Origin: Loigolactobacillus jiayinensis
GTDB taxonomy: Bacteria > Bacillota > Bacilli > Lactobacillales > Lactobacillaceae
Length of the DNA: 51,059 nt
Direction of reading: 5' to 3'
Assembly (NCBI RefSeq): GCF_003946445.1
Contig: NZ_RHOF01000029.1
Coordinates: 1-51,059, forward strand
In this document: positions 1 through 51,059 of the stretch, piece after piece
How the letters are laid out: each line of letters opens with the position of its first letter
Position numbering within the stretch: position 1 is the stretch's first letter
Notes under the pieces: model-generated
Seen by the model: only the letters and a program-made list of their open reading frames with translations
The model's database searches: none
Told to the model about the DNA's origin: nothing
Made by a program: the position numbers and the translations under genes

Positions 1-151
1 GATTTTGACTTAAATTATTAGTTTTTACCCTCTTGACTTATAACCACAAGGCTTTGTTAGTACTATCGCAAAATCCATTGCATCATGCACAGACTTTACA
101 TCAATAACCTATTCTAGTTTTTTTTGGACAACTTGCCAAGTCTTTTTCAGC

Positions 152-238
152 GCACAAAAATAACCACTGTCTGCGGAAACAGTGGTCGGCATAAGAGAGA
201 AAGAGAATTGATTTAAAGGTAATGATGAAATACCTTAC
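152..238 (-). ncRNA. Candidate short RNA or attenuated leader
   Basis: The interval is bounded by a consensus promoter (245-273) and an intrinsic terminator (155-186), both minus strand, giving a predicted transcript of about 85 nt. I see no convincing open frame with a ribosome binding site in it. It could be a catabolite-controlled small RNA or the leader of a gene outside the window. This is inference from signals only. Confidence 0.3.
155..186 (-). terminator. Rho-independent terminator, minus strand
   Basis: An 8-bp perfect stem (163-170 with 179-186, loop 171-178) is followed on the minus strand by TTATTTTTG. The plus-strand side has no T-tract, so it works leftward. It lies about 50 nt downstream of the minus promoter at 245-273 and would end a very short transcript, or act as an attenuator for a gene left of the window. 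Confidence 0.55.
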
Positions 239-244
239 AGAACT

Positions 245-273
245 AATATAAGCGCTTTTACAGCTAATGTCAA
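245..273 (-). promoter_or_regulatory. Strong sigma-A promoter with overlapping cre-like site
   Basis: On the minus strand there is a perfect TTGACA (268-273), a 17-nt spacer and TATATT (245-250). The 14-mer TAAAAGCGCTTATA (247-260) overlaps the -10 and matches 12 of 14 positions of the CcpA cre consensus. No gene starts within the next 150 bases leftward; the terminator at 155-186 follows instead. A cre over the -10 would normally mean catabolite repression. Confidence 0.55.
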
Positions 274-303
274 TGTATTTTTGTAACTGCTTACATTTGT
301 AAG

Positions 304-339
304 AAAATAAAAACGCCTACTGGGTGTGTGTAGGCGTTT
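304..339 (-). terminator. Rho-independent terminator ending the salvage operon
   Basis: A perfect 10-bp stem (311-320 with 330-339) is followed on the minus strand by TTTTTATTTT. It lies downstream of the 487-834 gene and ends minus-strand transcription there. The 340-486 stretch between gene and terminator shows only a weak dyad and no gene. Confidence 0.75.
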
Positions 340-486
340 CTACCGCGTTAATTATGACTAACTAAGCGGTTTTAACACAATGTGTTAGAGGAAATAAATA
401 AATGGTTATCTATAAATTGCCACTTAAATGTGATTTTGTCTATCTAAATTTTAATTAAAGACACATCTTTCTCATTTTAATCAAAT

Positions 487-834
487 TTAGTCATCAGCTA
501 ATACGACAGTTGTGTCTTCGTTAGCCAACGGTGCTGTCATTTTAAAGGTTTGAACAAAAGCGTAATCACGCAACTTTTTTAGTTTTTCAACTAGTTGTTC
601 GTACTGCTCATGCGTCACATTAGCCGTATAGCATCCAGTTACATATTTACCATCGTATTCAACTTTTAATGTTATCTTTTTAATGTTTGGCTTAGCTGCT
701 GCCATAAATCCAACTCGTGAAATACCAGCATTTTCCATTGGAATCAATAAAAATATCAACGCACCATTTGCCGTGGAATCATCCTTCATAATCAATTCAC
801 GTAAGTCAGTTTCGTTAGTCACTGTGATTTTCAT
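487..834 (-). CDS. Hypothetical protein (115 aa)
   Basis: I do not recognise this family. The 115-residue soluble protein has a hydrophobic stretch around residues 24-34 and an acidic C-terminus, with a Lys/Glu-rich segment near residues 80-90 that may be helical. The ATG follows a GAGGAAGG ribosome site. It starts 48 nt after the rihA stop with no terminator between, so it is probably the last gene of the nucleoside-salvage operon, ended by the hairpin at 304-339. No signal peptide or membrane helix is evident. Function unknown; operon membership is an inference from spacing. Confidence 0.7.
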   Translation of the reverse strand: MKITVTNETDLRELIMKDDSTANGALIFLLIPMENAGISRVGFMAAAKPNIKKITLKVEYDGKYVTGCYTANVTHEQYEQLVEKLKKLRDYAFVQTFKMTAPLANEDTTVVLADD

Positions 835-882
835 TTAAAAGTTCCTTCCTCAACCATTAAAAGCCAACTAAAAAATTAAATT

Positions 883-1818
883 CTAATCAAACGTGTGCAA
901 ACATTGCGTTATTAAAGCCACAAATTTTTCCCGATCAAGATCAAGCATGATTTCCGCATTGACTGGTTTACCCGTTAATTCATAATAATCAACGATCGTT
1001 TCGCCGCGAGTCAATTGACCTGTCGTTTCAATATCTAAATTGCGCTTAACCGTTTCAAATAGACTAGGCGCAATCAGCCAAGCTAGCGTACACGGATCAT
1101 GTACAGGTGTCCCCTTAAAGCCCCACTTCGCTTGGCTATAATAAATATGGTAAAAGTTCAATAAATCAGCAATTGCCTTTGCAACAGGATTGCCGATTGC
1201 ACGAAAAGCAGTCACATCTGTTGGTAAAATTTGTGCTTTGTGGGTCACATCTAACCCAGCCATGACCAGTGGAATGCCTGAATCGATGACCATTTTAGCC
1301 GCTTCAGGATCGACAAACATGTTAAATTCAACTTGTGGCGTCCAGTTGCCTAGACCCATAGCGCCACCCATAAAGACAATCTGCTCAATTTTTGCTTTTA
1401 ATTCTGGATGCACCGCTAAAAATAATGCCGCATTAGTCATGGGTCCGGTAACGACTAAAGTAACGGGCGTCGTGCTAGCACGTAACGTCTGAGCAATTAG
1501 TTCAACTGCAGGAATCGATTGTGCGGCAAATCCAGGTTCCGGTAATTCAGTGCCATCCAGTCCAGTTTCGCCATGCACATTAGCCGCAATTTGCAAGTCT
1601 TGCATTAAAGGCTTTTGGTTGCCACTAGCAACCGGGATGTCAGTTCGACCTAATAAGGTCAGTATACGTAAAACATTGTTCAGCGTTTTTTGCGGCGTCT
1701 GGTTACCAGCTGAAGCAGTGACTGCTAATAATTCAATAGCTGGCGAAGCGACCGCCATCATAAGTGCAATTGCATCATCATGACCCGGATCACAATCTAA
1801 AATAATTTTCTTTGCCAT
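883..1818 (-). CDS. rihA: Pyrimidine/purine ribonucleoside hydrolase RihA-type
   Basis: This is a cytoplasmic inosine-uridine-type nucleoside hydrolase that splits ribonucleosides into base and ribose. The N-terminal calcium-binding motif DCDPGHDD (residues 8-15) is intact, as are the VTGPMTN, MGGAMG and HDPC segments. The length (311 aa) and overall sequence closely resemble Escherichia coli RihA as I recall it, which prefers cytidine and uridine. It lies 23 nt downstream of rpiA, and its ribose product can enter the pentose phosphate route after phosphorylation. Exact nucleoside preference cannot be read from sequence. Confidence 0.93.
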
Positions 1819-1841
1819 TTACTCAGTGCCTCCTTGAAAGT

Positions 1842-2552
1842 TTAAGCTTTAATAGCGCGATAATCAGGCCGTTCTGGCGCATCCAAAACTTTAGGGCCAT
1901 CCGCATACCCAACGATAACGGTATTGACCACGTTCAAAAACAAGCCATGTTCAACGATACCAACTTGTTGATTTAAATAACGCGCTAATTGAAAAACATC
2001 ATCAATTTTACCAAGGTGTAGGTCGATGACATAATTCTTAGAATCCGTCAGTACTCGCTGCCCAGCATTTTCGCGAAAAGCTGGTTTTAACCCATTAGCC
2101 GCTAAACGCTTAAATAACTGTTGACTGCCATACGGAATGACTTCTAGTGGTAGCGGAAAACTGCCAAGTTGCGGTGCCATTTTGGACTGGTCAACGATCC
2201 ACATATTGCGCTTTGAGTTGATTGCCACAATTTTTTCAAATAAATGCGCGGCCCCGCCACCTTTGATGCCTTGAAAATCGGTATCAATCTGATCGGCGCC
2301 ATCAATGGTTAAATCAATTTGCGCTACTTCATCAATCGACTTGATGGGAATACCTAATTGCCGTCCTTGTTCTGCAGTACGGTCAGAGGTTGGTACCCCA
2401 ATGATCTTTAATCCTTCTTCAGCTACTCGGCGGCCTAGCGCATCGACCATAAATTTAACGGTGCTGCCGGTACCAAGGCCAACAACCATCCCGTCTTTCA
2501 CGTAAGTTGCGGCTAAATCGCCGACCATTTTTTTCAGTTCATCTTGAGTCAT
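1842..2552 (-). CDS. rpiA: Ribose-5-phosphate isomerase A
   Basis: It interconverts ribose-5-phosphate and ribulose-5-phosphate in the cytoplasm. The phosphate-binding loop GLGTGST (residues 26-32), the catalytic-loop motif TIDGADQID and the [14 protein letters not shown] block with the family's catalytic Glu are present. At 236 aa it is slightly longer than E. coli RpiA. It is placed between two nucleoside hydrolases with gaps of about 20 nt on either side, so ribose release and pentose isomerisation are co-expressed. ATG start after an AAGGAC site. Confidence 0.97.
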
Positions 2553-2573
2553 CAGTTATGTCCTTTCTGCTTG

Positions 2574-3536
2574 CTAATGTTGTGCAAATAATGCGGTCAA
2601 ACGGTGCATAAAGCGCTGTAAATAGGCTGGTGCGTCAACATTGACAGCTACCTGTACATTCGTGGTAGGTGCATTGAGTCGATCAACATCGCCAACTGTT
2701 CGTGCTGCAAATGGCGCTGTGGTTTCAACTTTCATATTTAAGCCGATCGTCTGCACCAAACTAGGATCAAGCGCCACACCAACAGCTAATGGATCATGTA
2801 ACGCGCAACCGTGTAACTGTGGATTAAGCGCAGCATAAGCATCAATATAATAATCAACGATGTTCGCAAAAGCAAGGCTGGATTTAGTACCAAGCTGCCG
2901 CCACAATTGCGTTTCGTGCTTGGTCAGCAACGTGCGTAAAGTAACATCTAGCCCGACCATGGTTAACTTAAAGCGACTGCGCAATACCTGATCAGCAGCT
3001 GCTGGATCTTGATTGATGTTGGCTTCACCGACTTCAGTGACGTTTCCTGGTACAGTCAAGGCGCCACCCATAAAGGTAACATTACCGACTAATTCCGTTA
3101 ACTCTGGTGCTTGGGCTAAAGCCGCCGCCAAGTTAGTCATCGGTCCTGTCGGTACAATAATTAAGTTATCTCCATACTGCCGCGCGGCTGCAATCATAAA
3201 GTCAACGGCAGTTGTTTTTTCCACTGCTCGTTGTGCTTGCGGTAATGCAACTTCGCCAATACCGTTAACACCATGAATATCTTGACTAACCTGCATCACA
3301 TCAAAATGATCTGTGGTCGTAGCGTGCGGTAAGCCTAGATAAACTGGAATATCTGTTCGACCTAATAATTCTAAGATCCGCAGACTATTCTGCCCAGCTT
3401 GAGTCGTCACCACGTTACCGTACGTACTGGTAATACCGATCAAATCAACTTCTTCACTGGCTAAAGCATAAGCAATCGCCAACGCATCATCGATTCCGGT
3501 ATCTAAATCCAAAATCATTTTCTTTTGTGCCATCAT
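2574..3536 (-). CDS. Inosine-uridine preferring nucleoside hydrolase family protein
   Basis: This is a second member of the nucleoside hydrolase family. The metal-site motif is DLDTGIDD, with the VPTGPMTN, MGGAL and HDPLAV segments in family order. It differs clearly from the RihA-type paralogue in the same operon, so the two probably cover different nucleosides. The open frame reaches a GTG at 3551, but the AAAGAGGGA ribosome site sits inside that extension, so the ATG pair at 3531-3536 is the likely start. First gene of the operon that continues with rpiA and rihA. Confidence 0.92.
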   Translation of the reverse strand: MMAQKKMILDLDTGIDDALAIAYALASEEVDLIGITSTYGNVVTTQAGQNSLRILELLGRTDIPVYLGLPHATTTDHFDVMQVSQDIHGVNGIGEVALPQAQRAVEKTTAVDFMIAAARQYGDNLIIVPTGPMTNLAAALAQAPELTELVGNVTFMGGALTVPGNVTEVGEANINQDPAAADQVLRSRFKLTMVGLDVTLRTLLTKHETQLWRQLGTKSSLAFANIVDYYIDAYAALNPQLHGCALHDPLAVGVALDPSLVQTIGLNMKVETTAPFAARTVGDVDRLNAPTTNVQVAVNVDAPAYLQRFMHRLTALFAQH

Positions 3537-3595
3537 TATTCCCTCTTTCACACAATTATGTTACGCGCCTACTTTTACGCTATTCTCACACAAAA

Positions 3596-3645
3596 AGCAT
3601 AGCATAGCCCCCATTTGATTTCAATCAGTACGGAAAGCGCTTTAT
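3596..3645 (-). promoter_or_regulatory. Salvage-operon promoter with upstream cre-like site
   Basis: Minus strand: -35 TTGAAA (3619-3624), 17-nt spacer, -10 TATGCT (3596-3601). Just upstream lies GGAAAGCGCTTTAT (3632-3645), with a perfect AAAGCGCTTT core and 11 of 14 cre positions matched. It drives the hydrolase-rpiA-rihA operon. CcpA control fits carbon use from nucleosides; whether the upstream position activates or blocks is not decidable here. Confidence 0.5.
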
Positions 3646-3659
3646 TTTAATGGATAAGA

Positions 3660-3685
3660 AAAAGTTAGTCCTTAGACTAACTTTT
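3660..3685 (-). terminator. Terminator downstream of the nucleoside transporter
   Basis: An 11-bp inverted repeat (3660-3670 with 3675-3685), AAAAGTTAGTC and its complement with a 4-nt loop, is rich in T on both exits. It separates the nupC-like gene from the hydrolase operon. The symmetric ends could work in both directions, but only minus-strand genes flank it. Confidence 0.65.
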
Positions 3686-3716
3686 CTAGTCAAACCTTAA
3701 TGAACTGATAAATCGT

Positions 3717-4946
3717 TTACCAAACAAAGACACCGACGATTCCGGCAGATAATAGTGATACTAAAATTCCGGAAAGTAGTAAGTAACCCACGTTGGCAGA
3801 AATCAAATCATTCTTTTCCTTATCAACTATGCCCTTGAAGGCACCGATAACCATACCAACCGTAGAGAAGTTGGCAAATGATGTTAAGAAGACGGTCAAC
3901 ATTGCCTTAAAATGGGGCGCATAGTCATTGATCGAGCCAGTAACTTTACCCATAACAACAAATTCATTAGTGACTAATTTAGTCCCCATGAACTGGGCAA
4001 ATTTAAAGGCATCACTGACATTCAAACCTGTTAACCAAGCAAATGGGAACATGATAATGCCTAAAATATGTTCCAAGGTCAGCCATGGATTGAATAACAT
4101 CAGAATCTTATCGATCAAAGCAGCTAATGCAACAAACGCAATAACGTTGGCAGCGATGATCAAAATTAAACGGCCAGCACCAAGAATGGAATCACCTAAG
4201 AAGGAGAAAAATGGTTCCCGCTTAGCTGGTACATCATCAGTGCCAGCATCGCTACTATTACTACCGGACATCCGGGCAATCGTATCTTCTTCTGGCGTTA
4301 CCGTCAGTGGGTTAAGTAAATTAGTGACAATAATAGCATTAATAATATTGATCGGTACCGCAGTCAGAATATACTGACCTGGCATCATTTGGGTATAAGC
4401 ACCTAAAATTGAGGCTGTGACGCAACTCATTGACATCATCGCCAACGTCAAATCACGTTCTGCTCTCATTTGCTTTAATTGTAAGCTAGAAACGGCTAAC
4501 GCCTCAGTATTACCTAAGAACATCATTTCAACCGCAAAAAAAGATTCAAACTTAGGTTGCCCAGTAATTACCGCTAAGCCACGGCCGATCCATTTAATAA
4601 TAAAGGGTAGTATACCAATGTACGTTAAAATATCAAATAATGGCACGATCATTAAAATCGGCAATAGCGCACTGGTGACGAAATCCATCGACTTCACATG
4701 GACCCAGCTAGACAAGGCAAATTCGATCCCTTGATAAGCCACAGCGACTAACCAATTAAAACCATCAGCGGCGCCTTTAACAATATCCGTCCCCACCGAA
4801 AAACTAGTAAAGAACCAAGCAAGCACTATATTTATAACTAACATCACAATAATTGAACGCCATTTAATATTATGACGATTTTTGGAGAAAGCAAATGCAA
4901 TTGCGAGAAAAATAAAAATCCCGACAATGTTGACAACTAAGTACAT
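3717..4946 (-). CDS. nupC: Concentrative nucleoside transporter (CNT/NupC family)
   Basis: This membrane symporter takes up nucleosides. It has about nine to ten hydrophobic segments over 409 aa, typical for bacterial NupC. The family signature region runs GQPKFESFFAVEMMFLGN and continues EALAVSS, with the later block GLNVSDAFKFAQFMGTK. A hydrophilic, Ser/Asp-rich loop at about residues 225-245 is a linker. It sits directly upstream of two nucleoside hydrolases and rpiA, so import, cleavage and pentose use are grouped. ATG start after AGAAGGA. Symbol given by family; substrate range unknown. Confidence 0.93.
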   Translation of the reverse strand: MYLVVNIVGIFIFLAIAFAFSKNRHNIKWRSIIVMLVINIVLAWFFTSFSVGTDIVKGAADGFNWLVAVAYQGIEFALSSWVHVKSMDFVTSALLPILMIVPLFDILTYIGILPFIIKWIGRGLAVITGQPKFESFFAVEMMFLGNTEALAVSSLQLKQMRAERDLTLAMMSMSCVTASILGAYTQMMPGQYILTAVPINIINAIIVTNLLNPLTVTPEEDTIARMSGSNSSDAGTDDVPAKREPFFSFLGDSILGAGRLILIIAANVIAFVALAALIDKILMLFNPWLTLEHILGIIMFPFAWLTGLNVSDAFKFAQFMGTKLVTNEFVVMGKVTGSINDYAPHFKAMLTVFLTSFANFSTVGMVIGAFKGIVDKEKNDLISANVGYLLLSGILVSLLSAGIVGVFVW

Positions 4947-5082
4947 CCCATATCCTTCTTTCTATTGTTTTACCGTAGTACTGGTCGGTCCTCCCTTCGA
5001 TACACAAACCTTGAGCGACAATCTGAAAATAGTATACTAGAAAAGCAGTGGGAAAGACAGCTCTTTTACGTTCCTTGTTGAG

Positions 5083-5112
5083 TTTACATTTAATTTGCAA
5101 ATCAGCTATACT
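5083..5112 (+). promoter_or_regulatory. Promoter of the phosphodiesterase gene
   Basis: TTTACA (5083-5088), 18-nt spacer and TATACT (5107-5112) on the plus strand, about 70 nt before the TTG start at 5182. This divergent region also carries the nupC leader on the other strand. Confidence 0.5.
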
Positions 5113-5181
5113 AGAGCGTACTGTATTATCCTTATTGAACAACACGTTTAGTTAGTCTTTTAGAAATGTGGTTTTAATCAA

Positions 5182-6600
5182 TTGAAAAAAATAATTGCTT
5201 CTTTTACATTACCGCTTAACTTGCTATTAGTGGCTTGCTGTTTTTTGGTGTTCAGTGGTTTTACTGTTATTGGCCATCGAGGTGACCCAATTAACGCACC
5301 TGAAGAAACCTTTCAAAGTTTCGATGATGCTTTTGCCGAAGGTGCCAACTACGCTGAGCTAGATCTGCGTGAGAGTAAAGACGGTACCTTAGTTATTTCC
5401 CACGATAGTAATTTAAAACGCATTAGCGGCCAAAATATTAGCATTAGTAAAACAGACTTCGCGCAACTACAGCAAGTCCAACAAAGTAACGGTGAACCAA
5501 TTCATTCACTAGACGAATTATTTGCCCATTATCAAAACCAGCCGCAGACTCACTTTGTTTTGGAAACCAAGAAAAGTAAAAAAAATAAGCCGCTCGATAT
5601 GGAGGCTAAGGTTGCGGCACTCGTTCAGCAATACCACATGGAAAACCGGGTCATGGTGCAATCATTTTCTGCTGCCAGTATCGTTTCTTTTAGTCAGTTA
5701 TTGCCGACCGTGCCGCGCTACTTGATTGCCAATGAGCTTAGCGATATTGATTTTGACACGCTACAGGTCATGACTGGCGTTGATCTTGATAATACGCTAC
5801 TGACGCCAGCTTTTCTCCAGCAAATGCACACGTTAGGTAAACAGGTTTTTGTTTGGAGCGATATTGACGAACAAGCTAGTGCTTTAGCCGATATTAGTTT
5901 AGATGACGTCGATGGTATCGTCACGAATTACTCACATTTAGCTAGCGAGTACGCACAAGCCAAACATGGCACAACTTTGACCCCACTAACGGCCACTAAA
6001 GCCACCGTTAGTACCACGCATACGGTTGCTAGTGTCACTAATCCTTACTTAACCCAAACACCTGGTAAAGTACTACAAGCCCAACGCGCTTACTCACTAA
6101 ATAGCTTGGTCACCGCGGCCAAAACTGATTACGCCGCGTTAGACCAGCAGCGTTGGGTCAACACCGACTATTTGAATTTTGGTAGTGATGCCTTATTGGC
6201 GGCGCCTTACTTGAATGGCACGGTACAGCTGAGGCCACGGCTCAATCAGGCGCCATTAGTGGCTAGCCCTGATCAACCGCAACAAATCGTGGGTCACTTA
6301 GCCACTGGCACAACCGCGACGATCACAGCAGTTAAATTAGTTGCTGGCCGCCCATGGTTCGAGCTGAATCAACAAGGCTGGTTACCCGCCGAACGTACGC
6401 TGATCACTTTAGCCACTGGCGAACCACAATTAGACTACCAACAATTATTGCCAGTCGCACGCTTAGCTAATCTAAAACTACCAAATTTTGCTGATTATTT
6501 ACCAACAACGCAGACTTTACCAATTAGTCGGTTGCAACAAGGACTAGCCGCACCAACGATCAGCTATTTACAAGCCCAATTTAACCCACAAAATAATTAA
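5182..6600 (+). CDS. Membrane-anchored glycerophosphodiester phosphodiesterase
   Basis: This enzyme hydrolyses glycerophosphodiesters to glycerol-3-phosphate and an alcohol. A single hydrophobic N-terminal segment (about residues 8-28) is a signal anchor, placing the enzyme outside the membrane. The GDPD domain (about 29-255) shows HRGD, PEET, the ELDLRESKDG metal-site block, HD and the terminal DGIVTN motif. The C-terminal about 200 residues, after a Thr-rich linker, hold SH3b/SLAP-like segments that may bind cell wall. Start is TTG at 5182 with only a weak ribosome site; no better start is in frame. A GNAT gene follows 20 nt later. Confidence 0.9.
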   Translation: MKKIIASFTLPLNLLLVACCFLVFSGFTVIGHRGDPINAPEETFQSFDDAFAEGANYAELDLRESKDGTLVISHDSNLKRISGQNISISKTDFAQLQQVQQSNGEPIHSLDELFAHYQNQPQTHFVLETKKSKKNKPLDMEAKVAALVQQYHMENRVMVQSFSAASIVSFSQLLPTVPRYLIANELSDIDFDTLQVMTGVDLDNTLLTPAFLQQMHTLGKQVFVWSDIDEQASALADISLDDVDGIVTNYSHLASEYAQAKHGTTLTPLTATKATVSTTHTVASVTNPYLTQTPGKVLQAQRAYSLNSLVTAAKTDYAALDQQRWVNTDYLNFGSDALLAAPYLNGTVQLRPRLNQAPLVASPDQPQQIVGHLATGTTATITAVKLVAGRPWFELNQQGWLPAERTLITLATGEPQLDYQQLLPVARLANLKLPNFADYLPTTQTLPISRLQQGLAAPTISYLQAQFNPQNN

Positions 6601-6619
6601 CGCTATTGGAGGTCATCTT

Positions 6620-7105
6620 TTGCAAATTCGTCATGTCATGCCTAGTGATTTATCTCAACTAATTGAAATTGAAAAAGCAGGCTTTTCACCTGCTAAAGCC
6701 GCCACAGCAACGGCCTTCAAAACGCGGATCGCCACGATCAGCGACACCTTTCTCGTGGCAACCGAGCATGAACAAGTGATCGGCTTCATTAATGGTCCCG
6801 TGATGCAACACCTTTATTTAACCGATGATTTATTTACGACGACCCAACCAAACCCACTAGCTGGCGGTTACCAAAGCGTCCTGGGTTTAGCTGTTGCACC
6901 TAGTTGGCGCCATCACGGTGTGGCGCAACGATTACTAACTGAGTTAGCGCAGATAGCACGCCACCAGCAGCGCCAGGCCGTTACCTTGACCTGTGAACAG
7001 CGCTTGATCCCTTTTTACGAGTTAGCTGGTTTTCATAATGACGGCCAGTCCAGCTCCACTCATGGTGACGTTATCTGGTATAATATGGTACAGACGCTGG
7101 TTTAG
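6620..7105 (+). CDS. GNAT family N-acetyltransferase
   Basis: A single-domain acetyl-CoA-dependent acetyltransferase of 161 aa. The acyl-CoA-binding motif A appears as LGLAVAPSWRHHGVAQRLL (about residues 94-112), followed by the β5/α4 segment ending FYELAGFHNDG. This spacing resembles arylalkylamine-type and YhbS-like GNATs, but the substrate is unknown. TTG start placed 5 nt after a perfect GGAGGTC ribosome site. Transcribed with the phosphodiesterase, 19 nt away. Confidence 0.88.
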   Translation: MQIRHVMPSDLSQLIEIEKAGFSPAKAATATAFKTRIATISDTFLVATEHEQVIGFINGPVMQHLYLTDDLFTTTQPNPLAGGYQSVLGLAVAPSWRHHGVAQRLLTELAQIARHQQRQAVTLTCEQRLIPFYELAGFHNDGQSSSTHGDVIWYNMVQTLV

Positions 7106-7156
7106 AAAGTGGTTCAGCCTTCTGACTCAACAAATTCGTAAAGGAGGTTTTTTTAC

Positions 7157-7501
7157 ATGGAAAATTCTGTTGCCCCGACAGCGTTAGTCACTGCTGTCCA
7201 AGATGCGATTCCCGATGACGCTGTTTTGGCGCATATTACAACGCTGTTTAAAGTGCTCGGCGACAAAACCCGTGCCCGTATCCTTTATGCGTTGTATGAG
7301 TCCGAATTATCGGTTTCCGGTATTGTTGCTGTGTTAGATATGTCGCAGTCATCGGTGTCACATCAATTACAGACCTTGAAACAAGCTGGTTTAGTCAAGA
7401 ATCGCCGCGCTGGCAAGGTGATCTACTACTCACTAGCTGACCATCATGTGATCAGTATTTTTGGTCAAGTGATTCAGCACGTTAATGAAGATAAGCACTG
7501 A
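7157..7501 (+). CDS. ArsR/SmtB family metal-responsive repressor
   Basis: A 114-aa winged-helix repressor. The core HTH is LSVSGIVAVLDMSQSSVSHQL (about residues 53-73) with the wing following at NRRAGKVIYY. The last helix has D-x-H, then H and E spaced 11 and 3 residues further, the pattern of the zinc-binding alpha-5 site of SmtB (Asp, His, His, Glu). Zinc or cobalt sensing is therefore expected. No efflux pump lies beside it, which is unusual for this family. AAAGGAGG ribosome site precedes the ATG. Confidence 0.9.
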   Translation: MENSVAPTALVTAVQDAIPDDAVLAHITTLFKVLGDKTRARILYALYESELSVSGIVAVLDMSQSSVSHQLQTLKQAGLVKNRRAGKVIYYSLADHHVISIFGQVIQHVNEDKH

Positions 7502-7507
7502 TAATAA

Positions 7508-7544
7508 AGAGGAAGTCGCCTATTGGCTGACTTCCTCTCTTTTT
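7508..7544 (+). terminator. Terminator between convergent genes
   Basis: Ten-bp stem (7508-7517 with 7529-7538) plus an inner GCC/GGC pair, followed by CTTTTTAT on the plus strand. It ends the phosphodiesterase-GNAT-arsR unit and may also serve the convergent HD gene, since the opposite exit is T-rich too. Confidence 0.75.
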
Positions 7545-7559
7545 ATCTATGTAGCACGC

Positions 7560-8216
7560 TCACACGTCACCATTCCATTCAGCCTTAAACTCAGCTAAAA
7601 AGTCTAGCATCACCTGCTGCCGTTGCGCTGCAATTTTTTTAGCGCTGGCGGTATTCATACTATCTTGTAACAATAATAATTTCTCGTAAAAATGATTAAT
7701 GACTGGGCTTTGCTTGCGATAAGCGCTTTTATCCATTTGTGTGCGCGGTTTAATAGCTGGATCGTACATTGCTGCACCAGTATGACCACCATAATAAAAG
7801 GTCCGCGCGATGCCAATGGCGCCAATAGCATCTAATCGATCAGCATCCTGTACAATTTGACCATTTAGTGAGAGCTGTTGCTTATGCACCAAATTCTTGC
7901 TAAATGACAATCGATCAATGATCTGCCAAATTTCAGCTTGTTCAGTGACGCTAACTTGCTGCATGGTCAAAAAATCACGTAGCTCTTGCCGTGCCGTCTC
8001 CACATCTGACACAACCTTATCATCAATGACGTCATGCAATGTCGCTGCCAGTACAGGGACAAAAACAGCCACTTGTTCTTGCTGACAGATAGTCGTCGTC
8101 AAGCGTACGACCCGCTGGATATGGTCAACACTGTGGCCGCTGTGATCTTGACCTAAAACTTGCTGCATATAGGCCGTTGCAGCGGCTAATTGACGTTGTT
8201 GTAACTCATTCATCAT
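7560..8216 (-). CDS. HD-domain phosphohydrolase
   Basis: A 218-aa HD superfamily metal-dependent phosphohydrolase. The metal ligands are visible as H in SVDHIQRV (about residue 31), the HD pair in ATLHDVID (about residue 60) and D in QDADRLDAIGAIG (about residue 124). The overall layout matches the YedJ/YpgQ group of nucleotide or phosphoester hydrolases; the substrate is unknown. Its start overlaps the end of the upstream acetyltransferase by 11 nt, so translation is probably coupled. Confidence 0.88.
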   Translation of the reverse strand: MMNELQQRQLAAATAYMQQVLGQDHSGHSVDHIQRVVRLTTTICQQEQVAVFVPVLAATLHDVIDDKVVSDVETARQELRDFLTMQQVSVTEQAEIWQIIDRLSFSKNLVHKQQLSLNGQIVQDADRLDAIGAIGIARTFYYGGHTGAAMYDPAIKPRTQMDKSAYRKQSPVINHFYEKLLLLQDSMNTASAKKIAAQRQQVMLDFLAEFKAEWNGDV

Positions 8217-8778
8217 CGTTCACTCCATTCAAATACTGATCACGCGTCATTGCGTGTAAACAACCATCAACAAACTGATGGCGGATAAAAATAGTTTGGT
8301 GCAAAACCCCTTCTTGCTGCAATCCTGCAGCTAACATCACCTTTGCCGACGCTTGGTTTTCGGGTTCATGTAACGCGTAAAGTCGCTGTAGGCTGGTTTG
8401 CTGAAAAAGGACAGCCAATAAGGCCTGCAAACTTTCTTGCATGTAGCCCTGATGCTGATAAGTTGGATCCAGTACATAGGCTAAGCTAGCTTTGCGATTA
8501 GCTTCATCAATATTCAACAATTGTAATGTGCCGATCAGCTGATCATTAGCTTGTAACGCAATCCCATACTGACCAGCTGGTTGCGCCATGAAAAAATCCA
8601 AAATTGTATTTTTACTATCTTCAACGCTATGCTGTACTGGAAAAACATAATGTGCTGTTGCCGGATCACTAGCATATGCTAGTAGTGCTGCTGTATCCGC
8701 TAACGTCACCGGGCGTAATTTCACCCGCTGCGCTAAAATAATGGGTTGGGCAAGTAACTCCCGTACCAAAATTCCCAT
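8206..8778 (-). CDS. GNAT acetyltransferase, RimJ/RimL type
   Basis: A ribosomal-protein-alanine-acetyltransferase-like GNAT enzyme. Features are the N-terminal LRPVTLAD block, the IGTLQLLNIDEANRKASLAYVL strand region, the acetyl-CoA loop around YQHQGYMQESLQALL (motif A variant), and the terminal ENQASAKVMLAAGLQQEGVL typical of RimJ/RimL/SpeG relatives. The open frame starts at 8799, but an AAGAGGGCGG ribosome site lies within it, so the ATG at 8776-8778 is preferred. Overlaps the HD gene. Substrate unknown. Confidence 0.87.
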   Translation of the reverse strand: MGILVRELLAQPIILAQRVKLRPVTLADTAALLAYASDPATAHYVFPVQHSVEDSKNTILDFFMAQPAGQYGIALQANDQLIGTLQLLNIDEANRKASLAYVLDPTYQHQGYMQESLQALLAVLFQQTSLQRLYALHEPENQASAKVMLAAGLQQEGVLHQTIFIRHQFVDGCLHAMTRDQYLNGVNDDE

Positions 8779-8886
8779 TAAGCCGCCCTCTTTTCTCATT
8801 AAACAGGTAATTTTCGTTGCCTAATGTCTTAAATATGATACGCTGATAGTGTTTATTTTATCCTATTTGGAAGCAGGTGCAACACT

Positions 8887-10290
8887 ATGACGATTGATTG
8901 GGAAAAAGAAGTTCAACAACGCACTCCAGAAATGCTGGCCGATCTAGCCGCCTTAATTGCGATCAATTCTTCACGCAATGATGCCGAGGCGACAGCCAGC
9001 GCCCCACTTGGTGAAGGACCTCGAGATGCATTGCTTAAAGTGCTCTCATTTGGCGAACGCGACGGCTTTACCACGAAAAATATTGATAACTTAGCTGGCC
9101 GTATTGAATACGGTAACGGCACTGAAGCTTTAGGTATTTTCGCTCATATGGATGTAGTGCCCGCTGGCGAAGGCTGGGCAACGGAACCATTTAAATTAAC
9201 TGAGCAAGACGGCAAACTCATCGGCCGTGGTACCAGCGATGATAAGGGACCTTCAGTTGCGGCTTATTATGGTCTAAAAATCGTCCGTGATCTTGGTTTA
9301 CCATTAAGTAAAAAAGTTCAGCTTATTTTTGGTACCGATGAAGAATCCGACTGGACTGGTCTAAATCGTTACCAAGAAACAGAAAAAATGCCTGACTTTG
9401 GCTTCTCACCTGATGCTGAATTTCCAATCATCAATGGTGAAAAAGGCATCACTGACTTAACCATTAAATTTCCAACGTTGGCCCAAAGTAAGGCAGCAAC
9501 TTTAACGTTAACCAGCTTTACAGCTGGATTGCGTAGTAATATGGTACCGCAAAACGCTAAAGCCGTCATCACTGGTGCTGCCGATTTGGCGACTGCTTTT
9601 GAGGCTTTTCTAGCCGCTAATCCCGTGACTGGTCAACTCAAACAAACTGGTGCTACCAGCACCTTAACTGTTATCGGTAAAGTTGCCCATTCCATGGCAC
9701 CCGAAGATGGTATTAACGCCGCAACTTACTTAGCAACTTTCTTAGCTGACTTAGACCTTGATCAGGCTGGCAAAGCTTACGTCACAATAATTCGCGATTA
9801 CTTCCATCAAGCTGACCGCGGTCAGCATTTAAATATTGCCCATACCGATGAGATCATGGGCGACTTAACTGCTAGCCCTGATCTTTTCAACTATCAAGCT
9901 GGTACAGTACCTGATCTCTTGCTGAACGTCCGTTATCCCAAAGGAACCGATGCGGCAACTATTACGCGCAACATTAAACAAACACTGACGGATTACCAAG
10001 TTGAGATCGTGCCTAGTGCGCACTCCATGACACCACATTACGTTGCACCTGATGATCCTTTGGTTGCTACCTTATTGTCCGTGTTTGAAGCCCGCACTGG
10101 TCAACCAGGTCACCAAGAAGTTGTTGGCGGTGGTACTTATGGGCGCCTACTTAAGCGTGGGGTCGCATTTGGCGCACTGTTCGACGATCGTGAGAACGTC
10201 ATGCATCAAGCTAATGAATACACTTTAAAGGCTGACTTCCTAAAAGCAGCCGCAATCTACGCCCAAGCCATCTACGAGCTGGCTAAGTAA
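8887..10290 (+). CDS. pepV: Dipeptidase PepV (M20 family)
   Basis: A cytoplasmic dinuclear-zinc dipeptidase acting on dipeptides with broad specificity, characteristic of lactic acid bacteria. The metal and catalytic motifs are in order: AHMDVVPAG, GRGTSDDKGP, GTDEESDW, PDAEFP, and the C-terminal VGGGTYGR. At 467 aa it is full length for PepV. The last codons (from about 10276) lie in the inferred phage attachment core, so the final residues and stop are kept after integration. Ribosome site AGGTG, 8 nt before ATG. Confidence 0.97.
   Translation: MTIDWEKEVQQRTPEMLADLAALIAINSSRNDAEATASAPLGEGPRDALLKVLSFGERDGFTTKNIDNLAGRIEYGNGTEALGIFAHMDVVPAGEGWATEPFKLTEQDGKLIGRGTSDDKGPSVAAYYGLKIVRDLGLPLSKKVQLIFGTDEESDWTGLNRYQETEKMPDFGFSPDAEFPIINGEKGITDLTIKFPTLAQSKAATLTLTSFTAGLRSNMVPQNAKAVITGAADLATAFEAFLAANPVTGQLKQTGATSTLTVIGKVAHSMAPEDGINAATYLATFLADLDLDQAGKAYVTIIRDYFHQADRGQHLNIAHTDEIMGDLTASPDLFNYQAGTVPDLLLNVRYPKGTDAATITRNIKQTLTDYQVEIVPSAHSMTPHYVAPDDPLVATLLSVFEARTGQPGHQEVVGGGTYGRLLKRGVAFGALFDDRENVMHQANEYTLKADFLKAAAIYAQAIYELAK
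10265..10283 (+). other. Putative attL core in the 3' end of pepV
   Basis: Bases 10265-10283 match the last 19 bases of the window (51041-51059) at 16 positions, with the final eight (GAGCTGGC, 10276-10283) identical. All three mismatches are C/T at codon third positions, so the phage arm encodes the same AIYEL peptide. This is the pattern of integration into a gene's 3' end with restoration. The core may extend beyond GAGCTGGC, but the other copy is outside the window. Confidence 0.6.
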
Positions 10291-10301
10291 AAGCAGTATT
10301 A

Positions 10302-10328
10302 TATGATTATGTATGATTTCATATGATT
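10302..10328 (+). repeat. Three helically phased TATGATT repeats in the attL arm
   Basis: TATGATT occurs at 10302-10308, 10312-10318 and 10322-10328, a period of exactly 10 bp, with an inverted copy AATCATA at 10367-10373. Same-face phasing beside an attachment site suggests binding by excisionase or integrase. This is inference from spacing. Confidence 0.45.
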
Positions 10329-10332
10329 TGAG

Positions 10333-10361
10333 AACGCCTATAAATAGGCGTTTTTATTTTT
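10333..10361 (+). terminator. Terminator after pepV, supplied by the phage arm
   Basis: Stem AACGCCTA (10333-10340) with its complement (10345-10352) and then TTTTTATTTTT. It ends pepV transcription but lies on the phage side of the inferred core, so pepV gained this terminator on integration. The same stem sequence recurs at 16370-16390. Confidence 0.75.
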
Positions 10362-10396
10362 AATAAAATCATATAAATGCACCTAAAATTGTGCTG

Positions 10397-10446
10397 TGAC
10401 GTAACTTTGACGTAACTTTTAGGCCTATTTTTCAAAAGTTACGTCA
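10397..10446 (+). repeat. Integrase arm-type sites, left arm
   Basis: The 11-mer TGACGTAACTT occurs in tandem at 10397-10407 and 10408-10418 and inverted at 10436-10446; a shortened copy lies at 10514-10523. The same 11-mer is found at 50971-50981 beside the other phage end. Repeats shared by both sides of attP and away from the core are the usual layout of arm-type sites bound by the N-terminal domain of tyrosine integrases. A 16-bp version is identical at both ends. Confidence 0.55.
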
Positions 10447-10498
10447 CCAAAAAGTGTTGATTTACCGGTTCTTTTGGAACAATTAATTTAATTAAATT

Positions 10499-10542
10499 AA
10501 ATCACTCCTACTTTGCGTAACTTAAATATAAAGGAGTGATTT
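10499..10542 (+). promoter_or_regulatory. Hairpin that hides a ribosome binding site
   Basis: AAATCACTCCT (10499-10509) is the exact complement of AGGAGTGATTT (10532-10542), with a 22-nt loop. The right arm contains the AAGGAGTGAT ribosome site of the 55-aa ORF at 10548, so the folded mRNA would block its translation. Confidence 0.55.
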
Positions 10543-10547
10543 TTATT

Positions 10548-10715
10548 ATGCAAATTTATATCAATGATGGCATCTGGCGGCAAGTGATCAATTGCACGGT
10601 GATCATAGCTGTTGTCAGTAGTACTGGCTCACTGCTTGCCTATATATCCGGACAAGCAATCGGCCAAGCGTGCGGCAATGCGATAATAAAACAGCACTCC
10701 GGCCATTATGGCTAG
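10548..10715 (+). CDS. Small hydrophobic protein (55 aa), attL-proximal
   Basis: Not recognised. A 55-residue peptide with a hydrophobic stretch at about residues 13-35 (VINCTVIIAVVSS to LLAYI) followed by a small-residue, Gly/Ala-rich segment and a His-rich end; one membrane helix is likely. A near-perfect AAGGAGTGAT ribosome site precedes the ATG by 8 nt but lies in the arm of a perfect hairpin. A terminator overlaps the stop. It is the only plus-strand gene at this phage end and faces the accessory cassette. Toxin-like or membrane-stress roles are possible but unproven. Confidence 0.5.
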   Translation: MQIYINDGIWRQVINCTVIIAVVSSTGSLLAYISGQAIGQACGNAIIKQHSGHYG

Positions 10716-10726
10716 GGTGCTTTTTT
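10693..10726 (+). terminator. Terminator of the 55-aa gene
   Basis: A 12-bp stem with two G-U pairs and one mismatch (10693-10704 with 10710-10721) followed by TTTTTT. It overlaps the stop codon of the preceding ORF and sits between convergent genes. Confidence 0.65.
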
Positions 10727-10744
10727 GCTATTGAAATTCATCTT

Positions 10745-11173
10745 TTAGTCTTCACTGATATAATTTTTATAAAGTGTGATCAATTGGATAATATCGCTAG
10801 TCGTCATATCGTTCAGTAAGTCAAATGTATCGCCCATTTCGGGGTCATTTTCTTCAACTTGATCCGCGGCTGCTGTCAGTTTGCCGGTAAATGCTTTAAT
10901 AAATTGGGCAAATTCCGTTTGTTGATCACCAATATTTTGCTGAATCCAATCAGCTTCGTAAGCTCGTGCCAACTTTGTGACCGTTTCCCACTTTGCTTTT
11001 TCTAAATTAGTGCTGCCATTGCGATACTGCGTAAGACTCATACGGTTGATGCCAGTTGTGTTATTAATAAAAGTTATAGTGACAGCCTCATTTGCCAAAA
11101 TAGCTTTTGCTTTATCCATATCATTGCCCAGCTCGTCGCGCCATGGGTGGTTAAATGCCGTTTCATGTGTCAT
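10745..11173 (-). CDS. Putative HTH DNA-binding protein of the accessory cassette
   Basis: A 142-aa protein with a probable N-terminal helix-turn-helix: about residues 28-70 read as TITFINNTTGINRMSLTQYRNG followed by a helix, as in short Cro/XRE-like domains. The acidic C-terminal half looks alpha-helical. It overlaps the RNase H-like gene by one base (TAATG), and is last in the operon driven from 11967-11994. As the only candidate DNA-binding protein here, it may control the two cassette promoters that share operator repeats. An alternative start is the ATG at 11119. Function is inferred. Confidence 0.6.
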   Translation of the reverse strand: MTHETAFNHPWRDELGNDMDKAKAILANEAVTITFINNTTGINRMSLTQYRNGSTNLEKAKWETVTKLARAYEADWIQQNIGDQQTEFAQFIKAFTGKLTAAADQVEENDPEMGDTFDLLNDMTTSDIIQLITLYKNYISED

Positions 11174-11637
11174 TAGTGTTTACTCCTTTTTCCGTACAAA
11201 AATTTATATAATTTATTATGGATTTTCGTATTTAATCCGATATGTCCTCGTGTTTTAACGACTTCAACATTTTGAATTCGATCTAACTGCCGCTTTAGTT
11301 TTTTAATATTAGCAACGGTTCGCTCAAAATTTTCCTTTGCCCACTGATTATCTGGCATTTTTTCATTTCCACCGCCATCTAATCCATGAGCAAAGTTTAC
11401 AGCTTGGATTGAATCTGTGTATACGATCACTTTTATTTTAGTGGTTGGCACTGCCTCTAGTGCTTTAGCTATTGCTTTTATTTCAAAAAAAATCGGATCT
11501 TTCTGTCTACCTGATTCACGGCGTAACTCGCACTTGCTGTAAAAACCCTCATCATCATTTATCATATAAGCCCAGCCACCAGTTTGGGCGGTTGGGCTGT
11601 ATGATCCATCTGTATATATTTTGATTATATTTGTCAT
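11173..11637 (-). CDS. RNase H-like protein
   Basis: A 154-aa RNase HI-fold protein. Three acidic residues expected in the active site are visible: D in IYTDGS (about residue 9), E in FFEIKAI (about 52) and D in VYTDS (about 74). The fourth, usually Asp in a GH-N-x-D-x-L motif, appears to be Asn or His (RGHIGLNTKIHNKL), so activity may be altered. RNase HI cleaves RNA in RNA-DNA hybrids. Lies between an unknown 98-aa gene and the HTH gene with 1-nt overlaps on both sides, so translation is coupled. Confidence 0.82.
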   Translation of the reverse strand: MTNIIKIYTDGSYSPTAQTGGWAYMINDDEGFYSKCELRRESGRQKDPIFFEIKAIAKALEAVPTTKIKVIVYTDSIQAVNFAHGLDGGGNEKMPDNQWAKENFERTVANIKKLKRQLDRIQNVEVVKTRGHIGLNTKIHNKLYKFLYGKRSKH

Positions 11638-11933
11638 TACTCTGTAGCCAGTATTGCCCCAGCGTCACCCTTTAATGCAACATAGGCTGTAGAAAATAAT
11701 CCTTGTGCGGCCTCGGATTTTGCTGGATCACTTAGCTGAAATTTATCAAATTCAGAATGTAGCTTTACAAAACGAGTCAAAACCGATTCGGTTTCCACAC
11801 GTGTTAAATGGTTATAGCCGATTGCGTTAGCAGCCTTTTTTACTAATACAGCTTCATTTTCAATTGATTTTTCCATTTCGGTAACTACCTCAATAACTGC
11901 TTTTTGATTTACTTTTTGATTATTTCTCATCAT
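11637..11933 (-). CDS. Hypothetical accessory protein (98 aa)
   Basis: Not recognised. A 98-residue, mostly helical, soluble protein with a basic N-terminus (NNQKVNQK) and an Ala-rich C-terminus. AAGGGGAAAC ribosome site before ATG-ATG. It is first gene of the operon starting at the 11967-11994 promoter and overlaps the next gene by one base. Position between lysin and attL marks it as an accessory (moron) gene rather than a structural one. Confidence 0.65.
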   Translation of the reverse strand: MMRNNQKVNQKAVIEVVTEMEKSIENEAVLVKKAANAIGYNHLTRVETESVLTRFVKLHSEFDKFQLSDPAKSEAAQGLFSTAYVALKGDAGAILATE

Positions 11934-11966
11934 GTTTCCCCTTTTCTTTATCTTTTCTATACTCTT

Positions 11967-12009
11967 AGTATATACCTTTTACATTATTTGTAAATACTTT
12001 TTACACGTT
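11967..12009 (-). promoter_or_regulatory. Cassette promoter B with paired operator repeats
   Basis: Minus strand: -35 TTTACA (11989-11994), 16-nt spacer, -10 TATACT (11967-11972). Two copies of a degenerate ATACtatTTACAtaat element start at 11972 and 11994, 22 bp apart, covering the -10 and the -35. The same element, spacing and promoter layout occur at 12777-12819. Confidence 0.6.
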
Positions 12010-12236
12010 TATTTTAATTTATCCCATGCTATAAAACCCAATGGCTTCAATTCATAGTCACTGATCTGCTTTTGACTTAGCGGCTGCTTGTAGCCGACCG
12101 CTCCGTAACCTTTACGGCCGAAATTTAAATCATTATCTGCAGCACTGCTGGGTTGACACCCTGGCGACACACCACGAAATTGCAGTGCATACCAGTAAAG
12201 CTTACCGAAAATATCGTGAAATTGTTTTTCTGTCAT
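12009..12236 (-). CDS. Hypothetical accessory protein (75 aa)
   Basis: Not recognised. A small protein rich in aromatic and Gly residues, with the segments KLYWYALQFRGVSPG and GRKGYGAVGYKQPL and a C-terminal LKPLGFIAWDKL. GAGG ribosome site 8 nt before ATG; 14 nt after the 158-aa gene, so the two form one transcription unit from promoter A. Similar-sized unknown proteins are common in lactobacillus phages; role unknown. Confidence 0.65.
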   Translation of the reverse strand: MTEKQFHDIFGKLYWYALQFRGVSPGCQPSSAADNDLNFGRKGYGAVGYKQPLSQKQISDYELKPLGFIAWDKLK

Positions 12237-12250
12237 GATTAAGCCTCATT

Positions 12251-12727
12251 TTAGTAGAATAAGCGTAACTTGCTAAAGCCAAAGCTGACAACAATCTTAC
12301 CCTTGTTGCCTTTGCGTGCAGAAGCTGGGCGGAAAAGCTTTTCGTCGTTTACTGCATTAATTTTGTCAACTAATACTTGTGCTTTTTCAGCTGTTGGGAA
12401 ATCTTTTGAGATGATCATAGTGCATTTCATGTTACGAGTCCAAGTACTGATTTTCTTTTCGCTACGGAAGAACATTGGAACAACGGTTTCGATGATTTGG
12501 TTTTGCAATTCTGAACGATCAAGTGTTAAAGCAGTGTCTTCATTGAAATCTTTTGAATCACGGATAACTTTACGATAGCCATTTAAGCCAGTCATTTTAT
12601 TTTCTCCTTTGTTTGTGTAAGTGATTTTTAAGCTACAAGCAAAGAAGTCTTTTGATGAACCGCCGAAACGTTTTGCACCTTGTTTTGCTAATACCCATGC
12701 TGCTGTAAAGATTTCTGCGTTTGTCAT
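12251..12727 (-). CDS. Hypothetical accessory protein with AW-LAK-LK N-terminal motif (158 aa)
   Basis: The N-terminal about 37 residues (IFTAAWVLAK, GGSSKDFFACSLK) resemble a short helical motif that I have seen at the start of many small proteins of phages and plasmids, some of them anti-defence proteins. The rest (about 45-158) is mixed alpha/beta and basic at the end (ASARKGNKGK). AAGGGGTC ribosome site, first gene under promoter A. Anti-defence activity is a hypothesis based on location and this motif only. Confidence 0.65.
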   Translation of the reverse strand: MTNAEIFTAAWVLAKQGAKRFGGSSKDFFACSLKITYTNKGENKMTGLNGYRKVIRDSKDFNEDTALTLDRSELQNQIIETVVPMFFRSEKKISTWTRNMKCTMIISKDFPTAEKAQVLVDKINAVNDEKLFRPASARKGNKGKIVVSFGFSKLRLFY

Positions 12728-12776
12728 TTTTAAGACCCCTTTGTTTGTTTTTGATTACCTTTAACTCTATGTCTTT

Positions 12777-12819
12777 AGTATATACTATTTACATAATATG
12801 TCAATACTATTTACATAAT
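12777..12819 (-). promoter_or_regulatory. Cassette promoter A with paired operator repeats
   Basis: Minus strand: perfect -35 TTGACA (12799-12804), 16-nt spacer, -10 TATACT (12777-12782). Two identical 16-bp repeats ATACTATTTACATAAT lie at 12782-12797 and 12804-12819, 22 bp apart (two helical turns), one over the spacer and one just upstream of the -35. This suggests cooperative binding by a repressor, shared with promoter B. Confidence 0.65.
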
Positions 12820-12852
12820 TAATTTAAAATAATTGTTTTTATTTTTGGCCAA

Positions 12853-12884
12853 CAAAAAAAGACCTACCCCGCAAGGGATAGGCT
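12853..12884 (-). terminator. Late-operon terminator after the endolysin
   Basis: Stem of about 8 bp (CCTATCCC against GGGGTAGG; 12863-12870 and 12875-12882) with a TTGC loop, followed on the minus strand by seven T. It lies just after the endolysin stop and separates the late operon from cassette promoter A. Confidence 0.8.
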
Positions 12885-12912
12885 AATTTGTTGTTGAATC
12901 GATAGTATTTAA

Positions 12913-14379
12913 TTAATATTTGAGTGTCTGACCCGTATAGATCAAGTTTGTGTTGCCAATGTTATTTTTAGCCGCTAACGATGCTACCGTGGTGCCTAGA
13001 TTAGCGGCAATCGTACTTAAGTTGTCACCATATTTTACGGTGTAACTCCGACTAGTAGCAGTCGCACCACCACTAAATTTAAGTTGTTGACCGACTTGGA
13101 TAAAGTTATAGTTGGTGATCCCGTTATAAGCGGCAAGCGTGGCTGTGGTTAAGCCGTGTGCTACGGCGATTGCTGATAAGGTATCACCACTTTGTACGGT
13201 ATAGTAACTAATACCGCTAGCTGCTGCAGCATTACCTTTAATTGTCAGCTTTTGTCCAATATAAATATAATTAGTGTTGCTAATACCATTTAGGCTAGCT
13301 AAGGCGGATACGCTAGTACCATACTTTGCCGCAATACCACTGAGCGTGTCACCAGATTGCACAGTATAGGTTGAGCCACCAGCAGTAGTTGTACCGGTAA
13401 CAGATAGGATTTCGGCGTTGCTGCGATCAAGCCAGCTGTTAATGCCGGATAACAGTAGCTTAGTGCCACTAACCTCAGCCACCGTATAGTTTTGCCCCTT
13501 TACCCAGCTTGGAATGTTTTCGCCGGTCGCCCACTTACTAGCGCTAAAGTTAACCTTGACCGTGTCGCCGACCTTAATGGCTGACTTAGGCGTGTTATTA
13601 GCAGCTTGACCTGCGGCAATCGCTGGCGTAGTCGTGGCTGGTTTAACCTTGGTACCGCCAACTGAACTGGTCGTGGTGCCGTTATAGCCGTTGTCTGTGA
13701 TACCTAAATAGTCCTTATTACCATCTAAACCACCAGCAATGTAAGTAGACGTAAACTGAGCAATCGCCATACCATCGATCACAGGCAATGCTTCGGTGTC
13801 CTCAGCTGACCGCACCTGATAATCAGGATAGCGAGCAACCCAGAGCGAATTAGGGAACGCCTGTAGAACTTGCTCATAATTAATGTTAGCTTTAATAAAG
13901 GAATCACCACTATACAAGATAGGCGTGAAGCCAGCAGCCTTGATACGTCCCATGGCATAAATGATCGCACTAGTTGACGGCGTCCCAGATTCGACGTCTA
14001 AAGCCACAATAGAACTTTTTGGCATTTGGACTTTAGGCAGATAATAATTAAGCATCTGATCGGCTTCGGCGTTATTTGCAAACTGCGCATAAATATAAGT
14101 ATGCGCCCTTTTACCCTGAGCAATCGCATATTGAACTTGTGTCGCGTAGGTGGACTGATCAGAAAAGTAACCATTATAATAGCCGCCCACTTGGGCAATG
14201 GCGAACTTATCTTTGGCGTAACCAAATACGCCGGTATTACCCTGATATTTAGACCAATCGACACCGTAATCACCTTTAGCAGCTTGTGCTGGTGCTGTAC
14301 TCAAAGCTACTGGCGCCAACAAAAAAACAGCCGCGGCGGCGACTGTTAAACGGGTTGCTAATTTAGTTTTATTTTGCAC
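12913..14379 (-). CDS. lys: Endolysin: GH25 muramidase with signal peptide, SH3-like and three LysM domains
   Basis: It cleaves peptidoglycan glycan chains at lysis. From the GTG start: Sec signal peptide of about 33 residues ending AQA/AKG; GH25 domain (about 37-235) with DWSKYQG, the DVE catalytic pair near residue 128 and AQFTS; an SH3-like segment (about 270-345); and three LysM repeats ([30 protein letters not shown]) in the last about 150 residues. GTG at 14377-14379 follows GGGAG at suitable spacing; the longer TTG frame has no ribosome site. The signal peptide implies export independent of holin pores. Confidence 0.93.
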
Positions 14380-14623
14380 TCTGATCGTCTCCCGTGGGTT
14401 TGTTTGTATCAATCAAAATCCCAGCTGCTGTCTGATCTGCTGATACCTGTGCGGCCTTGTAGGCTGTAATTGCATCGGATACCTGAGTAACCTGAGCTTG
14501 GGTAATCAGTGATTTCACTAAATAATTGCCAGCGTATACTGTAGCTAACTCCGGCTGGATCAATCCGTTGTTAACACTGCTAATTAATCCTTCTGTTAAA
14601 AATTCGCTTAAATTAAAACTCAT
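14369..14623 (-). CDS. Small protein of the lysis module (84 aa)
   Basis: Family not recognised. It has no membrane helix but ends [15 protein letters not shown], nearly the same as the holin C-terminus AAGILTDTNKPAGDD. The shared part is also conserved in DNA (14384-14428 against 15800-15844, 39 of 45 identical), so the tail was copied between the genes. It overlaps the receptor-binding gene upstream by 4 nt and the endolysin downstream by about 11 nt. It may be a lysis regulator or antiholin-like partner; unproven. Confidence 0.65.
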
Positions 14624-15786
14624 GATAACGTCCCCCCTAGCGCTACAATAGCAGCTTTTATTTTTGCGTAATCCGATTGCGTCAAAATTTCTGATGGATT
14701 AAGGCACCAATCAGTAGCTAAGTTACCCGTTTCTATTTTTGGCGAGTGACACCAAATTTCACCAATATCATTCGCATACAGCTTAAATACGCCACCCGTA
14801 TCTGTTACTATCCCAGGAAGATAAATTTTAGTATAGGCATCACTATCAATCGTAAACGTTTTATTCACAGCGCCAAAACCTAAATATAATTGACCATGTC
14901 CACGAACCATAACGCTTTGGGTAATAGCTTTACCAACTTCAAATTTATGAGTCAGGATTTGATACAAGCCAATTGCAGCAGTTCCAAGACTATTTTTGAC
15001 ATGCAATACTGTATTATCGACGCCAGCTTCAGTGATTAATTCAAAAATTTCTGCTTTTGCCGATAAGTTTGCACCCCACCCTGATCTGAGCGTGGCAGAA
15101 TTTAAAAGGTAATTTTGTCCACCCACCTGCAAGTTGTTAACTTGAGTTTGCAAGCTCTGGAATGCAGGTGCACTAATTAACCCAGCATTGTCAACAGTAC
15201 CTGTTGCACCAGTGGCACCTTTAAGACTAGCCAACCATTCTGATTCAGTACCTTTAAAACCACCAGCTTTTGCTACGGCATAAGCCGAGTCACCAGTATC
15301 ACCTTTGTCACCTTTGAAATAGCCGCTAGTCACTTTGTCTTGCAAATCCTTTTGCATGTCGTCAAACTTAGTTTCGAAATCTGCTAGGGTGATCGTTGTA
15401 ATAACAGTCGACGTCGCTGTCATAATGTTTTTTTTGATCGAAAAGCCAATCACAGTTGGATAACTGGTGTCTGGATAGATAACTGTGTTTCCTTGAGCGT
15501 CCTTGATCCAAACTTCGATTAGATACTGTCCAGCGGGCAATTCGCTAGAAATCTTACTGCTGATCACAACATCAATTATCCCATCGGTTGGGTATTTTAG
15601 ACTAGAAACCTCCACGTTAATGTCTGTTAAGAATCCCTGGGCATTCCCGATCTTAACTGTAATTGATGACGCCTTGGATAAATCTACGGGCTGATTTAAT
15701 TCCGTTACTTTTAGTGATAAAACATCGCTGGAATCGCCCAATTTTATTGACTGCTGACTATCACTTGTAAAAGCCAAATTACGCAT
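14620..15786 (-). CDS. Baseplate/receptor-binding protein with BppU-like N-terminus
   Basis: A 388-aa tail-tip protein. The N-terminal about 120 residues resemble the BppU N-terminal domain (β-sandwich, KLGDSSDVLSLKVTE). A helical stalk and a short collagen-like stretch (GDKGDTGDSAY, GATGATG near residues 160-195) follow. The C-terminal half (NYLLNSATLRSGWG onward) looks like a carbohydrate-binding β-sandwich. It is likely to contact host wall polysaccharide. ATG overlaps the next gene. Role inferred from domain order and place near the end of the tail operon. Confidence 0.72.
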   Translation of the reverse strand: MRNLAFTSDSQQSIKLGDSSDVLSLKVTELNQPVDLSKASSITVKIGNAQGFLTDINVEVSSLKYPTDGIIDVVISSKISSELPAGQYLIEVWIKDAQGNTVIYPDTSYPTVIGFSIKKNIMTATSTVITTITLADFETKFDDMQKDLQDKVTSGYFKGDKGDTGDSAYAVAKAGGFKGTESEWLASLKGATGATGTVDNAGLISAPAFQSLQTQVNNLQVGGQNYLLNSATLRSGWGANLSAKAEIFELITEAGVDNTVLHVKNSLGTAAIGLYQILTHKFEVGKAITQSVMVRGHGQLYLGFGAVNKTFTIDSDAYTKIYLPGIVTDTGGVFKLYANDIGEIWCHSPKIETGNLATDWCLNPSEILTQSDYAKIKAAIVALGGTLS

Positions 15787-15787
15787 A

Positions 15788-16009
15788 TTAATCCTCCTTA
15801 TCGTCTCCCGCGGGCTTGTTTGTGTCAGTCAGAATTCCAGCTGCAGCCAACAGCGACAGAACAGCGGTGACCGTACTATAGAGTGTCGTGGCGTCTGTCG
15901 GCTTGATTACAATGCCAAGTGCTGCCAAAACAGACACCACAGCCCCAATCACAGCAGACCCCAGCGCCGCCCAAGCCTTAGTCGATTTAACGTTAAAATT
16001 AATTTTCAT
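15788..16009 (-). CDS. hol: Holin (phi-LC3/phage holin 1 family)
   Basis: From the ATG at 16007-16009 the protein is 73 aa. A basic N-terminus (KINFNVKSTKAW) is followed by one long hydrophobic segment (AALGSAVIGAVVSVLAALGI) and a second (TAVLSLLAAAGI), then the hydrophilic DTNKPAGDDKED end. This is the usual form of Gram-positive phage holins. AAGGAGGAG ribosome site; overlaps the upstream gene by 11 nt. It forms membrane lesions that trigger lysis timing. The upstream extension of the frame is not used. Confidence 0.85.
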   Translation of the reverse strand: MKINFNVKSTKAWAALGSAVIGAVVSVLAALGIVIKPTDATTLYSTVTAVLSLLAAAGILTDTNKPAGDDKED

Positions 16010-16343
16010 GATTTCGCTCCTCCTTATCTGTACGCTCAAATAAAGTTTTGATTTCCTCGTCATGACGAGCTAGGTGCTCTCGGTGATCATTAAGCCGATG
16101 CTCATGATCTTTGTGGACGATATCAGCATTACCGCCAATACCATCTACCTTTTCGCCTAATGCATGAATTGTGTTATTCAGAATCTTATTGCTATACATC
16201 ATTCGCTCCACTGATGGATCTACAATAATTTTCTTGACTAGCCATACTACCGCCCCAATTATCGCAGACAAAAAAGCCGCCACAGCCGCCCAGTCGGCAA
16301 TTTGCCAGCCAAGAAACATCATGTGTGGTCCCAACCGCATCAC
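15999..16343 (-). CDS. Membrane-anchored lysis-module protein (XhlA-like layout)
   Basis: A protein of about 114 aa with one N-terminal membrane helix (about 17-39, WAAVAAFLSAIIGAVVWLVK) and a long charged helical C-terminal part rich in His, Asp and Arg (HKDHEHRLNDHREHLARH). This form resembles haemolysin XhlA-type proteins found beside holins. The start is uncertain: GTG at 16343, ATG next codon, TTG and ATG-ATG further in; the GAGAAGG site best fits the TTG at about 16334. Overlaps the holin gene. Confidence 0.68.
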   Translation of the reverse strand: MMRLGPHMMFLGWQIADWAAVAAFLSAIIGAVVWLVKKIIVDPSVERMMYSNKILNNTIHALGEKVDGIGGNADIVHKDHEHRLNDHREHLARHDEEIKTLFERTDKEERNHEN

Positions 16344-16361
16344 CTTCTCTTAAATTTAGGT

Positions 16362-16390
16362 AAAATAAAAACGCCTAAACTGTAGGCGTT
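16362..16390 (-). terminator. Internal terminator between tail and lysis genes
   Basis: Stem AACGCCTA (16370-16377) with complement (16383-16390) and, on the minus strand, TTTATTTTA. It overlaps the XkdX stop and lies upstream of the lysis genes, so read-through or a regulator would be needed for full lysis-gene expression. Confidence 0.65.
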
Positions 16391-16599
16391 ACGTTAGCTG
16401 TGCCACTAGCAGCAGTAGAATCAGATGCTGCAGTCGAAGTGTCAACTGGTGCCGTTGAGGCAGCTGGCACCTGATATTCCTCACCAACAATTGCCTTGTA
16501 TTGGTCAGCCGTAATAGATGATTTAACGACCTGTGCCGCGACGTCTTCCTTTGTCATGGTGTTCCAAAGTTGATACGCGAATTTAAATGTAATAAACAT
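16375..16599 (-). CDS. XkdX family phage protein
   Basis: The N-terminal 45 residues match the small XkdX family (W-N-x-M-T-K-E-D-V, then SSITADQYKAIVGEEY), named after a B. subtilis PBSX gene located between tail fibre and lysis genes. The extra Ala/Ser/Thr-rich C-terminus (about residues 46-74) is low complexity. Overlaps the next-upstream gene by one base (TAATG-like). Function in the family is unknown. Confidence 0.78.
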   Translation of the reverse strand: MFITFKFAYQLWNTMTKEDVAAQVVKSSITADQYKAIVGEEYQVPAASTAPVDTSTAASDSTAASGTANVTPTV

Positions 16600-16988
16600 T
16601 ATGCATTACCTCCATTTTTTGTTGTTCCTGTAGCTAGTGCCGTCATTGCCTGTTCAATTGATGTGATTTGTGTGGTTGTATTTGTATCATTGTCTGCAAT
16701 CTGTTGAGCTAGTGCGGTCAACGCTTGTTGTTCAGCCGTTGGCTGTGGCGCCTCTTCTGGATGTTCCTTTAAATATGCCTGATTAGCTGCATCTTGTGCC
16801 GCTTGCCACACTGCTTTGTCTGTACCGACCCACGCGGTAGCGTCATCAGTCGGAAATGTGATTGGTTCATATAAACCATCAGTCGGTTTGATTTCAGTTT
16901 CACCAGCTGTTGCCACATAATCATCATCAACTAGCTTAGAACCTTGAAACGTGCGGCTAGTTGTATCGTATAAATAAATTGCTTTCAA
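16599..16988 (-). CDS. Minor tail/baseplate-associated protein (129 aa)
   Basis: An N-terminal β-rich part (YLYDTTSRTFQGSKLV, then GETEIKPTDGLYEP) resembles the short fibre-assembly-like proteins found after receptor-binding genes in Gram-positive phages. The rest is helical with Gln/Ala/Thr repeats (WQAAQDAANQAYLKEHPEEAP onward). TTG start with a GGAGGGA site 6 nt upstream. Role inferred from order only. Confidence 0.65.
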   Translation of the reverse strand: MKAIYLYDTTSRTFQGSKLVDDDYVATAGETEIKPTDGLYEPITFPTDDATAWVGTDKAVWQAAQDAANQAYLKEHPEEAPQPTAEQQALTALAQQIADNDTNTTTQITSIEQAMTALATGTTKNGGNA

Positions 16989-17073
16989 ATTTTATCCCTC
17001 CTATACGTCTACGGTAAAAGCACCACGGATAATTGCTGTCCTCTCAAGCATCAGAGCGGAGCAATATAATCAA

Positions 17074-17529
17074 TTACCATTCAAAAGTCGCGTTAACCTG
17101 GAAAACTCCTCCAGCCGCTAAGTTTTCTGTTAAGCCCCAAATATTGACTGCTAACGCATAATCGGTCGTGTCCAAACTAAATATCGTATATTGTCCAGTC
17201 GAGATATATCCAATAGCACTTAAGTTTTTGGTAAATGCGGACTTCATTATCGCGCTTGGAAGCTTACAAATCTCAACCACACCTTGACCACTGGTCAAAG
17301 CAGGATGTTTAACATAACCTGCAAATTCCGTTGCAATTAATACGCCACCAAAAGTGATGGTGCGATATTTAAGCGTGTTAGGCATGTCGCTGGTGTTGCC
17401 CGTATATCCATTAATAAAACTAATACCAGCATCAGTCCATGCACTAATTTCTAGCGTTTGATCTTTGACAAATTGATTATATTTTGCCATCCAACCATTC
17501 ATGCCATTTGTCATTTTGTAATCAGCCAT
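17074..17529 (-). CDS. Putative tail/baseplate structural protein (151 aa)
   Basis: Not assigned to a family. A 151-aa protein, β-rich after a short helical start, with no signal or membrane segment; the C-terminus GGVFQVNATFEW is like those of fibre-tip domains. Starts by TAATG overlap with a 30-codon ORF. Lies among receptor-binding genes, so it may be a tip or accessory module. Confidence 0.62.
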   Translation of the reverse strand: MADYKMTNGMNGWMAKYNQFVKDQTLEISAWTDAGISFINGYTGNTSDMPNTLKYRTITFGGVLIATEFAGYVKHPALTSGQGVVEICKLPSAIMKSAFTKNLSAIGYISTGQYTIFSLDTTDYALAVNIWGLTENLAAGGVFQVNATFEW

Positions 17530-17621
17530 TAAACAGCACCTCCAATTTTGAAAGGTGCTAGAAACCCGTTAGCAGAATGGGTTTCTAGCCCCCCACACAA
17601 TTTTTGCATGTTTTTAATCAT
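17529..17621 (-). CDS. Small ORF (30 aa) coupled to the next tail gene
   Basis: ATG at 17619-17621 follows a strong GGAGGTAA site 5 nt away and ends with TAA overlapping the ATG of the 151-aa gene. The peptide begins MIKNMQKLCGG. An 11-bp inverted repeat inside it has no T-tract, so it is not a terminator but could fold over the coding part. Such ORFs can serve as translational couplers. Not recognised. Confidence 0.45.
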   Translation of the reverse strand: MIKNMQKLCGGLETHSANGFLAPFKIGGAV

Positions 17622-17640
17622 AAAATTACCTCCATAAATT

Positions 17641-18558
17641 TTACCATGTCGTTACAAGCTCCCAAGCACTCCACACTGTGTCTGCGGTGCCTTTGCGCAT
17701 TAACACGACTGGTCTTGATGATTGCGTGAATTTAGCTGTTTGTGTCGGCCAGCCCAAAGTGTTATCCGTCCACGGTACATCAGTGTCGACGATAACGACA
17801 CCGAGCGATACACCAGATGGAATCATGTCGGCCGTAATACCGATATTTGCCGCATTATTGATCTCGCGTACAAAACCAGCCGGATTTGATTTGATATAAT
17901 CTATCGGATTACTATTTGTGTTGCGTTTATCAAGCGTTTTAAGCTGATTTTGAAGATTATTAAAAGTGGTTGTATCAACGTAATCGCTAGCCTTGATCTG
18001 TGTTTGAATTGCACTCAACATCTTTTGTGCAGCTGCGATACCAGTATTAAGTGCTGATGTCGGATCGATAACTGTAGCTAGCGCTGCCTGAATTTTAGCT
18101 TGACCATCAACGATGACTTTTTCTAGATCGGTATAAAACGGCTTTGAATTAATTCCCATGTCGACCTTATTCGCCAATACATTCAAGCGAACATTGACTG
18201 TCGAAATCACAGTGCCATCAGCATCTGTAACTCCAAAATATGTGCTCTCGGAATCCCAGTCACCTTGCACACTAAAAGTGCCAGCTGGAAAATAAAATGT
18301 GATGCGACCAGTCTGCAAATTGTCACCAGGCTGATCTGCCTGGGCTGTACCATAAATTTTCTTAGCAATACCATCTGGATCGATACCAGCAAAATAGACT
18401 GTCATACCAGTCAAATCTTTAGGCATCCCATTGCTTGTGATCCAAAGCTTAAGATAACTTTGAGCATCGGCAACACGGCCATTAAAATTGCCGCTTAGAT
18501 CGATTGCAGTTGGTGCCGGTTTAACTAAGTCTAATTGGATATAAGTGTTTACTGCCAA
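17641..18558 (-). CDS. BppU-like baseplate/receptor-binding protein (305 aa)
   Basis: The N-terminal about 130 residues form a BppU-type domain (LDLSGNFNGRVADAQSYLKL, MTVYFAGIDPDG). A helical stalk follows (about 140-205), and the C-terminal about 90 residues end in WSAWELVTTW, a pyocin-knob-like head shared with the protein at 19020-19643. TTG start directly after the upstream stop with AAGGAGTGAGC. A second BppU-like protein lies at 14620-15786, so the baseplate may have two layers or alternative fibres. Confidence 0.75.
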   Translation of the reverse strand: MAVNTYIQLDLVKPAPTAIDLSGNFNGRVADAQSYLKLWITSNGMPKDLTGMTVYFAGIDPDGIAKKIYGTAQADQPGDNLQTGRITFYFPAGTFSVQGDWDSESTYFGVTDADGTVISTVNVRLNVLANKVDMGINSKPFYTDLEKVIVDGQAKIQAALATVIDPTSALNTGIAAAQKMLSAIQTQIKASDYVDTTTFNNLQNQLKTLDKRNTNSNPIDYIKSNPAGFVREINNAANIGITADMIPSGVSLGVVIVDTDVPWTDNTLGWPTQTAKFTQSSRPVVLMRKGTADTVWSAWELVTTW

Positions 18559-19008
18559 CTAGCTCACTCCTTCCTTTAAATACGGTGCGATATATAAATA
18601 GCAGCCGTTGAGCTTATCCTCGATCGACTGCCAATTGTTGTTGATATTAATTTTGTAATCAGCAAATCCAAGTGTTTTTGGCTGCCACAAGTTGATTTGT
18701 GGTGTATCAGTGTAATTAGGTGCACCAACAATGCCATAGCTGTTAAATCGACTAATTAAGTCATTAAGCACATCCTGTAGCTGATTAAACAGTTGATTAA
18801 GCCATAGATAAGCCGCTCGGTTGAGATAATTGCTTGGACACTGAGTAATAGCCGGTAGCGTCGGTGCGCCAAAATCAAAAAGACCATCAAGGTCTTGATA
18901 AAGCTCGCTGATCGACTTAAAAATAGTGACGCCGTTTTGATAGGTGTTACTTAACAAAACCGGCTCAACATCATCTGGCAACCGTGCCAGTGTGATCGCA
19001 TTACTCAT
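18559..19008 (-). CDS. Putative baseplate protein (149 aa)
   Basis: Not assigned. A soluble 149-aa protein with helical middle (LWLNQLFNQLQDVLNDLISRF) and aromatic-rich end (INLWQPKTLGFADYKININNNW). It sits between the tail endopeptidase/knob protein and the BppU-like gene, where many lactobacillus siphoviruses encode a small baseplate linker. Function inferred from position. Confidence 0.6.
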   Translation of the reverse strand: MSNAITLARLPDDVEPVLLSNTYQNGVTIFKSISELYQDLDGLFDFGAPTLPAITQCPSNYLNRAAYLWLNQLFNQLQDVLNDLISRFNSYGIVGAPNYTDTPQINLWQPKTLGFADYKININNNWQSIEDKLNGCYLYIAPYLKEGVS

Positions 19009-19019
19009 CTACTCGCCTC

Positions 19020-19643
19020 CTACCATGTTGTAACTAATTCCCAATCTGACCAAGCTGTATCAGAGATGCCAATACGCACATAAGTCAGTGGTCGAGCCGA
19101 TAATGTTGGCTCAAATGTTTGTCTTGGTCGACCGAATCCAGTATCCGTACCTGGCACACGTGTACTCAAAATACCATAAGTAGACGTTTGACCACTTACC
19201 AGTGTTACCCCAACATTATCCGTCTGTTTGAACTCACGAACTTCTTTTGCTGGGTAATTTGTCTGGTAATACGATGGTGGGCTGTTTACTGCACGCCCAT
19301 TGGTTGTACTGTTGCCGCCGTCTATAATCTGACTAACTGCATCCTTACCGGTCGGTCCCTGTGGCCCAGTGGCTCCGGTTGGTCCTTTAAGGCTTGCTAG
19401 CCATTCGGCTTCTGTGCCGCTAAATCCATCAACAACAGCCAACTCATAGGCTGACTTGCCGTCCGCACCTGATTGTCCGGATATTGTGCCAATCAAGTCC
19501 TTGACGGTGTTATAAATCAAAGCGCCATTAGCAGTCGCCCAAACTGATAGATGGCTGTCTAGCCCCGTGACCGCTTCGGGCGCTACTTCCGGATAAAATT
19601 GTTGCTGATTTGGGTAAAGCAGCGGAATAATATCAATCGCCAC
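19020..19643 (-). CDS. Collagen-like tail protein with pyocin-knob C-terminus
   Basis: From the GTG at 19641-19643 the protein is about 207 aa. Parts: an N-terminal virion-attachment region (IIPLLYPNQQQFYPEV), a short collagen-like stretch (GPTGATGPQGPTGKD near 85-100), then a β-rich head with RPRQTF and the ending WSDWELVTTW. Collagen-like repeats support trimeric fibres. It overlaps the upstream endopeptidase gene by 11 nt. The open frame extends to 19685 but that part overlaps the previous gene more deeply. Confidence 0.72.
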   Translation of the reverse strand: MAIDIIPLLYPNQQQFYPEVAPEAVTGLDSHLSVWATANGALIYNTVKDLIGTISGQSGADGKSAYELAVVDGFSGTEAEWLASLKGPTGATGPQGPTGKDAVSQIIDGGNSTTNGRAVNSPPSYYQTNYPAKEVREFKQTDNVGVTLVSGQTSTYGILSTRVPGTDTGFGRPRQTFEPTLSARPLTYVRIGISDTAWSDWELVTTW

Positions 19644-20751
19644 CGACCTCACCCACTTTCTCGCCAAGCAAAATATTCGGTGCAAATACGCTTGTCTTAT
19701 TTTTAACGTTACTAACTGCCTGATTAATTTTCGTTGTCATACTACGCTGATAATCCAAAATTGTTTGCTCCGTGTTATTCAAAATAATATCCGTTCCTTG
19801 AGTTGGGTCAAATGGGTACCAGGTGTAGCTCATTACCTGTACATCTGTTACAAATGATTTAGGCCGTATTTCAAGCCGTCTCACTTCACCAGCAATTGGT
19901 TTGACGTTCGCACTAGCGATTACTTCAATCGTTAGCGCTGGATTGGGCTGCAATCGGGACTTGGCATAAGCTTCCATAGATACTGCACTCGTAAAACGAT
20001 CGTCTGAAATATCGTCACCGATATGCAACCCCCATTTTTTAATCGAATCATCGTCGGATACTGTGATTGGGTTAAAGTAATAGCTAACCGCACCACTATC
20101 GGTTCCGGTGTCCTTTTCCTTGCCATACGCCTTAACTTGATTAACCAAGGCTTGACTATCATTCGTAATCTTCACTTCGTTAGAATTATTCGGATAATCT
20201 AAACGGCCGCCTAAGTTTTGCTTAAATGCTTCGCCTGAATATACTCGAATAATTTTATTGTCAGGAAAGATCACCGCATCCGGCCACGTTCCAAGAATTT
20301 TGCTCAAACAATCCTTACCACTGCTGTTGCCCAAATCAGTGATCACCTGCTTGTCAAAAGTACCGTTAACCTGATAAGTAAAACCGTACGTGTTGCCCTT
20401 AAAATAAAAATCGAGCACGTCTGTCACGCTATACGTTTTGTCACCAGCATTAACGTTCCGTTGCCGAATTCGGCTCACTTCGTTATAAACATGCATACAA
20501 GTGATTTGTTTAGTTTCGATTCCGCCAACAATATCAGGCTCATTGGTTTTAACGATATATTCTTGACCGTCAAAAAAGATGCTAGCTTCAACATCTAGCA
20601 TTTCGTATGCTTCACTGTGATTATCCCAAGCCGTAAATTGCACTTGATAAGTGCTGTTTTGTTCCCACTGAGCCTGAAAGCTGTTGAATAAAATGCAATT
20701 CAACAGCTCTTTGTCGGCGCTATTCAGGCCCTTTACAAGGACTTTATCCAA
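19633..20751 (-). CDS. tal: Tail-associated protein Tal (prophage endopeptidase tail family)
   Basis: It forms the tail tip hub below Dit. The N-terminal region with FDGQEYIVKT and the conserved HVYNEVSR, then SVTDVLDFYF are typical of the gp27-like hub of Gram-positive siphoviruses (prophage tail endopeptidase family). At about 372 aa it is short, so it lacks the long C-terminal cell-wall hydrolase region seen in some phages. The frame opens at 20787, but a TTG at 20749-20751 gives a normal 8-nt overlap with Dit; neither has a good ribosome site. Confidence 0.82.
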   Translation of the reverse strand: MDKVLVKGLNSADKELLNCILFNSFQAQWEQNSTYQVQFTAWDNHSEAYEMLDVEASIFFDGQEYIVKTNEPDIVGGIETKQITCMHVYNEVSRIRQRNVNAGDKTYSVTDVLDFYFKGNTYGFTYQVNGTFDKQVITDLGNSSGKDCLSKILGTWPDAVIFPDNKIIRVYSGEAFKQNLGGRLDYPNNSNEVKITNDSQALVNQVKAYGKEKDTGTDSGAVSYYFNPITVSDDDSIKKWGLHIGDDISDDRFTSAVSMEAYAKSRLQPNPALTIEVIASANVKPIAGEVRRLEIRPKSFVTDVQVMSYTWYPFDPTQGTDIILNNTEQTILDYQRSMTTKINQAVSNVKNKTSVFAPNILLGEKVGEVGGD

Positions 20752-21580
20752 TGTAAATAAACGGGAAACTAAAATTAATATCAACATCAGTCGCGCCGGT
20801 AACTGATATTGAATTCCACCCAGTGTTCAGAGTGATATTGCCGTAATCTGTATTAACGCTTGCTGGATTGCCGTTAAGCGTGGTATTCACACCATTTAAA
20901 ATAATCTTATCTGATTTCACTGCAGGCTTGTTATAAGCCCACGTTGTGTCATTCGTAGTATTAGTTATTTTTAAAGAGTTGCCATTAAACGAAGCTTCAA
21001 TTCTAAAATCATGTCGTTGCTCATAAGGTTCAATCGCAATATCACTTGGGTTATATACTTGAAAATTAGTTGTCGTGAAATGATAAGGGCAATCCTTATC
21101 AGAAGGTAGATACATCCCCATTTGAATTAATTTATTATTTGTATCAATTTCATCGCTTCTTGCTAATGAATATTTGTATCCACTAGGATTGTCGAAAGGA
21201 ATCGTAAATAAACTATCATGCGAATAATCCTCTGTTGGTGCAATATCGAATGGTGTCGCCATAACATATTTAACTATCGCTGGCTCTGCATCAGTTCTAA
21301 TCCTAATTGATTTTCGGCTACTAAATAAGCGATATATTTCATGTTTTGCTAATTTTAAATCATAATAACTACCAAATCGTAAATGAAAGTTCGCGTTAAC
21401 TGTGCTTTTATCAAAATTTGAAGCAACTAATATTTGTCCATCTACACCGGTGTTTTGCTGATAAGTGTTCAATATATTTGGAGATGTTGAATCTCCTAAG
21501 AACTCCAATCCATTAATGACAGCTGACACCTCAATTTCGGCATCATTGCCAGCCTTAACATATAGTTTTGGCTTTCCCAT
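20744..21580 (-). CDS. dit: Distal tail protein Dit
   Basis: A 278-aa hub protein joining tail tube and baseplate. The N-terminal half (about 1-140; INGLEFLGDSTSPN, FHLRFGSYYDLKLAKHEIYRLF) is the conserved siphovirus tail domain that forms a hexameric ring. The C-terminal β-sandwich (about 165-278) is of the galectin-like type. Good TTAGGAGGTG site before ATG. Located between tape measure and Tal as in SPP1 and TP901-1-like phages. Confidence 0.88.
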   Translation of the reverse strand: MGKPKLYVKAGNDAEIEVSAVINGLEFLGDSTSPNILNTYQQNTGVDGQILVASNFDKSTVNANFHLRFGSYYDLKLAKHEIYRLFSSRKSIRIRTDAEPAIVKYVMATPFDIAPTEDYSHDSLFTIPFDNPSGYKYSLARSDEIDTNNKLIQMGMYLPSDKDCPYHFTTTNFQVYNPSDIAIEPYEQRHDFRIEASFNGNSLKITNTTNDTTWAYNKPAVKSDKIILNGVNTTLNGNPASVNTDYGNITLNTGWNSISVTGATDVDINFSFPFIYIG

Positions 21581-21595
21581 AAATCTCTACACCTC

Positions 21596-24500
21596 CTAAC
21601 GCAATGACTGACTAGTTTTATAACCTTGATCACGAGCTTGTTGCCGATATAATTGATCCTTGCTAAAAGCAGATTGCTGAATAGCCTTGACTTGTGCCAC
21701 ATTGACACCCAGTAATTGTGATAATGAGTTGTTAAGGCTAGTTAAGCCAGCGATAACAGCTTGCAATTGTTTAGTGCTGCCGTCAGAAGAGCTAGTGACC
21801 ACATTATTAGCACCGTCTTGGCCCTTGAAATAGTCAAGAGACTGCTGCATTACTTGATAAGCGCGGGATCGTTTAGACAAATCAAGGGGTACAACTGCTT
21901 CTGGCATGTTGCCCTCGGCCATTTCAACCATTTGGTGTTGTCCAACAATTCCACCATTTGCCATCCGCTTATGACCAGTTGGACCCCAGCCTCCAGATAC
22001 GCTTATATCTGCCAGCCAGTTAGAATCATTAAACATCGCTAAAAGCTGAGTATAACCGCTTTTTAAAACTGCTTTAACACCTTTTGGAACCCAGGCGCTT
22101 AATGTTGGCTGTATATATTGCAATAACCCTTTAGAAGGTGTTCCTTTAGCCGCATTTGAATCAGTATTGTTTTGAATTGTCGCACTACCATTAGATTCTT
22201 GCGTGATTCGTTTTAAAATGGCGGCCATTCCGGCAGAAGTCAGGTTGACCTTCATCTTAGCGGCAGCTTTTTTAATCGTTGATTTCCAGCGGCTAACGCC
22301 ACTACCACTAGGATTGCTAGCTGAACCAAAATCACCAGATGCCTTAACCAGCTTGCTTAGAGCATTAGCAATTCCATCAATCGATTTATCAACCATTCCC
22401 TTTGACGCGCCCCGCTGCATGCTCCCAACACCAGAAATACTATTAATGTTAAAAGTTTTTGCAGCTAAATCTTCTAGTGTTTTTTTGGGGTTAGTGATTT
22501 TGCTTAAAGCATCACTAGCCGCGTCAGAAACATCGTCAAATACATCAGAAGCACCACTTTTAATTTTGCTTAAAAATTCAGCTATGCCAGTCGTTCCCTT
22601 GGCATAACCAGGTAGATTTCGTCCATAATTCCCTGCTAAAACTTTTTGGGTATCCTGAGCATTTAAAATCTGATCGCCAGGTCTAACATCGATAAATTCT
22701 GGGCCATGTGCACCAATTAAATCAACGGTTCCAGACCATGGCTGATATTTAAGTTCCACACCAGCTTCACCAACTAGCGCTCTGCTAGCTTTAGTAATTC
22801 CGCCACCAGTTGCATAGGCTCCAGATGTTGCCCGTGTATAGGCAAAACTAGAAGAACCAGCATCAATGGCTTTAACGCCGAAGGGCTTGGTCAATCCATT
22901 GAAGAAACTAGCGATAGATTTCCAAATACTATGAGTGCCTTCACCTTGCTTCTTGTTGGCTTCCATCGAACTATTTGCTTGGTTAGTAGCATGCTTTACG
23001 ACGCCTTTAGACTGACTTTCGGCCGCAGCGTTAACATCATCACGCTGTCTTTTTGATTTATCAACGGCATTGCTTCGCTGTTTTTCGGCCTTGTCAACCA
23101 CCTGTTTACGTTGATCTTCCGCATGTTGTTCAATCTTATTTGCTTGCTCTTCTGCGGACTTAATTGTTGAATCGCGTTGCTGTTCAGCTTTCTTTTTAAC
23201 ATCGGCACGCTGCTGTTCGGCCCACTTGCTATTACCTTTGTACTGATTATTAGCTGCAGAAACGGTGTCCTTATACTGTTTATTAGCAGCATTACGGACG
23301 TCACCCAATTGTCGCTCGGCAGCTTTAACTACTTTATCATGAGTATTATTAGCTGCAGAAACTCGCTTGTTATATTCCTGATTAGCAAGATTGACCGTCT
23401 GCTTATATTCCTTTTCAGCAGTGTTTACCGCGGTCTGTAACTGCTTATTACTCAGCTTCCCCTTATCAGCATTAAGCTTTTTAATAATTGCTTCTTGTTT
23501 ATTTGATGCCTGCTGAACTTTCCCATTTAAAGTGGTATAAAGCTTAGCTTCTTTAACTGTAGTCTGAGTAGAAAATTTTAATTTTTGCTGATCAAGTGCT
23601 TTAGACTTTTTGTTTTCATCAGTTTTAATTGCCGCTGCTTTTTTAGCCTGATCTTTTTGAACTTTTTCGGAATTGGCACCATATTTAGCGGTGTCTTTTA
23701 AGATTTGGTTATCCCATTTCTTTTTATCAGCAGCAATCTTTTTATTCCAAGTTGTCTCTAGCTTGGCTCTTGATTGAGCATAATATTTAGTGATGGCATT
23801 GCGATCGGCTTGCGATAACTTTTCAAGCTTTGAAGCCTGCTTACCTTCATCGCCAATTGCTTTCAATCGTTTCTGATATTCAGCTTTGGTTAAATCACCA
23901 TTTTTATAGAGCAAAGCAATATCTGCCTTGTCCTGCTTTTGCTTAGCTGAGTAATATTTTTTGGCTTCAGCCGTCAGCTGAGCGTAAGCTTTTTTAGAAC
24001 TTTCAGCTTCAACTTTAATTTTTGGTATTTTTGCTTGTTTAAAAGCCTTAGCTAATCCCTTAGCAATATTTTGTGCAGTTTTAGTGCTGCCTAATTGGTC
24101 ACCAATACTAGCGCCAATCATGACGCCGGTTGGCCCGCCGATAGCACCAATGGCACCGCCAATTACAGTACCAGCTGTTTTTCCAACAGCCTTGTATTTA
24201 TCCTGAGCTTTGCCTGAGCCGATAGCCTTAGCAATTGATGAGCCGGCGTCCCAAGCAGTAAGTGCTAGACCAGCTCCGTTGATCAAGCGCCCACCCAATG
24301 ATTTGCCTAATAAATTCCACTTACTGCCACTTTTAGTAACAGCCTTTTCGGCATCACCAGCTAATCCGGCACCATTGACAGCAGTACTACTAACTTCAGT
24401 TGCAGTGCTTTCAACTTTTCCAGCTGTGGAAGTGACATTTGTACCAGTACCACCAACTTCAGAAGCAGCCATTTTAGCCTTTGCGTTAGCTTCATAAGCG

Positions 24501-26569
24501 GCAGTCTGGGTTCCAACCAATTCAGTTTCAGCGGCTATCCGTTTAGTCTCACGAGATTGAATTGCACCAAGTTCAACAAGCGAACTCTTAAATTTCGCCA
24601 TCTTATTAATCGCCCAGATGGCACCCAGTGCGATGCCAATTCGTTCAATATCTTTATAATGTGTCGCTGCGAATACACCTATTTTTTCAATGTTACCTGC
24701 AACTTTACCGGCTTTCTCCGCAGTAGCTTCAATATCCTTGCGAAAGCCTTTTTCACCAAATAATTTAGTCAAACGATCTGCTGCATCAGTCATGTATGGA
24801 AGTAGTTTAGACCCAAACATAATCGTTAAATCAGACCATGCTTGCTTAAATCGCTTCTCAGACATTTGCGCTGTCTGACTATTTTTGTCTGCAAGTTGTT
24901 GAACGTAGCTGCCTTTATCTCCAGCTTTTTGAACTTTATCAGCCAGCTTGTCTAGTTCATCATTATTTTGGGCAAGAATGAGCCCAGCTTGTTGTCCAGT
25001 AGTTCCAAATAGACTCTGAAATACAGCGTTTTTCTCCCCTGTACCCAAATCTTTAGTTTTTGAATTGACCACGCCCATAACAGTAGATAAATCTTTTAAA
25101 TTACCGTTGGCATCTTCAATATCGGATTTTTTAATACCTAATTTATTGAGCATGTTGCTTTTACTGTCAATAGATTTAACGGAAGTGGTTAAACTGTTAA
25201 TAACTTTTCGTAACCCAGTACCGGCCTTATCAGCCTCTAAACCGTGATTGGATAAAATGCCTAAGGCCGCACTAGTCGTAGACAATTTAATCCCGGCACT
25301 ATGGCTTGAATCGCCAACATACTCCATACCTTTGCCCAAATCACTAAAACTAGTTGCTGTCATATCAGCTGAGTAAGCCAATTCATTGACCACAGATTTT
25401 GTGTTTTTAGTCATTTTAGCGGTGTTATTTGTCCGCATACCGAAAGCATCGACTGTTTGACTTGCAACTTTGACAACATCACTAAAATCATCACCGCTGG
25501 CTACAGACGCCTGAAGCTCCGAACGCATTGCGCCCAGAGCTTCTTTTGATGTGTAACCACGTTTTACTAATTCTTGATATTGATCTGCAATTGATTTTTG
25601 AGATTTACCGTATTTAATTGAATATTTTTCGCCATCAGCTTGCATTTTTGAAACATTTTTTGTAGCCTCAGCAGCTTTTTCTCCGCCGGTTACAAGTAAA
25701 TTATTTGTCTGAGTATAACTGTTTTGTAGGGTCGACGCTTTTTTTGCACCAGATAGTGCCGCAGCACCAATTAGAGCAACACTACCAGCGGCAACAACAG
25801 CCCCACTTTTAATACTGCTTAAACTAGACTTCATTTTTGTACTCGCAAGCGAAACACTGTCACGTGCTTTTGCACCAGCTGTTGAAATTCCGCCAACTGA
25901 GTGATTAACTTTTTTTATCGCTGACTCATTTAATTTATATTTAGCAGTCAAATCACTAACACGGATAGATTGTTCTCTTGCGTCCGTGGAAGCTGCTCCA
26001 TACTTACTAGATAACTCTGACATACGAGCTTTCTCGGCGGTTAATTGGGCTTTCATACGTTCATGAACGCTGACTAACCCAGTAAGTTTTACTTTTTGAG
26101 CTTCATAATTTCGACCTTGAGCTTCTAAAACAGACACATTGCTTTTAACAGAGCGTTCTTCTAACTCGGTTGCTTCTTTTAATTTCAGCACACCAGAACG
26201 CTGCAGATCTAATGACTTTGTTGCCCGCTCTTGCTGAGCCTGCAAATTAGAGATTGACCGTTTAGCAGATTCGATCTGGTTTTCATATTTAATATATGAT
26301 TGCCGACCTTTTTCAGTTGATTGATCTAGCCCATTTTGCTTTTCACGCAATTTATCAATGACTAAGTTTTGTGCATCAATTGCCTTACCCGCATCTTTAA
26401 CCTTTTGGGCATAGGCGGCCATCACACCTTCGCCAGATTTAACTTCAGTAAAGTTAGACTGCATTGCTGATTTTAAAAGTTTGGCTTCGTCACGCAAAGT
26501 TTTCAATGAGCGAGCCATGCCACCGTCATCTAAATCAATCGCAAATTGATAGCCCTGAATTTTTTCCAT
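21596..26569 (-). CDS. tmp: Tape measure protein with lytic transglycosylase domain
   Basis: It sets tail length and is ejected with DNA. It has 1657 aa: long coiled coils (about 20-230), a TP901-type tape measure core with hydrophobic segments (about 255-290 and 630-860), a highly charged helical region with repeated heptad-like Gln/Lys/Glu units (about 900-1190), and near the C-terminus (about 1420-1535) an SLT-type fold with TQESNGSA containing the likely catalytic Glu and SKGLLQYI. This domain would open the peptidoglycan during DNA entry. GGGGG-rich ribosome site before ATG. Confidence 0.93.
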   Translation of the reverse strand: MEKIQGYQFAIDLDDGGMARSLKTLRDEAKLLKSAMQSNFTEVKSGEGVMAAYAQKVKDAGKAIDAQNLVIDKLREKQNGLDQSTEKGRQSYIKYENQIESAKRSISNLQAQQERATKSLDLQRSGVLKLKEATELEERSVKSNVSVLEAQGRNYEAQKVKLTGLVSVHERMKAQLTAEKARMSELSSKYGAASTDAREQSIRVSDLTAKYKLNESAIKKVNHSVGGISTAGAKARDSVSLASTKMKSSLSSIKSGAVVAAGSVALIGAAALSGAKKASTLQNSYTQTNNLLVTGGEKAAEATKNVSKMQADGEKYSIKYGKSQKSIADQYQELVKRGYTSKEALGAMRSELQASVASGDDFSDVVKVASQTVDAFGMRTNNTAKMTKNTKSVVNELAYSADMTATSFSDLGKGMEYVGDSSHSAGIKLSTTSAALGILSNHGLEADKAGTGLRKVINSLTTSVKSIDSKSNMLNKLGIKKSDIEDANGNLKDLSTVMGVVNSKTKDLGTGEKNAVFQSLFGTTGQQAGLILAQNNDELDKLADKVQKAGDKGSYVQQLADKNSQTAQMSEKRFKQAWSDLTIMFGSKLLPYMTDAADRLTKLFGEKGFRKDIEATAEKAGKVAGNIEKIGVFAATHYKDIERIGIALGAIWAINKMAKFKSSLVELGAIQSRETKRIAAETELVGTQTAAYEANAKAKMAASEVGGTGTNVTSTAGKVESTATEVSSTAVNGAGLAGDAEKAVTKSGSKWNLLGKSLGGRLINGAGLALTAWDAGSSIAKAIGSGKAQDKYKAVGKTAGTVIGGAIGAIGGPTGVMIGASIGDQLGSTKTAQNIAKGLAKAFKQAKIPKIKVEAESSKKAYAQLTAEAKKYYSAKQKQDKADIALLYKNGDLTKAEYQKRLKAIGDEGKQASKLEKLSQADRNAITKYYAQSRAKLETTWNKKIAADKKKWDNQILKDTAKYGANSEKVQKDQAKKAAAIKTDENKKSKALDQQKLKFSTQTTVKEAKLYTTLNGKVQQASNKQEAIIKKLNADKGKLSNKQLQTAVNTAEKEYKQTVNLANQEYNKRVSAANNTHDKVVKAAERQLGDVRNAANKQYKDTVSAANNQYKGNSKWAEQQRADVKKKAEQQRDSTIKSAEEQANKIEQHAEDQRKQVVDKAEKQRSNAVDKSKRQRDDVNAAAESQSKGVVKHATNQANSSMEANKKQGEGTHSIWKSIASFFNGLTKPFGVKAIDAGSSSFAYTRATSGAYATGGGITKASRALVGEAGVELKYQPWSGTVDLIGAHGPEFIDVRPGDQILNAQDTQKVLAGNYGRNLPGYAKGTTGIAEFLSKIKSGASDVFDDVSDAASDALSKITNPKKTLEDLAAKTFNINSISGVGSMQRGASKGMVDKSIDGIANALSKLVKASGDFGSASNPSGSGVSRWKSTIKKAAAKMKVNLTSAGMAAILKRITQESNGSATIQNNTDSNAAKGTPSKGLLQYIQPTLSAWVPKGVKAVLKSGYTQLLAMFNDSNWLADISVSGGWGPTGHKRMANGGIVGQHQMVEMAEGNMPEAVVPLDLSKRSRAYQVMQQSLDYFKGQDGANNVVTSSSDGSTKQLQAVIAGLTSLNNSLSQLLGVNVAQVKAIQQSAFSKDQLYRQQARDQGYKTSQSLR

Positions 26570-26584
26570 TTAATTTCCCCCTTT

Positions 26585-27165
26585 CTAAATTAATCCCGCT
26601 TGCCTAGCCACCTCGAACGGGTCCTGAATACGGTCTTTACGTGATTTTGCGTTCAATGCGTCCTGCATATCACTGTATGAGCTATCATAAAATTGTTGTG
26701 GCAAAATACCCTGTTCTAAAAAATTCTGTGCCATATAATCAATGTCTTCCACAAAATTGTTAAGTTGCCATGCTAATCTTCTTCTGGCAATTTTGGGTCT
26801 GTTTCTGCCTCTGATTCCGTTTCGTCGTCATCATCTAAAGACGGCAATTTGATACCTAAAAACTTAGTCAAAAAATCATTAAAAATAGCATACTGATCAC
26901 TGTATGATTGGTCCGCTAAATTGGCTTTTTCTTTTGCTGTTAGATCTGCAATATCAGCAATTTTGTTAGCAATTTCTTCCGTCATCATTGGTTGATTCCC
27001 AACTAGTTCTGCAATGTCGTCATCATCATCACCTGTACTAAATTTACTGATCAATGTTTGGTAATGTTTAGCAGTTTTTTTTACATTTTTTGAAGAATCA
27101 ATAATCTTAAAACTCTTATCTGGGATCCCAATTATTTCACCATTAAATTCAACGAACTTAGCCAT
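26585..27165 (-). CDS. Tail assembly chaperone G-T made by -1 frameshift
   Basis: The 130-aa G protein (26773-27165) ends shortly after a CCCAAAA heptamer (26791-26797) read C-CCA-AAA. A -1 slip there continues 70 more codons to the TAG at 26585, giving about 192 aa with the T part (KIARRRLAWQLNNF, then ILPQQFYDSSYSDMQ). G and GT coat the tape measure protein during tail assembly. G has an acidic C-terminus (DDDDETESEAETD). This arrangement is conserved among long-tailed phages. Confidence 0.85.
26773..27165 (-). CDS. Tail assembly chaperone G (unshifted product)
   Basis: The main, unshifted product is 130 aa, ending PKLPEED. It precedes the tape measure gene and follows the major tail protein, the standard place of gpG. 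The AAAGGGTG ribosome site is 8 nt before ATG. The last six codons after the slippery site are absent from the GT product. Confidence 0.85.
   Translation of the reverse strand: MAKFVEFNGEIIGIPDKSFKIIDSSKNVKKTAKHYQTLISKFSTGDDDDDIAELVGNQPMMTEEIANKIADIADLTAKEKANLADQSYSDQYAIFNDFLTKFLGIKLPSLDDDDETESEAETDPKLPEED
26791..26797 (-). other. Programmed -1 frameshift site CCCAAAA
   Basis: The minus-strand heptamer CCCAAAA fits X-XXY-YYZ in the zero frame (GAC CCA AAA TTG). The -1 frame is open to 26585 and encodes a basic start then a typical T domain. I did not find an obvious stable hairpin just downstream. Confidence 0.8.
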
Positions 27166-27235
27166 TTAAAAGCACCCTTTCAGCAGCCGCCCCGTCAGGT
27201 ATTGTTAATTTCTTTGGCGACTTTAATTCAATTTT

Positions 27236-27916
27236 TTAAGCGTGGGTTGAAGTTGTATCACCACTACCAGTTGGAGTAGTTGTGCCAGTGGCACCAGTGT
27301 TATCAGCAGTAACATAAGTTTGACCAGGAAATACTTCATCGAACATTGCTTTTTTATCAAATTTAGGGTCATCTGAGTGGAAGACTGCATACGGTTTACC
27401 GCTAAATGGTGCATAATTAAGCGCCGTAAATGTTAAATTATCATCTTCACGCGTTTCAGCAGTATCAGTATTTGTTTGGACGTTCTGTGCAGTTTCATTA
27501 AAAACTCCACGACCAAAACAAAAATAAATTGGCTTATACGTAATTGGCGATTGAGATTCTACAATTAACCCACATTCAACGGGCGTATCAGCATCAATAT
27601 AGCCGCCTTTTCCATTTGAAACTCGACCTAGAATTTTTTCTTTGACCAAGTAATTAATTAAATTAGAATCGACTGCTACAGAAGGTGCTGATGGTGGATT
27701 AGACACGTCTACCACCTCATTGTTACCCGTGATCTTTGTCGGTGTACCAGACAAGCCAGTGATGTTAGCAGACTTTGTACCTAAATTTCCTTTTGATTTA
27801 TCTGTATCAAGGGCATAAACACCAGTGGCACTAAGGCCTTGATCCACATCCAATACAGCTGAACCATCAGCTGCTTTTAATCCGGTATATAACATTTTTA
27901 AACCAATTGCTGCCAT
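27236..27916 (-). CDS. Major tail protein
   Basis: The 226-aa tube subunit resembles the phi13-type major tail protein: N-terminal IGLKMLYTG, a β-rich core (PVECGLIVESQSPITYKPIYF), the ALNYAPFSGKPYAVF segment and a flexible Thr/Gly-rich C-terminus. The place before the tail chaperone genes fits. ATG start. The 70 bases between its stop and gpG hold no gene or terminator that I can support. Confidence 0.85.
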   Translation of the reverse strand: MAAIGLKMLYTGLKAADGSAVLDVDQGLSATGVYALDTDKSKGNLGTKSANITGLSGTPTKITGNNEVVDVSNPPSAPSVAVDSNLINYLVKEKILGRVSNGKGGYIDADTPVECGLIVESQSPITYKPIYFCFGRGVFNETAQNVQTNTDTAETREDDNLTFTALNYAPFSGKPYAVFHSDDPKFDKKAMFDEVFPGQTYVTADNTGATGTTTPTGSGDTTSTHA

Positions 27917-27917
27917 G

Positions 27918-28298
27918 TTAAATTTCCTCCTTTGTGTAAATAAACTTCAGTGTATTTTCAATATTTTGTGTGTCCGGCGTAAGTACGTGACCGACGTCAC
28001 TGTTGCAGTACAAGCCGTGATTTAATAACCGCCACTTTACCGCAGTTTCGATTGCTTCCATGTCCCCCTGATAATCTTTGGGATAATAAAACTCAATCTG
28101 TGCTTGCTTTTTAGTGCTGATCGGTTGACCGTTGCCGTAGTTTTGACTGTAATCAGGCAATTCTGTAATCAGCAAAATTGGATCGTCGGTGTTAGAATCG
28201 TTGCCAATAGAAAAAGCGTGGATATGCTCCACACTTAATTTTGGTAATTGTTTAATTTCGCTAACTAAAATACTTTTGACATAGCTTGCTGAAGTCAT
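27918..28298 (-). CDS. Tail terminator-like protein (DUF806 type)
   Basis: A 126-aa protein with an early SASYVKSILVSEI helix and β-rich middle (ILLITELPDYSQNYGNG, AQIEFYYPKDY). The layout matches the DUF806/tail-completion proteins that cap the tail tube. It overlaps the upstream HK97-gp10-like gene by 4 nt and ends just before the major tail protein. Function inferred by gene order. Confidence 0.75.
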   Translation of the reverse strand: MTSASYVKSILVSEIKQLPKLSVEHIHAFSIGNDSNTDDPILLITELPDYSQNYGNGQPISTKKQAQIEFYYPKDYQGDMEAIETAVKWRLLNHGLYCNSDVGHVLTPDTQNIENTLKFIYTKEEI

Positions 28299-28732
28299 TT
28301 GCCACCACCAGCCTTTTTAGCTAGTTCAGCTTTTAATGCTGCAGCCACAGCCGCTTGCACTTTGCCTTTGGCCTCACGCTGAGTGGCTTCCCAAAAATGA
28401 GCACCAGAAACACGCGGATAGGTTTTACCGGCTTTATCTTTAGGCGTCCAGCCATCATTTTGAAAGCGACCGATATAGCCTTTATTTTCATCAGCGGTAA
28501 AGCCGACAACTACCGCGCCATTTTCTTTTTCATCTTTAACAAGTGAATCACGCAAATGGCGTTTTTCACCTTTACGCAAGTGATCGCTTTCCGGAATTTT
28601 GGGCTTCATCGTTTGGATAAAAATTTCAGCACCGGCAAGGTTAGCTGCTAGTTTTTCAGCTGGTCCAATTCCTTTAGCTAAATTATCTAAAATCATATCA
28701 AAGCTTTCTTCATTGCCGATTTTGCTAGCCAT
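28295..28732 (-). CDS. HK97 gp10-like head-tail joining protein
   Basis: A 145-aa protein of the HK97-gp10 group: helical N-terminus (SFDMILDNLAKGIGPAEKLAANLAGAEIF begins it), the HLRDSLV segment, the β-hairpin GAVVVGFTADENKGYIGRF and the HFWEATQ helix. It links head and tail in siphoviruses. GGGAGGTAA site before ATG; overlapping neighbours on both sides show coupled translation. Confidence 0.82.
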   Translation of the reverse strand: MASKIGNEESFDMILDNLAKGIGPAEKLAANLAGAEIFIQTMKPKIPESDHLRKGEKRHLRDSLVKDEKENGAVVVGFTADENKGYIGRFQNDGWTPKDKAGKTYPRVSGAHFWEATQREAKGKVQAAVAAALKAELAKKAGGGK

Positions 28733-29084
28733 GATTTACCTCCCATTTATGACAAGTGATCAAGTCGTAACCGTCTGGTGGCAGACCATCATCAAAATTA
28801 ACATTGTCAATCTGATAAACTTGCTTGCCATCTTTTCTCAGTAACATGCCTTCTTCAACTTCCAAATTGTGGCGGATAAAGAATACAGCCACATTTTTAG
28901 CGGCCATACCGGCTAAACTGAGTGACTGCTCCAGTGACAGTGTCCATTGCCCTGCCCACAGTGTAAATTGTGGGACAAAGCCTTGAATAGGCTCACCCGT
29001 ATTTTGATTAATGACATCAGTTGCAGATTCTGTGCCGAATTCTAATCGCAAACACATTCGCGATGGATTAATTGCCTTGGTCAT
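28725..29084 (-). CDS. Head-tail adaptor (head closure) protein
   Basis: A 119-aa β-barrel-type head closure protein (MRLEFGTESAT-like start after MTKAINPSRM, with QFTLWAGQWTLSLEQSLSLAG and IRHNLEVEEGM). The frame opens at 29135 but the GTGAGGCG ribosome site and family start place translation at the ATG 29082-29084, overlapping the connector gene by 17 nt. Family assignment is by position and general pattern. Confidence 0.75.
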   Translation of the reverse strand: MTKAINPSRMCLRLEFGTESATDVINQNTGEPIQGFVPQFTLWAGQWTLSLEQSLSLAGMAAKNVAVFFIRHNLEVEEGMLLRKDGKQVYQIDNVNFDDGLPPDGYDLITCHKWEVNHG

Positions 29085-29421
29085 CGCTAGTCGCCTCACT
29101 TTTCTCTGCATAAAGCCCACGTAACTGGCCAACAATCGAATTGACTGTTAAGTCAACTGGCAACGCGGCAATGGCTGATAAGGACGCACGGTAGGTGTAA
29201 TAAGTGGATGCTAGTGCCAAAACCGCAGTATTAAATAAATCAACCACACTGGCATCTTCATAGAAACCATATAATTCTGTGCCGATCGCCGATTTAACAT
29301 AGCTTTGTGCGGCTGCTAAATAGCCTTTGAGCAAAGTGTCATCAGCGGTGCTGTCAATTCTTAGCGATAATTTTAAATTATCTAAAGTGAGCATGGCTGC
29401 CGAATCATTATTTGTTGCCAT
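29068..29421 (-). CDS. Head-tail connector protein (gp6-like)
   Basis: A 117-aa helical adaptor. It begins LTLDNLKLSLRIDSTADDTLLKGYLAAAQSYVKSAIG-like (residues 11 onward), the typical pattern of phage QLRG/gp6-like DNA packaging proteins, and has the QLRGLY motif near the end. It binds the portal ring. AGGTGGTGATTTAA site before ATG. Lies between the capsid and head closure genes as expected. Confidence 0.85.
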   Translation of the reverse strand: MATNNDSAAMLTLDNLKLSLRIDSTADDTLLKGYLAAAQSYVKSAIGTELYGFYEDASVVDLFNTAVLALASTYYTYRASLSAIAALPVDLTVNSIVGQLRGLYAEKSEATSDDQGN

Positions 29422-29433
29422 TTAAATCACCAC

Positions 29434-29763
29434 CTAGCTTGCTGCTGTAATAGTTACAGCAACCGAAGCCTTGAAAGTGCCACTAGTAAATGTGACAGTT
29501 ACAGAACCAGCTGCAATGCCAGTGATATCAAAACCACCAGCGCTATTAACTTTAACAGTAGCAATCTTGTCATCACTAGATGCCGCTGTAGTTGCTGAAA
29601 CAATTGCTGTAGCATTATCGGCGTCAGCTGGATCAGCTGTAACCGTCACGGTCTTAATTGCGCCAACTGCTTCACTTAACGTTTTCTGACTGGCTAATAA
29701 ACCAGTTACTGGATTGCTGGCTGATGTTGACGTGCCATCGTCACTTCCAGACGGCGCTGCTAT
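29434..29763 (-). CDS. Ig-like (Big_2) C-terminal extension of the capsid protein, -1 frame
   Basis: This frame has no start codon with a ribosome site but is open from the last capsid codon to a TAG at 29434. It is -1 relative to the capsid gene. It encodes a Ser/Thr/Asp linker and then a bacterial Ig-like domain (TVTADPADADNATAIV, SVTVTFTSGTFKASVAVTI). A slip on A-AAA just before the capsid TAG would add 109 residues, so some capsid subunits carry an external Ig domain. Such decorated capsids are known in other Gram-positive phages. Confidence 0.72.
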   Translation of the reverse strand: MAAPSGSDDGTSTSASNPVTGLLASQKTLSEAVGAIKTVTVTADPADADNATAIVSATTAASSDDKIATVKVNSAGGFDITGIAAGSVTVTFTSGTFKASVAVTITAAS

Positions 29764-30992
29764 TTTGACGCTGCTACCAAATTACCGGGTTGATCGGCAA
29801 TCGTTGTGAATGTGCCCATAACCATGGCTTCATCATCAGCTTGTTGAACATCAAAGCGATCAATAACCCGAATTTTAGTGCTGTCGTTTTCAAAAGCACC
29901 ACCACCAATGTTAGTGGTCAGCAAGCTCATTTGTTCGCGATCAAACAGCGTAGCAAATTGTTTAGAGTCACCGAAATAGAGTGGGTGCTCGTTAACTGGC
30001 GCGTTGGCTGTGCCGGTGTTAACATCTGGCATCCAGCGATCACCGACAACATGGACAACCTTGCCACCGATTGTCCATTGCTCTGGTTGGGTTGGATCAC
30101 GCTGTAATAAATAACCGCCCATTGCGTTCTTAATCTTAGCCAAAACGCCTAAACCACTTTGGTTAGTGATAAAGCTAGAAGTCGTCAGCAATGCAGGGTC
30201 GAGTTTGGTCAACTCTAAATCCTTAATGTCATCAAATTTCGTCAATGGCACTTGCTTGGCGGCATTAAATACTTTCAAAATTGCTGCATTGCGAGTGACA
30301 ACAACTTTCTTGGCAATCCATTGTGATAACCACGTGATGATGTTTTCGGCGGTGTCTTTTAATAACGTATTTGTAATAGTTGTGATTCCCGCATAACGGT
30401 GAATTAAGTACTTGATCGTATGCAAACGAGGATCGTCGTTATCACCAATTTTGGCCGTTTCGTCATCAAGATTAGTTAATGGAGTAACGTCAGTCCATTT
30501 TTCATAAACACGGGAACCATTTGGCATTGAAGTTGCTTCACGGTTAACGTATTGCTCTAAAGCGTCATATTGCCGCACTAAAGTGTGAATTGTTGTCTGA
30601 ATGTCGTCCGGAATAGTTAAGCCAATGGCATCACCGTTCGCGTCGGTTGAGGACGTCACCATGTTCACTACTTTAGGGTCGCCCTTGATCATGGCCTTAA
30701 AGTCTTTGATAAATTGGGTTTTCTTACTCTCATAATTTTTGCTAGGGTTAACTGGTTTTGGTTCATTAGACTGATTGGCCGCACTGGCTTGAGCAGTCTC
30801 CAACTGTTCCTTCAAAGCATCACGTTGCGCCGCGGCAGTGTCATGTTTTTCTTTCAAATCCTTGTAATCTTCTACTTTAAAACCGTCGTCTAAAGCGGCA
30901 GCGGCCAATTTATCGCCCAAATCAGACACCTCTTGCCCTTTAGCAATCCATGCCTGATTTAGCTTATTGATATTTTCATTTTTAACGAACAT
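29760..30992 (-). CDS. Major capsid protein (HK97 fold)
   Basis: A 410-aa capsid precursor. The N-terminal about 105 residues are a charged coiled-coil scaffold (delta) domain removed by the prohead protease; the mature shell starts about at VNMVTSS. The HK97 hallmarks are in order: TIPDDIQ, N-arm and E-loop region around NREATSMPNGSRVYEKW, then the ITTITNTLLKDTAENII helix and QSGLGVLAKIKNAMGGYL. The last codons TCA-AAA-TAG form a slippery context leading to an Ig-like extension. Confidence 0.92.
   Translation of the reverse strand: MFVKNENINKLNQAWIAKGQEVSDLGDKLAAAALDDGFKVEDYKDLKEKHDTAAAQRDALKEQLETAQASAANQSNEPKPVNPSKNYESKKTQFIKDFKAMIKGDPKVVNMVTSSTDANGDAIGLTIPDDIQTTIHTLVRQYDALEQYVNREATSMPNGSRVYEKWTDVTPLTNLDDETAKIGDNDDPRLHTIKYLIHRYAGITTITNTLLKDTAENIITWLSQWIAKKVVVTRNAAILKVFNAAKQVPLTKFDDIKDLELTKLDPALLTTSSFITNQSGLGVLAKIKNAMGGYLLQRDPTQPEQWTIGGKVVHVVGDRWMPDVNTGTANAPVNEHPLYFGDSKQFATLFDREQMSLLTTNIGGGAFENDSTKIRVIDRFDVQQADDEAMVMGTFTTIADQPGNLVAASK
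29763..29766 (-). other. Putative -1 frameshift site at the capsid stop (A-AAA-TAG)
   Basis: Minus strand ...TCA AAA TAG...: the lysine tRNA on AAA can re-pair one base back on AAA, with the stop codon in the next position favouring a pause. The -1 frame continues as ATA GCA GCG into the Ig-like domain. Confidence 0.6.
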
Positions 30993-31005
30993 TTAGCTTT
31001 CCTCC

Positions 31006-31746
31006 TCATTTTTTGCCAAACAAAATAGCCAGCTTCTGATCACGGAGATCATGCTGACTAGTGATTTTGTTATCATTTTGTGGTGCTGCCTTATTAGCAG
31101 TAATTGATGCCATTAGTGCTTGCCATTTCGTCACTGCTTGCTTTGGCACAACAGTACCGGCACCGGCAAAGGCTTGCAACGCTTGTTGCTGTTTCTCTGG
31201 CTCTTTTTCGTCAAAAGTCAAAATAGAATCAGCGAAACCGTATTTGACAGCGTCATTGGCGCCAAGCCAAGTTTCTTTACTCATTAAATTAAGCAAGTCA
31301 CTGTTTTTCATGCCAGTTTTAGCCTCATACGCGTTCGCAATCGATTCATCAATCCCACTTAACACCTGTGATTCGTGGGCCAAATCTTCTGCATTGCCTT
31401 GCATGGTTGACCATGCCTTGTGAATCATGATTTGCGCAGTCGGCGAAATTTTTACATCATCAGCCGCAACGGCAATTACAGATGCGGCACTAGCCGCCAA
31501 GCCCTGAATTACTGCAGAAACTTTAGCTGTGCTTGACTTAAGTTGCGTATAGATTTCCGAAGCGGCGAACACGTCACCACCATTAGAAGCAATCTGTAAT
31601 TCAACGGTATCGCCGGTTTGAACTTTAGCTAGCTGATCGCCAACCTTTTTTGGGCTAACGTAATTAGTCATCCCGAAAAAATCATAAAAATCAGCGGTAT
31701 TGTTATCAATCACATCACTTTTGATTGGGATCACGATTTTGGTCAT
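31006..31746 (-). CDS. ClpP-like prohead protease
   Basis: A head maturation serine protease of the S14/ClpP group. The catalytic serine is in GLAASAASV (about residue 85) and the histidine in MIHKAW (about residue 109); NGGDVFAA and the GIDESIA Asp also fit. From the ATG at 31744-31746 preceded by GGAGGTGATCC. The C-terminal about 60 residues form a charged tail. It removes the capsid delta domain. Overlaps the portal gene. Confidence 0.92.
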   Translation of the reverse strand: MTKIVIPIKSDVIDNNTADFYDFFGMTNYVSPKKVGDQLAKVQTGDTVELQIASNGGDVFAASEIYTQLKSSTAKVSAVIQGLAASAASVIAVAADDVKISPTAQIMIHKAWSTMQGNAEDLAHESQVLSGIDESIANAYEAKTGMKNSDLLNLMSKETWLGANDAVKYGFADSILTFDEKEPEKQQQALQAFAGAGTVVPKQAVTKWQALMASITANKAAPQNDNKITSQHDLRDQKLAILFGKK

Positions 31747-32905
31747 CTGGATCACCTCCTTTCGCTGGCAATGTGGTTACTGGTGCTGCATCTGGCATAT
31801 CATCACTAAAATAGCCAGTTTCCTTTAAAATCCAGAGTGCTTGGCCAGTATCAACCACACCATTTTTCTTAAGGTTAGCAATCTGATTTGCGTAAGTGTC
31901 CCCATTTGCATCAATTGCCGGCCGTAGGTTAGTGCTGATACGCGCAATTAATTTGTTATTAAGTTCGGAAACAATTGCCTGCGCGTAACGATTTAAGGCG
32001 TTGGCATACATCCCTTGAATCATAGGTAGAGACGACTGTTGATCGCCTTGACCGTTTAAATAACTGTCCGGAATACCATAGACCTTAGCAATTTGCTTTG
32101 AGGTCCAATCGGTCTGCGACAATAACCCGGCAATATCGCTTTTAATTTCAAGCGGTGTCCATTCTTCCAAATCATCAATGACAATTGGACCACCATTTGA
32201 ATGACTGACTTGCTGCATAAATTGACGTGATCGCGCCGCCTTTTTCTTAGCATCAAGCAAACCGCCCTTCGTTTCCTTTAAAACACCAGGCGCTAGAATA
32301 GATTTTGCCAAAGCCGCGAGGGTTAAACGATTAGACTGCTTCTTGATTTCCAGTTCACTGTGCAATGCATTTAGTGGACTGATTCCGACCATGCCACCAG
32401 AATTACTCAATAAGCGGAAATGCAGCATGTTATCCTGTGGCTCATACTCCTTAACACCTTCATTTGGCTCATCAAAAGCCACGGTGTAGAGTAAGCCGTT
32501 TCCATCATTTTGAAGAAAAGTGCTGACTTGCGAAGGTCGCAAATACTCTAATCGCTGTAACATTCCGTTACGGTTGCGCCAGATATAGGCAAAAGACTCA
32601 CCAGCAATTAACAACTGACTAAACATAGCCTGCCAAAAGGCATGGCCATTAGTCGTTGCGCTTGGATTGTCTAAGAAGCTCTGAATCTGTGGCTTATCGG
32701 CAACTAATTTAGAACTGGCTAAGTCGCCGCTAATTGTTGAGATAACACTATATAAATCAGAATTGTGTAAGGCTCTAGTAGCAGAAACATAATGATTCTC
32801 ACCGCCCGGATTTAAAGAATTAATAATACTTGGATCGCTAAACGCGATATCTTGGCCGCCAACTGATAACGAATTGCGAAAATTATGCGGATTAAATAGC
32901 GGCAT
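31715..32905 (-). CDS. Portal protein (HK97 family)
   Basis: It forms the dodecameric DNA gateway at the head vertex. HK97-type motifs are present: FWQAMFSQLLIAGESFAYIWR, LRPSQV, LRLLSNSGGMVGISPL, LGLA-like helix region and IPDSYLNGQGDQQSS. 396 aa from the ATG at 32903-32905, after a GGGGGTGG site. The C-terminus is hydrophilic and overlaps the protease gene start. Confidence 0.92.
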   Translation of the reverse strand: MPLFNPHNFRNSLSVGGQDIAFSDPSIINSLNPGGENHYVSATRALHNSDLYSVISTISGDLASSKLVADKPQIQSFLDNPSATTNGHAFWQAMFSQLLIAGESFAYIWRNRNGMLQRLEYLRPSQVSTFLQNDGNGLLYTVAFDEPNEGVKEYEPQDNMLHFRLLSNSGGMVGISPLNALHSELEIKKQSNRLTLAALAKSILAPGVLKETKGGLLDAKKKAARSRQFMQQVSHSNGGPIVIDDLEEWTPLEIKSDIAGLLSQTDWTSKQIAKVYGIPDSYLNGQGDQQSSLPMIQGMYANALNRYAQAIVSELNNKLIARISTNLRPAIDANGDTYANQIANLKKNGVVDTGQALWILKETGYFSDDMPDAAPVTTLPAKGGDPDDQNRDPNQK

Positions 32906-33111
32906 CAACTACCACCCCCTTTACTGAAATAAATAATTTCCGCCAACCAACCCATAACGGCCAACGAAATTGCTGTGACGATACCACCCCAAAACCAACT
33001 TGCGCAGTAGACGGTGACGTCCAGTAAAACGATCGCGGCCAAATAAAAAAGCCCGTCAACAACGCTGACAAGCTTGTGCTTAACGTTATTTAATAATTTT
33101 CTACCAATCAT
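32905..33111 (-). CDS. Small membrane protein (DUF1056-like)
   Basis: From the ATG at 33109-33111 it has 68 aa with two membrane helices (about 14-36 and 41-58: FYLAAIVLLDVTVYC, GIVTAISLAVMGWLAEI). Small proteins of the DUF1056 group lie between terminase and portal in many Gram-positive siphoviruses. An AAGGCGG site lies 8 nt upstream; the frame opens at 33129. Function unknown. Confidence 0.72.
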   Translation of the reverse strand: MIGRKLLNNVKHKLVSVVDGLFYLAAIVLLDVTVYCASWFWGGIVTAISLAVMGWLAEIIYFSKGGGS

Positions 33112-35008
33112 CATCACCACCGCCTTCATCTAGTAACCCAGAATCTGGATTTTTAAACCAGTCCAGTACTTCTTGATCGCTCATTCGTTCGACTTGTTTC
33201 GCTGGGTTATTAACGTCAGCAAAATCTTCAAAATGGTACATTCCCTGATAAAGTGCATCAATCAAGGCATCAACCACATCAATTTTTAGAGTTGCCGCTG
33301 CTTTGTCAACTTGAATTCCGATCTTGTCTTCATAGATTTGCGCATTGATTAAGGCCTTTTCCATAATTCGATCGTCTAACCGACTGATTGAGCTTTCGAC
33401 AAAAGCCGATTGCAAAAACTTTGTCGGGTCTTTCAGCTCGCTGGTGCGTTGCCGAATATCTTCGATTGGCCATTGCACATTCAATTCAAGTTGTTTAGTC
33501 ACATTGGTTGCACCCCACGAATCATAGCCAAAAAATAAAACGTCCAAGCTGTGATCATCAACAAAATTTAATAGCCACTGATAAACTTGATCATCATTGA
33601 TTAATCCTTGTGGGTGACTAGTAATCGTGCAAAATCCTTTAGCCGCTAGCTCCCGATAATTAATGCCATCTTGTTTTTCCTTAGCATCAATTGAGCCTGC
33701 CTTTTGCCACGGAATAAAAGAGTGCTGTCGTAAATGCCACATTCGCTTGCCTGTGATCGGATCATTATATGGAAAAGCGAACCCGATCGCAGTATTGTCG
33801 GAAAACATGGAGTAATCGTAACCGATATAAACTTGACGGTTTTCAATTTCAAAGTCTGGCACAATAGCCCGCTCAATATCAGCAAGTTTTAAGTATGAGT
33901 TTGTAGCTTCTTGTAGCCAGAGATTTAAATTTTTGTTCTGAAAGTCATTAAGCTCGCCGGTCATACTATCGCTATCTCGTTTGCCAGTTAAGCCTGCAAG
34001 CAATTGACTAGACTTATTTTTCAGTCCTAGTAGCGGATTAGATTTTATCCAAGTTTCCGGTTTATAGGTTTCGTCAAGCGAATCTTGACACCAGATCAAG
34101 CACAAATAATCGTCAGCTTTGCGGTCAAAATCCTGTTCCATGGTTTGCTGCATCATTTTTTCGTCATCATGAAACGGCACCGACGGGTCTGGATAAGCAG
34201 TGGATATCTGGATAAATTGATGATTCTCTACATCGACTTGGCCAGAGATAATCTTAGATATTTTCTGCCGTGTTTTCAGTTCACCAATTTCGTCAAAGAC
34301 AGCCGTTTTAAAATGGAAACTATCATACTGACCAGATTCATGGCTGATTGCTCGCAAAACATTATTGACCTTAGTCATAATAATCTGGTCGCTTTGCGAG
34401 CTCAGCAATTTAGAATTTAATCCGTTTTGTACCGCATATGATTTAAACGGTTCGATATCTAAAATCTTGCGTAGCATTGATTTAACGTAGCCCAGTAGTT
34501 TACTAGTCTGTTTAAAATTGATTGAAGCCACCAAGTAATCTTGGTTAGAAAGCCCCATTGATTCGATCAAAAAACTATAAACGGTAACGATCGCCATTAA
34601 ATAAGTTTTACCTTGTGCACGGGCAACCGAAACGATAGCACGGGCAAAACGCTTGCCGCCTAAATTATTGCGCCAACCAAATAATTGAGCTAACACAAAA
34701 TTTTCCCATGGCATTAATTTACTTGGCTTTCCAGTATCAACGTCGGGACAAATCTTAGCGAACTTCAAAATCTTATTCGCATCAGGAACACTATAGGAAT
34801 ACGGAAAGTCTGGACTACCTTGCCGCTGTAAATCACGTAAGTGGCGAAAAGCTGCTAGCTTAATAAAATAGCCGGTAACCACTTTTTCGTCTAAAACATC
34901 AAAGGCATATTTGGTTCCAATATCCTGATATTGTTCACGAGTTGTAGAAAAATCAATTGCCTGATAAGCGCCCAGCACATCACGTGTTTGGGTTAGGTCA
35001 ATTTTCAT
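33101..35008 (-). CDS. terL: Terminase large subunit
   Basis: The packaging ATPase/nuclease. The ATPase domain has the Walker A-type loop VARAQGKT (about residue 128) and Walker B TAVFDEIGE (about residue 245); the C-terminal nuclease domain begins with the Asp in IGYDYSMF (about residue 394) and has a later DVVDALIDA. Start ATG at 35006-35008 after GGAG. It pumps DNA through the portal and cuts concatemers. It overlaps terS by 11 nt. Confidence 0.95.
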   Translation of the reverse strand: MKIDLTQTRDVLGAYQAIDFSTTREQYQDIGTKYAFDVLDEKVVTGYFIKLAAFRHLRDLQRQGSPDFPYSYSVPDANKILKFAKICPDVDTGKPSKLMPWENFVLAQLFGWRNNLGGKRFARAIVSVARAQGKTYLMAIVTVYSFLIESMGLSNQDYLVASINFKQTSKLLGYVKSMLRKILDIEPFKSYAVQNGLNSKLLSSQSDQIIMTKVNNVLRAISHESGQYDSFHFKTAVFDEIGELKTRQKISKIISGQVDVENHQFIQISTAYPDPSVPFHDDEKMMQQTMEQDFDRKADDYLCLIWCQDSLDETYKPETWIKSNPLLGLKNKSSQLLAGLTGKRDSDSMTGELNDFQNKNLNLWLQEATNSYLKLADIERAIVPDFEIENRQVYIGYDYSMFSDNTAIGFAFPYNDPITGKRMWHLRQHSFIPWQKAGSIDAKEKQDGINYRELAAKGFCTITSHPQGLINDDQVYQWLLNFVDDHSLDVLFFGYDSWGATNVTKQLELNVQWPIEDIRQRTSELKDPTKFLQSAFVESSISRLDDRIMEKALINAQIYEDKIGIQVDKAAATLKIDVVDALIDALYQGMYHFEDFADVNNPAKQVERMSDQEVLDWFKNPDSGLLDEGGGDDDW

Positions 35009-35465
35009 TAGCAAAGAACTCCTTTAATTGATCGGCAACCGAGCCATCGCTTTTCTTTTCCTCTGGGATAATTTCCATTAATTCAGCGCGACTTTTGGGT
35101 GACAATCCAAGCTCAGAACCAACTTTTGCCAGGTTCTTAATTGCTGAATCATAAATGGAGGTCATCGGATTACGCTTATAACCGACAAAATCAGTTCCAA
35201 TTTTTTCACCTGCCGCATTTTGCACGGTTTTATAAATTGCTTGAACTTCATGATGATCTCGTATATGTTTGTATGCGTTCCGATAAATTTCGTACTGGGT
35301 GGCGTACATTTCGACCAAGGCACTGTCCGGTCGTTTCACATTTGCTTGTTCTTCTAAAAAAGGGACAATTTTGCGCCAGGCTATTTTGGCTTGGCGGCCT
35401 AAATAATCGGGTGGCGTTCGTGATAATTTCCCGCGATTGATATCTTTGTCGGCCTTTTTGACCAA
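34998..35465 (-). CDS. terS: Terminase small subunit (P27 family)
   Basis: It binds phage DNA at the packaging start. The P27-type pattern is visible: PPDYLGRQAKIAWRKIVPFLEEQ near the N-terminus, the ALVEMYATQYEIYR helix, and NPMTSIYDSAIKNLAKVGSELGLSPKSR. The frame opens at a GTG (35474), but the GGAGGTG ribosome site overlaps that codon; the TTG at 35463-35465 lies 8 nt after it and is preferred. Next to an HNH nuclease, as in cos-type phages. Confidence 0.9.
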   Translation of the reverse strand: MVKKADKDINRGKLSRTPPDYLGRQAKIAWRKIVPFLEEQANVKRPDSALVEMYATQYEIYRNAYKHIRDHHEVQAIYKTVQNAAGEKIGTDFVGYKRNPMTSIYDSAIKNLAKVGSELGLSPKSRAELMEIIPEEKKSDGSVADQLKEFFANEN

Positions 35466-35474
35466 AATTGTCAC

Positions 35475-35671
35475 CTCCTTTAAATTGATTGACCCCCCTA
35501 GGATAAAATTATTAAAAATTGGTTTCTGCCAAGAGACGAGGGTAATGTGTGCGCTCTGCTGAAATCAATTTTAAGGGGGGCTATTGAATTTTAAGCTTAC
35601 TTACGACTAACTATACTCAAATTGATTATCGCTTCTTAGAACGCTTAATTTTAGCTTTTAAGTCAACTTCA
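35475..35671. other. Non-coding gap between HNH and terS; possible cos region
   Basis: About 197 bases without a supportable gene. It contains GACCCCCCTA (35491-35500) and, about 75 bases on, a TTAAGGGGGGCTA segment (35571-35583), forming an imperfect inverted pair of six-C/six-G runs flanked by AAATTGATT/AATCAATTTT. P27 terminase with an adjacent HNH nuclease favours cohesive ends here. The exact cut cannot be seen. Confidence 0.35.
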
Positions 35672-36184
35672 TTATTGTTTAATCATCAATGCAACTACTG
35701 CTGCCGTGTCACTGATTGGTGTTACTTGTTTAAGCTCGTTGCCTTGTCCTATGCCATAGGTTAGTTGTTCCCAGTCCGTTTTGATACGATGGCAAGCACC
35801 ACAGATCACGGCTAAGTTATCAGCGTTTGCTTTAAGTCTGCTGTCGAACTCAATCGGAACAATGTGATCAACTGTCTTGGCTGGTGTCAACTTGCCTTGC
35901 AGCTTACAGTACTGACACAAGTAATGGTCACGTTCTAACACTTGTTGCCTTAGGTGCGCCCACTGTCTTGTCCGATAGAAGTTATACTGCTGTTGCTTGC
36001 CATCGCTGCGCTTACGTGTGACTGTATTGTACTTGTGTGAGTACTGCTTTTCGTGTGACCTCGCCCAACGCTGCCTGCTAGCTAAGTACTCTGCTTCGTG
36101 CTCATAGTGCTGCTTGCAATAATGATCTGGTAACTCAACCATTGCATGGCAGCCAGGCTGTCTACAGCGTCTCACTCTTGACAT
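35672..36184 (-). CDS. HNH endonuclease next to terminase
   Basis: A 170-aa nuclease. The core HNH: YLCQYC (Cys pair), the DHIVPIEF His, the N in ADNLAVIC and C-x-x-C-H of CGACHRIK, giving a zinc-stabilised ββα-metal site. An N-terminal Cys/His cluster (CRQPGCHAMVELPDHYCKQH) may bind a second zinc. HNH proteins beside terminase help cut cos DNA in several phages. The ATG at 36182-36184 follows GGAGTGAT; a longer frame to 36226 overlaps the upstream gene by TAATG. Confidence 0.88.
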   Translation of the reverse strand: MSRVRRCRQPGCHAMVELPDHYCKQHYEHEAEYLASRQRWARSHEKQYSHKYNTVTRKRSDGKQQQYNFYRTRQWAHLRQQVLERDHYLCQYCKLQGKLTPAKTVDHIVPIEFDSRLKANADNLAVICGACHRIKTDWEQLTYGIGQGNELKQVTPISDTAAVVALMIKQ

Positions 36185-36225
36185 TGCTATCACTCCAATA
36201 TATTTTGGTGTTAATTTCCGACTCA

Positions 36226-36378
36226 TTACATATCACCACACCTCGATTTGTTTTTCTTTAGCTGTGCGGTTTGGCTCCGCTTGGTTACTTGCTGTTTATG
36301 TTTGATTTCACGGTCAATCTTGGCTAGCAAATTACGTTCATACCAGCATGAGACTGTACCATAGTCAGTAATTCTCAT
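36226..36378 (-). CDS. Small basic protein (50 aa)
   Basis: Too short for usual ORF limits: ATG at 36376-36378 after AAAGGCGGTG, TAA at 36226-36228 overlapping a possible HNH start. N-terminus MRITDYGTVSCWYERNLLAK, then Lys/Gln/Arg-rich (IKHKQQVTKRSQTAQLKKNK). It is the first gene after the early/late junction terminator. Not recognised; a short DNA- or RNA-binding role is possible. Confidence 0.5.
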   Translation of the reverse strand: MRITDYGTVSCWYERNLLAKIDREIKHKQQVTKRSQTAQLKKNKSRCGDM

Positions 36379-36401
36379 GCCGGCACCGCCTTTCAATATG
36401 T

Positions 36402-36428
36402 AAAAAGAACGCCCATTTCTGGACGCTC
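36402..36428 (-). terminator. Terminator at the early-late junction
   Basis: Stem GAGCGTCC against GGGCGTTC (36407-36414 with 36421-36428, two G-U pairs), then CTTTTTAC on the minus strand. It lies between the ArpU-type gene and the packaging genes, so early transcripts stop here unless antiterminated. Confidence 0.6.
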
Positions 36429-36431
36429 CTA

Positions 36432-36507
36432 ATAAGTTAGTTTAAAGCTTGCGATTGAACTGAATTTTTTTTAGATTTTGGTTAACGACATCCTTAAACT
36501 AACTTAT
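36432..36507. repeat. 14-bp inverted repeat upstream of the late operon
   Basis: ATAAGTTAGTTTAA (36432-36445) and its exact complement (36494-36507) flank 48 bases. It lies just before the junction terminator in the minus direction. It could be a regulator site or, in RNA, a long stem that changes terminator folding. I see no clear sigma-A promoter here. Confidence 0.45.
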
Positions 36508-36544
36508 CTGATAATACTAATTTAACACGTTGGCACTCCTAATG

Positions 36545-36577
36545 TACTCCCATTTTTGTCCCGATTTACTCCCATTT
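36545..36577 (-). promoter_or_regulatory. Direct repeats, candidate late-activator sites
   Basis: On the minus strand AAATGGGAGTA occurs at 36577-36567 and 36555-36545, 22 bp apart (two helical turns). The first copy is inside the last codons and stop of the ArpU-type gene. Position ahead of the late genes suggests binding by the late regulator; this is inference. Confidence 0.4.
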
Positions 36578-36994
36578 ATATCCCACAATTATGCAGTGTA
36601 AGTACTGAGCAACTGCCAGCAATGATTGTGCTTTAACGCGGAAATACTTGGATGACGAAATATCCAAACGAATCATGGCAGTAAAATCAGGATGATCACT
36701 TTCGGCACCATCACAAAAACGAGCACGTAACAGATCACGGTGTGTTTGTCGCGGCAACGATTCAATTGCTCGATCAACAAACTCAATATAGCTTTTTCCA
36801 GCTTCGCGCTGTTCGACGAACTGTTGCGCATAAAATTCTTTTTCAGCGGTTGATGCCGCCGTGCCATCGCTCCAAGCAGATGTAATTGCTGGATTGACTG
36901 GCATGTTAGCAAAGCCGCGTTTTTGTCTATATTTTGATAGGATTTTTTCTGCTGCTTCACGTGTTTTTTCTTCGTCAATTGGTAATAGTTCCAT
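36566..36994 (-). CDS. ArpU-family late transcriptional regulator
   Basis: A 142-aa protein of the ArpU/phage late-regulator type: N-terminal PIDEEKTREAAEKILSKYR, middle EKEFYAQQFVEQREAGKSYIEFV-like, then a sigma-4-like HTH region (LPRQTHRDLLRARFCD, LDISSSKYFRVKAQSLLAVAQYL). This family is thought to switch on late genes. ATG at 36992-36994 follows AAGGGTGGC; an in-frame GTG at 37006 lies inside that site. It is the last early gene. Confidence 0.82.
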   Translation of the reverse strand: MELLPIDEEKTREAAEKILSKYRQKRGFANMPVNPAITSAWSDGTAASTAEKEFYAQQFVEQREAGKSYIEFVDRAIESLPRQTHRDLLRARFCDGAESDHPDFTAMIRLDISSSKYFRVKAQSLLAVAQYLHCIIVGYKWE

Positions 36995-37011
36995 CAATCC
37001 AGCCACCCTTA

Positions 37012-37066
37012 TGATATAATTGAGTTGTTAATAGCTTAAGAGATGGCCGCCATTGTGCGGTTTTTT
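37012..37066 (+). promoter_or_regulatory. Antisense mini-unit 1: extended -10, short spacer, hairpin, T-tract
   Basis: Plus strand, opposite to the local genes: TGATATAAT (37012-37020), then a GCCGC/GCGGT hairpin (37046-37050 with 37057-37061) and TTTTTT (37061-37066). The predicted RNA is about 40 nt. It lies just upstream of the ArpU-type gene. Similar units occur at 38442, 45753 and 48680. Confidence 0.4.
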
Positions 37067-37247
37067 ATTTACTAACACCAGCAGCTGTAATCTTAATGAT
37101 TCTACGCAATTGGCAGCTTCGGCAAGAATCTACTTCACTTTTGCTCAACTCTTGAATAATCTGATTAGTTAAAGCTAGTGCTATATTTTTATCAGCTATT
37201 CGATTATTCAGATCAACAATTTCAGCCAGCATCTTCTTTTTCTTCAT
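37065..37247 (-). CDS. Small helical early protein (60 aa)
   Basis: Not recognised. Basic start (MKKKKMLAEI), a leucine/isoleucine-spaced helix (IVDLNNRIADKNIALALTNQIIQEL) able to form a coiled coil, and a C-x-x-C pair (SCRSCQ). ATGA overlap with the upstream gene gives coupling. Probably dimeric; function unknown. Confidence 0.6.
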   Translation of the reverse strand: MKKKKMLAEIVDLNNRIADKNIALALTNQIIQELSKSEVDSCRSCQLRRIIKITAAGVSK

Positions 37248-37498
37248 TGCTTGTCGCCATCGATCAATTCAGTCTGATTCGGATTGGCGTCTTCGCTATC
37301 ATCAGTATTTAATTCAGTTTGTTTTGGCGTGATGGTTAAACCAACCATGCTATTAATTTGTGCCGCTAGTGCCACAATATTCGGCCCTAAAATAGGCGTG
37401 TCAACTTCAAGACTAAGCTTAGTAATTCCCTTATTTGTTGGGTGCACATCAGCTAATACCGCCGGAACCGCAATACTATTATCTTTGATTTCCGTCAT
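37244..37498 (-). CDS. Hypothetical early protein (84 aa)
   Basis: Not recognised. β-rich N-terminal half (IAVPAVLADVHPTNKGITKLSLEV) and a low-complexity Asn/Asp/Thr-rich C-terminus. AAGGAGAG site before ATG. Part of the run of small early genes between the replication module and the late regulator. Confidence 0.6.
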   Translation of the reverse strand: MTEIKDNSIAVPAVLADVHPTNKGITKLSLEVDTPILGPNIVALAAQINSMVGLTITPKQTELNTDDSEDANPNQTELIDGDKQ

Positions 37499-37516
37499 AA
37501 TAAATCTCTCCTTAAA

Positions 37517-37711
37517 TTAAAATGGTAAAGTAATTTCGTTAACAACTTGATTAATTTCACGACTAGTCAATGTTTCATATGCGCGCCGTTCTTCATAGTG
37601 CATTTTATCTGGGTTGCCATTACAATAAATAATCGTCCGAATAATGTTTTCGTTGTGATCTTCAAAGATTCGTTCTAAATATTTTTTGAAAGTAATTTGT
37701 TCATGGCTCAA
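37517..37711 (-). CDS. Hypothetical early protein (64 aa)
   Basis: Not recognised. A charged helical protein (YLERIFEDHNENIIRTIIYCNG, then HYEERRAYETLTSREINQV). ATG start without a strong ribosome site. Spacing of 11 nt to the upstream nuclease-like gene indicates one operon. Confidence 0.6.
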   Translation of the reverse strand: MSHEQITFKKYLERIFEDHNENIIRTIIYCNGNPDKMHYEERRAYETLTSREINQVVNEITLPF

Positions 37712-37722
37712 AATAATCGCCT

Positions 37723-38157
37723 CTAATAATTTATTGTTGCGCGAATATGAACTGTTTTCATCGGCTCATATAAATAAGCATTAGTTTTAAAATCATGTGC
37801 TCTTACAACTACACACTCCACATAACGCTGATATCTCATCGTAAATAACTTAAATCTGAGTTTAGCCGCTGCATCAATGGCGTAACTGGTAAAACCATTC
37901 TTAACATCGAACACGTGAATTATCTGGCCGGTGTCATCATAAATGACAATATCTGGCGTGTAGACAACATGTGGTATTTTCTTGCCGCCGTTGGTTACAA
38001 ATGATTTCATGATTTCAAAACGCGGATGAACTTCAAAAATCAATCCACTTTCTCGAACAAACTTGCTGTAAAAGTCAGCTTCTTTTTTACTGTCGAAAGT
38101 GTAACCATCAATGATGACTTTATGGCCACGACTTTTTTTAGCTAATGACTCTGCCAC
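37723..38157 (-). CDS. DUF1064 family nuclease-like protein
   Basis: A 144-aa protein with the PD-(D/E)XK-type pattern: FDSKKEADFY (Glu), YTPDIVIYDD (Asp) and IHVFDVKNG (Asp-x-Lys), as in the DUF1064 family of phage proteins, thought to act as a small nuclease or junction resolvase. GTG at 38155-38157 lies 3 nt after a perfect GGAGGTGAC; the ATG-led frame to 38175 would include that site. Place in the early operon fits recombination or DNA processing. Confidence 0.8.
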   Translation of the reverse strand: MAESLAKKSRGHKVIIDGYTFDSKKEADFYSKFVRESGLIFEVHPRFEIMKSFVTNGGKKIPHVVYTPDIVIYDDTGQIIHVFDVKNGFTSYAIDAAAKLRFKLFTMRYQRYVECVVVRAHDFKTNAYLYEPMKTVHIRATINY

Positions 38158-38207
38158 GGCGTCACCTCCATTCAAAAGTAGCGGTGAAAAATAGCAGCTA
38201 CTTAAAA

Positions 38208-38417
38208 TTACTTTTTATCGTGTAATTTACGGCCGCAAATTGGGCAATAGTTAATTTTCATATAATCAAACGGCACACAATCGTCATCAATTTCAAAATC
38301 AACGTATAGATCATAATTCTCGTCAAGGGAAACTCTGAATCCACTATTGCTGTGATTAAATAACGCTCCGCAGCCACTTCCGTCAATATGACAGCATTCA
38401 CAATTTTTTTGCTCCAT
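38208..38417 (-). CDS. Small zinc-ribbon protein (69 aa)
   Basis: From the ATG at 38415-38417 (GGAGGCAG site). Cys residues at the start (NCECCHIDGSGCG) and a CPICGRKL knuckle near the end give a zinc ribbon. Residues 20-55 are acidic. The last codons LHDKK are shared with the 38519-38779 gene through a 24-bp repeat. Likely nucleic-acid or protein binding; not further assignable. Confidence 0.68.
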   Translation of the reverse strand: MEQKNCECCHIDGSGCGALFNHSNSGFRVSLDENYDLYVDFEIDDDCVPFDYMKINYCPICGRKLHDKK

Positions 38418-38441
38418 CAAAACTGCCTCCGTAAAATTAAA

Positions 38442-38507
38442 TGTTATAATGAACATAACAGCACCCCACACACCTCTTAGCAATGTGTCCAAAGTGGGGA
38501 CTTTTTT
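38442..38507 (+). promoter_or_regulatory. Antisense mini-unit 2
   Basis: Plus strand: TGTTATAAT (38442-38450), then a hairpin of 6 plus 4 bp (CCCCAC 38464-38469 with GTGGGG 38494-38499; ACAC with GTGT inside) and CTTTTTTG. The predicted RNA is about 50 nt, antisense to the leader of the zinc-ribbon gene. Confidence 0.45.
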
Positions 38508-38518
38508 GTTACCAAAAA

Positions 38519-38779
38519 TTACTTTTTATCGTGTAATTCCGCCTGTAGCCGGTAGCCCTCAAGCTCCCAGATTTTATCAGTGATTCGATCCAAGCAAATC
38601 TGTTTACCCATGTCCGCATCATAATTAGCTGGATCAACAGACCCTGATGCTTCTGTAATGACAAAACCGGATGGTAATTTTAATGAAACCACTGTGACTT
38701 TATCAAAAACTGTTTCAGTTTTAATTTCGGATCGGTTCATAAGTGCTTCTATGTCAGCGTTTGTTATTGTATTTTTCAT
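38519..38779 (-). CDS. Phage Gp49-like protein
   Basis: An 86-aa protein of the phage Gp49/66 group: N-terminal ITNADIEALMNRSEI, the core TVVSLKLPSGFVITEASGSVDP, and the end RITDKIWELEGYRLQ. These are small early proteins of unknown function in Gram-positive phages. Its end LHDKK is the same in DNA as the neighbouring zinc-ribbon gene. Confidence 0.8.
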   Translation of the reverse strand: MKNTITNADIEALMNRSEIKTETVFDKVTVVSLKLPSGFVITEASGSVDPANYDADMGKQICLDRITDKIWELEGYRLQAELHDKK

Positions 38780-38798
38780 TTTTTATTCCTCCCTAAAG

Positions 38799-38981
38799 TT
38801 AGCTTTTAACTTGGTCTAATTTAGTTGCCATTTGTTTAGCAATAGAATCCGTGCTATCAAGCGCGCTCATTAAGTCCATGATTAATTGTCCTGGGTCTGG
38901 ATCGACAACTTCTCCGTATGCTCTATCTAAAATATCGCTGTTTTCTTCAAATTGTTCCTTGTATTTTTGTAAATAACTCAT
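38799..38981 (-). CDS. Hypothetical early protein (60 aa)
   Basis: Not recognised. An acidic helical protein (MSYLQKYKEQFEENSDILDR, MDLMSALDSTDSIAKQMATKL). GGAGGATTAATC site before ATG and 20 nt to the next gene. No motif seen. Confidence 0.6.
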   Translation of the reverse strand: MSYLQKYKEQFEENSDILDRAYGEVVDPDPGQLIMDLMSALDSTDSIAKQMATKLDQVKS

Positions 38982-38999
38982 GATTAATCCTCCATAAAT

Positions 39000-39209
39000 T
39001 TAACTTTTAACGTCAAAGTGTTTGTTGCCTTTTGTGAAATAACCACTCATCCTAGCCAACCGACACAACCGCCGCCATCGTTTTCTAGTGGGTGCGATTG
39101 GCTGACCAAATAAATCAGGAAACTCTTCGGCGGCGTGCACCACCATTAAGTGCTCCCATTCTGATTTATTAATTCGATATTTAACCTTTTGCTTTCTTTT
39201 CAAATGCAT
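39000..39209 (-). CDS. Hypothetical basic early protein (69 aa)
   Basis: From the ATG at 39207-39209 after AAGGAGGAG. Very basic (HLKRKQKVKYRINKSEW, TRKRWRRLCRLARM) with a small aromatic C-terminus; pI would be high. DNA or RNA binding is plausible. The frame to 39245 overlaps the previous gene and includes the ribosome site. Confidence 0.6.
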   Translation of the reverse strand: MHLKRKQKVKYRINKSEWEHLMVVHAAEEFPDLFGQPIAPTRKRWRRLCRLARMSGYFTKGNKHFDVKS

Positions 39210-39228
39210 TAACTCCTCCTTTGGAAAG

Positions 39229-39471
39229 CTAGTTTTTATTGTCAAAACGTTTCATCAATTCAATTGCTTCGGCACCATTTTCTTGTAACGTGGTAACGTC
39301 TTCTACACTAATTGCTGGTCCGCAAACTTCGTTGTTGATATTAGCGGCATAACGATTTAGTCGGTCAAATTCAGTCCTGCTCATTTCTACAACATCGTTG
39401 ACTTTATAATTAATTCCCACACTATCTAACCAGCCTTGGTCGTCATCAACTGTTGTGATTCTAACTTTCAT
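39229..39471 (-). CDS. Hypothetical early protein (80 aa)
   Basis: Not recognised. A β-rich start (VRITTVDDDQGWLDS, YKVNDVVEMSRTEFDRL) and helical end. ATG start with a GGAGTTG site. Part of the small-gene run. Confidence 0.6.
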   Translation of the reverse strand: MKVRITTVDDDQGWLDSVGINYKVNDVVEMSRTEFDRLNRYAANINNEVCGPAISVEDVTTLQENGAEAIELMKRFDNKN

Positions 39472-39496
39472 CTAAATCAACTCCTAAATATTGTTT

Positions 39497-39661
39497 TTAC
39501 TTCCCAAAAACAAGAACTACACCCGCAGCCAACATGGCTGTTAAAACTATGGCCGCGGCCCAAACGCCTAACGCTTCCAGAACACCTACTGTTTTTGCAG
39601 TCATGTAAAAAAGAATACTCAATACTGCAATTAATAGCGCCAGACCGACAATTAAACTCAT
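39497..39661 (-). CDS. Small two-helix membrane protein (54 aa)
   Basis: ATG at 39659-39661 after AAGGACG; TAA at 39497-39499. Two hydrophobic segments: about 2-19 (SLIVGLALLIAVLSILFY) and 31-52 (LGVWAAAIVLTAMLAAG onward). No cytoplasmic domain. Found by hand in the gap between listed genes. Role unknown; could be a superinfection or membrane-stress peptide. Confidence 0.55.
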   Translation of the reverse strand: MSLIVGLALLIAVLSILFYMTAKTVGVLEALGVWAAAIVLTAMLAAGVVLVFGK

Positions 39662-39680
39662 ATATTTCACGTCCTTAAAT

Positions 39681-40172
39681 TTAGTTTTTGTTGGCTGCTA
39701 GCCACTCAAATCCACGCGTGACCATGTCTCTAAACTCCTGCTCGTTGTTAACAATGGTTGTGGCTAGTGGGCTTAGATAGATGAGCTCATGTGGAAATAC
39801 CTCTGCCGATTCAATAATTTTGATTTCGTCTGCCGCTATTTGGCCGGGTCCGGTGTAGCCGTCCATGCTGTTTGGTAGCAGGACATTCATAATATATTTT
39901 TGAAGCTCGGTCTCACGAATATCAACAAGATTATTCTTTTGTTCTTTGGCCGCTTTTTTCTTTCTTTCAGTCCAACCAATCGGCTCTATAGAAATTGACT
40001 CATCTGATCCATGTGTTTTAAGCCATTTGCGGTGCTGTGACGTTGCATAATTTTTAATTGTGGCTAAATCTAATCCAGCCTTTTGTGCCAATTCTTCAGC
40101 GGTTCCATCACAGATATATTCCTCGCCGCGATAAAACGCATAAATCCTTTTTCGATGGGTTTTTTGTGCCAT
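39681..40172 (-). CDS. Hypothetical early protein (163 aa)
   Basis: From the ATG at 40170-40172 after AAAGGTGATT. The N-terminal about 60 residues (YAFYRGEEYICDGTAEELA, AGLDLATIKNYAT, HRKWLK) look like a small DNA-binding domain with an HTH-like AEELAQKAGLDLATIKN; the rest is helical. Not placed in a named family. It may be a regulator of early genes. Confidence 0.62.
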   Translation of the reverse strand: MAQKTHRKRIYAFYRGEEYICDGTAEELAQKAGLDLATIKNYATSQHRKWLKTHGSDESISIEPIGWTERKKKAAKEQKNNLVDIRETELQKYIMNVLLPNSMDGYTGPGQIAADEIKIIESAEVFPHELIYLSPLATTIVNNEQEFRDMVTRGFEWLAANKN

Positions 40173-40186
40173 TTTAATCACCTTTC

Positions 40187-40336
40187 TCAAGCTCTGTTTT
40201 TCATCTCAATAATTTCGTAATCCTGATCAAGTCCGCCGCTATCAACCAAAGCATTTGCATACTTTTCAGCGGTATCATAATCTTCGAAATCATCAATAAA
40301 ATTACCTTCCGAATCATAAACACTGTAACTTTCCAC
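40187..40336 (-). CDS. Small acidic protein (49 aa)
   Basis: GTG at 40334-40336 with AGGAAGTGG about 11 nt upstream; TGA at 40187-40189. Acidic sequence (YSVYDSEGNFIDDFEDYDTA, then YANALVDSGG). Small acidic phage proteins sometimes mimic DNA, but there is no further support. Start choice is moderate; an earlier in-frame GTG overlaps the ribosome site. Confidence 0.5.
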   Translation of the reverse strand: MESYSVYDSEGNFIDDFEDYDTAEKYANALVDSGGLDQDYEIIEMKNRA

Positions 40337-40354
40337 AATTATCAGTTCCACTTC

Positions 40355-40708
40355 CTAAATTAGGTATTCAACTTCTACACCAATTTTTTTGAGATATGGT
40401 GCAATTTTTTTCTGTGCCGCGACAACGTCCAAAATGTCCTGCTTATCCATTGCTGGCACATACGTTTCAAAAAACTTTTTCCCAGCACTTTGTTCTTGCT
40501 GGGCAACCCACAGAGCGCTATTTAACACGTACTGCTGGTCTTTAATGACAGCCGCTAGTAATTGACCCTTTACAGGATTATCAGGCTTAGATTGGATTTT
40601 TTTGGCTTTGTGGAGCAGTTCTGTTGCCCATGCCATATAAAACTCAACACCAGCACTATAGTCATAGCCATTTGCACCCATGATCACCGTGAATTCTTTA
40701 AAACTCAT
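40355..40708 (-). CDS. Hypothetical early protein (117 aa)
   Basis: From the ATG at 40706-40708. A helical protein (YDYSAGVEFYMAWATELLHKA, QLLAAVIKDQQYVLNSALWVA). It follows the DnaB-like helicase gene with an overlap of a few bases in the longer frame. The strong early part of the 144-aa frame is inside the helicase gene and lacks a ribosome site, so it is not used. Function unknown. Confidence 0.6.
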   Translation of the reverse strand: MSFKEFTVIMGANGYDYSAGVEFYMAWATELLHKAKKIQSKPDNPVKGQLLAAVIKDQQYVLNSALWVAQQEQSAGKKFFETYVPAMDKQDILDVVAAQKKIAPYLKKIGVEVEYLI

Positions 40709-40718
40709 AATGTGTCGC

Positions 40719-41981
40719 TTAAAATGTTTCGGCAAAAGTCTGCACATCCTTATAAAAATTAAAATCAAACTTAGCCAACTTACCTTCACGATTCTTTTTA
40801 AAGCTTAATTGCACACGCTGCCGATCATCACTGTTATTTGGATCATCAACATTACTCAGAAATGCGACCACATTAGCGTCCTGTTCAATTGATCCAGATT
40901 CACGTAAATCTGCTAGTGTGTCTTCTTGTTTTTGCAAAGAAGCACGATTAAGTTGTGACAACAGAATGATTGGAATATCTAACTCATTGGTCAACACTTT
41001 AAACGCTCGCGTAATTGAACCAATTTCCTGAACACGGTTCTCTGTGCGCTGATCAGAATGAAGCAATTGCAGATAATCAACTACCGCTAAATAATGCCCG
41101 CGTTTTGTTGCTAATGCACGACTACGAATTTGCGCAATGATTTGTGACGGTGTTTGAAAATTGTCATAGAATTGAATACCCATTTTAGTAAAACGTTTCA
41201 TAGTGTTTCGTGCCTTTTGCTTTTCAACATCATTTAAGCGGTGTTTAGCATTATGAAATTTACTAACAGCTATTCCGGTTTCATTAGCTAACATTCGATT
41301 CCGATTTTCAACATTACGCATTTCTAGGCTAAATAGATCACCACAAAAACCTTCGTTATAAGTTGCCGCGTTTAGCAATAGATTCAATGCAAAAGCTGAT
41401 TTGCCCACTGCTGGCCGTGCACCAAGAACAAATAAATTTCCACCACGTAATCCACCATTCAGTGCCGAATTCATAAGCTTAAAAGTCTTGATTCCTTCTG
41501 GCATATCCTGTACTAGTTCTTGCTCAAATCCATCCTGCAAGTCTTTAGCGGTTTCAACTTTAACTTTTTCTGGCTCTTTCATAGATGCCAACGCCATTTG
41601 TAAAGTAAATAAATTATCGTCATTAGGATTCTGTAAATATTTCATCGACGCATCTTGCAGCTGTAATTGATCGTAATGCTGATGCAGAATCTTTAAATGT
41701 GTGGCAAAGAGGGCGCGTCCAATATAGCTATTAATTAAATTATCCCAATCATCATTTGTCATCACATTTGGATACTTAGCGTCATATTCAGCTTTAACTT
41801 GATACCAGTCGCTAAAATCACCATTGATTTCATACAATAATCGACATAAATTCTGATAAGCTACGTTTGAAAAGTAGTCAGGCAAAACAACTACGGTTTG
41901 CACAAGAAGCGGATTTCGTAATAAGCCACCAAGTACACCTGACTCAGCTTCTCTATAATTATTAAATTGCACCGTCCTCAC
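40719..41981 (-). CDS. dnaB: Replicative DNA helicase, DnaB type
   Basis: A 420-aa hexameric helicase for phage replication. N-terminal helical domain (about 1-130), linker, and RecA-like core with Walker A GARPAVGKSAF (about residue 187), Walker B VVDYLQLL (about 298), the LLSQLNRA motif and REGKLAKFDF end. ATG start; overlaps the replisome organiser gene. Together with that protein it forms a DnaB-loader pair. Confidence 0.93.
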   Translation of the reverse strand: MRTVQFNNYREAESGVLGGLLRNPLLVQTVVVLPDYFSNVAYQNLCRLLYEINGDFSDWYQVKAEYDAKYPNVMTNDDWDNLINSYIGRALFATHLKILHQHYDQLQLQDASMKYLQNPNDDNLFTLQMALASMKEPEKVKVETAKDLQDGFEQELVQDMPEGIKTFKLMNSALNGGLRGGNLFVLGARPAVGKSAFALNLLLNAATYNEGFCGDLFSLEMRNVENRNRMLANETGIAVSKFHNAKHRLNDVEKQKARNTMKRFTKMGIQFYDNFQTPSQIIAQIRSRALATKRGHYLAVVDYLQLLHSDQRTENRVQEIGSITRAFKVLTNELDIPIILLSQLNRASLQKQEDTLADLRESGSIEQDANVVAFLSNVDDPNNSDDRQRVQLSFKKNREGKLAKFDFNFYKDVQTFAETF

Positions 41982-42885
41982 TTCCTATTTCAATCATTTT
42001 GTTTATTTTTTCAATTGATAAGTTTGCGCCCATTTTTTCAACCATTTTTTGAATTTCATTTGGTGTATAACCGTCTATACTCTGCCCAGTAACGAAAGAT
42101 TGTAGTCGTTTGATTCGTTCAGATTTATCTTCCCGCTGTTGTACTGGTTGCTTAGCGATTTTCTGATTTAAGTAAGCTTCAAATTTTGGGCCAAATAATG
42201 TTTCAGGCCGTAAATACTGCATCATTTCACTTTGGCTCAACCATTCAGCTGATTTAACGTCAACAACTTTTTTGAAATCATCCAACCGCCAACCTTCTTT
42301 CCAACGAGCATGAATACAGTCTTTAGTTTTATTTGTTGTTGATCTAAATTTTTTACCAGTTTTATCATTAAGATATTCGACAATTTCAGCATACGGAATT
42401 TTGTCTATAACACGACTAGGTTTCTTCTTATCATTCTTTACATTCTTATTATTGTTCACTTGCTGTGGCAGTTGGTGTTCACTTGCTGTGGCAGTTGGTG
42501 TGGCAAATGCTGTGGCAGACATCTGTTTTTTATATCGCTCAAACCCTTGGTACTCGTCGTATTTAACGACTGTAAACAGTGTTCCTATATCGGTACTTTC
42601 AATTTCCACTCGTTTTTCTTTCACCAACTGTTCAATTTTCTTTCGAATCGTGTGTAATGAGTAAATTTTAGTGTGCCTTTTTTCAACGTATTCTAGGTCT
42701 TTTTGTAAGTTACGATACGATCTTAGAAACTGTCCACGCTTTAAATGAATACCTGCAATGTCGATACCCTCTCTGGCAAAAACGGCATTGCCATACACAT
42801 AAAAGAAAATTCGAAACTTAATAATATCCGTCCAAACAGAGCTATCGAATATCTCTCTACTTGTCTGAAACGCCCCTTTCGCCAT
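41962..42885 (-). CDS. Replisome organiser (phage replication initiation protein)
   Basis: A 307-aa initiator. N-terminal winged-helix domain (about 1-115; SSVWTDIIKFRIFFYVYG, RNLQKDLEYV), a low-complexity linker with tandem duplicated codons, and the conserved phage C-terminal domain (about 165-245; YAEIVEYLNDKTGKKFRS, WKEGWRLDDF, YLRPETLFGPKFEAYLN). It binds the origin, which may be within this gene, and loads the helicase. ATG start. It overlaps dnaB by about 20 nt. Confidence 0.87.
   Translation of the reverse strand: MAKGAFQTSREIFDSSVWTDIIKFRIFFYVYGNAVFAREGIDIAGIHLKRGQFLRSYRNLQKDLEYVEKRHTKIYSLHTIRKKIEQLVKEKRVEIESTDIGTLFTVVKYDEYQGFERYKKQMSATAFATPTATASEHQLPQQVNNNKNVKNDKKKPSRVIDKIPYAEIVEYLNDKTGKKFRSTTNKTKDCIHARWKEGWRLDDFKKVVDVKSAEWLSQSEMMQYLRPETLFGPKFEAYLNQKIAKQPVQQREDKSERIKRLQSFVTGQSIDGYTPNEIQKMVEKMGANLSIEKINKMIEIGSEDGAI
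42455..42500. repeat. 23-bp tandem repeat in the initiator gene; possible origin iterons
   Basis: Two perfect 23-bp copies (42455-42477 and 42478-42500) in the linker of the replisome organiser, with the core GCTGTGGCA also at 42509-42517. The 23-bp period shifts the reading frame, so the copies encode different peptides (TATASEH, then QLPQQV). Iterons inside the initiator gene are common in phages of this type. Confidence 0.5.
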
Positions 42886-42892
42886 TGACTAA

Positions 42893-43390
42893 TCACCTTT
42901 TCTTATGGAGCTTTCTATGACACTCTTCGCATAACGTCAATCCGTTTGAAACCACTAGCCTAAGGTCTGGATAATCAGCGAAATGCTTAATGTGATGCGC
43001 ATTTAGTTTTCCGCCGACTTGACCACAGGTTTGACACGTATACTTATCTCTTTCAAATACAGCCGTTCGCCAACGACCGTATTCAGCTGAGTTGCGAATA
43101 TCTTGAGCACTCTTTTTCCATGGCGCCTTTTTTCCAAACCAGATAATTACTTGACCATTTCTAACAGCGGCATGTGCTTTACCGAAAGAAAGACAACTAT
43201 TGTCTAAAAACTCTTGCTCAGTAATAAGCCCTTCAAAATATCCACACTCCATACAAAAATGCTCATTGTATTTAGTTACAACCTGCGGCCATGATTCATT
43301 AATCTCTTTTCCACAACCGTCGCAACTATATACGGCAACTGGTGTAAAGCCATCGCCGTTAGGCCACTGCTCAACTCGTAAAATATTCAT
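42893..43390 (-). CDS. HNH endonuclease in the replication block
   Basis: A 165-aa protein. N-terminal zinc knuckles (YSCDGCGKE, FCMECGYFEG), a middle part and a C-terminal HNH domain with TCQTCG, NAHHIKHF and GLTLCEECHRKLH. Free-standing HNH genes between SSB and initiator genes are typical of lactobacillus phages. It could be a homing-type nuclease or DNA-processing enzyme. ATG start. Confidence 0.87.
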   Translation of the reverse strand: MNILRVEQWPNGDGFTPVAVYSCDGCGKEINESWPQVVTKYNEHFCMECGYFEGLITEQEFLDNSCLSFGKAHAAVRNGQVIIWFGKKAPWKKSAQDIRNSAEYGRWRTAVFERDKYTCQTCGQVGGKLNAHHIKHFADYPDLRLVVSNGLTLCEECHRKLHKKR

Positions 43391-43404
43391 TACTTGGCCC
43401 CCAA

Positions 43405-43962
43405 TCAGAAGGGAATGTCGTCATCACTGATATCAATTGAATTGCCGCTATTAGCAAACGGATCACTAGATTGGTTTGGTGTCGCTGAACCATTTGCAAT
43501 CCCAACATTTGGATTACCGTTATTTGCATCCGGCCGCTTAACACCGTTAGGGTGACTTGGGTCTTTACTCAATTGGTGATAACCGCGAACCTCTAAATAA
43601 ATTTTGCCTTTGTTGTTTGGTTCGGCCCAGTCGACATCAATTGTGAGCTGCTTACCATTAATGGCATTAGCAAACTGCGCGACTGAGTCAATTACTGCAC
43701 CATCACTAGCGCCGACCGCTACTGCAATCGTATTAAAACGCTTGGTTGAATTTTCTAGGTCGTCCGTACTCCAAGTGATATTTTGGTAACGAATCTGGCC
43801 GCCTTTGTAAGTGCCATCCAATACTTGAAAATCAATTGAAATGTATTGATTATTGTTACTGGAATTGTTGACCATTGCTTTCACAATTTTAACGTTATAA
43901 GTCCCTGCTTCCGCTACACCTGTGCCAAACACGTTGTTACTATCTACTGTAAATAAACTCAT
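43405..43962 (-). CDS. SSB-like protein (DUF669) with DDDIPF tail
   Basis: A 185-aa protein of the DUF669 type: N-terminal β-rich domain (VAEAGTYNVKIVKAMVNNSS, ISIDFQVLDGTYKGG, IRYQNITW), a disordered linker rich in Asn/Pro/Ser, and the end ISDDDIPF, which is the C-terminal protein-binding tip of bacterial SSBs. Therefore it probably binds ssDNA in replication or recombination. Follows the RecA-like ATPase gene by 2 nt. Confidence 0.82.
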   Translation of the reverse strand: MSLFTVDSNNVFGTGVAEAGTYNVKIVKAMVNNSSNNNQYISIDFQVLDGTYKGGQIRYQNITWSTDDLENSTKRFNTIAVAVGASDGAVIDSVAQFANAINGKQLTIDVDWAEPNNKGKIYLEVRGYHQLSKDPSHPNGVKRPDANNGNPNVGIANGSATPNQSSDPFANSGNSIDISDDDIPF

Positions 43963-43964
43963 AA

Positions 43965-44627
43965 TTATTCACTTTCCTTTTCTGTTTTTAATAATTCGCT
44001 TGCTTTGATCAGTGTGCGATCATCAAGCCTATTTTTTGCATGGTTACCTGCTTCTGGATCTAAATCGATCATGCGCTGACCGTCATGTTTATAAATGCGA
44101 CCAACCAAATCAAACGTTGCTGTGAACGCGTTGAACGTTCTTTCGTTCATGTCCGGCTGGAATCTACCGGCGCCGTCTAGCCCTGATGATCCATTATCGA
44201 CTTGATGCGCGGTGGCGAAAATTGTCACACCACTACTACGTAACATGTCCCCGAGTTGCCGAAACCAAAGCTGCATCTTTTGATAATTCTGCCGGCCATC
44301 CTTTGATGCGTCATCAATATTTTCAAGGACAAAATTCTGCAGGGCTGACATATTGTCCAAACAAATTGCTGAATACCCACCGTTGATAATTGCTCGTTTT
44401 AGAAAAGCGATTATCACCGCTTGAATTTTCGGCATATCTGATGGCTCAAAAATGACAGTATCAATATTATCTTCTGGCTTGATAACACTGGTGGATCGAT
44501 CAAATGTTAGCAGCAACTTCTTACCCGGAAATAATTTGAATAACGACGTTTTTCCAGTACCACCATCACCATAGATAAAATACATATTTGGCTCCTTCGG
44601 TAGTTCTCCGCTAACGTAGAATTTCAT
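43965..44627 (-). CDS. RecA-like ATPase (Sak4/AAA_24 type)
   Basis: A 220-aa P-loop ATPase with Walker A GDGGTGKTS (about residue 20), Walker B-like YSAICLDN (about 88) and sensor region IFATAHQVDN. The order DUF1351, this ATPase, SSB matches the phage single-strand annealing/recombination modules with Sak4. It likely promotes strand annealing of phage DNA with the SSB. ATGA overlap with upstream gene. Confidence 0.85.
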   Translation of the reverse strand: MKFYVSGELPKEPNMYFIYGDGGTGKTSLFKLFPGKKLLLTFDRSTSVIKPEDNIDTVIFEPSDMPKIQAVIIAFLKRAIINGGYSAICLDNMSALQNFVLENIDDASKDGRQNYQKMQLWFRQLGDMLRSSGVTIFATAHQVDNGSSGLDGAGRFQPDMNERTFNAFTATFDLVGRIYKHDGQRMIDLDPEAGNHAKNRLDDRTLIKASELLKTEKESE

Positions 44628-45487
44628 TTCATCACAACCGTTTCAGCTGTAATCTCGTTATTGATCATGAATTCATATAAGTGCCACATTTGTTTTTTCG
44701 TACAAGTGATTTTAACAACCCTTGTGTGCGTTTCCTCTACGATTTCGCCCGTGCTAGTATCGACTATTTTATTACCTTGCTGTTCAGTTTTTAACTTAGT
44801 CATTGCTTGTTCATACTCGGCTTTCTTAGCCTTTTCTTCCGCAGCACGTTTCATCTGTTCCTGTAAATAACTTAAATCTTGACCTTGTTTAAGCTGTGCA
44901 ATCCATCCAGCCACGTCAATTTTTAATAACTCTGCATAATTTGTCACAGCGGCTATTCCCTCAGCAAGTCGCTTTTTATCCTGAGCCTTGAGAGTCATAG
45001 CACCGGCGATTGCATCAAGGCGCTTCTTTTTACTGAGTGACTTAGTCAACCAAGACTCATCAATTTCAATTTCACCAGGATCAACGTGATAATTAGGTGC
45101 CATTTCGGTAATCAGTGCTTTTACTTCATCAAGCCGCTGTTTTTTTTGCTGTTCCTCAAACTTTGCAATTCCTTGGTCAATTGGGTTGATAACTTGTTCA
45201 ATGCGACCGATCATGTTATCAATTTCAGCTTTAAAATCCGTGTAAGGTTGATCAAATTTCTTATGAATTTCAATTCGCTTACTATTAAGCTGCTTTTTCA
45301 AACTATTCAGGCTTTGCTTAACTTTTTTGTCATCAGCCAAAGTTTGTTCCGTCACGACTAGTTTTTCATAGTGGCTGATATAATCATCGATGGCTTGGTC
45401 TAACTTGTCTTGATTATTAATAGTGATTAGGGTCGGTTTATATTCAACTGAAAAATCAAGCTGTTCACTAGCTGTTAACTCATTCAT
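44624..45487 (-). CDS. DUF1351 family early protein
   Basis: A 287-aa helical protein with a long coiled-coil region (about 45-135; LNSLKKQLNSKRIEIHKKFD, ADIDNMIGRIEQVI-like), then a conserved half ending VKITCTKKQMWHLYEFM. DUF1351 proteins lie before recombination genes in Gram-positive phages and may serve as recombination mediators. ATG start. Confidence 0.82.
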   Translation of the reverse strand: MNELTASEQLDFSVEYKPTLITINNQDKLDQAIDDYISHYEKLVVTEQTLADDKKVKQSLNSLKKQLNSKRIEIHKKFDQPYTDFKAEIDNMIGRIEQVINPIDQGIAKFEEQQKKQRLDEVKALITEMAPNYHVDPGEIEIDESWLTKSLSKKKRLDAIAGAMTLKAQDKKRLAEGIAAVTNYAELLKIDVAGWIAQLKQGQDLSYLQEQMKRAAEEKAKKAEYEQAMTKLKTEQQGNKIVDTSTGEIVEETHTRVVKITCTKKQMWHLYEFMINNEITAETVVMK

Positions 45488-45736
45488 TTATTTTCCACCT
45501 CTAATCGATGTGCTAACCATGACTGACTTATCATTGTGATATGTGCTTACGTCAGCCCAAATAGTGTTATTAGTGCCGTCGTGCAACTTAGGTTTACCCC
45601 ATATCGACACATAAGACTTCGCATTATTTAATGATTCGTTAAATCGATAGAATTGTACTGATTCAGCCGTATGATACAGCCGTAAAATTTTATGCTCTTC
45701 ATCGCTGAGATATTTCTTTTTAATACGTTTATTCAT
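45488..45736 (-). CDS. Hypothetical early protein (82 aa)
   Basis: Not recognised. Basic start (MNKRIKKKYLSDEEHKILR), then YRFNESLNNAKSYVSIWGKPKL and β-rich end. GGGGG-rich ribosome site. The gene ends directly before the DUF1351 start. An antisense mini-unit (45753-45787) lies in its leader. Confidence 0.6.
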   Translation of the reverse strand: MNKRIKKKYLSDEEHKILRLYHTAESVQFYRFNESLNNAKSYVSIWGKPKLHDGTNNTIWADVSTYHNDKSVMVSTSIRGGK

Positions 45737-45752
45737 GTTAAAACCCCCTATA

Positions 45753-45787
45753 TGCTATAATGAGGCTGTTTGACAGACCTCATTTTT
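45753..45787 (+). promoter_or_regulatory. Antisense mini-unit 3
   Basis: Plus strand: TGCTATAAT (45753-45761) directly followed by a hairpin TGAGG/CCTCA with inner CTG/CAG (45761-45765 and 45778-45782) and TTTTT (45783-45787). The hairpin is so close to the -10 that a normal transcript would include only part of it, so it may work as an RNA element of the opposite strand instead. Confidence 0.35.
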
Positions 45788-45789
45788 GA

Positions 45790-46005
45790 TTAGTCCGCGC
45801 GGTTGTCCCCGTGTTGGGCTTTTTTTGCGCTTAAGTTCTCAATCTTATAACCAATTACTAACCGCTCAGCCACTGCAAAACTGTGACCGATATAAAACCA
45901 ACCATGATCAAATCCAACTGGCTCATATGCTGATAACTCCACGTCATAAATTTCCTTATGCAGTAATCCATCGCATAGCGTTAGAGTAATACGCCAGTGC
46001 TTCAT
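45790..46005 (-). CDS. Hypothetical early protein (71 aa)
   Basis: ATG at 46003-46005 overlaps the TGA of the 35-aa membrane gene as ATGA, suggesting coupling. β-rich, aromatic (KHWRITLTLCDGLLHKEIYD, then VGFDHGWFYIGHSFAVAE). The frame to 46056 lacks a ribosome site. Not recognised. Confidence 0.58.
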   Translation of the reverse strand: MKHWRITLTLCDGLLHKEIYDVELSAYEPVGFDHGWFYIGHSFAVAERLVIGYKIENLSAKKAQHGDNRAD

Positions 46006-46109
46006 CTCAGCAGAAGCCAGAAAAACTTGATGATGACGCCCCGGATAATGATGCATCCAGTGATCATACCAACCCAGACTAAGCGGGTTGTTAATTCATC
46101 TTTACTCAA
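46002..46109 (-). CDS. Small single-helix membrane peptide (35 aa)
   Basis: TTG at 46107-46109 follows GAGGAGGGC by 7 nt; TGA at 46002-46004. One hydrophobic helix (LVWVGMITGCIII to FFWLLL). Overlaps both neighbours. Short, but signals and coupling support it. Confidence 0.5.
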   Translation of the reverse strand: MSKDELTTRLVWVGMITGCIIIRGVIIKFFWLLLR

Positions 46110-46170
46110 AGTAATAGCCCTCCTCATCTCGCATAGCTTGCTCATCGATTTCAGTCCAATTAATGTTCAT
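46102..46170 (-). CDS. Very small acidic ORF (22 aa)
   Basis: ATG at 46168-46170 with GAGGCTGAT about 10 nt upstream; TAA at 46102-46104. Sequence MNINWTEIDEQAMRDEEGYY plus two residues. It overlaps the flanking ORFs by a few bases, which gives an unbroken chain of coupled small frames. Confidence 0.4.
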   Translation of the reverse strand: MNINWTEIDEQAMRDEEGYYFE

Positions 46171-46279
46171 TTTTATCAGCCTCTTTTCCAAGATGATATA
46201 AGCCTTTAAAAGCGGTAAATAATAGCACGCCGATTAAAATTCCGAATGTGAAACTTGCGACATCCACAGTCCAAACCAT
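46160..46279 (-). CDS. Small membrane protein (39 aa)
   Basis: ATG at 46277-46279 after a perfect GGAGGTGATC; TAA at 46160-46162. One hydrophobic helix (residues about 9-24, SFTFGILIGVLLFTAF) and a charged tail. Too short for standard ORF limits. Unknown role; several such peptides cluster here. Confidence 0.55.
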   Translation of the reverse strand: MVWTVDVASFTFGILIGVLLFTAFKGLYHLGKEADKNEH

Positions 46280-46292
46280 TTAGATCACCTCC

Positions 46293-46589
46293 TTACGCTT
46301 TTAGTTGATTATTAGCCAACCATTCTCGAACGGCCGGCGCATAATACTTTCTGTTTTTGCCTTCTTGGCAGTACGGAAACCCTGGTTGATAAAGATAATA
46401 TTTATCCGCCGTATTAGGCGCGCAGTGTAAAATTTCCGCTGCCACTTGTTCACGCGTCATCATGTCTTCTCGTTTAATTTTTTCTGCGATAGTTTCATCA
46501 ACTTTTGGCCAAATTTTTTCTAGCAATGGATCAACTAGCAGTTTGGCAAAAATACGGATAGACTTTTCGCTTAACTTTAATTCGTTCAT
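46293..46589 (-). CDS. Small HTH protein, excisionase-like
   Basis: A 98-aa protein ending in a MerR/excisionase-type winged HTH: MMTREQVAAEILHCAPNTADK, YYLYQPGFPYCQEGKNRKY, VREWL. Such proteins are common just downstream of the antirepressor and may act as excisionase or early regulator. It is the best candidate for phage Xis here. AAGGAGGTGAT-type site is shared with the following gene's leader; ATG start. Confidence 0.68.
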   Translation of the reverse strand: MNELKLSEKSIRIFAKLLVDPLLEKIWPKVDETIAEKIKREDMMTREQVAAEILHCAPNTADKYYLYQPGFPYCQEGKNRKYYAPAVREWLANNQLKA

Positions 46590-46599
46590 TTAAATCACC

Positions 46600-46788
46600 T
46601 CACTGTTCATCTTCAATCTCGACATTTTGAATACCGTAACGGATAAACTTTTCTGCAATCCGACCAATCGAAATTCCTGTCTCATTTTTTAAATCAAGGA
46701 TTTGTTTATGCAATTCTGCGTCAATAAATACTGGTTTAACGGCTTTACTTTCAGTTTGTTTAGTTAAAACCAATTTTGGTTGTGCCAT
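46600..46788 (-). CDS. Ribbon-helix-helix regulator (62 aa)
   Basis: A short Arc/CopG-type protein: β-strand KPVFIDAELHKQILDLK followed by ETGISIGRIAEKFIRYGI. RHH proteins bind operators as dimers. GGAGG site before ATG. In the early operon between antirepressor and the excisionase-like gene, so it may regulate early promoters. Confidence 0.7.
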   Translation of the reverse strand: MAQPKLVLTKQTESKAVKPVFIDAELHKQILDLKNETGISIGRIAEKFIRYGIQNVEIEDEQ

Positions 46789-46803
46789 TTTGTTATTTCC
46801 TCC

Positions 46804-47583
46804 TTAAACTGTTTGTTTTTGTTCAATCAGCGGTAAAATGTTTTCTTGCTTTAGCAGTTCATACAGGCCTAATCTGCCCTTTTGCGTCCATTTAGTGTTT
46901 AGTACAGCTTTTTCAGTGCCGTCTTTGCGTTTAACTATTGTGGTGTCAGAATGTGTCCAGCCAGTTAGCTGATATTTCGCATATAATAGCCAAGTGTTGC
47001 CTTGCTTGTAAATAACACCTAAGTCATGAAGCTTTTTATTTAATGCTCGACCGCTCATGCCGTAGTCCTTGGCAATGATGCTAACGGTGACAAGTGATTT
47101 ATCAGCTAACACCCGATCGTAATAAGTAGCTTTAGGCTGTAACTCATTGACCTGTTGTTCAGCGATCAATCGTCCTTCGCGTTCAGACTTAAGCTGTTTA
47201 GCCAGATTGATAATTGTATCTGGGTTCAGCAAAGCTTCTTCAATTTTCTCTGGTGTCATATAAGCACCATGTTTGCGGATAGTCGGTAAAACCTCACTAG
47301 TGACCCAGTGCTTAAACCGCTTAGCCGATTCAAGGTGGCTACCGAAAATTAATGAGTAGACACCTGACTCTGAAATGATTGTCATATTTTGAGTTCCGCC
47401 AAGGGGGCCCTGAATTGGGGCGTCCTTTTTATCTTCGTTATCAACGTGGCTACTAATAGCATTTCTCGATTTTGCATACCCCAGAATCTCAGCTACATCT
47501 TTGCCGACAAAATATGGTTTGTTATCAATAATTACCGTTCGTACATAGTTACCCTCAAAATTAAAATTTTGTAATTCTTCCAT
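46804..47583 (-). CDS. ant: Phage antirepressor (BRO-N plus KilA-C/ANT)
   Basis: A 259-aa protein. BRO-N domain about 8-115 (YVRTVIIDNKPYFVGKDVAE, SESGVYSLIFGSHLESAKRF, LPTIRKHG) and C-terminal ANT domain (about 160-250; VSIIAKDYGMSGRALNKKLH, WTQKGRLGLYELL). It is thought to interfere with the CI repressor and favour induction. ATG start 3 nt after the cro-like gene stop. Confidence 0.92.
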   Translation of the reverse strand: MEELQNFNFEGNYVRTVIIDNKPYFVGKDVAEILGYAKSRNAISSHVDNEDKKDAPIQGPLGGTQNMTIISESGVYSLIFGSHLESAKRFKHWVTSEVLPTIRKHGAYMTPEKIEEALLNPDTIINLAKQLKSEREGRLIAEQQVNELQPKATYYDRVLADKSLVTVSIIAKDYGMSGRALNKKLHDLGVIYKQGNTWLLYAKYQLTGWTHSDTTIVKRKDGTEKAVLNTKWTQKGRLGLYELLKQENILPLIEQKQTV

Positions 47584-47586
47584 TTA

Positions 47587-47838
47587 TCACGCCTCCTTTA
47601 GTGTATAACGTTCCGTGGACTCATTAGTAAATAAAATAGCTTCCATGGGAATTCGATAGATTTCTGAAAATGCTTTTCCAAATGCCATGGGCACTTTTTC
47701 TGGTTCTTTTTCAAAGCCAGTGATTTTTGAACGCGAAATTTCTTTGCCAAAATACTCTGAGAGCTTTTGCGCTGCCTTATTTTGGCTGAATCCGGCATTA
47801 ACTCTAGCTGCTTTTAATGTGATTTTTAGCTCTGTCAT
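47587..47838 (-). CDS. cro: Cro-like XRE regulator
   Basis: An 83-aa HTH protein (LKAARVNAGFSQNKAAQKLSEYF, then EISRSKITGFEKEPEKVPM). It is the first rightward-early analogue, divergent from the CI gene. Represses lysogenic promoter in the classic switch. AGGAGAT site before ATG. Confidence 0.85.
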   Translation of the reverse strand: MTELKITLKAARVNAGFSQNKAAQKLSEYFGKEISRSKITGFEKEPEKVPMAFGKAFSEIYRIPMEAILFTNESTERYTLKEA

Positions 47839-47973
47839 TGTGTCTCATCTCCTAACAACTATTAGTATAAGTCCACGCTTTGTTATAGTCAACAACAAAT
47901 TGTATTTATTTTTAATTTTATGCTTGAAAAATCAACTAAATGTTATATACTATAGTAGTAGGGAAGTGATAAT
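47839..47973. promoter_or_regulatory. Genetic switch region: divergent cro and cI promoters
   Basis: Minus promoter (early): TTGACT (47887-47892), 17-nt spacer, TATACT (47864-47869). Plus promoter (repressor): TTGAAA (47924-47929), 16-nt spacer, TATACT (47946-47951). TGTTATA occurs at 47881-47887 and 47941-47947, and TACTATAGTA (47949-47958) is a palindrome; these may be operator half-sites, but no clean operator set is clear to me. Confidence 0.7.
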
Positions 47974-48681
47974 TTGACGAAAAAAATTGGTGAGAATATT
48001 AAGCAATTAAGAATCATGAATGGCTGGAGTCAACCTCAATTGGCCGACAAACTCAATGTGACAAAACAGACTGTTTCTAACTGGGAAACTGGTTATCGTG
48101 AGCCTAAAATGGGAGCTATTCAAAAACTGTCTGAGCTTTACGGAGTAAGCATGTCAGCAGTAATTGATGGTCTTTCAGAAGGTACTTATAACGTTGATTT
48201 TTCTGAAAAAGAATCAAAAGGTAAATATATCCCAGAAGCAAGCTCTAGTCATACATACCCTTTTATTCCAGCTGGTGTCGCGGCAGGATCTCTGGCAGAA
48301 GTCGAACCATACTTAATTAATGACATTCAGAAAATTAAAATTCCAGATGTCATGATGTCGAACTATGCTGGTGACAAAAATGTTATTGCTATGACAATCA
48401 ATGGTGAATCAATGAATGAAACAATCCCAAATGGTTCAGTTATTTTGGTTAAAAGATTTGATAGCATCGATGATTTAAGAAACGGTGATATTGTAGTTTT
48501 TTCTCTTGATGGTGTTGATTATTCAGTAAAACGATTTGTTAATGATGATAAAGCTCACATTTACTCTTTTTTACCGGATTCAATAGATAAGAGTTTTATG
48601 CCAATTAACTTTCGCTATGAGGACGCTGAAAATAGACTAATTGTTATTGGAAAAGTAGTATCTTATACAGTTACGATATAA
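47974..48681 (+). CDS. cI: CI-like repressor with S24 peptidase domain
   Basis: A 235-aa lysogeny repressor. N-terminal XRE HTH (about 5-60; IKQLRIMNGWSQPQLADKLN, TKQTVSNWETG) and C-terminal LexA/S24 domain with the Ser in NGESMNETIPNG (about residue 148) and the Lys in YSVKRF (about 187). The likely self-cleavage site is an Ala-Gly in PAGVAAGSL (about 97-105). TTG start after AGGGAAGTGAT. RecA-triggered cleavage allows induction. Confidence 0.92.
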   Translation: MTKKIGENIKQLRIMNGWSQPQLADKLNVTKQTVSNWETGYREPKMGAIQKLSELYGVSMSAVIDGLSEGTYNVDFSEKESKGKYIPEASSSHTYPFIPAGVAAGSLAEVEPYLINDIQKIKIPDVMMSNYAGDKNVIAMTINGESMNETIPNGSVILVKRFDSIDDLRNGDIVVFSLDGVDYSVKRFVNDDKAHIYSFLPDSIDKSFMPINFRYEDAENRLIVIGKVVSYTVTI

Positions 48682-48750
48682 AAAAAAGCCCCACTCCGCT
48701 GCCACGGAATGAGGTTATCCAAAGGATACGATCACAAATAAATTATATCA
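48680..48750 (-). promoter_or_regulatory. Antisense mini-unit 4 (minus strand)
   Basis: Minus strand, opposite to the repressor and the next gene: TGATATAAT (48742-48750), then a 10-bp stem (48689-48698 with 48705-48714; two G-U pairs) and eight T (48680-48687). The predicted RNA is about 55 nt. Same layout as the plus-strand units in the early region. Confidence 0.45.
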
Positions 48751-48767
48751 CTCTGGGGGGAACTGAA

Positions 48768-49658
48768 ATGCTGACATTTTTATTGGTATTATTTTTTATA
48801 GGGATTATCGCAATTATCGTTGCTATTGGAATATTTATATATGATTTAATTAAGTCTAAACCATTTAAAGTACCAATTATTGTTGCCATTGTTGGTCTTT
48901 TGTTAGCAATTGGTGGTTATCAGTTTGGGGAAAAATTGAATGCTAATCAGCAAGTTGCATTAGCAAAGAAATACAGTGAGTCATCATTCAAAGCTGCTAG
49001 TGAATCTGAAGCAGAAGAACCTGTTATTAAACTAGATGGTAAGCCAAAAAATTATACCGATTATTATTTTACGGCAAATTCAAATCGTCAGGCAATTGTT
49101 TCAGGCACTGCGACACATACTAAAACAATTAAATTACAAGAAAACTTTGGCGATCTCAATGAAACCAAAATAAAAGTAAATTCAGACGGCACATTTTCAA
49201 AAACAATTACTTTACCTAAAGATAAGGCAAAAGCTTCTTATTATCTAACTGCTGGTAACGATGAGATTGTTACGGCTCACATTAAATCTGTAAATTATGA
49301 AGCCGAACAAACTAGTATTGATCAAGCAAAAGCTTCTAGTCGTGCTGAATCATCCAGTAATAAATCTGCTACTAACGCTACAAAGTATCAGGCTAAGCTT
49401 AACAGCTTAAATAAAGGCACTGCAGAATCAGCAAGCTATGACGCTAGCACTAATACCGTCACATGGATTGGGTTTGATGACTGGGCAAATTGGAGTCATT
49501 CTGAATTACAGAAATCGATGGATTTACTGCAGACAATGACTTTACGGCAAGAAAATAATTACGGTATTTCGGAGGTCCACATTGTCGTACAATTACCAGA
49601 CGGCACCGTGATTGCTAAAAACTCTGATACAGATATGGATCTAAAATTTATTAAATAA
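48768..49658 (+). CDS. Membrane-anchored lysogeny-module protein (possible superinfection exclusion)
   Basis: A 296-aa protein with two N-terminal membrane helices (about 2-28 and 36-54) and a large outer part: linker, β-rich Ig-like domain (about 75-175; NRQAIVSGTATHTKTIKL, NSDGTFSKTITLP), a Ser/Ala-rich linker and a C-terminal domain (WIGFDDWANW, VHIVVQLPDGT). Lies between CI and integrase, on the plus strand, as do lysogenic-conversion and exclusion genes in lactic phages. GGGGGG ribosome site before ATG. No family named; function inferred. Confidence 0.72.
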   Translation: MLTFLLVLFFIGIIAIIVAIGIFIYDLIKSKPFKVPIIVAIVGLLLAIGGYQFGEKLNANQQVALAKKYSESSFKAASESEAEEPVIKLDGKPKNYTDYYFTANSNRQAIVSGTATHTKTIKLQENFGDLNETKIKVNSDGTFSKTITLPKDKAKASYYLTAGNDEIVTAHIKSVNYEAEQTSIDQAKASSRAESSSNKSATNATKYQAKLNSLNKGTAESASYDASTNTVTWIGFDDWANWSHSELQKSMDLLQTMTLRQENNYGISEVHIVVQLPDGTVIAKNSDTDMDLKFIK

Positions 49659-49696
49659 AAAAGCACATCCCCACTCGCCAAAGTAATGGATGTGCT
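49657..49696 (-). terminator. Hairpin with T-tract on the minus strand, after the membrane gene
   Basis: Nine-bp stem (49662-49670 with 49688-49696), then six T on the minus strand. On the plus strand no T-tract follows, so it would stop antisense transcription reaching the membrane gene. A TAAAAT-type -10 (TGTAAAAT, 49740-49747 minus) lies about 45 bases upstream. Confidence 0.5.
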
Positions 49697-49786
49697 ACCG
49701 GAAAAAGCAACCACACATGTGGCGCTCTTTGTGTACTCTATTTTACACCAATTGAGCGCCATCCTGCAATGAAAGGATTGGTTATT

Positions 49787-51019
49787 ATGTCAAAATATAT
49801 TTATAAAAAAACTACTCATGAAAATATCTATAGTTATAAAACTCAGGCTGGGCAAATGCGCTACCGAGTTCACATTTCAAGGCGGATTGATGGTAGACGT
49901 TTTGACTATGCCAAAAATGGTTTTAAAAATCAGGTTCAGGCCATTTCAAAGCGCAACGAAGTGCTTGGTCAAATAGAAGACCGCGATCTCATACACAACC
50001 GTACAATGACCGTTAAAAAATATTGGGTAGTGTTTCGGAAAGGACGTATCGATTCTAAAACGTGGACTCCAGACTCGGTTTCCAGCTATGATAATTCCTT
50101 CAACAAACATATTTTACCGGAATTTGCCGACACAAAACTAATTAGTTTAAATCGTGTAACTTGGCAAGAGTTTCTAAACAAATTGATGTTTCAAAAAAAT
50201 CTATCTATTGCTACAGCAAAAACAATTAATGACTGTATGCAAGCCCTGCTCAATGACGCTGTAATTAACGAGGTTATCTCACGTAACCGATTAATTCGCA
50301 TGAAATTTAATAAAAAAGAAGTCCCAAAGAAAAAGTATTTGGAAATGAAACAATTTTATCAAGCTGTAGATATGGCGAAGCAAGTTCTTGAGCCTTATCA
50401 CTATGCCGCCTTTTATCTTGCCACTATTGGCTTACGGCGTGGTGAAATAATGGGTATTAAGCGCAAAGATATTGAATTTCATGATGTTGAATTTTTTGCT
50501 TATTTGCATATTCAGCGATCGCGCACTCAAAGGGCAACAGATGGCAAAGACACAAAAACACCTGATTCAAACCGCGTATTATTAATTAAAGGCGAAGCTT
50601 ATAATCAACTGAAATTTTTATACAACGAAGCAACAGAGCAAAAAAAAGATGTTGGCGAATTACCACATCAAAATGATTATATTTACTTTAATCGAATAAC
50701 TGGTAAGCCTTACACCCCAAGTAATTTAAATCGTATATTCAACCGAGTTGACGAAAATTTACCATTTCATATTTTTCCGCACATGTTCCGTCACACTTTT
50801 GCCACCCAGATGCAATTAGGTGGTGCGCCCGAAGCGGATGTTAAACAGTACCTGGGTCATAGTTCTAAATCGAACGTCACGGCCGAGGTTTACACACACG
50901 CCACCATTGAAGGCGAAGAAAAAGTTGTTGATATTATGGAAAAAAGATATGACGAAAGAACTGAAAATCCTGACGTAACTTTGACGACACCCGATAAAAG
51001 TAACGGCCGTAACGCTTGA
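49787..51019 (+). CDS. int: Tyrosine integrase
   Basis: A 410-aa site-specific recombinase of the phage/Tn916-like group. N-terminal arm-binding domain (about 1-65; β-rich, MRYRVHISRRIDGRRFDYA), SAM-like core-binding domain (about 70-175), catalytic domain with Arg in LRRGEIMG, HMFRHTFATQM (His, Arg), LGHSSK and the Tyr in VYTHAT. Start chosen at ATG 49787 with AAAGGA 9 nt upstream. Its 3' end holds an arm-type site (50971-50981). Confidence 0.95.
   Translation: MSKYIYKKTTHENIYSYKTQAGQMRYRVHISRRIDGRRFDYAKNGFKNQVQAISKRNEVLGQIEDRDLIHNRTMTVKKYWVVFRKGRIDSKTWTPDSVSSYDNSFNKHILPEFADTKLISLNRVTWQEFLNKLMFQKNLSIATAKTINDCMQALLNDAVINEVISRNRLIRMKFNKKEVPKKKYLEMKQFYQAVDMAKQVLEPYHYAAFYLATIGLRRGEIMGIKRKDIEFHDVEFFAYLHIQRSRTQRATDGKDTKTPDSNRVLLIKGEAYNQLKFLYNEATEQKKDVGELPHQNDYIYFNRITGKPYTPSNLNRIFNRVDENLPFHIFPHMFRHTFATQMQLGGAPEADVKQYLGHSSKSNVTAEVYTHATIEGEEKVVDIMEKRYDERTENPDVTLTTPDKSNGRNA
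50971..50986 (+). repeat. Integrase arm-type site, right arm
   Basis: TGACGTAACTTTGACG at 50971-50986 is identical to 10397-10412 in the left arm. It lies inside the last codons of int, close to the right phage end. Best read as an arm-binding site flanking attP, not the core. Confidence 0.5.
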
Positions 51020-51040
51020 TATGACAGCGTCTTATGAGTT

Positions 51041-51059
51041 AAGCTATTTATGAGCTGGC
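51041..51059 (+). other. Putative attR start, truncated by the window
   Basis: The last 19 bases repeat the pepV 3' end (16 of 19), the final eight being identical to 10276-10283. The host sequence beyond is not visible. The phage copy keeps the AIYEL codons with C-to-T third-base changes, which shows an old, diverged piece of pepV in attP. Confidence 0.55.

Follow-up and report, generated by a model that had tools for sequence, protein, structure and literature searches.

Listeria acrIIA1-type loci combine small genes adjoining the lysin gene with a gene for an HTH protein. In Streptococcus phage Sfi21 (NC_000872), the endolysin gene is followed by genes for a 110-aa protein, a 74-aa protein, AcrIIA5 (as annotated) and a 140-aa protein, and then by attP and the integrase gene; from its name and length, we take this last 140-aa protein to be Orf140b. 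AcrIIA15 is described in the available part of PMC10901769 as an HTH domain joined to a dsDNA-mimic C-terminal domain (CTD), and its promoter as carrying one inverted repeat (IR1) upstream of the -35 element and another (IR2) between -35 and -10. DarA of phage P1 is presented as a head protein linked to antirestriction, and its residues 383-639, the DarA_C region, as having no resolved structure in that account (PMC12810830). Self-targeting by CRISPR spacers, reported for 3.6% of intact Lactobacillus prophages (PMC8269257), has led others to Acr genes (PMC6990116). No description of an anti-CRISPR from Loigolactobacillus was found in the accessible open-licence literature.

The window, meaning the whole 51,059-base stretch analysed here, is C50, one of the 127 contigs that make up a draft genome of 3.04 Mb. 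The original prediction placed a set of five genes after the lysin gene, behind a late terminator. Indeed, all five frames were located on the minus strand, which is the strand of the lysin gene, 3' of a terminator-like hairpin that follows the lysin stop.

10745-11173, minus strand: gene of the 142-aa HTH protein (Aca-like), by HTH fold match
11173-11637, minus strand: gene of the 154-aa RNase H-like protein (PF00075; phrog_531)
11637-11933, minus strand: gene of the 98-aa protein, open reading frame
11967-12005, minus strand: promoter P2, -35 TTTACA at 11994-11989, -10 TATACT at 11972-11967
11989-12005 and 11967-11983, minus strand: P2 operators O1 and O2, by pattern match
12009-12236, minus strand: gene of the 75-aa protein, a free-standing DarA_C domain (PF18789)
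12251-12727, minus strand: gene of the 158-aa protein, open reading frame
12777-12815, minus strand: promoter P1, -35 TTGACA at 12804-12799, -10 TATACT at 12782-12777
12799-12815 and 12777-12793, minus strand: P1 operators O1 and O2, by pattern match
12862-12883, minus strand: terminator-like hairpin in the lysin/cassette interval, a 9-pair stem then a T run, consensus match only
12913-14412, minus strand: lysin gene

Both junctions between the 98-aa, 154-aa and 142-aa frames show a one-base overlap and, as in acr-aca loci, the small genes adjoin the gene of a DNA-binding protein that is read in their direction. Beyond the integrase gene the contig extends for another 40 bp, and no shared att core of at least 9 bp was found. 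The cassette DNA matched no phage or plasmid record and its L. backii DNA match is limited to the HTH gene; one IMG/VR contig carries identical 158-, 75- and 98-aa proteins.

Two promoters with a shared operator had also been proposed, and both are present. P1 (TTGACA-16-TATACT, 11/12 of the consensus) lies upstream of the 158- and 75-aa genes and P2 (TTTACA-16-TATACT, 10/12) upstream of the 98-aa, RNase H-like and HTH genes. They are the top two among 11 promoter-like matches in 10300-13000, where no excess of such matches was found (11 vs 9.3 expected). The operator proposal can be refined to two copies per promoter, a 17-bp near-palindrome over the -35 element that recurs 22 bp downstream, over the -10 element. 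Allowing up to 2 mismatches, the pattern TGTAAAWAGTATNKACA is matched 6 times in the 51 kb, at 4 sites that all lie in P1 and P2, compared to 0.25 matches expected and with 6 reached in 0/100 shuffles, a figure that is optimistic since the pattern was written after the promoters had been inspected. The exact pattern is confined to copies of the window locus among the 123 loci scanned, and similar sequences can be seen by eye in L060 and L061, two L. backii loci in which the five genes follow each other as in the window. As read from the sequence, the promoters of the locus carry putative operators in the manner of acr-aca loci.

The protein at the end of the cassette, previously called a probable HTH protein, has an N-terminal HTH domain at about residues 17-78 and an acidic, helical C-terminal half. 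Among the structures ranked by Foldseek, a ranking that excludes no family missing from it, those nearest to this domain are AcrIIA15-NTD and Aca11. Identity to them is 17-18%, and the fold is of the AcrIIA15/Aca11 type. The charge of the C-terminal half is -10.2 in the window; in five further close relatives it lies between -6.2 and -7.2.

Concerning the cargo genes, profile, PADLOC and sequence comparisons displayed no resemblance to known Acrs, and a PADLOC run on the five cassette proteins returned nothing. The 158-aa protein (pI 9.9) does begin with a motif of mobile-element proteins, as had been suggested: residues 6-41 are of the Phage_Gp111 type (PF07410), with a score of 25.5 bits over the N-terminal 36 residues only, slightly under the Pfam cut-off of 27.1; two locus relatives score above it (31.1 and 40.2 bits). 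Relatives of its C-terminal part were looked for and none was found; seven marine viral contigs (L070-L076), where the match is a short stretch of a long unrelated protein, and a match in genome G031, within a helicase/nuclease-like frame, were taken as chance. An in-frame ATG at codon 45 (12595) stands behind AAGGAG, a strong Shine-Dalgarno sequence, hence the gene may also yield a product of 114 aa. A changing C-terminal part may carry the Gp111-type N-terminus as a leader, either separable or fused.

The 75-aa protein scores 46 bits against DarA_C (PF18789, curated cut-off 27), matches phrog_1926 and is 36.7% identical to DarA of phage P1 over 53 residues (E 8e-3). This domain is found in 2/397 family genomes, the other instance (G118 C1:2972668-2972826) being part of an open frame of 2161 aa that probably encodes a polyvalent protein. 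The 154-aa protein scores 47.9 bits against PF00075 (cut-off 25.8). As for the 98-aa protein, no match was found among phages or plasmids, and among the 397 family genomes it was found in its own genome only; its relatives, 68-69% identical, come from ORF reading of two L. backii prophages (L060, L061), although a pattern search of viral contigs recovered the identical copy only. Its AlphaFold2 model (pLDDT 46.6) is too weak for a fold search.

Two of these proteins have counterparts in Sfi21. The 140-aa protein matches the window HTH protein with 30% identity over 50 aa (E 6e-8, 21-protein set) and scores 28.8 bits with the HTH family profile, the highest score among 200 shuffles being 8.7, while the 110-aa protein matches the 158-aa N-terminus with 34% identity over 38 aa (E 2.4e-6, same set). 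AcrIIA5 matched none of the window cassette proteins at E 0.5, and neither did the 74-aa protein, the 75-aa one included.

The HTH gene was followed further, with Loigolactobacillus backii JCM 18665 (G001) and L. rennini DSM 20253 (G006) as genus mates. HTH matches at E <=0.001 occur in 18/397 family genomes, and proteins at least 50% identical at five places in four genomes. Eight close loci were compared, three L. backii viral contigs included: the window, L003, L049, L050, L051, L060, L061 and L063, of which L060 and L061 belong to one host genome. Gene reading took in L049-L053, five of the seven regions L049-L055, as well as L098:1-12000, the rest of L098-L100 and L108 being scanned with spacers only. 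The lysin gene is directly upstream of the locus in 8/8 cases, and five cargo arrangements are seen: the five-gene type (window, L060, L061), 114/71 aa (L003 and L063, the latter with an additional 144 aa), a single 133 aa (L049), 121 and 111 aa (L050), and 217 and 156 aa (L051). An aca gene is expected to associate with more than two distinct Acr types (PMC8934645); the HTH gene here is likewise found with more than two types of cargo, each of them only a candidate Acr. More remotely, the L. gasseri plasmid pHL70_2 has an HTH relative (26% identity) in the order lysozyme, 119 aa, HTH, integrase; other remote relatives have another layout, with no lysin in view in L052 and a conjugative element around L053.

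At L049:6592-9300 (L. rennini C45), type IV CRISPR effector genes lie directly 3' of the HTH gene at the post-lysin site; by PADLOC they are Cas8/Csf1 (E 1e-34), Cas11 (4e-11), Cas7 (4e-51) and Cas5 (2e-43). Like genes were seen by ORF reading at L050:2013-4718 (L. rennini C47). In a different genus of Lactobacillaceae, L086 (G220 C33) has a lysin, a Gp111-type 121-aa protein, an acidic 85-aa protein, a 156-aa HTH protein and an HNH/CapR-like protein, and is another candidate locus of window-like plan. The top PDB matches of its HTH protein are 5y69/5y6a (E 0.045), presumably AcrIIA1.

Contig C33 of the same genome as the window carries a 1121-aa cas9 frame, cas1- and cas2-like frames, recognised by position and appearance rather than profile, and an array of 97 spacers. 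Since no csn2 is seen between cas2 and the array, the system is of type II-C. A tracrRNA-like region on C108 is 91% identical to that of genome G003, and both cas9 and tracrRNA appear intact. Allowing up to 3 mismatches, the spacers of the array match the window at 33908 (3 mismatches) and at three further sites:

11822-11851, plus strand: self-protospacer in the 98-aa gene, 30/30, tetramer ATAG (consensus TTAG)
36465-36494, minus strand: self-protospacer, 29/30 with the mismatch at the PAM-distal end, tetramer TTAG
48567-48596, minus strand: self-protospacer in the CI-like repressor gene (47974-48681), 30/30, tetramer TTGG

A second prophage of this host, C46, has self-matches of 29/29, 30/30 and 30/30 and one with 2 mismatches. 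At up to 2 mismatches there are 7 matches for the real spacers vs 0 for reversed spacers and 0 in each of 5 shuffles. The flank consensus TTAG (positions -8 to -5) is matched, position by position, in 8, 9, 7 and 9 of 11 flank-spacer pairs and is partly circular, most of these pairs being self-sites; a TTAG-flanked target reads, in crRNA orientation, NNNNCTAA. An exact self-spacer match together with TTAG occurs at three C46 sites, while the exact sites of the window have ATAG and TTGG and its TTAG site is 29/30. The spacer part of sequenced L. coryniformis II-C crRNAs is given as 17 nt (PMC6070500). Over the PAM-side 17 nt, exact matches number five in the window (2 TTAG, 2 TTGG, 1 ATAG) and three in C46, all TTAG.

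Self-targeting was found in other genomes too. G001 (64 spacers) has two exact self-sites, with flanks AAAT (consensus-like) and AAAA, and two further sites with one mismatch each, broken in the PAM-side 17 nt; G003 (325 spacers) has one exact site, with the off-consensus flank ACAT. The exact self-spacer of L. rennini lacks NGG, hence PAM escape explains that site. The idea that self-targeting is confined to cassette-bearing prophages was weakened, as G003 has this self-site and no HTH cassette in its prophage stretch C6:1-75000. G003 spacers match the 75-aa gene (12060-12089) and the 158-aa gene (12505-12534) with 4 mismatches each, and 3/12 L. rennini spacers match cassette genes (L050:4911-4940, 4995-5024). 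The II-C Cas9 proteins of G000 (the host of the window, C33), G003 (C28), G007 (C79) and G001 (C72) are 87-91% identical, their C-terminal quarter being the most divergent part; they seem to use different PAMs, the flanks being TTAG, TTGG, AAAC and AAAY respectively.

Prophage C46 (L095-L097) has its own post-lysin set, made of a 167-aa Gp111-type gene, a 232-aa HTH-like gene and a 67-aa frame. The 167-aa protein is 83% identical to an L. backii one; the 232-aa protein gave one PDB match (E 0.61), which is not useful, and HTH_26 below cut-off. A BrxC gene (1216.6 bits, L021:16253-19873, C33) adjoins the CRISPR locus, hence a BREX system is at least partly present in the host.

Taken as a whole, self-targeting, the fold of the HTH domain, the putative operators, the layout shared with Sfi21 and DarA_C are best explained by an anti-defence locus of the acr-aca type that a temperate phage carries after its lysin gene, a reading to which we give a probability of roughly 0.6. 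The acr-aca-like candidate of the original prediction is therefore supported, the turnover of cargo adding to this evidence. In such a locus, the predicted role of the 142-aa protein is to repress P1 and P2 by binding all four operator copies, and repression of both promoters would give a burst of cargo on infection and a low level in the lysogen, where the cassette genes are presumably expressed. The DarA_C protein would most likely act against restriction-type defence. At least one of the 158/114-aa protein, the 98-aa protein and the acidic C-terminal half of the HTH protein would most likely block the host type II-C Cas9, and with such a block the cell would tolerate spacers against its own prophages. 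The blocker may be encoded by any of these cassette genes, or may be provided by the C46 prophage instead.

It is doubtful that the cassette is directed against restriction or BREX only, with CRISPR tolerance due to the second prophage, to another inhibitor or to a silent or weakened CRISPR system. DarA_C does point to restriction in the accessible part of PMC5512222, the BrxC gene lies beside the CRISPR locus, C46 combines three exact TTAG self-sites with a post-lysin cassette of its own, and the PAMs are off-consensus at 2/3 window self-sites. However, the layout and the HTH type are those of acr loci, the window site at 36465 has TTAG and a full match in its PAM-side 29 nt, and the apparent integrity of cas9 and tracrRNA speaks against a silent system. 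Still less expected is a common accessory (moron) cluster that serves superinfection exclusion or DNA metabolism and is unrelated to host defence: RNase H enzymes are routine in phages and no function is known for the 158- and 98-aa proteins, but such a cluster, which we consider very improbable, would leave aside the DarA_C domain, the Aca-like HTH fold, the AcrIIA5 parallel and the spacers against cassette genes.

The 142-aa protein could also be the inhibitor itself, a fusion in the way of AcrIIA15, its HTH repressing the locus and its acidic C-terminal half occupying the PAM/DNA site of II-C Cas9, while the other genes would serve against other defences. The HTH gene is the only cassette gene common to the window and the self-targeted G001 prophages, its C-terminal half is conserved and acidic, and AcrIIA15 itself has this two-part design as described in PMC10901769. 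We nevertheless hold this to be rather unlikely, given that the C-terminal half has low pLDDT and no fold match of its own, that it is nearly neutral in remote relatives (-2.1, -3.1) and that Sfi21 has a separate Acr beside its HTH protein. A broader proposal, speculative and probably not correct, is that the 142-aa family forms a new bifunctional HTH-anti-CRISPR class, of AcrIIA15-like design with a new C-terminal domain, which silences Loigolactobacillus II-C Cas9, and that it governs a site where weapons against the host and rival elements are exchanged, DarA_C and Gp111-type here and type IV CRISPR effectors in L. rennini. If the acr-aca-type reading itself is true, the cassette would offer a compact and testable source of inhibitors for a small (1121-aa) type II-C Cas9 of a food bacterium, it would explain why cells with arrays of ~100 spacers targeting their prophages retain them, and the Gp111-cargo-HTH layout of streptococcal acrIIA5-type loci would mark anti-defence loci in Lactobacillaceae too and could be used for finding more.

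Set beside known systems, the window resembles the Listeria acrIIA1-type loci by its small genes beside a lysin and its HTH protein, but this protein matched AcrIIA15/Aca11 and not 5y69/5y6a. Compared to AcrIIA15, its C-terminal half is without match to the AcrIIA15 CTD. The 75-aa protein shares with DarA of phage P1 a C-terminal domain above the PF18789 cut-off, but it is free-standing and without DarA_N, whereas DarA is a head-internal protein of 639 aa. Regarding the Sfi21 acrIIA5 locus, the 98-aa and RNase H-like genes stand in the place of AcrIIA5, two promoters are seen instead of one and the host Cas9 of the window is of type II-C; both loci nonetheless present a lysin, a Gp111-family protein, a protein of ~75 aa, cargo, an HTH protein of 140 aa or so and att (putative in the window), as well as an inverted repeat over the -35 element, seen by eye in Sfi21.
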